Part shown: one piece after another, positions 1-64,000 of the stretch | Position numbering within the stretch: position 1 is the first letter of the stretch | Layout of the letters: each line of letters starts with the position of its first letter | DNA from: Capsaspora owczarzaki ATCC 30864 | Taxonomy: Eukaryota > Opisthokonta > Filasterea | DNA: 64,000 bases | Reading direction: 5' to 3' | NCBI RefSeq assembly: GCF_000151315.2 | Contig: NW_011887301.1 | Span: 1,168,409 to 1,232,408, forward strand | Notes under the pieces: model-generated | Told to the model about the DNA's origin: nothing | What the model saw: only the letters and a program-made list of their open reading frames with translations | Databases searched by the model: none | Made by a program: the position numbers and the translations under genes

Positions 1-753
1 GTTGTCGAAAGAAAGGGAAGAGCGAAGGGCGTGAGGGTGGGGGAGGGTGGAGATTTTTTTGTTGTAAAAAACGCAAGAAGTGTCAGTATGAAGAAAAAGC
101 GAGGACCAGAGTCTACTCGAACTGTAGGAGGGAAGGCAACATAAGGAGAAACGCAAACGAAAAAGTGAGCAAAAATGAGTGTCAGTGCAGAAGAAAGCGA
201 CGTAAAAAAGGTCAAGCCAAGTCGGGAAAGTCGAGCAAAGCAAACACAAACACACACACACACAACGCAAGTGTCGGATGAGGACAATGAGGAGGATGTC
301 GAGGATGATGTGAAGTAGATTTATGAAGGGTGGCGAATTTGTGATAATCGATCATCGCAGACTTAAAAAGTGTAAACAATGCGAGAGACCGGGCGGTGGT
401 GCGATGGATGTCAAAAGGGGGGGGGGAGGCGCGTTCTGCTGTTGAACGCCAGAGTGATTGAATTTTGGGTGGAAGTGGGGAAGGGGGGAACAGGGCGAAA
501 GAGAGAGCGAAAAGAGACAGAAAGGAACGGAGCGTCATCGTGTAACACATGTTGCAGATCAGAATTTTTAAAAAAGAAAAAAAGAAATAAAAAAAAAAAA
601 AGGAGATACCTGATTCCTATCAAACGATAATCAATGAGATAAATAAAAAAAAGTGAAAGAGAAAGAGAGAGAAAAATGAAGAGAGAACGAGCAAAGGATG
701 GAAAAAAAAAAAAAAAAAAAACCGAGCCGTGACAAAAAGCGAAAGAAACAGGG

Positions 754-792
<39 letters not shown>

Positions 793-3240
793 GGGATAAC
801 ATTGGAGACCCGGGGCACCACCAACCGAAAAAAAAAAAAAAGGAAAAAAAGGAAAAAAAAGGAAAAAAAAAGGAAAAAAAAAGAAAAAAAAAAGGAAAAA
901 AAAGGAAAAAAAAAGGAAAAAAAAAGGAAAAAAAAGGAAAAAAAGGAAAAAAGGAAAAAAGGGTTTTCGTTTGACTGAGGGATCGCCCTCTGCCTCACTT
1001 GTTCACAAGAACACAACACAAACACATCTAGCGATTGCCCTTGATGGCTTGTGCGACTGTGCTATGTGGATGATTGAGCACGGACGGAACAAAAAAAAAA
1101 AAAACGAAAAAAGAAAACGAAAGAAAAAAAAACCGAAAAAAGCGCCTCGGCCGACACCATGAGTTGCAGCGCAGAGCGAGCACGGCGCGTTCTGCCGCCA
1201 CCGCGTCTTCAGAAATACATTGCTGACATGAACTGCTTGCGGCTGGAAGTGCGATCCATCGCCATCGGCCACGGATCAACGTGACAGGAAACCCTCAAAC
1301 CTTAAAAAAGAAAAAAAGTGGAAAAAAAAGGAAAAAAAAAGCTTTTTTCGGCACTTGGATGGAGGTGCTGGCTGGCTTCGCTTCCGAAAAGAACGTCTCG
1401 GGCGACACTGCTCTGTCGTCAATGGGGAAAAAGGACGCTGCGGATCCTGGCCACTGAGCGGCAGCAGGAGAACGAGGGCGACGAGAAGAGAGAAAGAAGA
1501 AGAAGAAGAAGAAAAAAAAAAGCCAGCTTGGATTTCAGCGTGGGAGAGATCAACCACAGCCCCAAAGCTCACCCCGCCCAACAAGACGCTCCGAAGGGAG
1601 GGGGGGGGATGGCACTCCCGCGTCCTTGACTATGGAACGACTTGGATGGATCATAACAACACCCCAGCATCAAACCAAGCCACCTCAAGAGCGGAGGAAA
1701 CAAGCGAGACGAGCAGGAAGAAGAAAAAAAAAAATCAAAAACCACAGAAAAAAAAAAGTCGATTTTTTTTCTTTTCTTTTTCTTGTCGTTTCTTCTCTCT
1801 TGGCTTTGTCCTGGCTTGTCTGGGTGCTTGTCTCTCGAGTAGGTCGTGCTGTGCTGGGGATCGGACATGCACATCTGAGGCTTGCAGTGTTACCTTTTGC
1901 AACAGAAATCTAACGGAAGGAGAAAAAAGAAGAGGGAAAAGAGAGGGGAAAAAAAGAAAAAAAAAAAAGAAAAAAGAAAGAAAAAAAAAAAAGAAGAAAA
2001 AAAGTCGGAGTTTGCGGATTGGGAAAAAAACGCTTTCGAGTGAGCTTTGGCTGGATTTGGATGGTTGGACAAGATGAAGCGATGGTGAGATTGTCAGAAA
2101 CGAAGCGCAAGAAAAAAATGGACGAGGGAGGAAATGTGGAAGGGAGAGAGAACGACAGGCTGGGAAGGAAGGGGAGAGACCAAAAGGGATGAACATGAGG
2201 GAAAGCGTGAAAACCTGTCAACTTGTTTTTGGACTTTGACTTTGTTAGTTTTGTTGGAGTTTGGGTGGCCCCTCACGACTCCCACGGTTTCGTGAGGCTG
2301 GCCACGTCGATGTGTGCCGTTGAGTTTGCTGGTCGTTTGAAGATCCATCGCGAGGGGCGAGGAAGTGCACGCTTGTGGGATCAGGGCGTGGAAGGAGGTG
2401 GATCAACAACAAAAATGGTAGCCCTTTTCCCTTCTTGAGTGCCACACCTGAAAGGCCCTCGAGTCAGACCGTGTCAGCTGCAAGACATCAATGCCAGTCG
2501 ACTTGAAGCAACCAGAGCAGAGACAAATGGCACAAAGTCACGCCAAACCACATGATTCAAGTCACGACGACAACAAACAAATCACACAACAACAGCACAT
2601 CCACCACATTCACAACACCAGCATCTGCTTCATAGCTCACAATGTTGTGCTTCGAAAGGACGTGGAAGTATCGTGAGGTTGGAATCGCGACGGAGAAGGA
2701 TTTTTTTGACAAGTTTCGTTTGTTTTGGGGTCTGACAAACAATTCCGCGCTGCAGCAGCTTCATCTGACATTGACTTCCCTCCCCGACTTCGATTTGATG
2801 CCTATTCTTCAGAGCAACATCTCTTCAAGTCTCAGGGGAGCTGGAGATTGCAAGAGGACTCGGAAATGTCCAATCAATTCGAAAGTTGTCGCTGAATGAC
2901 TTGAAAACGCCCTTTGCTGCCCCGAGTAAGAAGACTCGTTTTTGCACCTGTCCACTGGCTAGAACATTTCTCATCGCACAAGAGTTCGTGGCGGTGACCA
3001 GCTTGGCTGAAGCACACAACAAGGCACAAAGTGCAGCATTCGCACGTACAACTTTTTCATCTCCGTTCGCCTTCGCTTCAACTCGATAACACTTCTACCC
3101 TATTCTTGATCATTCCAACCACCTTTCAGAATCGAGCAAGACCTCATCTGAGAAGCTTGTTCCAAGTCTCCTCCAATTGGAGTTCAGTCCACTCGTTTTT
3201 TTTTTTTTTTTTTTTTTTCCGACTGACACACTTTGTAACA
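1..3240. other. A/G-rich region without a supportable gene
   Basis: The + strand is dominated by A- and G-rich runs, and the long open frames here are poly-Lys or poly-Phe artefacts. Small GC-richer patches occur (about 1140-1290, 1355-1480, 1545-1625 and 2240-2420) but give no recognisable protein and no consistent splice pattern. An exon of a gene extending beyond the left edge cannot be excluded. The last part, with a T-run at about 3198-3219, is the presumed promoter and 5' UTR of the XPB gene that starts at 3241. Confidence 0.5.
829..965. repeat. Imperfect (GGA5-8)n polypurine tandem repeat
   Basis: About 15 units of GG followed by five to nine A, with one unit lacking a G, run without interruption and end just before a normal-composition patch. 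All purines lie on the + strand, so the tract could form a triplex or rigid A-tract DNA. No function can be read from it. Confidence 0.85.
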
Positions 3241-6200
3241 ATGGGTCGCAAGCGAAGGGCAGGTAAAACAACCTCGTTTGAACCTTTTACTCAACTAGAA
3301 GAGATCGAATCCAATGGAGCCTGCCATTGCATTGGACCGTTGCAGTAAACTTCCTGCCATGAACGTGCAGAGAACGACGTGCGCTGTCGATCCGTCCTTT
3401 CTGGACCCATGCACCACCAATGCTTACTTTGATTCTGTGTCTGTGTGGTGCGTGTCTGTGCGCTTTGGAACGGATGCTCGACGCTGAGCAGAGGACGATG
3501 AAGACGAGCGCGAAACGTACAAGGTAGAGCACTCGGACGACGACGAGGACGACGACGACGACGACGACCACGACGATGATGACAACGAGAACGACGACGA
3601 TGATGATGACGACGACGACGATGGCGGTGCGCTGCCGAGAGCCGCGCGCAAGCTGGACGCAGCAGAGGTCGACGACGGCGCCAACGACGAGCTGCTGCAC
3701 GACAAGCCAGACATGCATGGCACGGGCGGGCTGACCATCGCACACGACTTTGGAACCCTGCCACTCAAGCCGGATCACATGTCGCGGCCGCTGTGGGTTT
3801 CGCCGGACGGCCACTTGTTTTTGGAGACGTTTTCGCCAATCTACAAGCTGGCCACAGACTTTCTCATTGCCATCTCCGAGCCAGTGTGCAGACCGCACCT
3901 CATCCACGAGTACCGCCTCACGCCGTACTCGCTGTATGCCGCGGTCTCGGTTGGGCTGGAGACGGAGAACATTATCGACGTGCTTGGCCGTCTGTCCAAG
4001 AATGCCATTCCCGCAGAGATTTGCGACTTTATTCGCGACTGCACCATCTCGTACGGCAAGGTCAAGCTGGTGCTCAAGCACAACAAGTATTTTATCGAGA
4101 GCTCTTACCCGCAGGCACTCGAGAAGATTATGGACGACGAGGTCATTGCTCAGGCACGCATGCCGACCGACAGCTTCTCGTCTGGATTCTCCATCTCTGA
4201 TGCGCCCACCGAGGGCATCTCGTTCGCAGCGATGGCCGCCCCCGACGAGGCGAATGGCGGCGCACGGGCGGCAGGCTCATCCTCCGCCGCGCCGAACGCC
4301 TCAGCCGGCTCTTTTCTCGAGCAGATGAATCGCGCGGAAGACGAAGCCGAGCTCCGTGAGGAGGTGGTCGAGCACGAAAGCGAAGAGCTCGCCGAGGTGC
4401 GACTCTTGCTGGAATCGACCGCGGTCGGCGGGCGCGGGCCAGTCCCTTCGTCGTCGTCGCTGCCGAATCGCAATCCCAACTCCATGGATACTCGCGCAGA
4501 TGGCCATCCAACCGTCAAGCAAAGCAGCAGCGGCGACAGTGGTGAGGGCACACCGCAACAACAACAACAGCAACAACAACAACAACAACAACAACAGCAG
4601 CAGCAAGAAGCCGCGATGGACGCTGGCAGCCACGACAGCAATGGCATCACTTTCGACGACGCTGCTGCCACCGAGAACGAGAACGAGAACGACGCGGATG
4701 GCTTTGCAGACGCGGTCGCGCTTCCAGTGGGAGGCCCCAAAAAGGTCATGTCTGTGGAAATTATCAAAACCATGGTCGAAACAGTCAAAAAGCGGTGCAT
4801 TGGCGCACTCGATTACCCACTCCTTGAAGAGTACGACTTTCGAAACGACACGGTCAATCCGAACCTGGACCTCGACCTCAAGCCGATTGCGACTCTCCGT
4901 CCGTACCAAGAAAAGAGCCTCAACAAGATGTTTGGCAACGGACGAGCGCGATCGGGCGTGATTGTCTTGCCGTGCGGCGCCGGCAAAACGCTGGTCGGCG
5001 TGACTGCCACTTGCACTGTGAAAAAGCGCACGCTTGTGCTGTGTACCTCTGGCGTTGCTGTCGAGCAATGGGCGCGACAGTATCAAATGTGGTCGACCAT
5101 CCATCCCGACCGGATTGCGCGCTTCACGTCCGACTCGAAAGACCCGCCCCAGGACTGCGGCATTGTCATTAGCACCTATTCGATGGTGGCCTTCTCGGGC
5201 AAACGCTCAGCCGAGTCGGAAGTCATCATGCAGTTCATGCAAAACACCGAGTGGGGTTTGGTGGTCTTGGATGAGGTGCACGTCGTGCCTGCAGACATGT
5301 TCCGCAAGGTTCTCATGACCGTGTCGGCGCACTGCAAGCTCGGCCTCACGGCCACGCTCGTTCGCGAGGACGACAAGATTACGGATCTCAACTTTCTCAT
5401 TGGCCCCAAGCTGTACGAGGCGAATTGGATGGATTTGCAAAAGCGTGGCTTTATCGCGCGCGTTTCTTGCGCCGAGGTCTGGTGCCCCATGTCGCCAGAG
5501 TTTTACAAGGTGTATCTTGAGACGCGAACGCGCAAGCGGCAGCTTCTCGAGTGCATGAATCCGTTAAAGTTTCAGGTAGGGTCGGTTGGAGAGGGGGAAG
5601 AAAAAACAAAAACTAAAGGATGATGGTCGTCAGCTTTGTTGTTGATTTGTTTTTTGTTTTCTTGCTTTTTCACAATTCCTCCCCCCCCGCCTCCCCCGCC
5701 TCCTCCTCCTGCTCCTCCATCAGACGTGCCAATTCCTCATTCGCTACCACGAAAAGCGCGGTGATAAAATCATCGTGTTTAGTGATAACGTGTTTGCTCT
5801 CAAGGTGTACGCGACCAAGATGGGCAAGCCATTCATTTATGGTCAGACGGGCCAGACGGAGCGCATGCGCGTCCTGCAGCACTTCCAACACAATGCCGGT
5901 CTGAGCACCATCTTTATCTCAAAGGTCGGCGACAACTCGTTCGATCTACCAGAGGCGAATGTCCTGATTCAAATTTCGGCACACTACGGCTCGCGTCGAC
6001 AGGAGGCCCAGCGTCTCGGCCGCATTTTGCGTGCCAAGAAGGGCTCGCTCGCGGAGGAGTACAATGCCTTCTTTTACTCGTTGGTCTCGCAAGACACGTC
6101 GGAAATGTACTACTCTGGAAAGCGCCAGCAGTTCTTGGTGGACCAGGGCTACACGTTCAAAGTCATTACGAAACTGGAGGGCATGGAGGACATTCCCGAT

Positions 6201-6497
6201 CTCGCCTACCGCAGCAAGACCGACCAGCTGGATTTGCTCACGACCGTCATCCAGGCCAACGACGCGGACGCCGAGGACGAGAAGCTTGGCGGTGATGATT
6301 TGCTGACGGGCGGAGAAGCGCGCAGTGCTGCCGGGGCGTCTGGCAAGAAGTCACGCAAAGCAGCAACGCGGCGGATTGGCAGCATGCAGTCGCTTTCGGG
6401 TGCTGACGGTATGGCCTACATGGAGACTTCTGTCGCCAAGAAGAAGCCACGCCTCGATCTTCGCCAAGAAATTCTCAGAAAGTACAGTCGTCGCTAA
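3241..6497 (+). CDS. ERCC3: TFIIH helicase subunit XPB (ERCC3-type), three exons
   Basis: DNA translocase of TFIIH, acting in promoter opening and nucleotide excision repair in the nucleus. Predicted exons are 3241-3262, 3492-5575 and 5724-6497; all phases agree and give 959 aa. The protein starts MGRKRRAG, then has a long Asp/Glu tract, then the conserved XPB N-terminal block ([29 protein letters not shown]). A glutamine run lies near residues 362-381. The helicase core shows motif I GAGKT near residue 504, the DEVH box near 600, the XPB-type RED motif (REDDK) and motif [14 protein letters not shown] near 798. The end ([10 protein letters not shown], basic tail) matches the family. It is longer than the human protein (782 aa) because of the acidic N-terminus and the Gln-rich insert. 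No active-site residue appears missing. It is by far the clearest ortholog in the left third. Confidence 0.96.
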
Positions 6498-7153
6498 AAC
6501 AGAGAGAGAAACAAAAAAAGGTGGTGTGATTTGCCGCTTGCAATCCGCTTGCAATTGTTGAAACACGCAAGGATGGCCCGTCATCCAAATAAATAGAGAG
6601 TTACAATGAAATACCACTTGCCTTGCCACTTGGCGAGAGCGAATGGGCAACGTCGAGACTGAAGCGACCTTGTTTTTGTTTGGAGAACACAAGTTCCACA
6701 CAAACAACCATCTCGCCAACTCCCCTCACACATTGACTCAAACGAAACGAAAAAAAAAAAACCGCTACGCTCCAGCCCGGCTGCTGTTCGCAGCATTGTG
6801 AGAGAGACTCTGGAGGTTTTAATGAGCAAAAGCCGCGCCTTCTGTTCCTCTCCCCCTTTCTCGACCTCCTCGTCCCTTCCTCAGCACTCCAGTGATATCA
6901 AGTAAATGTAGGTTTGTTGTTGTTTCTCTCTTTTGTCGAAGAATTTCGAGTGTCGTCAACTCAACTGAACAGTTCAGTTTTTTTTAGCATTGTTTTTTAA
7001 AATTGTTGTTTTGTTTTTTATTTTATTTTGAAACCCGCTTCAATTCCAACACACTACTACCCCCTCACCTTCGCTCTCCTGTGCTGCTCATCACTCGCGC
7101 TGCCCTCTCCTACTCGTATTTGAAGTTCAATCCCGCAGCAAGGGCCCAACAAG
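6498..7153 (+). other. Spacer between XPB and the receptor kinase
   Basis: This 656-bp spacer holds the XPB 3' UTR and the promoter and 5' UTR of the next gene. A poly(A) signal lies at 6588-6593. T-rich stretches lie at 6960-7030. I see no further gene. Confidence 0.6.
6588..6593 (+). terminator. AATAAA polyadenylation signal of XPB
   Basis: A canonical AATAAA lies 91 bases after the XPB stop codon, on the coding strand, at a typical distance. Confidence 0.6.
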
Positions 7154-10100
7154 ATGGCACGGTCGCGGCTGGCAATCCTTCTCGTTGTGCTCTGCGTCGC
7201 TCATTTCGCCGACGCACAATCGGCTTCGTGTTCGAACGCGCCTGCGTTCACCGGGTCGAGTGGTGCGGCACGCCCGTATACCGGATCCATTGGCCTGTAC
7301 AACGCGCCGTACGAAAGACCTCAAGGCGGGAGCAACATTGGCGGCGCAAAATGCTTGACTTGGCAATATACTCCACTAACTGCAGGAACCATCAACATGA
7401 CCACCTGCGGCTTGGTGTCTGACGATACGATGATGTTTCTTTCGAGTGGCTCTTGTGTCAACAATTTCGGCACTATTCTCAACCAGATAGCCGACGACAG
7501 CTGCGGCCTCCAATCAACCTTGTCACTCTCAATCAATGCGAGCACAATCTACTACTTGCACTTGTGCAGGTACGCTTCCGATCGAACCAATCCAGCCTCC
7601 CCAGGACTAGCCAACGGGAATGTCGTGTTTAATTTCCTGTGTCCTGCTGGCATGACGGATCACGATTCGTTGGTTGAGACAGCCTGTGTTGCCTGCGGCG
7701 CGGGCACGGACACCTCAACCGGAGCCAAGGCTGGACCCTGCACCAACTTTAACGTTCCTGCGGGCTCGTTTGATCACGATTCCAACTCTGCCACCGCGGC
7801 GATTACTTGCCCTCCTGGAAACTATGCGCCCGCAGCCGGCACGACGTGCACCACTTGCGGCACTGAAACATGGGACCATGATTCGTCGTCTGCAACTGCC
7901 TGCACTTCTTGCACGTCCGCATGCTCTGCTAGCTCCTTTCAATCGCAGGATTGTACTCCCACGAGCAACCGCATTTGCACTTCGTGTACCAGTCCCTTCT
8001 ATGGCGATGCCACCAACCGCACATGTGTCACCAGGAGGCACTTATCCGCATGACGACACGCGCATGTGCGACTCAGAGTGTCCAGGCACTTGGTACCTTT
8101 AAGGCTCGATTTGTGTTGCGTCGTGTACTTCAAACTTTGCCGACCCAGTAAGCCGCCTTTGCGTTGAAAGCTGCCCTGCACCCAACTATTTCGGTGATGC
8201 TTCTCGAACCTGCGTCACTCCATGCCCCGATGGAACGTACGGAAACCCCTTGAGTTCGCCTCGTGTTTGCGTTTCAACTTGCACAGGCGGGTACTATGCC
8301 GAGCCAATCAGCAAGGTTTGTGTCCAGACTTGTCCTGCTGGGACTTATGGCGACGGTCTGCGGACTCCGCCGTCGTGCTCGGCGAGCTGCACTGGTGGAC
8401 GCTTCAAAGATGACAGCACTCGACAATGTGTTGCGAATTGCCCAGCCAACTCTTGGGCGGACTCTCCGACTGGCACCTGTGCTTCGAGCTGTTCCTCGGG
8501 ACTTTTCAGGCAGAATTCAACTTGGACGTGTGTGGCGGAATGTGATGGGAGCCTCTTTGCAGATCCTACCAGCGGATCATGCGTTGTGTCATGTCTGTCG
8601 CCGACGTACGCAAATTCTCTTGCTACTCCGCCATCGTGCGCGGCGAGCTGCTCTGGTGGACGCTTCAAAGATGACAGCACTCGACAATGTGTTGCGAATT
8701 GCCCAGCCAACTCGTGGGCCGATTCATCTACACACAGTTGCGCCTCGACCTGCTCCGTCGGGTTTGCGCACAATGCCACCTGGTCTTGCGTCAACACTTG
8801 CACTGTCGGCTATGCCGACAACTCGACTCGGTCTTGCGTGACTCGTTGCCCAAGCGGCACTTTTGCTTTGAAGCCGTCTCATTCTTGCGTTGCTGCGTGC
8901 CCATCTGGCTACAAAGCCTCCAACTCCACCAGCTCATGCGATGATGGCTCTTCTGGCGCTCAAAGCGATGGTGGCAGCAGCCCTGTTGCCGCAGCTGCTG
9001 GCGCCGCAGCAGCAGGCGTCGTCGTTCTGATTGCGATCGTGGTCGCGGTTGTACTTCTGCGTCGAAGGAAGCGAAGCCACGGCAACCACAAGATGGAAAG
9101 CACTTCCGCTACTATCGAAATGACCAACCCGAACTTTGCTCCGGGCCACGATCCAGTCTACGATGTTGCTGTTCAAACCAAGCAAAAGAGCTCTTATCCT
9201 GCCTCGACAGCCTACTCCACCCCAGCTGACTACGCACTGCCGCTCATGCCAAACCCCAGCGATCCCGAGTATGCAGCGGTCGGAGGATTGCCGTATTCCA
9301 CGCCGTCAACTGAATACAGCCTTGCAGTGGTCTCAACATCTGCAATGCTGTCATCGCAGATAGCCACTGGCGAGCGCAAGCTGCTCGGACGAGGCGCCTT
9401 TGGAGAAGTGTTTTCCGCGAACGTGTCCATTGCCCTCATTGCTCCCCAGCATCGCCACCTGTTTGCCCCTGGCGCGCAGACGGTCGATGTCGCAGTCAAG
9501 ACTCTGCAATTGGATGCGAACGTTCGAGCGGAGCAAGACTTTGTGCACGAGGCCGAGCTCTTGCGCAGGCTGAACCGCACCAACATTGTCAATGTCCTCG
9601 CGGTGCTCCCAGCCGGACGAGGTCAACCGCAAATGCTCGTTCTGGAGTATGTGCCGTATGGTAAGTTCTTGACAATCGTAGTCCCAGCTGGTGAAGCGGA
9701 TTTTCATTGGTGTTCACTTTCATGAAAACTCGACAGGTGATCTCCGCAACCTGCTTCGGAAATCGGCAAAGAGTGGTGTCGTCTGGTCGCCAGACGAGTA
9801 TGTGCATGTGGCCACCGGTGTTGCTGAAGGCATGGCGTACTTGGAGCAATCGCGCGTGCTTCATCGTGATTTGGCCGCACGGAACATCCTTGTTGGCGAG
9901 CATCTGGTCGCCAAGATTGCCGACTTTGGCTTATCCAGGGAGCTGAATGACAAGGACTATTACAAGTTGCAGTCGAAGCAGAAGTTGCCGATTCGCGTAA
10001 GTCGATTGATTGCCGAGGACGCTTTGGGTCGATGGTTTGTCGTTTCTTGTAGCCTTGTATTTACAGTCTGGTGCATCGTAGTGGATGGCGCCCGAAACAC

Positions 10101-10501
10101 TCAACTATCGCAAGTTCTCGAGCCAATCGGATGTATTTTCGTATGGCGTTGTGCTTTGTAAGTTGGATCTGCACTTGTCGAGCAAAGGTTGAATTCCGCG
10201 ACGTTGCTCACGCTTGCGTTTTGAATCAGGGGAGCTCTTTACAATGGGCCAAGCACCCTGGGCGAATGTCGAGCGGGAGCAGTACCTTGTGGGTCTGGAG
10301 CGCGGCGATCGTTTGCCGCAACCTCGGGACTGTCCTGCGCATCTCTACTCGCTGATGTTGACGACCTGGGAATGGGAACCCTCTGCCCGCCCTTCGTTTG
10401 CCGACTGCGTGCTTTTACTTCAGCAGGGCCGTTCGCCAAGCGGCACAGTTCGCGATTTGGGGGCTATGGTGGTTTGGAGTACTGCGCGCAACACGAAGTG
10501 A
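7154..10501 (+). CDS. Receptor tyrosine kinase with Cys-rich ectodomain
   Basis: Single-pass cell-surface tyrosine kinase. The first ATG opens a signal peptide (LAILLVVLCVAHFADA). Many short Cys-rich repeats follow, then a transmembrane helix at about 8980-9045 with an RRRKRS stop-transfer, and a kinase domain: LGRGAFGEVF P-loop, VDVAVKTL lysine, HRDLAARN catalytic loop, DFGLSRE, WMAPETL, SDVFSYGVVLWELFTMG. HRDLAARN is the receptor-type tyrosine kinase form. Exons are 7154-9660, 9737-9996, 10082-10157 and 10230-10501, with consistent phases. Oddity: the ectodomain reads in one frame to about 8029 and in another from 8031, and that second frame has a TAA at 8100-8102. A possible 79-nt intron (8025-8103) would skip both. 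Otherwise the allele is damaged or the assembly is wrong here. Ligand unknown; such receptors are lineage-expanded in filastereans. Converges on the VPS10 gene 105 bp away. Confidence 0.88.
8363..8722 (+). repeat. Nearly identical 100-bp duplication in the RTK ectodomain
   Basis: The stretch at about 8363-8462 recurs at about 8624-8722 with only a few substitutions. Both encode a repeat containing GGRFKDDSTRQCVANCPANSW. Other Cys-rich repeats in the same protein are far more diverged, so this pair reflects recent duplication or gene conversion. Confidence 0.85.
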
Positions 10502-10606
10502 TAATTCATGCACATTTTTTTGCCATTGTCATGTCTTGCAACTGAAATAGAAAGAATGCATCTGTCACGATTTTTGGTTCCAAACACACACAAAGCACGA
10601 CACCAA

Positions 10607-13600
10607 CTACACCACGACATCATCAGTATCGTCATCCTCATGCAGACGCAGATGCGCCTTTTGATTCGAAAAGTGAGCCGCTGGGCGCATGCCGACAGCA
10701 GAGATGGGCGACGGCGAATCGGGGTTGGCATCTTCGGGAGCAATCTCAGCGGCCAGCGACGAGTAGCGCACGTTGAGTTCAGAGTACTTGCGTCGGTAGT
10801 GATAGACTACAGCGCCGAGGGCAATCACCACCAACACCGCAGGCACAGCCACCGCAGCAATCGGGAAGGACGAGCCAGAGTCGTCGCCCTGGACCACCTC
10901 AACGGTGAACGATTCGGCGTGATTGTCGACCTTGTTGTGAATGGACAGCGCGACAGTGTACGTGCCCTTCTTTTTAAACGTGTGGACGATACTGCTAGAG
11001 CCATTGATGACGACATTTTCCGGACCAAAGCTCCACAGGTACGTGGATGCGCCAAAGTACAGATTCGGCTGCATGCGCACGGCAAACGTCGTCTTCTGGT
11101 CCACATAGACGGTGGGAGGGAAGTCAAACCCGGCGACGGCCAGGTTGTCTGGAAAGAGAGCGAAGGGGCGGATGGAAGAGTCAGCCAGTTTGTGGTACGA
11201 CAACAACAACCACAAGAACAAGAAACGGGGTGCTCTCGCTCTTTTCAGATGGCAGAGTCAGCCAGTTTGTGGTACGACAACAACCATAACAACAAGAAAC
11301 GGGGTGCTCTAGCTCTTTGACTCAACAAACAGAATACTCACCTTGAACCTCAATGGTCATGGAGGCGGAAGACTCACTGATACCATTCTTCACAGTGACC
11401 GAGACCGAGAACAGACCACCGGCGGCAAAAATGTGAGTGACATTCGGGAAGCTGGTGCCGACGGTCGCCGTGTCATCACCAAAGTTCCAGATGTACTGTG
11501 CGTTCTCCAGCGATCCCTCTTGAACAGCGGCACGGAAGATGACGGTGGTGGACACCGGAATGGCGCTGGTGACTGTGGCCGAGAGGGTCAGACCCAGGAT
11601 GGGCGACTTGGGACACGGGGTTGCAACGGGCGCCAACGATTCGTCGCCGCCAACGCAACTATCGCCAGCAATCTTGCGGTAGCCCTGTGACTTTGGATAC
11701 GTGGTGCCACCCGGGCATGGCGACGGGATACTGGCCGGAATGCTGCCGGGCTCCAGCACACACGCGCTCGAAATGTCGGGCTGGTAGTAGCCAAAGTCGC
11801 ATTCAAAATCCTCGCGCGAGCATTGGCAGTTGCTATCCTGCACAACAGCTTCGTGGTCCCTTCCATTGATGCAGCGCGCAGACAGCTTGCGACGTTCGTA
11901 GACGCGCGAACGACCCAGGATGCACGGCATGTCGCTCGACGGATCGAGCGGCGCCCAAAACTCGTAGTCGCTCTCAGTGCACGGCTCGCCAAGCACAGTC
12001 GAAAAGTCCACCTGGATGGCAATCCACTCATACACGTACTCGTCATAACCATAAACGGAAAACACGACCGAGGTTTCGCCGGGCTCGGTCAGCAGGCCAG
12101 CGATGCGAATCTTGTCCTCGAAAAACTGGAATTGTTGCCACGTCCGACCCTCGTTGTACGAAAAGCTAACACGGGATTATCGAAACAAAGTCCGAACAAA
12201 AAACACGAGTAAATAAAGGGTGAACAATGGGAACGGTGCCAGTGGCATATCTTGGCATTGTTTGTTTTTTGTTTTTGTTGTTGTTTTGGGAAAGATACGT
12301 ACGAGAGAATATTCGTGTTAATGTCCCGTTCGATCGCCACAATGAGACCGCCATGATCGGCCGTGGCAAACATGTGCGAGCCGCGCAGCACGTGCTTCCA
12401 GTTGGCGCCTGCATCACGACTGACAAACACATCTTGCGGCACCTCGTCGCTGTAGTAATCCAGGTCGGCGCCCACGACGCCGGATGCAACAATCAGGCCA
12501 ATGGCCGACGCCGACGAGTAAATTGGCGTGGCACGAATGAAAGGCAGGGCAGCGGTCAAATCGCTGTGGAGGTGCAGCGAGCAATTGGCCTGGAGAAAGG
12601 GAGAGAAGCGAAAGAAATGAGCTGCAGAGCTGTTGGAAAGAGTCACCCGTGACTTACAGCAATGCATGAAAACGGATCGCCATCGACGTCTTCCGCCGGA
12701 GGAGTAATTGCATGCCAGTTGCCGCCCTTGTCGTAGGTAATGACCGAGCGAACCAACGTATCGGTTCCAAACTGTTGACAAAGAGTTGCCGTGAGCCCAA
12801 TCAGTCAGTACAAACTTCCTGCTCCCTTTTCCCCATCCACACAAAAACTTTGCCTAACCGTGACCAAATGATTGGCAATGTAAACACCCCGCATGCTATT
12901 CACGGGAGTGAAATCAATCACTCCACGACTGTTCTTGCTCGGCAGGTAGACAATGTCCTCGAGCGAAGCAACGTAGGAGAGGCCTTGACGGCCAGAAATG
13001 TACAAGTCTCGACGATTGGTATCGCCAAAGTAGGACGCGTGGGCGACAAAGACTTGCTGCTCGAACGAGTCCAGAACAAAGACACCTTCGGCCGTGCCAG
13101 CCACAGGGAATGTCGCCTTGGTCAATGTGGAGCGATTGAGGGACACGTACAGGTCTTGCGCATCGGTCTACAAACAGAGCAGGAATGATGAGCGCAAAAT
13201 GAAACAAAAAACAGAGGCACAAAAAACAAAAAAACAAAAAAAAAAACCGCGTTTCGCTGCGTACAATGGCAAACATGTACTCGCCGTCAAGTTGGAAGTA
13301 CGAAAGTCCAGTCATCAAGGTCTGAAAAGTTGCTCCAAGATCGTTTGAGACGGACAGCTGACCATCTGTCGGAAAAAAAAAAAAAAACAAAACAAACAAA
13401 CCAAAAAATCAATAGTTGCAACTTGCCACGACGCTCGAGAAATATCAGAAACTACAATACATACCACGGGTCTGGGCATAGATGGTACCCTCGGCATCGC
13501 CATACGTCACATCGCCAAAGGCAAACTGCTCGACTTGCTTGAGAATCATGGTCCACGAGCCTCCGTTGTTGGTCGAAATCCAGAGATCGCCAAATGCCAG

Positions 13601-14848
13601 GTTGACGTTTGAGACGCGCGAGTTGATGGCCATCAACGTGTTGGGATCAGAGGGATGGAAGAGGAAGGCGGACGGGTAGAAGGGCGTGTTTCGCGCAGTG
13701 TAGCTCGCACCACCATCGATAGTGACGTATGTGACATTCTTTTTCGCGTCCGTAAGATGGAAACGGCTCGTGAAAAAGTTGTCGAAATGCCAGTCGTACA
13801 CGACGGCGTCAGCAGGCAGGGCAGACGCCATGTTTGTGAACGTGTGTCCATAGTCGTCCGAACGCCAGTACCGGGAGGCAAAACCCGTGCCGGGCAGCAG
13901 AGTGTCCATGAAGAGTGCAAGGACGACCTGATGCATGGATGTACAGGTGGTGGTGGTGGGGGGGGGCGGGGAGCGAGTTGAGTGAGTGAGGCAAAAACCA
14001 TTTCTCCCTTTTTTCCAAGCCAAATGCTTTGGAGTTGTCAACAAAACGTACATCGCTGCCATCTCCAAGCCAGTCAACGTTGGCATACGTGCCGATATCG
14101 TGGAACAGAACCTGAGCGGACGACAAGCGTGAAGAAAGGTCAGATCACATACCCCCCACAAAAACGCAACAAGAAACCAACGACTTGCATTTGCTGCGTT
14201 CGGGGTATCGCTTGCACGTCGAGATGTTGCCACATTTCGCTGGGTTTGCGGTGGGCGATCTGTGCAACAAAAACAAGAGGAGGCGGGGGGAGGGGGAGGG
14301 GGAATGGGAGAAGTTAAATGCAAGTCATCCACAAAGCTCAGACATGTTCCCATTTGTGGTAAAAAGCTCAACTGCCGACACGCTCAGAATCTGCTCAAAC
14401 CACTCGTCCAGGGCAAACATTCGACACGTTGCTGCTCCCCATTTCCAACTATCCAACTTGCCCTCCACCCCAAGCTCACAGAGCAATCGACTGGGCTTTG
14501 CATTAGCATCAGCATTCGCATTCGCATTCGTAGTAAAAATGAGAAGCGCGTCATTGGCTTTGGCTTGCTTTTGGCCGTGGCGTTTTTGTTTTTTGGGCTT
14601 GGAAGGGCTCCATTCACAGCCACTCGCTCTGATACTCGACAACACAATGCTCATGTCGACGCCGTCTACCTGCGGACGGGGTGGCGGCGCGGGCAACAGT
14701 GTGGCGGTGCGGAACGGCCAAGTCGGGCACGTAAATCAGCCTGCTGTTTGAGCGCGGCCGAGCGGCAGCGTCCGCAGTCGCCTGCGCGTTGAAGCCAGCG
14801 CGAGCAGTGAATGGGTGCCTGGGTGCAGCGGGTGCAGGCTGGGGCTCC

Positions 14849-14913
<65 letters not shown>

Positions 14914-14970
14914 GACGACGACGACCGCCAACGCCAGAATGAGTCGAAACGGCCTCAATTTTGCAGTCAT
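10607..14970 (-). CDS. VPS10-domain sorting receptor with two PKD domains (sortilin/SorCS-like)
   Basis: Type I membrane receptor of the sortilin family, expected to sort cargo between Golgi, endosomes and the cell surface. Predicted exons in coding order are 14970-14670, 14431-14373, 14259-14185, 14111-14052, 13927-13465, 13365-13265, 13167-12859, 12771-12658, 12589-12303, 12165-11342 and 11148-10607; all phases agree and give 1044 aa. The signal peptide is followed by a poly-Ala run. The VPS10 propeller shows BNR-type repeats (RYWRSDDYGHTF, LWISTNNGGSW, VFVSRDAGANW). The Cys-rich 10CC module includes CQCSREDFECDFGYYQPD. Two PKD domains follow (YIWNFGDD and a diverged YLWSFGPE), then a helix at about 10790-10860 and a short acidic tail ending DDDTDDVVV. 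Sortilin itself lacks PKD domains; SorCS proteins have one. The small exons at 14052-14431 rest on phase and a few conserved residues. Confidence 0.92.
11171..11320. repeat. 77-bp tandem duplication inside a VPS10-gene intron
   Basis: Two copies (11171-11247 and 11248-about 11320) differ at only a few positions. They lie wholly inside the last intron (11149-11341) and make up most of it. Confidence 0.9.
14849..14910. repeat. CAG microsatellite encoding poly-Ala
   Basis: About 20 uninterrupted CAG/AGC units. In the minus-strand VPS10 gene they encode the Ala run straight after the signal peptide hydrophobic core, so length changes would alter the secreted N-terminus. Confidence 0.9.
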
Positions 14971-15476
14971 TCTCCAACGAAAAAGAAACAAAAACACGAA
15001 TGAACTCGAATGAAACACAAAAAAGGGGAACGACACAGAGTATCGTGGTTAATGCGATTGAAAGCGCGGAGCGGACGGCGGCCAGGCTGGATGTGGGGCG
15101 TTGAGGGGGAAAATTTGTGACCAATTGGAGGTGATGGCGATTCGCTGCAGCATTGCAGCAAGAGAGCAGCATGGACACCTCCCAACATTCTGAATGTCAA
15201 TTCCTACAGCGTCACATGAAATGGAAACAAACAAAAACCCTTGGAAGCGACCAAAGGGGAATCGCATTGAAAACTCGAAAAAAACAACACATCCATACAA
15301 ACGCACGAGCCAAACAACCAACAAAGCGAAGAAGAGCAGAAACGAAACTCAAGACAAAACGTTCGTGACTCAGACGACCGAATCACAGAGCAGAGCAGAG
15401 AGAAAAAAAAGAATGGAGGATAGGAATGGACACACAAAGCAACTCGAACAAAAAAACCTATTTGTTTTGTGTTCGT
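14971..15476. other. Spacer between VPS10 receptor and GNAT gene
   Basis: About 500 bp holding the VPS10 promoter and the 3' end of the GNAT gene, both on the minus strand. It is A-rich on the + strand. I see no gene or structured RNA. Confidence 0.5.
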
Positions 15477-17663
15477 TTACTGAGCGTTCGATGCGTACGA
15501 CTTGCTCCAGTCGGACGGCGTCGACAGATACAAGTGCTCTTCAGGACGGCCAAAGCCCATGCGGGCAAAGAAGCGAAGCGCAGGCTTGTTGTCGGCCTGG
15601 GTATCAATCATGAGCATCCGAGCCTTCTCGCGAGCCATTGCGTCGCAAAACACGGCAAACAGCTGGGTGGCAACGCCCGTGCCTTGGTAGCCTGGATGCA
15701 CGCCGAGCCAGATGAGGTAGCCATACTTCCAGCTCGAGTGCGGCTTTTCAATGACCGTGCCAATGCAAAAGCCGACAATTTCGTCGTGAATGGTCGCAAC
15801 AAAGCAATACTCGCTATCACTGCCAAAGAGCTCGAGCACGGTCGACTCCTCCCAAAAGTTGTACAGATTGGAGTAATTTTCAGTGAAGACGCGCTCGCCG
15901 AGCAAAAAGACGGGATACAGGTCGTTGATTTCCATGTTGCGGACATTGATTTGCCAACGCTCGGGCCCACGGCGCTTCTTCAGTGCATCCGCAGCATCCG
16001 CTGTAGCGGCACGGCGACTTTGGCGGGCGGTAGGCTCGGCGGGGGTGGCATCTGCAGGTGTCGGTGTCGGCGCACGAACCGGGCACGAGTAGGTGTAGTT
16101 GACCACGCCGTCCTCTGAAATGCGACGGCATTCGCGGTCGATCGTGGTTGTGCCAGTAGCAAAGCTGTGCGGGACATGGTGGGTAAAGTAGTTGCCGCGT
16201 TCCTCGGCACGCCCAGCCGTTGCACCTGCTGCGGACGTTGCAGGCGCATCCAATGCTGCCACACTACTTGAAGGGTTGGCAGCGTCGTTAATGATGAGCT
16301 TGCTGGTCAGGTAGACGTGCGGGCAAATCTTGTTCAGGCCCATCTTGGCCATGAAGGCAATGGCCGGGAGGTTGTTGGCCTGGGTGTCTGCGAGCAAGGC
16401 CGAAACTTGCTCCTGCTCGGCGAGCCGCTGGAAGAACTTGAACATGGCGGTGGCGACACCCTGGCGCTGGCAGGGCGTCTCGACACCAACCCATTCAACA
16501 TAGCCGAGCTTGCCGGTGGACGGCTTGACGACGCAATTGGCCATGAGGAAGCCAATCACCGAGGGTTTGAGCGCCAGGTCGTTGGACTCGGCCTCGGATG
16601 CAACAGCCGCAGCCGGTGAAGCAACGGTGCTTGTCGCTGCGCCACGTCGACTCCTTCCTTGAGCAGCAGCGGCAGCAGCAGCAGCAGCAGAAGAAGAAGA
16701 AGCAGACAAAGTCGTCGGCGCTTCTGCCAACGGAACGACCACGGCCTCGACCACATAGCAAAACTGCGAGCTGGTGGAGATGGCTTCGAGGACGGAGAAC
16801 TCGGTCCAGATACGGTACATGTTTGGCATCGACTTAGTGAAGAGCTTGAGACCAATGTGGTAGACGGTCGCGACATCGCGGAGCGACATGACGCGAACCT
16901 TCAAATCCTTCAGCTGGCAGTGGCCGGGCGGCAATTGTGCCAGCGCCGGGTTGTTTGCAGAGAGCGATCCAGACGGGAAGGTGGCGTGCGGCTTTCCGGA
17001 AGTGCGCTGCTGCACCGGCGAGAAGCCCGAGTCGCCCTTCTCACGCGCGCGGGCACGCAGAACACGACCAGGCGCAATTTCCAACGAGCTCGGGAAGCCC
17101 ATCGAAGGGGCAGGGGAAGACGACGACGATGCGCCAGAGCCGCCATTTGTCAGTGCTTTACGACCTCGCGCACCCGCAACGGCGACGGGAACATGGGGTT
17201 GCAGATCGCTGGACATGAGTGCAACTCCGGGCGAGTCGACCGTGGACTCGGTGCGCGACGCGTCGCGGGTGGCCGACACACCACTAAACCTGGTTTGCGG
17301 CGATGATGGCGAGACGGCCATGGCGGCCAGATGCACGGAAGCGATCGCGGGCGAAGGCAAACCCAGCGACGGGCGCGACGACCACACGCGTGTGCGCTTG
17401 GCTCCAGCCGCGGCGGCGCTCGCCGGGAGCAGCAGCTGCATGGACGTAGAGTGGTCTTGGTCGTCCTCCTCCTCGCTCTCGTCGTCCTCGAGGTCCGCGG
17501 CCCGGGCGTCTGCAGCCAACGCAGCCGCAGCAGCCAGAGCGGCAACCTCGTGCGTTTTGTTGTTTTGTTCTTGTTTTTGTTTTGCGCTGGTGGACGCTCT
17601 GCCAGCACGGCGACCTCCCGCAGCAGCACCAGCACCAGTCGTAGTAGTAGTAGCAACAGCAGC

Positions 17664-17709
<46 letters not shown>

Positions 17710-17915
17710 ACGGCAGTATCATCGTCGGCGGCAGTGGCGATGCGGACTCGGCGGCGCGAACCCTCAACAGGCGACGCTGCTGGTTGGGCTGCCGTTCTGC
17801 CGCCGCGCCGCGTCGATGCGGGCGCTGGGCTCGACGTTGCAATCGTGGACGTAGAGGCCACACTGTCGTCCTGCGCAGGCTCGGTGGCCGCTCGTTTGAC
17901 GCTCGCTCGTGGCAT
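15477..17915 (-). CDS. Tandem-GNAT N-acetyltransferase-like protein
   Basis: Single-exon 812-aa protein with two GNAT folds, so probably an acetyl-CoA-dependent acetyltransferase; substrate unknown. The first 320 or so residues are low-complexity, including a long Thr run encoded by a TAG/CTA microsatellite. The first GNAT unit has motif A CQRQGVATAMF and the ending DTQANNLPAIAFMAKMG, and is interrupted by an Ala/Ser-rich insert. The second has GVHPGYQGTGVATQLF and DTQADNKPALRFFARMG. The matching endings (DTQAxNxPAxxFxAxMG) show that the two units arose by duplication. Both keep the Q-x-x-G-x-G/A acetyl-CoA loop. The ATG at 17915 is chosen because only a T-rich run precedes it. A histone or other nuclear target is possible but not shown. 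Confidence 0.85.
17639..17710. repeat. TAG/CTA trinucleotide microsatellite encoding poly-Thr
   Basis: A tract of TAG units, briefly interrupted by CAG, lies inside the GNAT coding region and is read as ACT (Thr) codons on the minus strand. Confidence 0.9.
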
Positions 17916-18241
17916 TGGTCGAACTTGTCAGTGAAAAAAAAAAAAATAACAAAAAAAAAAAAAAAAAAAAAAAAGAGTGTCGCGACACGAAAAAAAGAAA
18001 AAAAAAAAAAAAAAAAAAGAAAAGAGACTTGTTCAATGCTCGAGAGTGCAGCTGATCGATTTATTGTACAATTTTCCAAAGGATCATGAATAAGAAGCCA
18101 TAATGCAAAGAATTACAAGTCGGGGGCTATGTACAACAGTTGGAGATTCAGGTGAGGGTTGGAAGGCAACTGCAGATGGCCGAAACCTCACATCATCATC
18201 CCATCAAAAGGATAAAGGTATAAAAACAAGCCTAAGTAGGG
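17916..18241. other. Spacer between GNAT and DUSP genes
   Basis: It carries two long A-runs at about 17936-17975 and 17994-18019, upstream of the GNAT start, and the 3' UTR of the DUSP gene. Confidence 0.55.
18060..18065 (-). terminator. AATAAA polyadenylation signal of the DUSP gene
   Basis: TTTATT on the + strand reads AATAAA on the minus strand, about 180 bases past the DUSP stop codon. Confidence 0.5.
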
Positions 18242-21200
18242 CTAGGCTTGAACTGGGGTGCCAGAGGGCGGAGTGGGCGTCGAACGCACGTTGTTGGACG
18301 ATGACGCCGGAGCGACTGGCGTGTTGCTGCTGGAACTGAGTAGTGGCATCCAGTACTGTTGCTGTTCGCCATCCCCTCGCCCCGAGGCAACCGCAAAGTC
18401 GCGGGAGAAGGTCCGGAGCAGATTGGCAGACGAAGAGCGCATCGAGTGCGATGGGCTGAGGGCTGGAGCGGCAGCCGTACCCGAGTTGCCGCCTCCGCCA
18501 CTGCTGCCGACTCCACCGCTCTTCAACGCGGACAGAAGGCTCGAAAAGAGAGGTTGGGAGGTCGTGGTGGGCGAAGAAGCACCAACCGCCGACGTCGGCG
18601 GTTGCATTCTCGAAAGTGGCGATTGAATGCGGAGTGGGTTGGGGTGCACTGGCGGCTGGGACGCGCCAAACTGCGCCGCAGGTGGCGAAGTGAGGAACAT
18701 GGCAGTCCGCGGGCCGCCGCCACCACTGCCGGACAGCAACGACGAAGCAGCATGCAAACGTGCACTGCGATCGACCGCACGTTCGCGATCCGCCCCTGGC
18801 GAGCCACTGCCCGCCATGCCAGGCGAGTACTCGTAATCACCAAACAAGATGCGCTCGTACTCGACCAGCTGGCCCATAAAGTTAATGTTGGGCGAGATCA
18901 TGGGCCTTCGTTGCTTGACAAAGGCATAGGCATCGTGCAGTCGCATGCGGTAAGTACGCATCATGTACGCAATGGTGATGGTGGCAGAGCGCGAAATGCC
19001 CGCGAGACAATGCACGAGCACGCGCTGCTTGGCTTGAATGGCTTCGTCGATAAAAGCAAAAGCCGTTTCAAACACCTTGCTTATATTCTCGTTGAACGAG
19101 TCGGCCAAGTCGCACTTTTTGCAGCGCACGTCGGACATGGTGGCTTGCTGCTCGGGCAGGAACGGACACTCACGCGCCACGTTCAGCACAAACTTGAAGT
19201 GGAACTTGTTCAACACTTGCAGGTCGGTGCCATTGTACTGGTTGCCCAAGTAGAGCAACGGAAGGATTTGCGATGGTTGGGTTGTCATAAACTGGGGCGG
19301 ACAGTCGTCTTCGGCGGGGATGCACGGCGCAGAAATGGCGTGGAGCGTGCTGCTTGTCGAGCTGTTTCCAGTCGTGGGCGAAGCAGCACCACCACCGCCA
19401 GAAGCTCGGGTGGATGTTCGCTTTGTGTTTTCTGTACCCACATTGATGCGCAACCGTGGCTGCGCAACCACGTCGTTCTCATCCATTCCGTTCGATTTGG
19501 TACAGAACGCGGAAATGGTCGCGATCGACAATGGACGCAGTGGCTTTTTGCAGCGACGAGACGCCAACAGCCGACTGCACGCCGTAGGGTCATTCTGGAG
19601 AGAGGTAGACATTTCTGTCGGGAGCGAGGCCTGTCGGCCACCCGGAATAGGTGCTGGTGAACCTGTTGGTGTGACGAGCGGGGACGATGCGGGAGGTGAC
19701 TCTGTGGCTGCCCGCGTCAGAGTAGCAAACCGATGGTGACTGGTGACATTCGCCAGTGATGGGAGGGGTGGGTTGGCGTCGTCTGGATTGTTCGGAGATG
19801 CGGGGCCGCTGGCTGGGACTGGCGAGAGTTGTCGAGTGCAGTTCCCAGAAACGGGTGTCACAGCTGCGCTTCGCCCTGGAAAGAGGTGGCATGCGGGACT
19901 TGGTTCGCTCCGTAGTTGTTGTTGCGCGACAGGACATTTCCAGGACGTTGACGGCGGCGCTGGGTTGAGATGATAGGCGTCCTGGCGTACCAGCGTTGAA
20001 GTCCGCCTTGAGCCGTGGAAATCATCCGTTTCAGCCGATTGGTGGGTAGACGGGCGGGACGCGTCTGACGCATCTCCTGAATCGGCGGCGTCTGGCTTGG
20101 TGGAAAGCGTAGCCTGGTCGTCGCACATGTCTGGAATGGAATGGAGAGGAGAAACGCCAGATCGACTTGGGTGACGATAGTCAATCACGCGTCGCGCATC
20201 GGCAGCGTAAACAAAACTGGTTGGCATGCTGATAGAGCTTGGAGATGTCAAAGTTGGAAGGCCAGCGGCAGCAGCAGCAGCGGCGGTGGTGGTGGTGGTG
20301 GTAGTCGAAGCGGTCATACTCGGAGTCGACGTCGTTGTCGCTGAGCGAGCTCGACGCAAAGACCCGATGAGTGCGGGCGGATGAGACACTGTGGCTGCGC
20401 GAGGTCGGGGTGACCGTGGTCGCCAAAGCTCAAACTTGACGGGAGAGGCGCGCGGTACGCTAGGAAGAGGCGAAACCGCGAGGTGGGTGGACGTTGCGAC
20501 GTTTGCGTTCAAATTACCGGCGAGCGAGTTCGATGGTGGCGCCGGCCAGTCCTGCATGAACGGGGGCGAGTCGGAGCTCGATTGGCCTGCGACAGGGGTC
20601 ACGGACGATGCCGGGGTTTTGGGATGAAGGAGCCGTGAGATTGAGCAAGGCGAGTGAGTGAGTGAGCGAAGGGCGAGTGCGAGAGGAGGGGCGAAGAAGG
20701 GGCGAGTCCTTTGGTTTTCGCCCCACACAGTGAAAAAAAAAAAACCGCACAGCGTCGTACTTGTAAGTTGTACTCGACGAGGAGGCGGGGACAATGCCGG
20801 CGGTCGAGAAACACAAGCGAGTGATTTTGGGGAACGAAGGAAGGAAGGAGAGTACTGCGGCGGAGGGAGAAGAGGTAACGAAAGCGAATTCAAAAAAAAA
20901 AAAAAAAAAAAAACAAAAAAAAAAAAAAAAACCACCACAACAATCGAAGCAACAAAAAAAAAAAAAGGAATGGCTTTCTCCCTACTCGCCTCGCCTCCTC
21001 GTTCTGAAAAGAACACGAAACAATGACCAAAGAAACAGTCGAGGCACCAAAGCAATGAGAGCAGCGACCAAAAGCGAATGCGCATCGAAAGTCACAGCAG
21101 AAGCCACCAAAATGACGAAAAAAGCAGCCAAGTAAAAAGAACGCCAAGTGTAAGAACGCAAAACGCATCGAAAAAAAAAAGAATCTCAAAACCTCAAAAA

Positions 21201-23405
21201 CCATGAAACCGCTCGATGATGGAACGAAGAGTAAACAAAGAGCGAACGACGCGAGAATAAAAGAAAACGCGCGGACAGGCAGACTGCCTGCTTGTTTGGC
21301 GCAACTCGACTCAATAACGCCCCAACCCATGACAAAAAATGAGCAAAGTGGGAGGTAGTGCTGAATGAGAGAAAAGCCAAATGCAATAAAACTGCTGCTG
21401 AGGTCATACCGAACGGACGTGCCTCAAGCAGAGTCATTTCCCTGAACGTGGTGACTTGCGGGTGCGACGGAGGCCTCGACTCTGCTGGTGCACCAAAAGC
21501 GAAAGTGTTATGGCACAAAGTATCCTCTGAAACGCAGTCGGGTGCAGCGCCTCTTGGGACGAACGCAGCTGTTGTTGTGGACGAAGCGGGAGAATTTGGA
21601 CGCAACGTTCCAATGGAGCTCTCAAGATCCGCGCGTCTCAACGCCTCAGTAGATCGGGTTGGCCCAAGTGGCTGTGGGGTGCAAGATGCTGTACGTTCGG
21701 TCAGGAGGGTCGGCTCAATGGGTCGCTGCTCGATGGTTGAATCCGTTGTCGCCTTTGAATGTTGTGGTCGACAATTTGAAACTGGAGCAAGTAAACTGTG
21801 TGAATCTTCCAATTCGGAACGCCCGGAAACATTCGCCTCATGTCGCAATCCTGGCAAATTGCTGAGCGCGTTGGTGTTGTCGTCATTTCGAGCCGGTACC
21901 GGAGGTTCTGCGGTCAACGACGAGGAGGACGACGGGTTGGCACATGGCGACAAGGCCCGCTGGAATGTGGAGTTGAGTATAGGCAAGGCCGATGCGGAGG
22001 TGGACAACTCTTTGCCAGCAGCGCAGCGCGAGGAGAGGGCGAAGGTATTTTTCGCCAATGTGTCACCCTGCGCGTGACGTATCTGAGGCTGGCCGCTTCC
22101 GTCGTCGCACAAAGCGGCCATCGAGCCAGGATCTCCGTCTTCTTTTTCTTCGGTCATTGGCAGTGCGGCTGGCGGGAGCTCGAGCGGGGTTGTGATGCGA
22201 CGTGGGGGAGTTGCGGGCCGAAGGAGGGAAAGTTTGCGTTTCGCCACCACCGCCTTCTGCTCGTGCTGGGCGTGGTCTGCTTCCAGATCCTCTGGCTGCG
22301 CGCGGCTGTAGCTACTGGCGTCGCATGTGGCGTGCACATCCCTCTTGTCTCGCAAGACAAAAGGATTGTCGCGGGCAGTCGCACAGCACGGAGACAGCGA
22401 CGTCGCGACGCTGTCGGTGACCAGGGCGAACATTGATGGCGAATCGGCCTCGGTGGTCACACCATGAATGGAAGGAGGCAGCCCGCCGAGGTGCAGTTGC
22501 TGCGGGCTGTGCATGTGCAGCACGTCCAGAGTTTTAGCGGTGGGACCAGTGTCAGAGAACAAAGCGCCTGGCGGAGCGCCGCAAGCCGGGCACAAACCCA
22601 AGAACGGCGGCTGATTGGTGCGGCTCTGGTTGCACACGAGCGAGCAGGCATGCGAGTTGCAGCACTCAGAGTTGCTCACGGTCATGGTCGCGGCGTGAGC
22701 AGAGATCAAGCTCTTGTGAAGAGAGGGCATTCGCAGCGGCGAGGGCAAGTTATCAGAACGCGTTGCGGGCGACGAAAGTGTGCTCGCCGCACACCGCACG
22801 TGCTTGGCATGTTCGAGGCGCGAGCGATGCAGGCTTTCAGGCAGCAGCCAGTCAATGTCATCGCTGGACAGGGACTGGTGGAATTGCGCGCGCGCGGCCC
22901 ACCTTCGGCCGATCGCCGATGCGAGCAAGCGTGATGGCTGAGGGGAAGCGTACACGCCACCGTGAGGTGCTGCACTCATGGGCGACAAGGCATGATGGTA
23001 GAGACGATGATGATGCTGATGCTGATGATGATAATGATGATGGAACTGGTCATGTGTATCAGGAGCGGGAATGGGTACTGGCGGTGGCGCTGTGGGGAGC
23101 TCCCAAGTCGGCGTTGAACTTGGCAGCGTTGAAGTTGCGCAACCAGCACAAGTCGCCACACCTTGCGGCGGCAGCTGGTGCTCTCGAGCTGACTGACAAG
23201 ACAAGGAGCAGGATCGACCCTTTCGTACATTTGAGAAACACAAAGGCTGACGATCGGGCGACGTGGAGGGTGGGAAGCAGAAGGGCTCCGTCGTGGACTT
23301 GAAATCAACGCCACAGCGATTTTGCCCGAATTCTGCATCTGAGCAGGCAATGCTAAACGCAATCACGCTTTCGACTGCCTGACGGGCAGACTCGAACTGA
23401 GGCAT
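18242..23405 (-). CDS. Dual-specificity (MAP-kinase-phosphatase-type) phosphatase
   Basis: The catalytic domain lies at about 19290-18830. It has the general-acid Asp in CDLADSF, the P-loop HCLAGISRSATI (Cys nucleophile, Arg binder) and ISPNINFMGQLVEYER, close to animal DUSP8/16-type MAPK phosphatases. It should remove phosphate from Thr and Tyr of a MAP kinase. Exon 2 (20586-18242) is certain through this domain. I join it to a 1996-nt exon 1 (23405-21410, starting MPQFESARQ) because donor G|GTATGA and acceptor GCAG|GC share phase 1, giving 1446 aa. Exon 1 is Ser/Pro/His-rich with a His run and no recognisable rhodanese-like docking domain, unlike animal MKPs. The intron (20587-21409) is unusually long and holds A-runs. 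Alternative: two genes, with the phosphatase starting at the ATG at 20557 (771 aa). Confidence 0.78.
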
Positions 23406-23881
23406 GTCGAGGACGCGGCGGTGGGGAGGGAGAGGGGAGGCAGAAGTTGGTTTGGGGTTTGGAGAGACGGAAAAAAAAAGGGTGGAACAATCCAACGACG
23501 GAAAAAGTGCAATACAAGACAAACAAGGAAATATAAACTGAGCAAACAAACTTGCCCATTCGAGGAAGAACAACGCCAAAATCCCCAACCGTTCGCACAG
23601 CTAAGGGATGACTCATCCATCGAAGGCTGTCGAAAACAACTGGCGCTGAATGATGGGGGTTTGGAAGGCGTTGATAAGCATTTTGGTGTGGCTCTCTTCT
23701 CCACCAACGCCGTGCGCTGCACTCACCCGACTGGCAAGTTTCAGTTCTTTAACATTCGAATTTTCTTTGATTTTGCGGTTCTTGCCGTTATTATCTTGTT
23801 CAGTCCTTTCTTGCGTTTTGCTTTGATTTTTTTTTTGTTTTTTTTTTTGGATTTTTTTCATTCGTTCGAGCGGATTCTGTA

Positions 23882-23916
<35 letters not shown>

Positions 23917-25078
23917 TGAGTACTTTGCGCTGGATTCGCACAACCGCGATGTGTCCCCGCTTGCGTCTAAACGGAACACAGTACATCCATATACAGAGCG
24001 TTAACAGCACTGCAGGGATGCAGAGAGTGATCCAACTGTGGTCAGTTATCACCCGACTGAGGTTTTTTTTGTTTCTTCTTTTGTTCAGTTTTTGTCGTTC
24101 TTGACCACAAACCCGCCGTTGTCTCCATGACCTGTCCGCGCTCTCATCATCACGATGCGAGACTTGCTTTTTTAATGAGCTTGCTTGCCTTTGTTGGTGT
24201 CCTTGTGCCAGGCGTGGGGTTGCGGTTGATGGTGGGATTGTCGGCCGACGCGTGGTTTGTGCTCAATCGCGCCTCGAACCCAGAACAATCCACGTGTCCC
24301 TCGCTCTCTTGCTTGCCTTTACTGTTGGTTGTTGGTGCGCTTTGATTGATGCTACTGCTTCGTGCTGATGTTGCTGATGGTAACATTCCACTTCCGAGCA
24401 CAGTGCAAAGGCAAACCCCTCTTTGTTTCCGTTCTAGTGGTTTCTTATCGTCGGTGATTTTTCTTAATTTGTTGAGACATGTTGCTTTGTTGCTCATCGC
24501 GCCTTTTCCCCACCATCTCTTCGAGCACACTGCGAGACGAAGCAGCCTGAAGAAGGAGAGAAGGAGAGATGAAGCCTTGTCATTTGCGTGGGATGCATGG
24601 GTTTAAAAGCGAAAGCGACGGCGACGTACGAAAACAGGAGCTTATCAAATCAATGCAAAAATGACAGTCGGCAGATAACACAAAGCAACAATACAAATAC
24701 CAATTACAGCAATACAAAAAGGAAAAAAAAAACCGCCACACGAGTGCCACGCGTCGGCAGCTGCTGTGTGACACAGACAGACCACTGTGGTGATGCTGCT
24801 GTGCTTGGCTGTATTGATCTTCAACTCAGCCTCGGCTGAGTGATGGACCTGTCAAATTCGCTCACCTTCTTGTGTTCTTGGTTTCATTGGTGATCTTTTT
24901 TGTTTGTCTCAGTCGCCCGACGCTTTTACACGAGATCAAACAAACAGAATCCTCAACAACAACAACAACACTCTTCGGCTGTCCAGCTCGCTGGGGAAGC
25001 TCACAAACCAGCACTACACAAGTCTCAAGCAACGACCGTCTGAGAACAACAAGCCGACTCGACTTCTGACAAGCACAA
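23406..25078. other. Divergent spacer, right part duplicated at 26.7-27.8 kb
   Basis: This 1.67-kb spacer separates the minus-strand DUSP gene from the first seven-helix gene. It has a T-run at 23887-23915. From about 23920 rightward it is patchily similar to 26690-27840, the region upstream of the second seven-helix gene. I see no gene. Confidence 0.6.
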
Positions 25079-26395
25079 ATGTCCACTCGCTTTGCAAACG
25101 AAAACTGCAGCTTCCCGTTGACAGGGCCAAACTGCACTGAAAACTTTGCCGACTCCTTGGGAGGAGCCTATGTCGCCTGGCAAGCCACGCTTGCCACAGC
25201 ATTCGTGCTCATGACCTTGATCGGACTGTTCAGCTCGTACCGCCTCATCCGCAAAAACGGCTTTTGCTTTGCACTCGAAAACGCACTGACCTACATTGCA
25301 ACATTCTGCTGCTTCATCGGCGCCATTCGCCAAGTCGATGGAAATGCCTGGCGCGAAGTTTACCCGTTCTGGTTTGCCATGCTCTTGTACGACCTTGGAA
25401 CGAGTGCGGCGCTCCATTGCTGGCTCATGGTCCTCAACTCTTGGGCTGTCTTTGTGTGCCGCGTTGTCGTGAGTTCCCAGTCAAAGCTGACCAAGATTGT
25501 CAGGCACGTCTACGTGGCCAGCGTTGTGTTCGCATGGGTGTCGCAACCGTTCGCGACCTTGATTGAGTTTGTCATTCATCCCATTTGGATTGGAAAGATG
25601 ACCCACTACGGCCTGAGCCTCGTGCTGTTTGCAGTCTGGGCCGGAGGTGGCATCTACTTTGCGACAATCATCCATCGCGTGCTCGTCGAGGCTCAGCGCC
25701 GATACGGCGATATTTCAACTGTCGGCTCCCAGACTGGCAATCATGCGGCGTCGACCGACGCCGAGATGACTGCCACCGGCAAGAGCGGCACCGCCACCGG
25801 CAAGAGCGGCACCGCCACAGGCACCGGCACCGGCAATGGTCACCAGGACACCGGAGCCGACTATTCGCGCATCGCCAGCAAGCGCAGGCGACTTGCTGTG
25901 CGCCGCATCCAGCGCATGAACATTGTGATTGTCATTCTCGACATTGTGGCTCTCGCGATAACGGGATACAGCATTCTCAACTGGCTTTCCAACAAGTGGA
26001 GCGCAACACCGCCAAACGTCATTCCGCTGCCAACGGCTGGCGGGCTTCTCCTCTACCACCTTTTCGACATTCTCCACTTGTTGGTGAGTGCCGCAACGCT
26101 ATGGTTTTATCGTGTGACGCGTTCACAGGGTGCGCATGGTTCTGCTGGTCATGGTCATGCCAGCACAACCGGCCCAGACGGCGCCACGCCCCAGAATCGT
26201 GACCCCGAAAGTCTCGAGGAGTCCATTGGCGAGGAGGAAGTTTCCGAATCCAGCAGTCGCACACCCAGCAATGGAAGGTCGCGTCGCGGCAGCACGCAGC
26301 CGCAGCTTCCGATGTCGATGCGGCAAAGCCAGTCCTCCAGCGGCTTTGTTGGAGGCGACAGTATTGCTTGGACAGCTCCCGCAAGTTCCAAGTAA
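25079..26395 (+). CDS. Seven-helix membrane protein, copy A
   Basis: Intronless 438-aa protein, family not recognised with certainty. It starts MSTRFANENCSFPLTG with a potential N-glycosylation site (NCS), then has seven hydrophobic segments near residues 30-50, 63-80, 95-125, 140-160, 170-192, 283-303 and 320-340. The loop between helices 5 and 6 is long and rich in Thr/Gly/Ser, with a near-perfect repeat of ATGKSGT, and ends in a basic SKRRRLAVRRIQR block before helix 6. The C-terminus is polar (EEEVSESS, RRGST). The topology suits a G-protein-coupled-receptor-like or THH1/TOM1/TOM3-like protein, but I see no diagnostic motif for either. The ATG at 25079 matches the start of its neighbouring paralog at 27844. 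Its role is unknown; surface sensing is a guess from topology. Confidence 0.88.
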   Translation: MSTRFANENCSFPLTGPNCTENFADSLGGAYVAWQATLATAFVLMTLIGLFSSYRLIRKNGFCFALENALTYIATFCCFIGAIRQVDGNAWREVYPFWFAMLLYDLGTSAALHCWLMVLNSWAVFVCRVVVSSQSKLTKIVRHVYVASVVFAWVSQPFATLIEFVIHPIWIGKMTHYGLSLVLFAVWAGGGIYFATIIHRVLVEAQRRYGDISTVGSQTGNHAASTDAEMTATGKSGTATGKSGTATGTGTGNGHQDTGADYSRIASKRRRLAVRRIQRMNIVIVILDIVALAITGYSILNWLSNKWSATPPNVIPLPTAGGLLLYHLFDILHLLVSAATLWFYRVTRSQGAHGSAGHGHASTTGPDGATPQNRDPESLEESIGEEEVSESSSRTPSNGRSRRGSTQPQLPMSMRQSQSSSGFVGGDSIAWTAPASSK

Positions 26396-27396
26396 ATGTG
26401 ATTTACGGGTGGGGGAAAAGTCTCTTGGTTTCGCTGACAACCACAGGGAAACGCATTGCGTTGAGATTTTGCTTTTGCTTTTGCTTTTGTTTTTTGTTTG
26501 TACATGCCATCGCTTTTGTTCGATTGATTGTTTAAAGTACACGTATTATATTATCCTATGCTGCGTCTCTGGAAGCAAGTTGCTTCTGTAGTGCTCCCCA
26601 GACAACCACTTCCCCTTTCGTTGTTCAACCGTTTTTACCCGTTTTTATTATTTGTTGTGTAAGTCGGTTTTGTTTGTTCTGTCGGCTCTCTGTTCCCATT
26701 GCGAGCGGATTGCTGGATTGGCAACAACCGCAATGCGACCCACCTTGTGCCAGAGTGGAACGCAGCACAGCCACACGCAGAGCCTCATGCGGCATTGCAG
26801 AGACAAGCGATGCCAGAGACTGATCCCAACACTGCTCGGTTGTGCCGATTGTTTTTTTTTTTTTTTTTTTTTTTTTTCGTTTTTTTGTTTGTGTGTTTTG
26901 TTGTGTCTCAAACTGCCCGCCCGACCTCATCGTCGCCGTACGAGACTTCCCCCCTTCTCATGATCGCATTTGCTTGCTGGGTTTCGCTGTGTGCCACGCG
27001 TGGGGTGCGCTGGCGAGTGTGGTTGTCGGACGAGTCATTGCTGCCCGTCGCGCCACGAAAACCCGCGCGACAAAACAAAACTATTCTCCGCTCGTCCTCT
27101 CGCTGCTGCTGCTTTGCTGATGGTGCTGAATGCATGTTGATAGCAACGAGCATTACACGCCCGAACACAGTTGCAAGCCAAAGCCCCCCCCCCACTCCTC
27201 CTGGCGTTGGACGGCCACTGTTCAGAAGAGCGGTTGCTCGTTTTGTCCTTTGTTGTTGCTGGTTGTGTCCGATCATTGCGATTCGGCCACAGCGCGTGCG
27301 CAACCAGGGAGAAGAGCGGGGATGAAGGCGTGCTCATGCATCAGTCGAAAAGTCAAGAGGACAAAAGTCGACAAAGTCGAAAATCACAATCCACTC

Positions 27397-27430
<34 letters not shown>

Positions 27431-27843
27431 AGAGGGAAAAAACTGCGCCACGCCTCTGCTTTCGCCGCTTCCGACACTTCCGATAGAGCGACACACACAC
27501 GCGACGGTGGGCAACTGTTGTCATGCAATTACGATTGAGATTGCTGTTTGTGCTGATCTCCACCTCAGCGTTGGGCTGCGGCACATGTCGATTTGTTTTG
27601 TCTCATTGTGCTTTGTTGTTTGTGGCGCGACTCAACTCCCACATTGTTGTTTTTTTGTTTCTCTGTGGTTTTCGGTCGCTTTGTTTGCTGCAGTGCCACA
27701 CGACACAAATATTTCCCGCAACAACAACAACCACAACAACAACAACAACAATAACAACAACAACAACAATAACGCTTGTTTCTAGCTCAAGAACAAACCA
27801 CTGCACTCGACAAGAAGGCCAAACTCACACACACACAAGCACA
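26396..27843 (+). other. Spacer between the seven-helix paralogs
   Basis: It contains the copy A 3' UTR and the upstream region duplicated from 23.9-25.1 kb. It has a T-run at 26851-26877, an A-run at 27399-27428 and an ACA/AAC-rich stretch at 27719-27772. The frame open upstream of 27844 is not conserved in copy A, so I treat it as non-coding. Confidence 0.6.
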
Positions 27844-29178
27844 ATGTCCGATCACCCGCCAAACGAAAACTGCAGCTTCCCGATGACAGGGCCAAACTGC
27901 ACAGAAACGTTTGCAGACTCGTTGGGAGGGTCGTTTGTCGCGGTGCAGGCCACGCTGGCAACCGTGTTTGTGCTCATGACCGTGATCGGTCTGATCGGCT
28001 CCTACCGACTGACCAAAAAAACTGGCTTTTGCCTCGCGATTGAAAACGCAATGACATACTGCGCGACATTCTGCTGTCTCATCGGCGCCATTCGCCAAGT
28101 CGATGCCAACGGCTGGCGCGACGTCTACCCGCTCTGGGTTGCAATGCTCCTGTACGACCTCGGAACGAGCGCGGCGCTCAACTGCTGGCTGCTGGTCGTC
28201 CACTCTTGGGCCGTTTTCGTCTGCCGTGCTGTCGTGAGTCGCCGATCAAAGCTGGCCAGGATTGTCAAGCATGTCTACGTGGCCAGCGTCGTGTACGCAT
28301 GGGTGTCGCAACCGTTCGCGACCATGATTGAGTTTGTGATTGAGCCCATCTGGATTGGAAAGGTGACCCACTATGGCCTGAGTCTAGTGCTGTTTGCAGT
28401 CTGGGTCGGAGGTGGCTCCTACTTTGCGACCATCATCCATCGCGTGCTTGTTGAAGCCCAGCGCCGATACGGCGACATTTCGACTGCCGGCTCCAATACT
28501 GCCAATCATGCGCCGTCAACCGATGCCAAGTCGACCACCAATGCCACCTCTGTCGTCGCCGGCAGCACGGAAGGTGGCACGACGACGATGACGACGGCTA
28601 CGGGCAAGAGCGGCACCACGCACCAGGAGACAGGAACCGACTATTCGCGCGTGGCCAGCAAGCGCAGGCGGCTTGCTGTGCGTCGCATCCAGCGCATGAA
28701 CATTCTTGTCATCATCCTTGAGATTATTGCTCTCCTGATGACGGCGTACAGTATTTTCAACTGGCTCTCGAACAAGTGGAGCGTGGATCCGCCGAACGTC
28801 ATTCCGCTGCCAACGGCTGGAGATATTCTCGTCGAGCACCTTTTCGACATTCTCCATCTGCTGGTGTGCGCCGCAGTATTCTGGTTTTACCGAGTGACGC
28901 GTTCGAAGGGTGATCATGGTGCTTCGACGGCAGCTGGTCCCGGACACGCCAGCGCAACCAACCCAAGCGGCGCCACCCACCAGACTCGCGACCCCGAGAG
29001 CCTCGAGGACTCTATTGGCGAGGAGGAAGTTTCCGAATCCACCGGCCGATCGCACAACAATCGCACGTCGCGGCGCGGCAGCACACAGCACGCCCTTACG
29101 ACTCGGCAAAGCCAGTCCTCCATGGGCTTTGTTGGAGGCGACAGTGTTGCTTGGGCGGCCCCTCCAAGTTCCAAGTAG
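27844..29178 (+). CDS. Seven-helix membrane protein, copy B
   Basis: Intronless 444-aa paralog of the 25079 gene, aligned along nearly its whole length (NENCSFP, IGAIRQVD, LLYDLGTSAAL, VYVASVV, WVSQPFAT, FATIIHRVLVEAQRRYGDIST, RLAVRRIQRMNI, SNKWS, HLFDILHLLV, EEEVSES). Differences cluster in the long Thr/Ser loop between helices 5 and 6 and in the C-terminal tail, as expected for disordered parts under weak constraint. The first ATG with copy A-like sequence (MSDHPPNENCS) is used. The open frame extends about 320 bases upstream but is low-complexity there. A GT microsatellite begins at the stop codon. Function unknown, as for copy A. Confidence 0.88.
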   Translation: MSDHPPNENCSFPMTGPNCTETFADSLGGSFVAVQATLATVFVLMTVIGLIGSYRLTKKTGFCLAIENAMTYCATFCCLIGAIRQVDANGWRDVYPLWVAMLLYDLGTSAALNCWLLVVHSWAVFVCRAVVSRRSKLARIVKHVYVASVVYAWVSQPFATMIEFVIEPIWIGKVTHYGLSLVLFAVWVGGGSYFATIIHRVLVEAQRRYGDISTAGSNTANHAPSTDAKSTTNATSVVAGSTEGGTTTMTTATGKSGTTHQETGTDYSRVASKRRRLAVRRIQRMNILVIILEIIALLMTAYSIFNWLSNKWSVDPPNVIPLPTAGDILVEHLFDILHLLVCAAVFWFYRVTRSKGDHGASTAAGPGHASATNPSGATHQTRDPESLEDSIGEEEVSESTGRSHNNRTSRRGSTQHALTTRQSQSSMGFVGGDSVAWAAPPSSK

Positions 29179-29234
<56 letters not shown>

Positions 29235-29240
29235 GTGTGT
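29179..29240. repeat. GT dinucleotide microsatellite in the 3' UTR of copy B
   Basis: About 28 GT units with two GTAT interruptions begin straight after the stop codon of the seven-helix copy B gene. Copy A has no such tract. Confidence 0.95.
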
Positions 29241-29550
29241 TACATGTAGTGGGTTGTCTCTTGAAGTCGTTCTGACCAGAATGAACGAATGCATGCTGTT
29301 GCTCTTGTGAAATTGTTGCTTTAACTAATGTACGTTATACTGGGTTGCGGCTACTGGGTTGCGGCTCTCCAAAGCAAGTTGTACTATATTGTAGATCCAC
29401 TCTTGGTGGCAATGTGACATTCAAGAATGACTTTACGACAACGATTGCCCCAGCGCATCGAGGGGTAGAGTATCGGAGATCTGTCCTTTACAACTTTTGC
29501 TTGCATTTAGGTTTTGCTGACAGCCACGAAGCATGATCTCGTCCAACTTT
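29241..29550. other. Convergent spacer
   Basis: About 310 bp between copy B and the Crinkler/RHS-like gene. It contains a small tandem repeat (GGGTTGCGGCT twice at about 29341-29367). I see nothing else. Confidence 0.5.
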
Positions 29551-31328
29551 TTACAACATATCGATATCAATGCACAGGGCAAACTGCTGAGCTGCGTCAA
29601 CCTCAGCTGGCCGTGTCTCGAGCACACGGCCATCCACGCCAAGGTGTGTCCGGCGCGGAAACGTCGGGTAAATGTCACTGGGCACCACAAAATAGAGCAC
29701 CGCGGGACCCGCTTGTTGCGGCATGCGAGAGATTGCCAGCCGCAAGCCTTCCGATTTGACGGGGTGCGATCGGCTGACAGTCATCTGCAGAAAGACATTC
29801 GGAGAAATAATGGCGTCGACAGCTGCCAAATTACGATTGGTCGGACTGTAGTAGCGGTCGGGGATGCTAAGATCAATCTCAGTCAGCTGACGGAAATTGA
29901 TGCAAGTGAGCGGCCGCAACTGCAACTCGTCACCGACGCCTGTTTCAAGATGACGTCTAGGGAATGTGCCACCTGTCTGAAGACAATTGGACGCGTACTC
30001 CTCAAAAAGCTGCCCACGGAGCGATGCGTGCTCTGGGTTGTCCGCCGCAGCGCTGAGAAAACGCCGAAGTCGATCTCTCTCCTCGGTCCGGAACATTTGA
30101 AAGACTCGCTCGCTAACCCATTTGGAGGCAAACCTCAGGCGGTCACGCGAATAGGGTAGAATACGCCTGCCGCACTCATCAACAGGCCGGTTGGGATCAA
30201 GGGGCAGTACCTCGATATGGAGCACGCGATGCGAGATGTCTTGCTCACCTGCCAGTTCGCCGACAGAGTTGATGACGTTGTGAAGGACGCATTTAGTGAT
30301 GGCGGCCCGGAGAGCTTGAACATCGGCAGCCGCTAATGGCAGTACCTCTCGCGCGATGCCACCCCAGCACAAAAACGCACTTCTGGCGGCCTGCAAGTAC
30401 GCGTCGGCCTCCCGTGTAGCCATGCTTGTTGCAGACCGTTGCAAGTAAGCCTCGATCTCGAGTTCTGACCACACCGGCATCAACAGCAAGCGACCGTGCG
30501 CCTTTCGAAGCTCCCTGTAAATTGGGCGACGCCGGGATGTGACGAGCAGAACTTTAGCGGAGCCGTAGCCACTTGGGGAGTGGGCATCTGCAATGAACCA
30601 GACTTGTTCGTTGCGGAGAGTATCCTCAAAACCATGGTGGCTGTAAGAAGCAGACCCATCGGCACGCAAAAGATAGCGCGTCGCTCGGCGCTTTCCCGCA
30701 GCAGGCTCATAGACAAACGGCAACGAAACATTGTTTTCCCTGTTCTGCCGAAAGATGCGGTACAAAAAGTACGCCGAGAAGGCTGTCTTGCCGATGCCAG
30801 GGTTGCCAGTGACAATCCAGTTCGTCCAAAGCGTGTTTGCAGCGTCGGTGATCACGTCGAAGAGTCCTTCGTAGCTCTCGCGAACCATGAGAACTGAACC
30901 CAAATAAGGATTGCCCAGCCAGAACACGTTTGCAGGAAGAACTAGGAACAGTACGCTGACACTCTCGACTCGGCGTCGCTCCTCGTTCACCTCGCCACGA
31001 TGAAGCGCGCGCCAAGCAAAAGTTGAGTCGTGGGGGCAATAGTTGCCAGCCAGTTCTGCGCTTGACTCGCATACTGCTGTGCCTCTGCGATATTTCCTGC
31101 GTTGCGTGTAGCCGTTGCAAGGTCCTCGTAGTGTCGCAGACGGTCTTGGCTGTGCGCCAGTGCTGCGTTCAATCGAGCAATCTCGGCCTCCAGCCTTTCT
31201 CGTCCGACCGCAGCCGGCGGCAGTTGCTCCACGCGAGGGCGCTGGACTTCGCTCGGAGAACGGTCTGCAGCGAAGGGCGAGAGCGGTCGCCGAACAGAAA
31301 ACTCTTGGCGGTCTTGGCTGTACGACAT
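29551..31328 (-). CDS. Crinkler/RHS-like NTPase-nuclease protein
   Basis: The main open frame covers 30.97-29.55 kb. It carries a STAND/AAA-like NTPase with Walker A GNPGIGKT, a Walker B-like segment VWFIADAH and a sensor-like LLVTSRR. A C-terminal region resembles the restriction-endonuclease-like domain of Crinkler and trypanosome RHS proteins (LTEIDLS, AAVDAII, FLQMTVSRSHPVKSEGLR, VLYFVVPSDIYPTF). By family knowledge these are an NTPase coupled to a nuclease, tied to effectors or selfish-element conflict and fast-evolving multigene families. Upstream, a Ser/Arg-rich start (MSYSQDRQEF at 31328) and a coiled coil (GRERLEAEIARLNAALAHS) read in a different frame. I cannot tell whether an intron near 31 kb joins them or the gene carries a single break. 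It lies beside transposon debris. Substrate and activity unknown. Confidence 0.75.
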
Positions 31329-31389
31329 TCGACAAGAAAGGAAAACAAACAAAACCGAAGACTGTTCATCCTAGTTCGGGCTTTGCATT

Positions 31390-31866
31390 TTGAACAAGCC
31401 ACGCACTGTTTTCTCTCAGCACGGAAACCTTTCACGAGATAAAAAACAACGCAGGAGAAGTGGGCGTTGCGTGACATCAAAAGCTGCCAAGTGGCGTGAC
31501 GAGCTCAAACCTGCTGAAATCGCGCTCCCCAACGATGAGCCCAGTCATGGCGGCTCGACTGCGCTTGATGATACACACGCATTGGTCCCGTCGGAGCCCT
31601 CACGAGCGCCGTGGGTGCTTGGCCAAGGGTTTGCCCAGCTCGAGTACGTGCCTCCGCTCGAGTTCCAAACAATGCTCAACGCGTCATTGATTCATGATCG
31701 GTCAGAGTGATGCCGGTCGGGTGCGGCATCGTTGCAGTGCATGGCACTCTACAATCTGATCCAGATCAAGCTGTTCACAGCACGCAGCTCCCATGCACGC
31801 AGCAAGACGCGACATCCCTTTTGAAGGAATTGCAATCTGAGCACGACGGTTCTCAGCCAAACAAGT
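31390..31866 (+). pseudogene. Coding-like fragments of unknown origin
   Basis: Two stretches look protein-like on the + strand: about 31490-31708 (WRDELKPAEIALPNDEPSH ... LEFQTMLNASLIHDRSE) and 31709-31866 (MPVGCGIVAVHGTLQSD ... QSEHDGSQPNK). They are in different frames and each ends in its own stop. They may be two exons or remains of a gene decaying next to the transposon. I recognise no family. Confidence 0.3.
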
Positions 31867-32185
31867 AGATCTATCTTGCTCGGACTGCTCAGTTGCTGTG
31901 CGATTTCGTGGTGGATCGATTGCTATCGACTCTGTGTATTCTAGCTGGTCGTTCTCAGTACGGGTTTGTTGGTCTTCCGGTCGAGGTGAAGGTACGCCGA
32001 TTGCTTCCAAAGCAAGTTGTTTGTGAGTTGATGCAGCTCAGTCGCTCTGCTGTGTCGACAGTGCCGCATTCTACGCTTCTTGGACAAGAAGTCGCTCAGG
32101 GTTTTGCGGCTGGTCAACCGCGAGATGCGCAGCATTTGTGACGATGAGCTCGCTCTGAGAATCCAATCACCCGAGCTCGAACCAC

Positions 32186-32303
32186 CCAGCGCTGAGCCAG
32201 CTCAACCCGTCCAATCGCGACCAATACCAAGGTTCGTGCCTCAGCGCTCACGAGAGGGCTCTCCACTACCACTCTTCCCCGCCAATCCGTGGTTTCCTCG
32301 CTA
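32186..32303 (+). repeat. 118-bp direct repeat, left copy
   Basis: Base for base identical to 33970-34087. It is coding-like sequence of the split F-box-like gene and is followed directly by the inserted DNA. Confidence 0.97.
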
Positions 32304-33969
32304 GAGGGGGGTCGCCTGAATATGAACAAAATAAAAGTTGCTGGCTATTCGAGTGCCGCCCGAGTTTTTGACATTAAAGTACTCGACACACTCTTTTAAT
32401 ATATAGGTGCGACGGAGAGGTCGGCGGCGGGCGATGGGTTGGTAGGGTATCGCGTGGCAGTTTCGCTCATTTTGCTGGACGACCATTACGCTTGTTCATA
32501 TTCAGGCGGACGGCCTCTCTGGTCGCGACCATCCTCATCCAGGCGGACCATCTCTGACCGGTGCCTATGTTATCGAGTTAGATCTTCCTATTTCTCGCAA
32601 GAAGCGGGACAGAATCGCGCAGGGGTGGCCGCAGGGCCCGATGGAGGCTCAACCCAGCCAAACAGCCATACGGCGGCACTTTGGATAGGCGAGTCCGAAG
32701 TCCCTTCCGTTATGCAGAAATTGATGTATGCAACATGTATGTTTATTGGATGAACAGGTGTTGGGACGGGAACATCGCGGGGACAAAGCCAAGGTGATTT
32801 GGCCGGTGCGACAGATCCACCAGCGCGGGAGGCGCCTGCACAGCCTGATCGGGACTATCGAGGCGCGCTCGTTGCGAAATACGACCGGGTGCATCATCAT
32901 CATGATCGGGTGCCTGCTCGCGGGCTCGGCGCATTGGACGCAGGCGAACATTTTCCGCCATATTCCGCTTTTCATGTAGCCGTTTGGCGAGACTTCAAAT
33001 ACAGCCTTATTGTCACCCACATCTGCTGTCGCGCTGCGTATCTTGTTGTTTTTCGAGAAGATGATCATAGGCAAGGGCGGGGATGAGCCATCAGCGCAGA
33101 TGGTGAAAACGCCCGTGATGTGCGCCCCGAGTGAATGCTGGTGCCCCCCTTGAACGACCGCAGAACGCGTGTCTGACGAGGGAGTGCAAATGACACGACC
33201 CGCAAAAAAACGGGTCGTGATTTCTGTCTCGTCCATGTTGGAAATCCGACCGGGCTCCTCCACAAGAAGCGGATGCTCATCGAACAGCTGTTTCAAAAGT
33301 CCGGGGAGGCAATCGAGTGTTTCAGCTTGTAAAGCGGCAATCCTGGTGAGCTCCAGCGTTCGACCCTTGCGGATGGCTAGGCGCCCGCGAGCATCGCGCA
33401 GAAAGGCATTCCACCATTCATGGCTCGGCAGACTGCCGGCGAACTGGCGACGCGGGGCGCCCGACATGCGCGGGAGGCGTGAGAGTTTCACAAGATAAGC
33501 GCCCGCCTGCTTCTGGTTGAGACACTGCCCAGCCCGGGCAAACCCCTCCAGCAGCCGGATACAGTACTCCAGTTCATCTTCAGTGAAAATGCTCTGTCCT
33601 CCGCACGATGGGCTCTCCTTGACGAGCTGGAGCACCTGATCGAGCGGGCTGGAACGAATCCACTCGGCTGAATCCGTGTGTTTCGTTTTCCAACCATGAA
33701 CTGTGGTGTGACCGCACTGATAGCCCTGTTCCGCCAGCCGCGCGGCTATGGCCCGTGTTGTCCAGCCTGTAGGGCGATAGATTTCGCCCCCTTGAAGGGT
33801 CACAGAGTCTTGGTAGACAAGCTTGAGAGCGACTGCGACGGCAACATTGTGCTTTTCTCCTTCGGGCGCAGCCTTCACTGCCTGCAGCCACGCGAGGACA
33901 CCGAGTTGCCGCCTCGGATGGCACCCGCCATCGATAAAAAAGAATGACTTTATTATAAATGCAAACTGG
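32304..33969 (-). mobile_element. Inserted 1.67-kb segment carrying a pogo-like transposase
   Basis: Everything between the two 118-bp repeats. It contains a minus-strand pogo-superfamily transposase remnant and, at its left end, a 17-bp inverted-repeat pair. The two outer ends (GAGGGGGGTCGCC and, reading inward from the right, CCAGTTTGCATTT) are not inverted copies of each other, and no simple TA target duplication is seen. Exact identity of the flanking repeats points to a recent event. Confidence 0.7.
32313..32508. repeat. 17-bp inverted repeat pair
   Basis: CGCCTGAATATGAACAA at 32313-32329 returns as its exact reverse complement at 32492-32508, enclosing a 196-bp segment. It could be a small nested MITE-like element or a rearranged transposon end. 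Confidence 0.75.
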
Positions 33970-33998
33970 CCAGCGCTGAGCCAGCTCAACCCGTCCAA
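32649..33998 (-). pseudogene. pogo/Tigger-like DDE transposase, degraded
   Basis: A 449-codon minus-strand open frame resembles Tc1/mariner pogo-type transposases (DDE_1, CENP-B/jerky kin). It has an N-terminal helix-turn-helix-like part (GWTTRAIAARLAEQGYQC ... VHGWK), then PSHEWWNAFL, the first catalytic Asp in NMDETEIT, DGSSPPLPMIIF, and NGYMKSGIWRKMF. After that the frame loses family resemblance (MMMMHPVVF onward), so the second and third catalytic residues are not visible and a frameshift is likely. No in-frame ATG precedes the domain. The open frame runs into the right 118-bp repeat. It is probably inactive, although the reading frame is otherwise long, which argues for recent decay. 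Confidence 0.7.
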
Positions 33999-34087
33999 TC
34001 GCGACCAATACCAAGGTTCGTGCCTCAGCGCTCACGAGAGGGCTCTCCACTACCACTCTTCCCCGCCAATCCGTGGTTTCCTCGCTA
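33970..34087 (+). repeat. 118-bp direct repeat, right copy
   Basis: Identical to 32186-32303. Here the reading frame continues through to the natural end of the split gene. Confidence 0.97.
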
Positions 34088-34338
34088 CGACATTGAGCCA
34101 TTCCGACGTCCGCGCTTCATGTGGTCTCCCTTTCATTCTCACGACGGCGATTACGACGATTCCTTCACCATCTGATATTTCTGAGCATGTCTTCATTTTG
34201 TCAACACTGCTTTTCTGTACAATAACAACGCAACCAAATCGATGAACAAATTTTCTCAATGAAATTTCCATTCAATCTTTTTTTTTTTTTGTTTTTTTTT
34301 TTGTTCTCTTTCAGTGTGTTTCCATTGCATTTTCACTC

Positions 34339-37300
34339 ATGCAGGCGTCGACTGCTGGCGGGATGTCCGTCCCTCCTTCTCCACAGCAGCAGCAGCAGCA
34401 GCAGCAGTTGAATCTATCTCAGCTGCGTTTCCCACTCGCGCCCGAGGCAGTCGCGCAACTCACTCAGGTTTGGTTCTCCGAAGCATTAGCACTGACACGT
34501 CTCCTCACCACTTTCGCTTGTATCCCCCCTTCCAAAATCCACGCTTCACCAAACTTCTTTGCTGCTCTTGCTTCACAACAAAACTCCATCGCATTTCGGT
34601 TTCGTTTGCTTTCGTCGTTTTGATCACCTTCGACGTCGAAACTGAAAATTTGCCGCCAAAATGCGAGATCTCTTTTTTTTCGTTTTTTTTGGCGCCAACG
34701 CTTTCAACGCTTTCAACGCTTTTCCACCTATCGACTTGGATCGACTTGTTGGTTGACCGTGTCTCCAATGCGAGTGTGGTGCGGGGCGAGCGAAGCGCAA
34801 TGCAAAAGTCCTGTTTGGAACTCACTTTGTGTTTTTTGACTTGATTTTTGGACAGATCCTTCGCCTCAACCCACAGGCGCCTATCGCCGAGCAGCTGACG
34901 CGCATCCTGGCGCAGCATCAGATTGTGGTGCAGCAGCTGCAGCAGCAGGCGGCGTCGAGCGGGGCAGTCGCAACGTCGCCTGCTCTGCCAAAAACGCCGC
35001 TGAGCCGACACGCTCCTCCAGGGTCTGCCAGCATCTCTGGCGGCAGCAGCGCTGCTAGTGTTGGTGCTGGTGCTGGTGGTGCTGCTGCAATGATGCCGCC
35101 GCCTCCGGCTGGGCCACAGACACCCGCGCTGACATTCCCGTCGCTGCATGGCGCGCTCGCATCGCAGCAGCTCACGCCAGAGCAACAGGCGCAGATGCGC
35201 GCCCAGCTGCAACTCTTCCAAGCCCTTTCTCGACAGCGGATGGCTGCTCCTCAGCTGTCTGCAGCGGCCATTCAACAGCAACAGCAGCAACAACAGCAGC
35301 AGACGCAGACGCAGCAACGAACGTTGGAGATGCCGCCGCGCCCGCACGGCCAGGCGCTGCTCAGCTCTGCATCGCTCCGGCCGCTGGGACTGGATCCTGT
35401 CGAGATGCAAGTCCGCCGTGAGCATCACATTGCCACGTCGATCGCAGAGCGCATTCGCGAGCTGAGTGCCATCCCGGTCACGGCCCCGAAGGACGTGCGG
35501 ATCCGAGCGGCGATTGAGCTCAAGTCGCTCCAGCTGGTCGGCCTGCAACGCTCGCTGCGCCAGCAAATCACTCGGACCATGCAGGTGGACACGACGCTGG
35601 AGACGGCACTCGATCGTGCGGCGTACAAGCGGGCCAAGAAGCTTGCCGTCCGCGAGCCCAAAAAGACCGAGCTGCTCGAAAAGCAGCAGCGCGCGGAAAC
35701 AGAGCGGCGACGCCACGCCAAGCACTTTGAGCGCCTCAACGCCATCCTGTCGCACGCCCAGCGCTTCCGCGACTTTCACGAGGCCGTGCACGCCAAAGTG
35801 CAGCGCATCGGCCGTGACCTCCAGTTGCACAACGAGCGTCTCGAAAAGCAGCGCAAAGCCGAGTCCGAGCGCCTTGAAAAGGAACGCATGCGTCGCTTGA
35901 TGGAGGAGGACGAAGAAGGCTACCGCAAGCTCATCGACTCTGAGAAGGACAAGCGTCTGTCCTACCTGCTCAACCAAACCGACGAGTACATTGAAAAGCT
36001 GGGCGCGCTCGTCCAGCAGCACCAGCAGAACGAACGCACCCGAGGGCAGACAAAGAAGAAGCGCAGGCGGAGGAAGCCAAAGCAGCCGACTGCTGCTGCT
36101 GCTGCTGCTACTTCCACCGAGCCCACACCCATGGCGACCGATGCAACTGCTGCAGCTTCGTCCGACACTGCTGCTGCTGCTGCCGAAGTGCAGCCCACTG
36201 CGATGGAGGTGGATGCAACGCCAGCTGCCAGCACCAACGCGGCGGCCGCAACAAAACCAGACGAAGACGACGAGTACACGAGTGGCTCTGGAGAAGACGA
36301 CGACGACGACGACGACGACGCCAACTCGGACGACGAAGTGAACGCGTACGCGGCAGAGCACCAGGGCGACAAGTCGAGCTTCTCTCTTGCGCACAACATC
36401 CGCGAGCCCATCACCGAGCAGCCGACCATGCTGGAGTTTGGCAAGCTGAAAGAGTACCAGCTCAAGGGCCTCGAGTGGCTCGTCTCGCTGTATAACAACA
36501 ACCTGAACGGCATCCTGGCCGACGAGATGGGCCTTGGCAAGACCATTCAGACCATTTCGCTGATTGCCTACTTGATTGAAAAGAAGCAAATGATGGGTCC
36601 GTATCTGGTTGTCGTCCCGCTCTCCGTCTTGTCCAACTGGCAGCTGGAATTCGAGCGCTGGGCGCCGTCCATCGTCAAGCACGTGTACAAGGGCAGCCCG
36701 GCCGCGCGCCGTGCGCTCCACCCCATCATTCGCGGCGGCAAGTTCAACGTGCTGCTGACCACCTACGACTATATCGTGCGTGACAAGAATGTGCTCAGCC
36801 GTGTCGCGTGGAAGTATGTGATTGTCGACGAGGGCCACCGCGTGAAAAACCACAGCGGCAAGTTGAACACGGTGCTGACCCAGTACTTCCCCGCTCCCAA
36901 CCGACTCTTGCTCTCCGGCACCCCGCTGCAAAACAACCTGCCCGAGATGTGGGCGCTGCTCAACTTTTTGCTGCCCACCATTTTCAACTCGGTGGACAAC
37001 TTTGAGCAGTGGTTTAACGCGCCCTTTGCCAACACGACCGAAAAGGTCGAGCTGTCGGGCGAAGAGAGCATTCTCATTATTCGTCGATTGCACAAAATCC
37101 TGCGCCCCTTCCTCCTGCGCCGTCTCAAGCGCGAGGTCGAGTCGCAGCTGCCCGACAAGGTCGAGTACGTGGTCAAGTGCGGCATGAGCCAGCTGCAAAA
37201 GACAATGTACTCGTTCGTCAAGCGCAAGGGCGTGCTGCTCACGAGCGCGCAAGACACCGACCCCAGCGCGGCCAAGAAGCTGCAGCAAAAGCCGACGGGC

Positions 37301-39650
37301 GTGCGAGTGCTGGCCCACACGCTTATGCAGCTGCGAAAGATTTGCAACCACCCCTTCCTGTTCGAAACGCTTGAGCGCGGCGTGAGCAGGCACATGGGTT
37401 TTGGCGGCGCGATTATTACCGGATCGCTTGTGGTTCGCGCAAGTGGCAAGTTTGAAATGTTTGACCGCTTGCTGACAAAGCTGCACCGCACCGGGCACCG
37501 TGTTCTCTTGTTCAGCCAAATGACCCAGTGTCTGACGATTCTCGAGGATTACTGCAACTACAACAACATCCTGTACCTTCGCTTGGACGGCAACACCAAG
37601 CCCGACGAGCGCGCAGAACTCTTGACCAAGTTCAACGCGCCCAACTCTCCGTACAACCTGTTTTTGCTGTCGACACGCGCGGGTGGCCTGGGTCTCAACC
37701 TGCAGACCGCCGACACTGTCGTCATTTTCGACTCTGACTGGAATCCCCACCAAGATTTGCAAGCGCAAGACCGCGCACACCGCATCGGCCAGAAAAACGA
37801 GGTGCGTGTCATTCGCTTTGTCACGGCAGACTCTGTGGAAGAGCGCATGCTTGCTGCAGCGCAGTTCAAGCTGGACATGGACAAGAAGGTCATCCAAGCG
37901 GGCAAGTTTGATCAAAAGTCGACCTCGTCCGAGCGTCGGCACCTGCTCGAGCAGCTGATGGACGACAGCAAGGAGGACGACGAGGAAGAGGCCAAGGACG
38001 ACGAAAGCTCCGTCCACGATGACGATACCCTCAACCAGATGCTCGCGCGCAGTGAGGACGAGCTGCGCATCTTCCAACAGCTCGACAAGGAGCGCCAGCA
38101 AGCTCCCGCTTTTGACTATCCCAATGGCATCCACACGACCTCCCGGTTGATGGAAGAAAACGAGTTGCCCGATTGGCTTCTCGTCGACGATGAGGAAATT
38201 GACCGCCTCGTCAACGACGCACCAGCCGTCGAGTACGGACGCGGCCAACGCGAGCACAAGGATGTCTTGTATGATGATGGGTTGACGGAAGGCGAATTTT
38301 TGGATGTAAGATGGTCGGCCGAATGCAAGCAAAGCTGCGGATGTATCGCAGGTTCTTTGTGTGTATGTTGGCTCACCTGCATTTTCTTATTTGTTCATTT
38401 TTTTGTTTTCTTGTTCCTAGCTCGTCGAGGACGGACAGTTGGAGGACGAGTTGAAGGACCGAGTCACCAAGAAACGGCGATTGGAAGACAGCGCGGCTGC
38501 CAGTGATGAAGACGGAAGCACTCCGGCCCGTCGCAACCGCGTTCCCAGTGCTCGCGTAAGGGGTTTGTGAAAAGCGGGGGGGGAGGGGAAGGGGCGGGCG
38601 TGTTGCATGAATGAATGTGGTGAGAAGTGAAATTCATTGTGGTTTTTTTCTTCTTCTTTTTCTGTTCTGGTGGCGCTGCAGAGTGGCGGGGCAACACCAA
38701 CCGCCGCGGCAGATATGCCAAACAAGCGCGTTCGAACCGAGCCGGTGAACATCAACCCAAAGTTTGTGGCGCAACTGCGGCGCCTGTTGGATGCCATGCT
38801 CGAAGAAAAGGACGAGTAAGCCCTGCTTGATGTTTTTGTCCGATCTGTCGTCGTCGTGGAGTCTCTGTATATCTGACCTATCTCTCGCGTGATGGCAGAA
38901 TGGGACGCCCACTTGCCGATCCGTTCGTTCGACTTCCGACTCGCCGCGAACTTCCCAGCTACTATGCCCTTATCAAAGAGCCGATGGACTTTAACAAGAT
39001 TCAGGTGCGGAATTGATGTTCAGTTGTTGGCTGATGACGAGTGCATCGAATGTTCACGCCCATTTGTGTTTCGACACCGAACAGAAACGACTCGATCAAG
39101 GCGGGTACAAGTCGATCGATGACCTCACCAAAGACGTTTCCTTGATGATCTCCAATGCCCAGCATTATAACATTGACACGTCGCAGATCTTTTTGGATTC
39201 CCAAGTGCTTTTTGTGAGTATCCGAACGAGCGGTCTAGCGGGTTGGTTGCTTTTTCCTTGTTGTGCGTTTCGTGCTTGTCCTGACTGTGCTGGTTGTATC
39301 ACACAGAATGTGTACACTAAGGCAAAAGCACATCTGGAAGGCGAGCCAATCGAACCGTATCAACTGGACGCGCCCGCGCCAACACCATCCACATCAACTC
39401 CGACCTCCTCGACAAGACGCAAGGCACGCTACGATGAGGACGATGACGACGACGATGATGATGATGCCGAAGGCGACTCGCGATTTGAGAGCGAGAACTC
39501 GGAGGATGACGAATACACTGTGAGTTTTTGACGGAAGCGGGGTGGGCGGTGGAGTGAGATTTTCGTGCTGACTTTGAATTTCTCGACTTGCTTCAAACCC
39601 AGAAAACCCGTGCCACTCCCGGAAGGCGAGGACGACCTCGTAAATCGTGA
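34339..39650 (+). CDS. SWI/SNF ATPase, SMARCA2/4 (BRM/BRG1)-type
   Basis: Catalytic subunit of a BAF/SWI-SNF remodeller, sliding or evicting nucleosomes in the nucleus. Exons: 34339-34467, 34856-38305, 38421-38555, 38682-38815, 38899-39004, 39085-39213, 39307-39519 and 39603-39650; phases agree (1447 aa). Domains in order: poly-Gln N-terminus; QLQ-like LTPEQQAQMRAQLQLFQALS; HSA and post-HSA at about residues 230-425 (ERMRRLMEEDEEGYRKLID is near-identical to BRG1); acidic linker; Snf2 ATPase with ADEMGLGKT near 593 and DEGHRVKN near 700; helicase C with SQMTQCLTILEDY; SnAC region; bromodomain near 1240-1360 (PSYYALIKEPMDF, NAQHYN); terminal AT-hook GRRGRPRKS. HSA plus SnAC plus bromodomain separates it from ISWI, CHD and INO80. 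No clear BRK domain is seen. The short last exon is chosen because it restores the AT-hook found in BRG1. Confidence 0.95.
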
Positions 39651-39756
39651 AAGTTTTGTTTTCGTTTTCCATTGTGTTCTTTTTCCCCCGTCATACAAGT
39701 TTTTCATGTTGATTTTTTTTCTTGCTTTTTGCAGTTCTGCGCTTCAGTGGGGTTGG

Positions 39757-39762
39757 TTTATT
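39757..39762 (-). terminator. AATAAA polyadenylation signal of the 39839-41202 gene
   Basis: TTTATT on the + strand reads AATAAA on the minus strand, 77 bases after the stop codon of the four-helix protein gene and inside the 190-bp convergent spacer. Confidence 0.55.
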
Positions 39763-39838
39763 AAACCGCAGAGAAAAGCTTGCATCGCATTTGTGCAGCT
39801 GATCGATCAAACAAACAAACAAAACAAGGCAAAGCTGT

Positions 39839-41202
39839 TTAGATTGAAGTGTAGCCGTTTTCGTTCGCGGCGGCGCCAAGAAGGAAGAGAATCTGTCAAA
39901 GCAATGCGATGAGAAACGTGGCAACACCGCCCCGCCGTCTCTTCAACAAGAGGACACGCACAACCCGATCAAACTCTGCGTACCTGAGAAGCAATGATCA
40001 GAATGAGACCACCGAACTGGGTCTTGACGTTGCCGCAATCGCCGTCGAGGCCAGTCATCTTGAGCTGGAGTTCAGGGTACTCGTTGCAGTAAGTGAGCAG
40101 ATAGGTGGTGAGTTGGTTGGTGGCGAGGTAGACGAACGTGACGGCAATCAGAATGGTGTGAACGTTGTTGAGAATCGGCCAGTGCTTGAACAGGGCAATG
40201 AGCGAGACCAGGTGGACGGCGTAGATGGCAGCGGGACCCCAGGCCAGCTGCTTGTACGGCAAGCCAGCCTTCATTGCGGCCGAGTCGCTGTTGACCAGGC
40301 CGGCATAGCCGACAATAGCAGCAATGCCGCCAATCTGAGCGAAGATTGATTTCCAGATTAGTGCAATTCACAGTTTGCGATTGATGACCTCAAAACACAA
40401 AATGTTCCGAGTTTCGGAAGTCGAAAACACAATAAAATCAAAAAACCAAGCCATAAAAACAAAAAAAGTTAAAAGTTAAAAGTTTTTCAGAAAAGCCGAT
40501 CAAAAAGTCGAAAAAACGATCCATCAAAAAAAAAAAAAAATAAAAAAAAATAAAAAAAAATAAAAAAAAAGTTTTTTGCTAATTTTTACTATTTTTTTTT
40601 TTTTTTTTTTTTTGGCTTTTCGTTGCTTTTCGTTGCTTTTTGTGCTGCTCCATTTTTCATGATGTGATGGTTGCAGATTTGAGAATGCATGTCCGAGCAA
40701 CAAAGTGAAAGCGCTTCATGATGGAGAGAACTGAGGGGTGAGACTCGTTTTGCCTGGTGTGCTCTGTGGATTGATTCCAAAGCAAAATACCATCAAGCAG
40801 CTGACACTGACCACCGACATATGTTCAGTCACTCACTCACTCACTCACTGTAGAAGTGGGAAACGAACAGAGAAAGCGTGGACTTTTCATCTCACATCCA
40901 TTCAACAAACACTGATCGCACTGGAGGAAGAGGGAAGAGGAAGAGGGAAGATGGAGAGAAACAAAGAGCCGTTGGTTGAAAAGACTGTGCAAGCCGATCA
41001 AGAGCCACACACACACACACACACACGCTCAAGGCCACAAGGCAGGGAAGTTGGGGGTGTGCAAGTGTGTAGGAAACAGCATGGGAACGAGCGAAGGAGC
41101 GAAAAAGGAAGCGGGGATTGTGAAAGGGGTCTTGCATACAAGGCCAATGACAAAGGCAGCAACGCGAAGGTTGCGCGCAGTCTTGTTGAATCCAGAGCCC
41201 AT
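39839..41202 (-). CDS. Small four-helix membrane protein, unknown family
   Basis: Predicted exons 41202-41140, 40334-39984 and 39892-39839, all phase 0, give 155 aa. The first exon (MGSGFNKTARNLRVAAFVIGL) starts helix 1, which continues in exon 2 (IGGIAAIVGYAGL). Helix 2 is around WGPAAIYAVHLVSLIALF, helix 3 around HTILIAVTFVYLAT, and helix 4 spans GGLILIIASQ and exon 3 ILFLLGAAA. The protein ends NENGYTSI. A hydrophilic Cys-containing loop lies between helices 3 and 4. I do not recognise the family. MARVEL- or tetraspan-like topology is possible, but diagnostic residues are absent. Intron 1 is long (about 800 nt) and holds A/T homopolymers, so exon 1 rests on phase and hydrophobic continuity. 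The gene converges on the remodeller gene. Confidence 0.72.
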
Positions 41203-41448
41203 AGTGAACGAATGTGGAAAATAGACGAGTGAAGTTTACTACTACTACTAAAGAATAGAAAAAAAAAAAAAGCCAAGTGTGTGTGTGTGTGTGCGTGTGT
41301 GTGTGTGGCTGCTTTTTCGAATTTGAAAAGTCACAAGAAACAGCCAACAACAACATCAACAACAACAACAACAAACACAGACGATCAAAATACAACAACA
41401 CAGAATAAAACAAAAAAACAAGCAGTCTGTGCAACTTTTTTTTATGGC
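41203..41448. other. Spacer with GT and AAC repeats
   Basis: About 250 bp between two minus-strand genes. It has a short GT tract at about 41277-41307 and an AAC-rich stretch at 41344-41375. I see no gene. Confidence 0.5.
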
Positions 41449-43217
41449 TTAGTGGCGAGTGACGCGACCCAGCTCGACACGGACGTCGGTGCCAATCAGC
41501 TCGGCTTGGCCGGCAGCAACACGATCCACGCAGTTGCAGGTGGCGCCGCACGAGGCATGGGCCTCCTGGGTGGACTGGCCGTTGCGCACAGCGTTGCCGA
41601 CACATGCCACAAAGCAGTACTCCTCGCAGGCGTCCGAGCGCATGGGAGACGGCGCGTAGCCAAAGTTGTGCGCGTGATCGGCAACCTCGGTGGCGTTGCC
41701 CTTAATCATCCAGAGCTCGTTCACGCCTTGGTCGCCCTCGTTCAGCTTCTGTGCCCAGTACAGATGCGTGTGGTTGTACGCAATCAAGTGCGCATAGCCG
41801 TACGACGCCGAGCGGAAGTTGGACCAGGGGCCGTAGTAAATCTTGTCATAGTAGTCAAGGTCTTCCTTGCAGCCGGCCGAGCCTGCAACAATGTTGACGG
41901 TGTAGAGCGGGTTGACATAGACGTTGGGGTTGGGGAAGAGCTGGTACATGCTGTGGCTGACGGGCCAGGTGAGCTCGTACGAGTGCTCGTGCGCGCCAAT
42001 GAACATGTCGACCTTGTACTGGGCAAACAGGTTGTCAAGCGAGTACGGGCCGTCGCGCATCACCAGGACATCCTTGGTGCAGTCCGGCACGTCGTCCACG
42101 TTCGAGCAATAGATTGGGCGGTGGGCAACCGCGATAATCCACGGCTGTTTGTCGCGATTCGCCACAGCCTGCGCAAGATCCTTTTGCAGCCATGCGTACT
42201 GCTCGGCAATCACAGCAGTGTCGTCGCTGTAGTAGAGCTCTGACGAGAAGATGGTGAAATGGACGTAGTTGACGTTGAACGAGTAGTACAGGTTGTTGTT
42301 GGTGCCAGATTGGGAGTAGCGGCCGACGGCGGCAAAGCGGTTTTGGTACTGGGAGAAGTTTCGACCGTCGTACTCGTGGTTTCTGCGAGGCGGGGGGGGG
42401 AGGCGAAGAAACAGTCAAATAACCAAGCACGAGATTGGAGAAATGTAAGTTGTTTGCAATTCCCACAACCCCATTTCTGCTCTCTCTCTCTCTCTCGACA
42501 ACAAACACACAAACAAACACAAAATCCTCACCCGACGCAGACCATGTACGGCACGTAGGCAGCAACAGGCTGAATCATGTTCATGAACTCGTCGCCGACA
42601 ATGCCATCGTGGTCGTGCAGGTCGTAGGCGAAATCGCCAGTGTGCAGAATGAGCGACGAAAAGCCGCCTGCGAGTTCCGACTTGAGCTTGGAGATGGTGC
42701 GGTCCGAGTTGGTGCTGCCCATATCGCCGTAGACGATAATGTCGACGGGCGTGTTGGGGACGTCGATCTTGGTGTCAAAGTCGTACACGGCCGACCAGCC
42801 CGAGACAGCGTTGCCAACGCGGTAGTAGTAGCGGGTGTTCACGGTCAGCCCAACGAGGAGGGCGTCGTGGAGGTAGATGGTGCGTGTGCCGTTGAGGGCG
42901 GTGACATACGCGGTCTCGTCGCTGTTGGCCTGCTGGGTCAGCGCCGCGAGCGAGTTCCCGTACTGCACGTACGAGGCGTTGGTCTGCGCCATGGTGACCC
43001 ACGAGACGATGCGCTCGCCCGGGTTGCCCGTGATGGCCAAGTGGATCTGTCGTTTGTGAGAGATGTACGAGTCATTGAGTTAAATGGGGATGTAGATAAG
43101 GTTAGCCGGATTTGACTGGTGGCACATGGTACAAGTTACCTGCTCAGGGGCGGACGAGAGTGCCGATGCGAGTGCAGCGCATGCAACGAGAGCGACGAGC
43201 ACGAGCGCCGAGGACAT
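41449..43217 (-). CDS. Purple acid phosphatase (secreted metallophosphatase)
   Basis: Dinuclear-metal acid phosphatase, secreted or lysosomal. Exons 43217-43140, 43046-42532 and 42382-41449 give 508 aa with consistent phases. The signal peptide is MSSALVLVALVACAALASA. A fibronectin-like N-domain follows (IHLAITGNPGERIVSWVTM), then all five metal-binding blocks: GDMG, GDFAYD, GNHE (across the exon 2/3 junction), VAHRPIY and GAHEHSYE. A Cys-rich C-terminal extension of about 70 residues (CEEYCFVACVGNA, CGATCNCVDR) follows the usual domain end and is not standard. An in-frame ATG 22 codons upstream, followed by a Ser run, is less likely because it would bury the signal peptide. It should hydrolyse phosphate esters at acid pH. 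Confidence 0.94.
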
Positions 43218-43693
43218 TTGCACAGAAGAAGAAGAAGAAGACGAAGAAGAAGCACTGCGACGACAGCGAACAATATTGAACAAAGAGAGAGAGAGTGAGA
43301 ACAGAACAAAAACACCAAATCGTGTCAGAAGATCAACTCAACGTACATTGCTTACGAAAAAGTGAAGAGTGAAGAGTGAAGAGTGAAGAGTGAACGAGGG
43401 GGGAACAGTTCTATGAGATGTGGAGGTGTTTGTGATCAAAGAGAGGGAGGGGGAGGGACAAGGGGAAGGAGGTACAAGGCAAAGATCAGCAATGGAGTCA
43501 GACAAAAATGCCATATGCCAGTGCATTGGCTGCTCGCTATCTGTCAGTCACTGAAGCTCATCATGAAAAAACAGCCCTTACAATTTGGTCTTACAATCCT
43601 GCATCCATTGGGGGCCTTTTGGTTGTTCATGTTGCATTGTAATGGAAGATGCATTGAGCTCCATTCATTCTTCTTTCTCTCTTCTCTTACTCT

Positions 43694-43767
<74 letters not shown>

Positions 43768-43777
43768 GCTACTCGAA
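43218..43777. other. Divergent promoter region, phosphatase/desaturase
   Basis: 560 bp between divergent genes. It contains a four-fold GAAGAGT repeat at about 43363-43393 and a CT tract just before the desaturase ATG. Shared regulation is possible. Confidence 0.5.
43696..43763. repeat. CT dinucleotide microsatellite before the desaturase start
   Basis: About 33 CT units end 14 bases before the ATG at 43778, so they lie in the 5' UTR or core promoter. The + strand is pure pyrimidine. Confidence 0.95.
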
Positions 43778-46609
43778 ATGCCTGCTGCTGCGAGCGCGTC
43801 TGGCTCGCGTACCTTCACTTGGGAGGAGGTCGCCAAGCACAACACCCCGAACGACCTCTACGTTTCCATCCGCGGCAAGGTGCTCCATCGCATTGCTCAA
43901 CAAAAAAACAGCAGCACAAGAATCAATCCCACTTCACTTCAACTGAACAGAGCACTCAACCCCAACCCCGCTTTCCACTGATAAGCACACAGTCCCTCCA
44001 TTCACACCACTCGGCCTGTCTGTCTCTCGCGGATGCGTCGAGAGGTCAGAGCGTGAGAGTTTGAGAGTGAGATTGTCGCAGCAGACCTCGTGGAAAAGGG
44101 GCGACACGTTATCACCTCCAAGAGCGAGCGAGCTGCTGCCATTCACCCATTCGCCATTGCAACTTGTAATGGGGTGCTTTCTTGACGGATGACAATGCCG
44201 AGACTCGCCTGGCTGAGATGCACGAGCAAACCGCAAGGGGCGCTCAAAGACCGACGGCTCATCATGTGCTCCCGTTCGTTTTCCCACCTCGCTTGTTCAG
44301 AGGATTCCCACTCTGTCTCTCATTCTCAGCATTCTCACCAACTCACTCATTCTATCGCTGCGGGATTTGCGTTTGCGACTGTGGTTCAACAACTCGTGGT
44401 TTCCCCCCAATTGCCGCTCTTTTTTTTTTTTTTCTTTGTTTTGGAGCTCGAATCTGAGATTCACTGAACAGTTGTTTGTCATGTTACTCATCACCAAAAT
44501 TTTGTGCGAATCTCAAATCACAAACAAACATTCCAGGTTTACGACATTACCCCGTTCCTCAACCGCCATCCCGGTGGTGTCGATGCGCTGCTGACCTCGG
44601 CTGGTCGCGACGTCACGCAAGTCTTTGAAATGTACCACGCGTTGGACAACAGCAAGAATCTCACGTAAGCCAGCACGGGTGAAGTTTCGCACTCTTTTTG
44701 AACATCCAGTTTCTGACCACCAATGGTTTGGTCTGTGACACCAAAACAGAAAGTTCTACATTGGTGATCTTGTCACCAACGAGCTCCCCGTCTTCCCGGA
44801 GCCCAGCCCCTTCTTTGTGGCCATCAAGCAGCGAGTCGCCGACTACTTTGTGCAAACCAAGCAAGACCCGAAGGTTTGGGACCCGAGTCATCTCTCTGCG
44901 CTTTAATTTTTTGTCGTTCCAAATTGCATGCTCATGCACTTCATTTTGGTCACCATCACTTTATCACTTGAAACAGTGGGCGCCGTGGATGTTTGTTCGC
45001 TACTTTTGGATTCTGTTCACCGTGATTGCGTCGTGGTACGGCCAGCTGTTTGTCTTCCGCGACAACACCCCCGTGCAAATCCTTCTCGCGTTCGCGCAAG
45101 GCATGGCGTGCGCTCTTGTAAGATTTAGGATTTAGGATTTAGGTTGACATGCATGCTGGAGCCATTTGCAAACGGGTGGTGATGGTGCTGATGTTTTTTT
45201 TTTTTTTTTTTTTTTTTTTTGCGTACTGCTCTGGTCTGCCCAGATTGGCCTGATGCCGATGCACGATGCTAGCCACTTTAGCATCACTCGCAACCAGACT
45301 GTCTGGCGTGTTCTCGGTGCTACCCACGACATTTTCAACGGTGCTTCGTAAGTGCTCAGCGCCCCTCGTTGATACCGCAAGTGCCAGTTTGGAATCTCAC
45401 TCTTATCCGTTTTCTCGTCCAGCTTCCTTGTTTGGCTCTATCAGCACATGCTTGGCCACCACCCTTACACCAACATTGATGGCGCCGACCCAGATATTGT
45501 CACTGGTGAGCCGCGATTTGTGATTTGACTGATTTTCGCATGCGCGCACAAAATCTCAACTATTGTCTTTTTTTTTTTCTTTTTTTTTTTTTTGGAACTC
45601 GCAGGCGAAAAGGACGTCCGTCGCATCAAGACGACTCAGCCCTGGTACTCGTTCTACTACAACCAGCACGTCTATGTCCCCATGCTCTACGCCTTCCTTG
45701 GTGTCAAGACCCGCGTTCAAGACGTCAGCATCATGTTCACCCTGCGCAAGAACGGTGCCATCCGCACCAACGAGCTGTCCGACTATCACTTTAAGATTTT
45801 CGTTGCTGGCAAGGTAGAGTGACTTTTTGCAGGTGTTTGCTTGGAGACGGTCAGGTCTTGGCTCGAATTTCGAGTGTAGCTCACAATGCATCATCCTCCC
45901 TTGTTTTTGGTTTTTTCATGCTCAGGCCCTCTTCGTGCTGCACCGCATCGTTTTGCCGCTCGTTCTCCTCCCCACTTGGAAGTTCTTCTTGCTCTTCGCC
46001 GTCACCGACATGGTCTCCTCTTACTGGCTTGCCCTGACCTTCCAAGCCAACCACGTCGTCGACACTGTCGACTGGCCGTTGCCCGACAAGGATGGCCGCA
46101 TCAACCAGGATTGGGCTGAGATGCAGGTACAGCTCGGGGGATTTTTGATTTGTGTTTACGATTCCTGTCTGCACAAGTCAATAAGCGCTGACTCACATTT
46201 GACTTTTTTTGCTCTGTTCCTCCATGTGCTCCCTCTTCCTCGATTAGATCTGCACCACCCAAGACTATGCGCACGACTCGTGGTTCTGGAACTTTTTCGC
46301 TGGCGCCCTCAACCACCAGACGACCCATCACCTCTTCCCCGGTGTCTCCCAGTACTACTACCCCGAGATCTCTCCGATCGTTGCCAAGACCGCGAAGGAG
46401 TTTGGCCTGCCCTACAACTACAAGGTATGGAGGATGGTGGTCGTTGGAACCCAACATCAGTGATTTTTCAAAGTGCCCTGCTCTGCTCACTTTGCGCTGG
46501 ACTTTTGTCGTGCTCCCTCCGTTTGCAGGCAACCTTCCTTGAGGCGTTGGGCACTCACGTTGGTCACTTGCGCAACCTCGGTCGCGACACCAACAAGAAG
46601 TCCAAGTAA
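43778..46609 (+). CDS. Cytochrome b5-fused front-end fatty acid desaturase
   Basis: ER membrane enzyme that inserts a double bond between an existing one and the carboxyl end of polyunsaturated fatty acids. Ten exons: 43778-43879, 44537-44664, 44750-44873, 44977-45117, 45244-45347, 45423-45505, 45605-45813, 45926-46126, 46248-46424 and 46529-46609; phases agree, giving 449 aa. The N-terminal cytochrome b5 domain has the heme motif HPGG (NRHPGGVDALL) and a second heme His in MYHAL. Three His boxes are present: HDASH, HMLGHH and QTTHH; the Gln in the third marks front-end desaturases. Long stretches (HDASHFSIT, VLGATHDIFNGAS, YQHMLGHHPYTNI, VTDMVSSYWLALTFQANHVV) recall thraustochytrid delta-5 desaturase. 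I therefore favour delta-5, but regioselectivity cannot be read from sequence. Much denser introns than neighbours. Confidence 0.94.
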
Positions 46610-47432
46610 ACGTTGATGCTGATTCATTTTTTTCTTCATTTTTCTTCGCCTTGTTGTTGTTGTTGCGTGCCGTCAGTTTCCATTCTATTGTCAAATAATG
46701 TCACGCGCATACGCCATTCCCCCGTGTATCATCGTCTTCCAAGCGGGAGAGTGCTGGACGCGTTTTGAAAGTGGGCATTCGCGCAAAGTTGGAAAAATCC
46801 TTGCATCCTTTTCCCCCGCCCCCCCCCCGCGTCCTCCACGCTTGAACCTCAATTTCTAGCATCCTGCACACTCTTCTCTTCTTCAGCCCTGCTCCGTCAT
46901 TCGCAATGATGCGAATATGAATACAGTCCAAGTCCAGTCCACTTTTATTTTATTTAACTTTTTCCCGCGTCTTCGGCGTTGACCTTTTTGGCCCACACAT
47001 CGCCGTCCAGCCGATCCCCGCGTCTCCCGCTTCATTCCACCCGGGTGTGCCTTTTGTCTTTCGTTGGGTGCATCCGCTTGTGCGAGTCGACGCTCCCCAG
47101 CACAGCGATCCTCGACTGCCCTCCGTGGAGTTCCTCGCAATCCAACTTGACAGATCTCGCCATTGAGACTCCATTGCAGACCGTCATCCACACGAGACCC
47201 TCCCCGCCCCAATGGACGGTGAGTACAACAAGCATCTGGAAATAGAAAAAACCGAGATGAATCCAACGCAGTATCTTGATGCTTTATTGTGTGGTTGTAA
47301 TGGAAAGGCGATTCTTTTCTGAGTTGACTGGGATTGCATTGACAATTTCCAACCCAAAAACGCAAACTCTCGTGTGATTGTTGTGTTGCTGTTGATGTGA
47401 CAAACAAAAACTCACTTTTGCAACGTGCTAAA
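46610..47432. other. Spacer between desaturase and INTS1
   Basis: About 820 bp with the desaturase 3' UTR, a C-run at about 46815-46828 and the INTS1 promoter. A 318-codon minus-strand frame crossing it shows no domain and overlaps INTS1 exons, so it is treated as chance. Confidence 0.5.
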
Positions 47433-50400
47433 ATGTCGAAAACAAAACGATTGCTCGTTGATGTTGGATTAGGACCGGCGGGCTTGAGAGCCAAGCGACC
47501 GCTCGAGGCAGACTCACGGCCATCGACCACGACAAGTGTGAGCTCCCTGCCGTTATCGTTATCAGGTTTCAACAATGAACAGGCTGTGAGCTTGCAGAAC
47601 GCCGGGCCGCTGGTCGATCCCGCCCGGAAGCGAGCGCGCTTGGATGTTACGTTGACCGATGATGGTAACGCACGCAGACTTTTGAGCATCCACTCTTGGG
47701 TTGCAAAAGAAAAAAAAATAGCATGTCGTGGTGGATGCATGCTCACCTTCAGTGAATGCCATTGTGTGTACATTGTGCAGTTGATTTTGCTCGCGTGGTG
47801 GACGACGCCCTCAATTCTGGCAACCGAGCGTACGCTCAAACTTACCTCGTCGAGTTGATTACGCGCATTCGGCCAATCGGAGTCTCGCGGTTAAACACGG
47901 CAATCCACTTGTCGCTCACGCTAATTGCCAAACGCCACCCGCGGATATTTTCAGAATCGCCAGTTGTTGATGTAAGAGCTTGTTCGAACGAGCGCGGTTG
48001 TTTTTGTTGTGCTTGTTCGTTTGCAGGATGTTATTGTTGCGCCAACTTATCTTGTCTCACACTGTTGGGTTGTTCATGACAGGAATTGCTTGCATTGCTG
48101 TCCAAGCCAGCTGACAATGCCCGCTCACGGATCAATCCGATCGCCCAATCTCTTGCAGCCAACCTGCTTCTTCGCGCGTTTTGTACTCAGACCAGCTGGC
48201 CAATTGAGTTTGTTCAGGTAGGGTGACTGTGTAGTTGTGATTGGAAGCTCTGTTGCTCCCCGAGCTATCTTTGTGGAAACTTTCTCGCTGCGCTCGTGGT
48301 CTCCTTCTCACCTTGCTCCATCTCTTCCGGAAACCATAGATCTTTATGCAAGATGCGCTTGGAGACCGGATCTGGGTCGAGTCAGAACCCGCAAAAGCGT
48401 TTGTACAAAACATTCTGACGGCGTTCGACAATGCTGAAAAGACCTATCCCGCCATTGCGCCACGGCGATCTGATGGAAGCCAGCAGCAGCAGGCCCCAAT
48501 GGACGATGGAAGTCTCGTCGAAGATACAGCTGGTCGCGTGATGCGCCGCTACCTGCCCATCGAGCAGAACGAGTCGTTGCGTGTGATGGTCGTGGCCATG
48601 GTGCGCGATCACTTGCTGCGAATTGCAAACTCGTCCGCAGCGAACACTGGCACGCCGCTATTGACTGCTGCGAGCCCAGTCAAGGACATTGCTGCTGGCA
48701 CTGTCTCTGCCAATACTGGTGGCAATGTCATGTTGCAATCGCGCGAGCGAGAATCGCCCCGCAATGCCATCAAAGTGCTGCAGCTGCTGGCCGCGTCAGT
48801 ACCAGAAGCGAGGGCGTTTGGCGCACACTGTGTCGATGCGTGGCTCAATCATCCCACCCTGGCACGGTTTGCCCGGGATCTCTTGACAAGTATCGTGACG
48901 AACTGCACAACCAACCAAGATCAGGTGGCCGCGCAGAGCATCTTTTCCATCAAGCCAACCTCGGCGAGCGTTTCGAAAATGCTGATTGAAACATATCGTC
49001 CACTGATTGAGAATCACTCCAAGTTTCCCAGCATTGCCATTCAGGTCGGCTTTCACTTTGAACTCCAGTACGCCATCCATTCCGAGGAATTGTTGCGCTC
49101 GATGGCCCCTGCCACGACAATGTCGAGCGCCATGCTAGAGAAGCAGCAGCTCATTCAACTCCAAGCTTCCACTTCATTGCAACTCGTCGGGACTGCGCTG
49201 CAATGCATGAATCGAACCGGCGAGCGTATTCTGGCCCCACTCATGTACCAACGCCTTGCTGCCGCCTGTAAACTCGACGCTGGCATTCACAATGACGAGC
49301 TTCATAATCTCGCGGCAGTGGCGTCCTGGGAAGAGCTGCGCAGCGCCTTCCGGCTGCTCATCCGCCGCTTGACCAAATTACTCGCCGCAAACACTTTCAA
49401 CGCGATCGAGTTCATGCGCGCAATGCTTGTTGAAGTTACCGAGCGTCTCAGCGAGCGAAATACCACAGAAGTGGACCTGTCCCCCGCCAGTGCATCAGCA
49501 ACTCGTCAGCGAATCGTCTCTGCGGTCATCGACTTGCTCGCGCTCATCCAGTACACCGTTTCTCAGCCAGCCGCGGACGTGTTTTTGCAAATGCCGTCGT
49601 GGAATGCGACTGCGTTGTTGTTGGGCGCGGCAGGTATGGGCACATCGAATGCCGCACAGGCAGTACTCGCGCTTCACGAGCACGGGCTCCCAACCCTCCA
49701 CTGTGTTTCGGTGATGCAGTCCGAGCTTGTTCGCTGGCTGTGCAGCACTACCACGCGCGTGGTGCAACTCCCGTCAACATGGGTCAAACAAGAGGCAGGG
49801 TCTGCGGACGAAAAACCTCCCACACCCTTGAACAGCTTCTTGGCAAATTGCGTCCAGCGCGCACTGTTACTCTTGCCAGTCGAGCAATACATACCATCGA
49901 CAACGGGACCCGCCTGCTTGCTGCAGCCGGCGCTCGTTCAGTCGCAACAAACGTCGTCTCAACTGCAACTGCAACCGCAATCGCTGCTCCAGGACGACAA
50001 TATTGATCGCAAGTGCTTCCAACTGGTGGCGTCTGCCTCGTACGTTCACGAGGAGACACTCTTCTGGGTGGTTCGCCTCACCTCGAGTCCTGCCGAAGCA
50101 ACACTAACGCAGTTTGAAGTGCTTGACATTCTGGAAAAGCTGGTCACGCGTGGCGGCACGCTGCAGCAGCGCGTTCTGAGTCAGTACTTGCGCGCCCTGC
50201 CAGGCGTTCAGCAGCAGCACACAGCATCGACTGCTATTGCGACCGCGCCGGGGTTGGGCCTGTTGATTGCGTCCAGTCAAGCAGCGGCTCTGGTGGATCA
50301 AATCCTGTTGCTCACCTTGCATCCACTCCCGCGGGAGGCTCGGCTACCAGCGCAACTCCAGTCGGTTCGCTTTGCAAACACGGGCTCGTTTTGGCGTGCC

Positions 50401-53400
50401 AGTGTGCTCCTGGTCATCATGGCGTCGCTCAACATGCCTACGTTTGGCCGATTGGTCTGGAGCGAGCTTCCGACGCTGCGCTGCCTGATGGAGATGCTCT
50501 TGACCAAGTCGTTCCGTTTCCCAGCCGTGTCCTCTGCAGCGGCTGCAGGACCGGCGAGCAGCGCGGGCATGCTTGCGGCTGAGCAAGGCATCTTGACCAC
50601 CGAGACCGCCGCCGTGCTGCAGCTGGAAGCGGCCTTGTTTGACGACACTCATGTGCGCGCGGAAACGAGTCGACTCCTTCGACGCGTCATGCTGTTTGAC
50701 GTGCGAGGAGTGGCTCGCCAGCCTCCAGCGGACACTGTCCAAACGCTGGCGCAGCTGGGTGCCGATTTGCAGGTCAGCTCGCTGCTGTGCCTGTGTCGCA
50801 GCCCAGACGTCATTGTCGACGTCATGGCACGATCCTCCCCGGCACAGGTCCACGAATGGCTTCGGCCAATGCTGCAAAGCCACGAAGTTCAGCTCGTGAT
50901 GCTTCCGACCAAGTGTCTATGTGAGCTGTTTGCCGCCGAGCCGATGCCATCCGTAGCGCAAGCGCGTCAGCAGCAGCAGCAGCAGCAGCAACAACCACAA
51001 CAACCACACCCAGTCGCTCCAAAATCTACTGCTCTGGCTTTCCAAGCCGCCGTCTCCGACCCGAATGCGTGGCTAGACCCGTGGACGGGCTCGAGTGGCG
51101 AAGATTCTGTCAGCCTCTTGACTCGGGCCGAGGTCGCTTCCCTGTCTTTCGACAGCAGTACCACGTTGCAATCGATGGCGACCGCCTTTTCGGCCAATGG
51201 GTGGTATCATGCGCGATTGCTGAGCCATTTGCAGTCGTTGATCTTGGACTCGGCTGGCGCAGCGTTCCAAAACACGATGGATATTGTAGACTTTTTCCTC
51301 AAGCGCCTCAGCTCCGCCTCCGTCCAACAGCGACACTCTGCCCTTTGCGGCATCGCGCTCCTGGTCCAAGGTGCCGCTGCCATGCCGCGCTCACCGTCGG
51401 CTGCGGCAGTGCTGCCGACAACCGCCCTTGGTGGTGTCGCACAAGGGTTGCTCGAGCGTCTTCCTTCTCTGCCGCAATTTGGCCTGCTTCGACCTCTGAT
51501 CTGGGATGCAATTCGAAATGCACTTGGCGTGGAGAGCACCGTCGACGTGATGTGTCAACTTCTCGCGTTTCTGATTCGATGGATGGAGACTGGCGACTCG
51601 GCGCGATTGGCACTGACGCTGTGCAGCGCATTGAGCTCGCGACCCGCTCTCCTGGAGACCATGCTGGCACGCTCACCAGAGACCGTGTCCAGCGTGCTTG
51701 GTCCAGTACTGCAGCAGTGCTTCGTACCCGACCTCCACGTGAAGTCGCTGCAGTCGCAGTCGCAGCCGCATCCAAGCAGCCCAGCATCTATCCGATCTGC
51801 GCTTGTGAATGGCATTGCCGTCCAGCGGCATCCATATGCCGGCCAGGCGATGTCTGCATCGCTCGTGGCGTGGAGAACTTCAAACGAAGCCTGGGTGGTG
51901 ATGCCACTGGCGGTGGCGGAAGTTGGCATTGCGATGCTGGCTACGACAGACGCTTCCTCTCTTGCCGATGCGACTCAGAAGGAGGTGATGGAGAGGCTTG
52001 AAACCACAATACTGGCCACCGACAACCGCCACCAACTCCACCCTATCAACCTCGCGCTCACTCGGGATGTTGGCTCTGACGACGACGACAACGACGACGC
52101 GTCGCCGCTGGGCGTACTGCTCCGCGGCAAGGCGGTCTGCACCATTGTTCTGTCGAGCTCGAACGCGCGTCTCTTGGATGTTCTTCTTGGTCGTGCAACT
52201 CTGGCAGACGCCCTCCGTCTGCTGGTCATGCCGAACGTTTCTGCTATGGCGGTTTCACGTCTCCTTGCAGTATGCGAGGCCGCGTCTTCTGCGAGCCTGG
52301 ATCATGCGCTAGATGCGCTTGACGTTTCGAGATTTTCTTCGTCTCATGCGTTGCTTGACAACACCAGCAGCAGCAGCAACAACACTAACGGTGCAACCGA
52401 CATGGTCATTGATGATGACGACAAACCAGCAGAACGCCCGTTGTCTGCTCAGAGCTTTGGGCACAGACACGCCCGCGAAGCCGCCATTGATGCGTTGTTC
52501 GCTGCTCTCGACTGTGTCGCTGCGCAAGGCGCGAATGTGCCGCATCCGCGCTTCGAATCTTGGCTTTTATCGCATCAGCAACAATCCTCGGCTCCCTCGA
52601 GCTCTAACAAAGCCACTCACGGCACAACGATGGTTGTTGATGCGCCTGATAATCTCAACGGCCTGGCAGCTGCCAGCTCGACTGCTGCCAACGAGGTTGT
52701 GGATGAAGTCATGACCGCAGTTGCTTCTCCTGGCGCATTTGCGCTGCGTGGCAAAACGCGCACCACTGTCGACGATGCTGTCTCCGGTCCAACGGTTGCC
52801 GATCTGCTTCAGGCCGTGCAGCAAGCACGTTCTCGTCGCGACCACCCCAGCAAAGTGCGCATACTTGACGTGGCAGTCAAAGTTGCAGCCGCGTGTCGGA
52901 GCCACCAGCGCCTGTTTTCGCCAGACGAGTTGCCAGCATTGCTCAATGGGATGCCTGACATTGTCTCGTCGCTGAGCGTTGACGCCAAGGCCACTGGCAC
53001 GCTTGAGTCAATCGTGTCGAGCGTCTTGTTGGCGTTTTTGAGCGTCGCCACTCCAGCGCATCGAGCGACCGCCTTGTCGGAGGTGGCAACGCAGTTGTTG
53101 GCTATTCTGCAGGCTGCCACCGCTGCAACACAAACAACCACGACTGCGGCCCGGAAAATGACCGCCCTGGTCGCGTTCAGTGGCATGGTGGCAGAGGTGC
53201 TGGGGCTCCTGGACGTGGACTTGCGGCGAGCTCAGTTGGCTCTCGTCGCGCCAGCGAGCGGGACTCTCGTGTCGAAAGCCAGGCAGCTCATGCCTGCGGC
53301 CTTCATTCATGAAATCACGACAAGCTCGCTTCACAACACGTCTTGGGATGCCGTGCTGACGCTGACACATCAGTTGCTTCGAAGCGCCGGTCGCCACGCG

Positions 53401-55369
53401 TGGCCTCCAGCCGCCATCCTCGAGTATGCCCTCGCGACCACCAGACACCCTCGCTTGTGGAAGTTTGGAACCGGCGCCGAACGAGGCGTGGCACACATTT
53501 TCACCCAGACGATTTTGTTCGACAGCGATCATGCTGTGGCACTTGCCCGACTGACTTGCGACGTGGCGGGTAGCTGTCTCTCGACGGCACACTCGACAAT
53601 GCGGCTCGCTGACGCACATGCCTTTGCCAGTTCGCATTTGCAACGCTACTTGCCGCTCATCGCTTATGCAGCGCGAGGTGCAGATGGTGAGATTGTGCTC
53701 CCGACGCTTTCTGCTGTTTTGAGCGCGTTGGAACGGATCAGCTCCAACCGCCAGGGACGCGTGGCAGACCATCATGTGCTGGCGGCGCGCGCCCTGCTCG
53801 CTCTCTTGTATTTCGCCCTGCCGCTAGAGTTTGTCCGCGCTCGAGGAGATGCTCCTCTGGCCGCAACAAACGCGTTTGTCCTTGAGGTGATTCGCACGTG
53901 TCCCGTTGGGCTGATGCCGCAGACCAGCTCGCTCGACGGCCAACTGCACCGACTGTTGACTGCGCTGGTGCATCCCCGGCTTTCCTTTTCGAATCGCGCA
54001 CGAATGATGCTTCAGCAGCAACAGTTCCAGCAAGTCCACTCGGATTCGACTGCGTCGGAAGATGCAGCGGACGGCCCTGCCGCGGAGGCAGAAGCAGCAG
54101 CAGGCAACTTTTTCGAGCAACCCCCGTCATCAGCCCAGGCGGCCCTGGCATTTGCATCGTGCTGCACGTTTGCACGTCGAGTGCCACTATTGATGCAGCG
54201 TGCCATTCAAGCAACGTTGATTCCACATCTGCGCGGCTTGTGCCAGGTGGGCAGTGTCGACGATCTGCTGGCACGCCGTGGACCGAGGCTGCTCAGCCAT
54301 GCCCTGAGCCTGGTGACGCTTCTCAGTCCTCTCGGCGATCATTACACTGATCTGGCTTTCCAGCGGGGTGCGTCGTCCGTCGCTGCTGCTCCCATCGGAG
54401 TGCAAGTTTTGGACATTGTGATGAACTGTGCCATGCTGAATGCAGCAGTGGACTCGATCGAGTCAAAGGACGCGTCCCTGCAGAGTGGGCCTGCTCGACT
54501 GAGTGGCCGTGGAGACGTTCGTCTGCTTGGCATTGTTCGCACATTGGCCGAAAGTTTGCAGGGCTGGATGACTGACGGCGAAGCAAACCTCTGGTCGAGC
54601 GGGCTGATGGATCGGTATTCTGCGCTTGTCAATTTGAGCGAGGCGTTCTGCACGTGTCAAGAACTGGCAGCCGTGGTTCGCGCGTTGTCCCAGATTCGGG
54701 AAGGCAGCGCCGAGACGGTTGTTGTAGCGGGCACGGCGTTGCAACAAGCGTTGGACTGCATCTCAAGCGCAACTGCGGCGCTTCACGACGCCGGCCACAA
54801 TCAGTCCGTGCCCATCTTGGAGCTCGGACCGGCATTGCTTGATGCGCTTGCGGCGATCGACCAAAGCTCTGTCGACCACGCAACCTTGCTCGAGCCAATC
54901 GTTCCCGAGTTACTTTCGCTTGTGACCCGATCGTCCGAGCTTCTGGGTGGCGCCACCTCACACGATCGAGACGTTGTCCTGACTCCTCGGCTGTTTGCTT
55001 GCCGTTTGCTACTGCGGTTTGTGCGCCACTCGCCCGCGTCCATGACCAGCCAGATGGTGACGCGCCATTTCGCGCAACTCCTGGCAGGCGAGCGAGGCCC
55101 CATTGTCGATGACCTGATTCAAGATGTAGCTGCGATTTCCGCCGAGTTTATCGCCCTTGATTCTGGTAGGTGGTTTTTTTCGGGTTTTTTTTTTTTTTTT
55201 TTTTTTTTTTTTGGCTGAAAGGTTGGCAAGAGAACGGTTGCTCACTCCCCCCTTCTTTTTGTTTGTTCGGACTCACACAGACTCGTCAGACCTCATGCTC
55301 GCTCTGCTACACCACCCGTCGAGCAATTCTCGAAGCATTCAGCGTGCTTTTGGATTGCTTGGATTGTAG
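47433..55369 (+). CDS. INTS1: Integrator complex subunit 1
   Basis: Largest Integrator subunit, a helical-repeat scaffold for the complex that cleaves snRNA precursors and paused Pol II transcripts. Exons 47433-47664, 47781-47971, 48083-48217, 48340-55165 and 55281-55369 have consistent phases and give 2490 aa, near human INTS1 (about 2190). Diagnostic matches: VVDDALNSG ... TLIAKRHPRIFSE and QDALGDRIWVESEPAKAFV ... NILTAFD at the N-terminus; FWRASVLLVIMASLNMP ... LPTLRCLMEMLLT; and LLCLCRSPDVIVDVM ... LPTKCLCELF. A Gln run occurs near 50968-51005, and acidic or Ser/Asn inserts near 52080 and 52370. The central exon is 6.8 kb without an intron, while both ends are split. The start is the first ATG in frame (MSKTKRLLVDVG); an earlier tiny exon is possible. 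It converges on the MgtE-like gene. Confidence 0.92.
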
Positions 55370-55587
55370 TCTGCTCGCGCTTCACCCCAATTCGGCTTCA
55401 CACTCTTGGAATTCAATCGTTGTCACCAATGCTCTCATTCATTATAGGAGGCAGCAGCTGGTTCTTGAGTTTTGCTTTCGTTGTGTACAATTTGTGTACT
55501 TGTACTTTTTCTAGATTTGAGATTTGATATCAAGAACATTTGCTTTTTTTTTTGTACCGCGCTGCTATCCTGGACACGGACCTGCTG
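55370..55587. other. Convergent spacer INTS1/MgtE
   Basis: About 220 bp shared by two 3' ends, T-rich near 55530-55550. I see no clear AATAAA on either strand. Confidence 0.4.
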
Positions 55588-56368
55588 TCACAACTCTTTT
55601 GCAGCGGATAGTTGGCTTTCAACAGTGATGGCCTCGACCGCAAAGATGCTCTCGCTAACGGCACAGGTGATCAGGACGCCCAAAATGTCCATCACGACTT
55701 GGATGGTCGGGCCGGCGTGAGCGGGATCGACACCCACGGCATCCAAGGCAAGCGGGAGTAATGTTCCAATCGTCGACGACAGGCACACGACTGCGGCCAG
55801 AGCAACAACGATTGCGGTCACGTCGTTGAACGCGGTGGACGGGCTCAAGATTAGAATCCGCGCGATCTTGAAGCCTGCCGCGACGGCCGCAATGACCACT
55901 CCCGCCACGGCCTCGCGCAGGACGAGCTTGAGCCGGTTCCCAGCATGGATTTCGCCCGTGGCGAGTCCGCGGATGACGGCGACGGCGGACTGATTTCCGA
56001 CATTCCCGCCAGCGCCGACAATCGTGGTCAGGAAGAACATGACGGCGACGTGCGACTGGAGCAGTCCGGCGTAATGCTCCATAATGCTGCCACTGAGCGA
56101 CTGGAGCAGCAGCAGGCCAACGAGGATGGTGCACCGCGACGCCAGCGCTGGCCAGAATGACGACGACGATGATGGTGTTTCAGAGTGAGAATCCGAATTT
56201 GCATCGTTGGATTTGGGATTGGGTTGCGAGTCGCTCGCCTGTTTCGCTCGGAGCTGTCGGCGCGTCACTGTCAAAGCAACAAAGCAAGTCAAAGAGCAGC
56301 TTTTGTGAGTTTGGAGGGATGCGTGAAGAATCACAGAACGGCCGCGAGGTAATGGGATTGTTACCCAT
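55588..56368 (-). CDS. MgtE-like Mg2+ transporter, membrane domain only
   Basis: Predicted exons 56368-56335 and 56267-55588 give 237 aa. Five hydrophobic segments carry the MgtE pore signature GGNVGNQSAVAVIRGLATGEI, which in bacterial MgtE and eukaryotic SLC41 lines the Mg2+ path. The regulatory N-domain and CBS domains of bacterial MgtE are absent, and there is one repeat instead of the two in animal SLC41. Like bacterial MgtE it probably works as a dimer. The first 65 residues are polar and could be a targeting peptide. The short first exon (MGNNPITSRPF) is inferred from a GTGATT donor and a TTTGACAG acceptor in matching phase; an unspliced alternative starts at 56379. GGN-x-GNQS is closer to the bacterial GGNxGxQS form than to SLC41. 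Confidence 0.82.
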
Positions 56369-56901
56369 GATTGAAACAACGGAACGAAATCTGGGACTGA
56401 AACACTGAGACAATCCTCACGCTCTGAATATTGGTACTGTATCAGGACTATATTTCTTCAAACTCTGCATTTTTTGCAAATGAGTTGGGAATCGCCAATT
56501 TGAATGCACAGTTGCTCCTGAAAACTCAAAAACAAGAAAGCAGTGGCACGAGGTCGGATGGCTCAGGACAAAAGTGAAACAGAGCGGTTTTGACGGTTTG
56601 GCGATAGACCTCGCCATCAACCCCCACCATCGACCGGCAACTACAATATGTATGAACTAGACCATGCTTAGATACGGCTCGTGTAGCGAGCGGTCGGGGT
56701 GGCTGGCGATCTAGTGCCGAGAAAACCAAACAGTGCAAAAACACAATGTTTTTTCAAACCGCTTCCAACTGGATCAATGCTGAAGCAATGCTGAAGCAAA
56801 CGCGCAAGTATCGTTTATTGAGGATATACTCCTGCAGGGATGGGCGCAGTTTACAACAGCTGTGTGCATGTTCGTTTCCCACAGATCCCAAACGATCCTG
56901 T
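56369..56901. other. Spacer with MgtE promoter
   Basis: About 530 bp between two minus-strand genes. No gene, RNA or clear repeat is seen. Confidence 0.5.
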
Positions 56902-57399
56902 CTAACGACGGCGGCTGGGGGTCAATTTTGTTTGAGCCCTCGGCTTGTGCTGGTGATGGTTCTTGAGGGTGTGCGAGCGACCGGTGGCTGCGTTATGAAC
57001 CTTCATTTTGCCAAGCGCAGTGGCGTACTTGGGGTTGGGAAGGGTTTTGGCGCCAGAGAAGGCCTGTTCCGCGCGTGCAACAACCTGACGAGACCGGATG
57101 GGTGTTTTGTTCAAGAAGTGCTGAACCATTTTGCCATCGTTGCGCTCGTCCGTTCTGCGGTTGCCGGTCCTCGACTTGATGCGAAGGTTGGCTGCGGCGT
57201 TCATCTTGGCGGTCAGCTCCCGACGAGCCTTCTCGCCCATGGGAGCACCAGGCGTATGCGTCTCGATCACGTTCAGCGTGCCCCAGCTGAACTTGTGAGC
57301 CGCATCAGTCTCGCCGGCGACCGAACCCTGCTTTTTCAGCGAGCCAGAGCGTTCAATCTTCTTGTGGCTTTCGCCGATGTAGTCTTTCGGGCAAGACAT
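56902..57399 (-). CDS. Small basic protein of unknown function
   Basis: Single-exon 165-aa Lys/Arg-rich protein starting MSCPKDYIGESHKKIERSGS. Recognisable stretches are WGTLNVIETHTPGAP, ANLRIKSRTGNRRTDERNDG, MVQHFLNKTP and NPKYATALGKMKVHNAATG, with a strongly basic end (HHQHKPRAQTKLTPSRR). No membrane helix or known domain is seen. The evenly spread basic residues and short aromatic motifs fit a microtubule-, RNA- or chromatin-binding protein, but that is a guess. The frame continues 15 codons upstream to another ATG at 57444; I prefer 57399 because the extra part is Phe/Lys-rich and untypical. Confidence 0.65.
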   Translation of the reverse strand: MSCPKDYIGESHKKIERSGSLKKQGSVAGETDAAHKFSWGTLNVIETHTPGAPMGEKARRELTAKMNAAANLRIKSRTGNRRTDERNDGKMVQHFLNKTPIRSRQVVARAEQAFSGAKTLPNPKYATALGKMKVHNAATGRSHTLKNHHQHKPRAQTKLTPSRRR

Positions 57400-58078
57400 G
57401 TTTGTGGAAGAGGCTTTGAGTTTGCTGAAGAGAACAAAAAACAAAACAGGAGTGAGCTTTTGGAAAAATTTGTTTCACTTTGAAACGTCCTTCTCCCTTT
57501 TCGGGTATTTAGGCTGGGTCGCTCTCACTTTTTTGCGCCCTGGTTGTTGCACCTCAAACAGAATCCACTCGAACTGGGGGCGGGATGGTTGAGGTTGACT
57601 GTACGGGCTCAAACCACTGGTAGATCTATGACTTTTGTGTGCACGACTTCGGCTTGCGGTATTTGGTTTCTGAACCACAAGCGACTCGCACGCCCCGCCG
57701 AAGTGCCATCAAGAACCTTCAACCGCCTTGCTCTAGACCACGCCGCGATCTATGGGCACGGACTGCCCTCTGTCAATTTAGGGGCAGCGATTGGACCGAG
57801 GCACACAAACAAGAAAATGGTGGCCATTCCTGAAATGCGGTGCAATGCAACATCAATGCAAATGTCACTCGAAACTCCTATACAGTACACATGACAATGA
57901 TTTGATATGAATGCTCTGGCTTGCAGGTCGACAAGGCTGCCCTTTCGCTCTTTCCGGTCGCGCTCGTCAAAATGAAACCAAACGCTTTTATTTCGCTGCT
58001 GTTATGCTCGTGCTTTGCTTTCAGTCCAGGTTTTGTCATTTTATTATTATTATTTCGACAATCATCATCATCATCAGC
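57400..58078. other. Divergent promoter region
   Basis: About 680 bp between the small basic protein gene and the PX gene, including a TTA/ATC repeat stretch just before 58079. I see no gene. Confidence 0.5.
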
Positions 58079-60137
58079 ATGGCGACCGTTGAGGCGTTGA
58101 CCGACTCGATCCGAGTCACAGCGCAGCAGCACCAGCGACTGACTGGTAACAAACCGCGATTTCCCGTCTCTTGCATCCTCCCACCCCGCAACCCCCGCAA
58201 ACCCCTTCCATTACAGATGAATAGCGATGTTGTGATGACATTGTCATGGCAGGCGGGGTCGTTGGGACGGAGCAACCCCCCTCCCCTCCCGGCCTCCATC
58301 CACTCACTGCTCTGTCGATTGCCCCGCGGCTGTTGTGTCTGTTGCGTGTAGACTTGCGCCGCCGCGAGATGGAGCGGTCGTGGCTCATTCACCAGGCACT
58401 GGCACTGGCAGAGGCGTCCATGCTGCTGGGAGTCCTCCCTGCTCAAGCGGCTCAAGCGCTGCAGCAACCAGTCGCGATTCCGTCCATTGCAGACACAATG
58501 ATCACTGCAAACGATCTATGCATGGCATTTCGTCTCGAAGGTAAAAAAAACCAAAAAAAAAAAAAAAAAAAAAAAAAAAACAAGAAACCAGCACAAATTT
58601 TTGTATTGGGAGGCTTTGTGAGGGAAGAAGGGGCGAGAAAATGGTCCGCTGTTCCTCAACGACGCTCAGAATGTGAGTTCATCCATCATCCCTGACCTGA
58701 CCTGACCCGCACACTTACTTGTGATACACAACCATCATGGCCTCGAAAATAGCGCTGGAAAAGCGCTCGTCACACCGTCGCGCCGTCTCGCTCCACGTCA
58801 AGCACGAGTTTGCCGTGCACTACTTGCTCAATTCGATCAGCTCGTTAGCACACGAACTGCAGCTCATGAAACAAGAAGGACTCTATCAAGACGATACAGA
58901 GGACGTCATGGCGCGAATCGATCCCAACGTGCTCGAAGCCGGTCTGTCCCAATCCACCAACTTTCTTGAGCGAGCGGTCGGTACGTTGCGATTGTTTTGC
59001 TGGGCTGGGTGGTTACCCCTTGCAGTGGAATGTTCATCATCGGTTGGCAATGTGTCAATATCCATTGCTTTGAGTCAGTGAACATTTTTTCACTCATCAA
59101 AGATCCATCTTTTGTTTTTGTTGTTGCATTTTGTTGTTGCATTTTTGTTTTTTGGTTTCTTGTCGTCGCCCGTAGCGGAACCAAGTCTATGTCGCATGTA
59201 CTTGCTACAGCTCGCGCACTTGGTCGGTCAGCTCAATGACAAAACAATGACATATCTCGTCGGAGTCAAGCCGGGAAGCACTGCGCAGCACGAGCGAGAG
59301 CTTCAGCTGCAACAACAACAACAGCAGCTTCAACAACAGCAGCAGCTCCAGCAAGGTTCTGGGCAAGGGACGCAAAACAACGCACACATGCAGGTTGCAG
59401 CCGCCGTTTCAGCGTCCTCCAATATGACCATGCCGCTCGGTACACGCGCAACATCAATCTCCGCCCAATCCTCGGCTGCCTATCTTGCCGCGGCGGGCAA
59501 CAACGGTGATCCCGGGGTCTCTGCAGCATCGGCCAGTCTTCAGCCTGATGAGCAGTTTGCCCTGGATGTCGTGGTGGATGAAGCAAGAACCGTTGGCAGC
59601 GGATTAAATGCCTTCACGCTTTACAGCTGCATTGCCCTCCGAAGCAACGTCAGTGACGCGTCTGTTGAGAAGAGCTGCTTCTTTTTTTTTTCGTTTCGTT
59701 TCTTGTGCGATCACTAAAGCTCTGTGAAATGTTCCCTTTTTGGATGCAGGGTCCAAATCTGGTCGTTGCTCGACGCTACAACGATTTCGTCAAGTTCCGA
59801 GAATTGCTGGTCGATCGCAATCCCTCGCTGCGTGACAACCTCCCAAAACTTCCGGAAAAGAAAGTGATTGGTATGTTCACGTTCGCGTATCAAGGCTGCG
59901 ACAGGAGTCTGTAAACGCCACTTGTCAAGCTGAATGTTTGGGTTGTTTTTTTTTTTTTTCTCTTTCTCCCCCTTTTCGAATTTAGGCAAATTCAAACAGG
60001 CGTTTATTCAAAAACGCAAGCAAGGTTTGGAGGTTTTTTTGCGCTTCGTGGCTACGCATCCATGGATGTGCGACCAAGATTTGCTTCGGTCCTGGTTCCT
60101 GCAGTCATTCACAGCGGACGGCGACGACAAGGAGTAG
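58079..60137 (+). CDS. PX-domain (phosphoinositide-binding) protein
   Basis: C-terminal PX domain built from FALDVVVDEARTVGSGLNAFTLYSCI, LVVARRYNDFVKFRELL (the RRYNDF motif that contacts PI3P) and LPKLPEKKVIGKF ... RKQGLEVFLRFVATHP, so it should bind endosomal membranes. Predicted exons: 58079-58145, 58352-58540, 58638-58672, 58764-58980, 59176-59648, 59750-59870 and 59986-60137; phases agree, giving 417 aa. The N-terminus (MATVEALTDSIRV ... RRREMERSWLIHQAL) and the part LNSISSLAHELQLMKQEG are predicted helical, with no known domain. A Gln run (QLQQQQQQLQQQQQL) precedes the PX. The acceptor before 58764 is weak; if it is not used, the PX gene may start at 58737 (MASKIALEKRSS) and the upstream exons form another product. 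Related to sorting nexins in the broad sense; no exact ortholog assigned. Confidence 0.78.
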
Positions 60138-60227
60138 TAACGGTTCAAAGTTATGCCGATAGATTATGTTATACTTGTACATAATTAATATAAAATTGGT
60201 GAAATGTGCACACAAAGGCATTGCTGC

Positions 60228-62895
60228 TCAGCTCTCGCTGCAGGGAACCCACGCAACGTTACACCCGAGCGTAAAACTTGGCTCGTTCACGCCGTCGATC
60301 ACGACGCCCAGCCTCACGACGCTCCCTTCTGTTGGCGACACTGTCAGCACGAACTTTGAGCTGTCCGAGCTCCACAGCGGGAGTGCTGTTGGTTTTTTGT
60401 GGTCACACAAATGCAAAGTGATAGGCTGCGATGAGCAACACTGAAGAACTCACTCAACCCGACAACAAGGCATGCATGAACGACTGACAGTGCTGGTACT
60501 GGTCCCAAAACGAAATAATTTGAGCTGCAGACCGAGTCGCATGCGCCGAAAACGAGCCGCCCCGTTTAGCAAACACGTTGGCCGATCGATGGCGAATGTC
60601 GACTTTCAGCTCGTAGCTGCCCACGGCCTGGTTTACTTTGATGACGGCAAGCTTTTGGGAGTCGGGACTCCAGAAGACCGCATCTCCCTCGATGTGGACG
60701 GTGCGCATTGTTCGGAAGTTGACCAGCGCAACAAGATGTGAGAGGTGCGAGCTGCTCATCCATTCGCTGCGACAGAAAACAGTGTTCACAGAAGGTCAAA
60801 ATCAAACCGAGGCTCATCAGCCACCTGCAACCACTGTATCACATTTCACCCCACCCCCCTGCACACGTCTCTGGACTTGACACAACTTACCCGCAGGGAG
60901 ACAAAGTAAACTGGAAGAAATTCATCGCAAACAAGTGTGCATCCGTGACGCGCACGAGATGAGCAAGCACCTGCTGGGTTGTCACATCCACGAGGACGAC
61001 CGATGCTTCCGTCTCGTTCAGTTGCGTCAGCATGACATAGTTCAGCTCGTCGAGCGGCGCGGTCTTCATGCGGCTGGCGATTTGTTCCGACTCTTCCATT
61101 GTGATGAGCCAACGATGCGCATGCGACTGCAGATGCTGAAGTGAAAACAATCCAATGCACTGGCGACGTGTCAACCACTGCGGACAGGAATGCGCCGACG
61201 CCGGGCGGAAGGTGCCAAGCTCAGAAATCTCTGGCTCGTTGCTCTGCCCAATGCGTGCAACAAAGTACCGCTCATCCGTATGCACCAAGAGTCGCTTGCT
61301 ATCTGGTGCCCATACATGAAACAGTGGCCGTCCCGTGGCGAGCAGCATCGAGGCGCCTTGAAATAACAGGTGCTGGGAATCGTACGGGGTGTCAGCAGGC
61401 AACTTGCGGCTTCCTGTGGCTGGTGACGATCGAAATAGAGATTCTGGCTCTGAGTCGTCTTCACTGTCAGGTGTAGCTTCTTCGGTACTTGGCTCTTCGT
61501 CATTGCCGTCGTCATCGACCACCAATGAAGACTGCTGTTCGACCTGCTCCTCGTCAGTACTCTCGACCGGTCCCACAGGATCTGGAGGAGCCAGGTTCGG
61601 GTCGGCGGTGGTCTCGTCCAGCACCGCACTTGGGTCTGCGGCAGATGATGGCTCGGACGGTTCAGCCTCATCGTCCTGGTCCGACTCGCCAAATTCGTCA
61701 AACTCGTCAGCATCTGCGTTGTCGGAATGATCAGTGCCAGCCTCCTCGTCCCGTTGCGCATCTTGCTCCAAAGTAGCCAGTTGCTGCATCTCTGCCGTTC
61801 GAGCGGAAATCAGCTCGCCAGTGACAGTTGTCAAATCGACAACTTTGCAAAACAAGCTGTTTGCTCCAGCGTGCAAGTAGGTCAACTTGGTCGAATCCGG
61901 GCTCCAGAAAAAGTAAAAGCAAGGCCCTGGCGTCAAAATGACAATCGACCCGGATCCGTCCAGCAGAGACACCACAATGCATGGGTAGTTGAACCAGCTG
62001 CCCGCTGCCGCAAAGCTCATGCCATCTGGGCTTGGGCAAATTTCCTACAATTCCACCACCACCACCACCCCGCAGAGAAAAGAGAACGTTGTCGTTAGGC
62101 CACTCCATAGAATCTCAGACAACACAAAGGCAGGCAGACATACGCGTCCAATTGTCGTCCAAGGGCCAGGCAATATCCGCAGCTCATCGTCGCCAAAGTG
62201 CCGAAACATCATGAAGGCTGTATTCCGATCGTTGGCCAGCGCACCTGTCGGCCACACAGCCATGGGTACAGCTGCAGTGATACACCTCGTGGCGCAGCGA
62301 GTGTCTCCATTCGGCAAAATCAGATTGACAAGCAGCGCGTCCTTCCGCGATGCGCGAATCCGCTCGCGTCGAGCCACGAGTCTCTTCCAGTACAGGAACG
62401 ACGTCTGCAGTATGGTTTCTGACTTGTTTGACGCGTTGTCGGCGTCGTCGGCGTTGTCAGAGCTCGCTTCGGCGTCATCCAATCCGGCAATGGAGCGACC
62501 TGTTCGCGCGCCAAACAGGAGCGCCTCGAATCCAACAACGGGGTTGTCTTGATAGTGTCGTTTCCTATGGAATTGTTGCATCATCATTCCCGTCAGTGCG
62601 AATCCCGTTTATAGTCAACGGGCAGTCCAAGTTGAAGCTGGGGCGAGGCGGTTTGCAGCGCCCAACTCCACTCCGCACACAAGTAGACACACAAGCACTA
62701 GCTTGCATCAGATGTCCGACACCCGTACCATAGAGCGAGTCGCTTGGTCAGGAAGCGCCACCGTCGCGAAACAGCGTCGGCGATCAGCAGCGACGGCAAG
62801 TCGAGTCGCTCAAAGATGAGCTCGAGCACCTCGTCCGGCTGTAGATACCATCGGTACAGAGAGACGGAGGCAAAAGTCAGTCGTTGGAATCGCAT
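60228..62895 (-). CDS. F-box protein with TolB/WD-like beta-propeller
   Basis: Predicted exons 62895-62729, 62564-62144, 62044-60891, 60766-60489 and 60385-60228, all phases consistent, give 725 aa. The N-terminal F-box is PDEVLELIFERLDLPSLLIADAVSRRWR ending RLALW|KRHYQDN across the first splice. Propeller blades follow with W-S-P-D-type turns: ICPSPDGMSF, FWSPDSTKLTYL, VWAPDSKRLLV, FWSPDSQKLAV and LWSSDSSKFVL. A large acidic insert (about 61430-61760) sits inside the propeller. It is probably an SCF substrate receptor whose propeller reads the substrate. The last splice (T|GTCAGT to CAACAG|CA) is preferred over read-through to a TGA at 60454-60456 because it restores a further blade. A TTTCTGTCGCAG-type acceptor supports exon 4. 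An extra upstream exon is possible because CTACAG precedes the F-box core. Confidence 0.8.
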
Positions 62896-63311
62896 GAGCA
62901 CAAGTCAGAAAGAGCAGCAGCAGCTTCTTCCAGGCGACAATGAAAATCTAAGGAACGGAGGAATAACACAAAGTCGTATCAAAAAAAGCTCCGTTTTGAA
63001 CGGATTTTACTGTACCAAGTCATCCAACTCGACCATTTGCAAAATGGGACCCGAATGAAGAATGAAGACTGCAACCGACTTAGAAGTCTATGGGGTCGTT
63101 TTTTTAAAAAGGTAGAATGAACCCCCCAAAATATGTCGTTCATATCCAGCACATGTCCTACATCGCTTTCCGTCGCTGGGGGCGCTGACTGTGGGGGTGT
63201 ACACCATGCCATCAGTGTGATCGAGGGTCGGGGGCGCACCGGAAGTGCGTTGGGCGGCAGAGGGGAGCGAGTGAAGGAGCCGTTGTGTCGCGTCGTTTTG
63301 CTCACTGACTC
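62896..63311. other. Unassigned DNA before the assembly gap
   Basis: About 415 bp, presumably the promoter of the F-box gene at left. No gene is seen in the remainder. Confidence 0.5.
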
Positions 63312-63411
63312 NNNNNNNNNNNNNNNNNNNNNNNNNNNNNNNNNNNNNNNNNNNNNNNNNNNNNNNNNNNNNNNNNNNNNNNNNNNNNNNNNNNNNNNNN
63401 NNNNNNNNNNN
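63312..63411. other. Assembly gap of 100 N
   Basis: Exactly 100 unknown bases, the conventional filler for a gap of unknown length. Order and distance across it are not guaranteed. Confidence 0.99.
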
Positions 63412-63516
63412 TTCGGATCAGCGCATTTAGTAGGTATTAGTGACGTTTTCAAAAATGCACAATCGGGGTGTGTCCTAATTCGGAAGGGACCTAACACCTA
63501 ACTCGGGACCAGCTTT

Positions 63517-63554
63517 TAACCCTAACCCAACCCTAACCCTAACCCTAACCCTAA
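63517..63554. repeat. Short telomere-type (CCCTAA/TTAGGG)n tract
   Basis: About six CCCTAA units, one shortened to CCCAA, lie 105 bases right of the gap. TTAGGG is the telomere repeat of animals and many relatives. The tract is far too short for a telomere end and is flanked by unique DNA. Confidence 0.9.
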
Positions 63555-63722
63555 GACAGCTTTTACCCCTATCCTTCAACTTGCCACGTGATCATCTGCG
63601 CCTGGAGGACATTAGTCATCAAACCGTGGGGCACTTTCCTTTTTGGGAATGGTGCACCCACAGGAGCCTGATTCAGACTGGGCGTGTCGTTTAAGTGCAT
63701 GTGATCGTCGAAATTGCTTTGC

Positions 63723-64000
63723 ATGTCAGATCGGGACTGGGAGGAGTTCTTCCGTGACAACCCTGCGAAATGGACCTTTGATGTCGATTTTCTCAGAAAT
63801 TCCGACGACGACCTGTATTTTTTATTGCAGATCCAAAATCAGCGCAGTTGATAGTCCCATTGACAGACTTATCTGGTAGAGATCCATAGGATGCGGAATG
63901 GCTGGAAGCGTTTTTGTGCGACAAAACGGCAAAAATGTGCAAAATTCGCCTTCAAACCCGATTTGGGCGAAAATTCTGATGACGAGGTATCAATATTTTT
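63723..64000 (+). other. Two diverged copies of a coding-like module, cut by the window edge
   Basis: From the ATG at 63723 the + strand encodes SDRDWEEFFRDNPAKWTFD ... LRNSDDDLYF. At about 63890-64000 a second stretch reads DAEWLEAFLCDKTAK and, after a frame change, KFAFKPDLGENSDDEVSIF. The two align as a repeat (W-E-x-F-F/L ... D-N/K-x-A-K ... F ... N-S-D-D). A TTTTTTATTGCAG acceptor lies between them. This is probably part of a repetitive gene or element continuing right; family unknown. Confidence 0.4.

What the first reader, a model, noticed from the sequence alone, without database searches (positions are those of the whole stretch)
32186..34087. Transposon inserted in an F-box-like gene between two identical 118-bp direct repeats
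The 118-bp copies at 32186-32303 and 33970-34087 are identical base for base, and between them lies 1666 bp with a pogo-like transposase. Pogo elements normally make a 2-bp TA duplication, so a 118-bp duplication is unusual. It suggests break repair with long staggered ends, capture of transposon DNA during repair, or an unrecognised element type. The duplicated stretch is coding-like, and the right copy keeps the natural end of the gene.
Basis: partly seen in the sequence, partly recalled or inferred. Interest (0 to 1): 0.72.

Follow-up and report, generated by a model that had tools for sequence, protein, structure and literature searches.

The report
Clipped transposon beside its empty site
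A jumping gene of an ordinary, known type sits in an F-box gene of what is probably an animal-related amoeba; the odd 118-letter repeat is not how it inserted but a second copy of the neighbouring gene standing where the jumping gene's own right end should be, made either by the genome assembly or by DNA repair.

Summary
The two 118-bp copies (32186-32303, 33970-34087) are identical in this assembly, but they are not a long target duplication. The genome holds four other copies of the element: two full-length, 3,190 bp with an 869-aa pogo-type (DDE_1) ORF, and two 1,785-bp internal-deletion derivatives. All four have 28-bp inverted repeats (one with two changes) and an ordinary TA duplication. 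The window copy, a third derivative, has a normal left end but lacks exactly its last 121 bp plus TA, 123 bases. In their place stand 118 bp of its own left flank, then an intact empty-site sequence. So an occupied left half is joined to an empty right half. A copy of another pogo family (C9:249079) shows something alike in miniature: 6 bases lost, 7 of left flank gained. Near-equal lengths, two unique one-base indels near the junction, N-gaps in sister copies and a published statement that the Capsaspora culture was polymorphic (host inferred) favour a haplotype-chimeric assembly join (about 0.5). Repair from an empty homologue is the main rival (about 0.4). Neither reads nor a second assembly could be seen. 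Low interest.

The parts
31992..32061 (+). 70-bp intron of the F-box gene, inferred
   Evidence: GT...AG in the sequence; joining the two sides changes the PF00646 match from E 2.6e-4 (exon-2 frame alone) to 2.9e-7, with PF12937 at 1.2e-7
32062..32303 (+). F-box gene, last exon up to the insertion site
   Evidence: translation; Pfam
32186..32303 (+). 118-bp repeat, left copy: the normal left flank of the insertion
32302..32303 (.). TA target dinucleotide at the intact left end of the element; with the next base it makes an in-frame TAG stop
   Evidence: the other 4 copies also begin after TA
32304..32331 (+). left terminal inverted repeat, 28 bp
   Evidence: the two ends of the full-length C17 copy agree over 28 bp; the window copy has the same left end
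32304..33969 (-). internally deleted, right-truncated copy of a pogo-type transposon (bases 1-671 and 2070-3069 of the 3190-bp form, with 6 bp counted in both; transposase on the minus strand)
32969..32974 (.). junction of the internal deletion (about 1.4 kb), 6-bp overlap, shared with the C5 copy
   Evidence: element 666-671
33896..33920 (.). two extra single G bases (33896, 33920) found in none of the 4 other copies, about 50 and 75 bp before the abnormal junction
33969..33970 (.). abnormal junction: element position 3069 joined to the start of a second copy of the left flank; no shared base at the breakpoint
   Evidence: read from the sequences
33970..34087 (+). 118-bp repeat, right copy, in place of the element's last 121 bp plus TA
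34088..34175 (+). natural 3' end of the F-box gene; together with the right copy it forms an undisturbed empty-site sequence

Best explanation
Shown: the element is an ordinary pogo-type transposon with 28-bp inverted repeats and a TA target. The window copy is a non-autonomous deletion derivative inserted normally at a TA in the last exon of an F-box gene. Its right 121 bp and right TA are absent, and 118 bp of left flank stand there in nearly the same register, followed by an intact empty site. Inferred: the sequenced culture held both an occupied and an empty version of this site, and the assembled sequence switches from occupied-version reads (left flank into the element) to empty-version reads (starting 118 bp left of the TA). 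The repeat would then be a haplotype-chimeric join in the assembly and not a molecule in the cell.
For: Four of 4 other copies carry TA on both sides and the identical 121-bp right tail. The replaced and replacing stretches are nearly equal in length, 123 against 118 bases, as expected if reads were lined up on the shared right flank; independent breakpoints have no reason to agree. The C9:249079 copy of another pogo family shows a similar near-equality, 6 against 7 bases. In the 5-copy alignment of the shared parts, the only one-base indels private to one copy (apart from alignment artefacts at the deletion point and the N run) are two extra G about 50 and 75 bp before the junction, like the poor end of a read; the window copy also has two private substitutions elsewhere. 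The assembly has N-gaps inside sister copies (189 N in the C10:174135 copy; N at the broken end of the C10:1344018 copy of another family). Carr and Suga 2014 (PMC4007536, passages) say that the C. [quoted passage not shown] Kim et al. 2025 (PMC12221973, figure-legend passage; author name recalled) report heterozygous deletions on C. owczarzaki chromosome 2.
Against: The join carries no N run, so some read layout must have bridged it. No reads, coverage or second assembly could be examined. Of 49 DNA-transposon copies whose two ends could be judged, only 2 show a copied flank (the window copy and, in miniature, C9), so such joins are not common in this assembly. One-base length differences between copies also occur elsewhere (most Tc1-like copies 1655-1658 bp), so the two extra G are only suggestive. 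The replaced and replacing stretches are no more alike than chance (12% of 2000 shuffles and 16% of 1119 real TA-ending windows score as high). The C9 case rests on 5 bases beside the TA and could be a small local change. LTR retrotransposons could not serve as a control. That the host is Capsaspora is inferred, not stated by a tool.
Confidence: 0.5

Rival explanations
1. Real rearrangement by repair in the cell. After normal insertion, the right end was cut or broken (an abortive excision). The element end lost 121 bp, the right flank invaded the empty homologue (or an empty sister) and copied the sequence left of the TA, and the two ends were joined end to end without homology.
For: It gives exactly the observed structure: intact left end at TA, lost right end, extra copy of left flank, perfect empty site on the right. 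The junction has no microhomology (sequences), as in end joining. Errors near the junction would suit error-prone synthesis. In rice, 86 of 94 DNA-transposon excisions came with flank deletions and/or filler DNA, with fillers of 1-123 bp, 13 bp on average (PMC4423477, passages seen). A case in another pogo family (C9:249079) would be the same process with 5 copied bases.
Against: It needs the lost and the copied lengths to agree by chance in both cases (121 and 116 bases without the TA; 4 and 5). The two private indels lie on the element side, which this scheme need not resynthesise.
Confidence: 0.4
2. One-ended insertion of a broken element. The transposase joined only the left end at TA; the target broke with a long stagger (118 nt), which was filled in and joined to the broken right end of the element.
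For: A filled-in 118-nt stagger would give the same sequence, with the left end precise and the right end broken inside the element.
Against: All 4 other copies show two-ended insertion with a 2-bp TA. The agreement of 118 with 123 bases is unexplained. No 118-nt stagger is known to me for this superfamily (recalled).
Confidence: 0.07
3. The 118 bp is a true target-site duplication of this element type, or a long terminal direct repeat of the element.
For: Only the bare geometry: two identical copies flank the insert.
Against: 4 of 4 other copies have a TA duplication and no longer direct repeat at their edges. The 118 bp was found only at this locus and is coding sequence of the host gene. 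The window copy lacks its right inverted repeat.
Confidence: 0.01

Closest known systems
pogo-type DNA transposons of Capsaspora owczarzaki (families Cop1-Cop5; Carr and Suga 2014, PMC4007536)
   Same: DDE_1 transposase, terminal inverted repeats, TA target site; young, nearly identical copies (paper passages and sections)
   Different: Which Cop family this is could not be settled: I saw no family sequences in the sections read and could not open the supplements. The window copy is internally deleted and lacks its right end.
Excision and repair scars with filler DNA at DNA transposons in rice (PMC4423477, PMC5023962; passages seen)
   Same: Loss of sequence at a transposon edge plus inserted filler of up to about 120 bp
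   Different: There the element has left. Here the element stays, and the filler is the opposite flank in near-register.
Haplotype-chimeric or false-duplication joins in assemblies of polymorphic material (recalled)
   Same: Identical short duplication where an occupied and an empty version of one site meet
   Different: No N gap marks the join here.

Membership tests
pogo-type (Tc1/mariner superfamily) DNA transposon | DDE_1 transposase in intact copies of the family | tested here: met
   869-aa ORF in the C17 and C9 copies; both places match PF03184, and the C17 ORF matches at E 2.1e-15. The window copy alone gives no Pfam hit.
pogo-type (Tc1/mariner superfamily) DNA transposon | TA target-site duplication | tested here: met
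   TA on both sides in 4 of 4 other copies; in the window copy TA borders the element at the left end only
pogo-type (Tc1/mariner superfamily) DNA transposon | terminal inverted repeats at both ends | tested here: inconclusive
   28 bp, perfect in 3 of 4 other copies and with two changes in the left one of C5; in the window copy the left one is present and the right one is missing. The family passes, this copy is broken.
Element with a long (118-bp) target duplication | Other copies of the element flanked by long direct repeats | tested here: not met
   0 of 4 other copies (flank comparison; one weak 43-bp, 79% match at C5 lies away from the edges)
Element with long terminal direct repeats | The 118 bp occurs in other copies of the element | tested here: not met
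   118 bp found only at this locus
Haplotype-chimeric assembly join | Reads of separate occupied and empty alleles and none across the junction | not testable with these tools
   no reads and no second assembly available
Haplotype-chimeric assembly join | Replaced and replacing stretches of near-equal length (my own criterion) | tested here: met
   123 against 118 here; 6 against 7 in the C9:249079 copy
Haplotype-chimeric assembly join | The same kind of join at retrotransposons, which do not excise | tested here: inconclusive
   8 LTR loci looked at out of 29 LTR matches, edges only; opposite flanks were not compared

The most novel reading that the evidence does not exclude
The junction is real DNA. 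Pogo-type elements in this lineage sometimes suffer a break at the transposase-side end only, which is healed by copying the opposite flank from an empty homologue, in near-register, leaving a one-ended, immobilised element beside a restored empty site. Two copies in two families (window, and C9:249079-252374) show it. A side effect: the duplicated 118 bp contains AGGT, so splicing out 32232-34015 would remove the insert exactly and restore the gene, turning the element into a new intron.
Probability: 0.2. Interest if true: 0.45.

Novelty: new member of a known kind. Interest (0 to 1): 0.2.

Why it matters
As a transposon it is ordinary. The case matters mainly as a warning that a long direct repeat flanking an insert can come from a junction between occupied and empty versions of one site, and that comparing sister copies settles the question quickly. 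If the junction proves real, it would be a clear small example of one-ended transposon damage healed from the empty homologue, with a ready-made splice path that could save the host gene.

Tried and rejected
Rejected: a 118-bp target duplication, and long terminal repeats of the element. Tested and found weak: resemblance between the lost 123 bases and the 118-bp flank as a reason for the switch point (12% of 2000 shuffles and 16% of 1119 real TA-ending windows score as high).

Survey for similar broken ends (the searches score only best candidates, so totals are lower bounds). This family: 5 copies, 4 normal, the window copy abnormal. Second pogo family, 12 young copies: 10 intact from end to end, 1 with both ends present around a nested Tc1-like element, 1 running into N and not judged; about 10 older or short fragments left out. 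Third pogo family: 4 intact, 1 older internal-deletion derivative with both ends, 1 with the small left-flank replacement (C9:249079), 1 running into N and not judged; 4 other fragment places left out. Main Tc1-like family, from the 30 loci cut: 22 young copies, 21 with both ends (one, L064, with a one-base change), 1 (L063) truncated by 47 bp without a copy of the opposite flank; a 23rd, older copy (L080, 94% identical) is truncated, also without a copied flank. Second Tc1-like family: both inverted ends found in L051, L053, L054 and L075. Sum of copies judged: 49, of which 45 normal, 2 truncated without copied flank, 2 with copied flank. Not judged: L052 (its locus is cut), L073, L079 and L028 (no inverted repeat found). 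The 31 further PF13358 matches had no loci.

LTR retrotransposons as a non-excising control: 29 LTR matches listed, 8 loci fetched and their edges looked at; opposite flanks were not compared and at least two LTRs are cut short (L087, L088), so this control decides nothing. For the C5:248229 copy, 1230 bp of left flank recur without mismatch on the right side, but it lies in a gene of about 500-bp tandem repeats, so it is not comparable; it is counted as intact above because both its ends and TA are present.

The paper on the original genome (PMC3753549) is not held. None of the titles listed names this locus, but none of those searches was aimed at it.

Full report
Observation. The two 118-bp copies are identical and lie 1784 bp apart. 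They are the longest exact direct repeat between separate places up to 8 kb apart in the window, and the own-genome search finds no third copy. The left copy is coding sequence of an F-box gene: an inferred 70-bp intron (31992-32061) and the last exon from 32062. The spliced fragment matches Pfam F-box-like at E 1.2e-7. The undisturbed gene would end 29 residues after the insertion point, and the right copy plus the sequence after it still reads so. As it stands, the left part reads into a TAG stop made by the TA target and the first base of the element.

Whose genome. The window is part of a 27.46-Mb assembly in 29 contigs. Size (recalled as about 28 Mb for C. owczarzaki), six integrin-beta domain matches on four contigs, several pogo and Tc1 families and a chromovirus-like LTR of 160-174 bp (the paper aligned 171 positions for Cocv1) fit Capsaspora owczarzaki. 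This is an inference.

The element. The insert matches four other places (a fifth match, 65% over about 520 bases at C9:1166090, is a distant relative and was not followed). Two are full-length: 3190 bp, TA on both sides, perfect 28-bp inverted repeats, and one 869-aa ORF; the C17 ORF matches DDE_1 at E 2.1e-15 and has no match among solved structures. Two are 1785 bp: C5 has the same internal deletion as the window copy, with a 6-bp overlap at the junction and two changes in its left inverted repeat; the C10:174135 copy has the same length but 189 N across that place. The window copy is thus, most simply, a third member of a non-autonomous derivative that has itself moved. Its transposase frame has lost the later part of the DDE domain and gives no Pfam hit.

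The key comparison. In all four other copies the sequence that ends at window position 33969 goes on for 121 bp, identical in all four, ending in the right inverted repeat, and then TA. In the window copy these 123 bases are missing, and 118 bases of the left flank stand there, directly followed by the right flank. The left end is normal. So the locus is the left half of an occupied site joined to a complete empty site. The 118 bp has nothing to do with target duplication.

Where the join came from. (a) The lost and gained stretches have nearly the same length, 123 and 118. (b) Two extra G bases occur about 50 and 75 bp before the join and in no other copy; the other differences private to one copy in the five-copy alignment of shared parts are substitutions, two of them in the window copy. 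(c) There is no shared base at the breakpoint (sequences). (d) A copy of another pogo family at C9:249079-252374 lacks ACTC plus TA at its right end and has ATCACTA there, the last seven bases of its left flank; 4 of 4 full-length sisters end in ACTC-TA, one of them with a one-base change just before. (e) Carr and Suga describe the sequenced culture as polymorphic and outbred, and expect young insertions to vary if the yeast pattern holds (PMC4007536; outline, passages, part 1 of section 10, section 8, section 5). A later paper shows heterozygous deletions (PMC12221973, figure-legend passage). Points a, b and e fit a switch between reads of two versions of the site. Points c and d fit either reading. 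Against an artefact, the join has no N run, and of 49 copies that I could judge only these 2 show a copied flank (counts in Tried and rejected). The stretches themselves are not more alike than chance.

Mechanism, with steps marked. Shown by comparison: insertion at TA of an already deleted derivative; absence of the right end; presence of a left-flank copy and of an empty-site sequence. Inferred: coexistence of an occupied and an empty version. Open: whether the two were joined by the assembler (0.5) or by repair after a break at the right end (0.4). The repair route has good precedent in general: in rice, excisions left fillers of 1-123 bp (PMC4423477, passages), and repair after excision was tied to single-stranded intermediates and clustered errors (PMC5023962, passages).

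A side observation. The 118 bp contains AGGT. A donor at 32232 and an acceptor ending at 34015 would remove 1784 bases and restore the frame exactly. The acceptor has little pyrimidine tract, and I have no RNA evidence, so this stays a possibility that also requires the repeat to be real.

Verdict. Observation confirmed; interpretation as an unusual duplication or element type not upheld. The element is a damaged copy of a known kind of transposon, and the repeat marks a join of occupied and empty versions of one site.

Noticed in passing
L046/L023 region, G000:C9:249079-252374: Copy of another pogo family whose right end (ACTC plus TA) is replaced by ATCACTA, the last seven bases of its left flank; it also carries a nested 100-bp insert with inverted ends TGTTAGG...CCTAACA and a TCTAG duplication.
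   Followed up: partly
G000:C18:10515-15312 (L048, L036): A pogo-type element with a complete Tc1-like element (117-bp inverted repeats) nested inside it.
   Followed up: partly
G000:C5:247000-254400 (L045, L050, L041): A pogo-type element inserted in a gene of about 500-bp tandem repeats; 1230 bp of the left flank recur without a mismatch on the right side, while other unit comparisons are about 80-92% alike.
   Followed up: no
L085 (C3:1610350-1610610) and L086 (C4:1324270-1324540): Two LTRs on different contigs share the same flanks and the same altered first bases, which suggests a segmental duplication or duplicated assembly.
   Followed up: no
window 29551-31365, minus strand: Open frame of 604 codons with weak P-loop/NACHT/nSTAND3 matches (best E 0.0097, below cut-off).
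   Followed up: no
window 34757-38506, plus strand: SNF2-type chromatin remodeller with HSA, helicase and SnAC domains just downstream of the F-box gene.
   Followed up: no
window 8392-8452 and 8653-8713: Exact 61-bp direct repeat, 261 bp apart.
   Followed up: no
L063, G000:C9:1160445-1160906 area: Tc1-like copy truncated by 47 bp at one end with no copy of the opposite flank, and two mismatches just before the break.
   Followed up: partly
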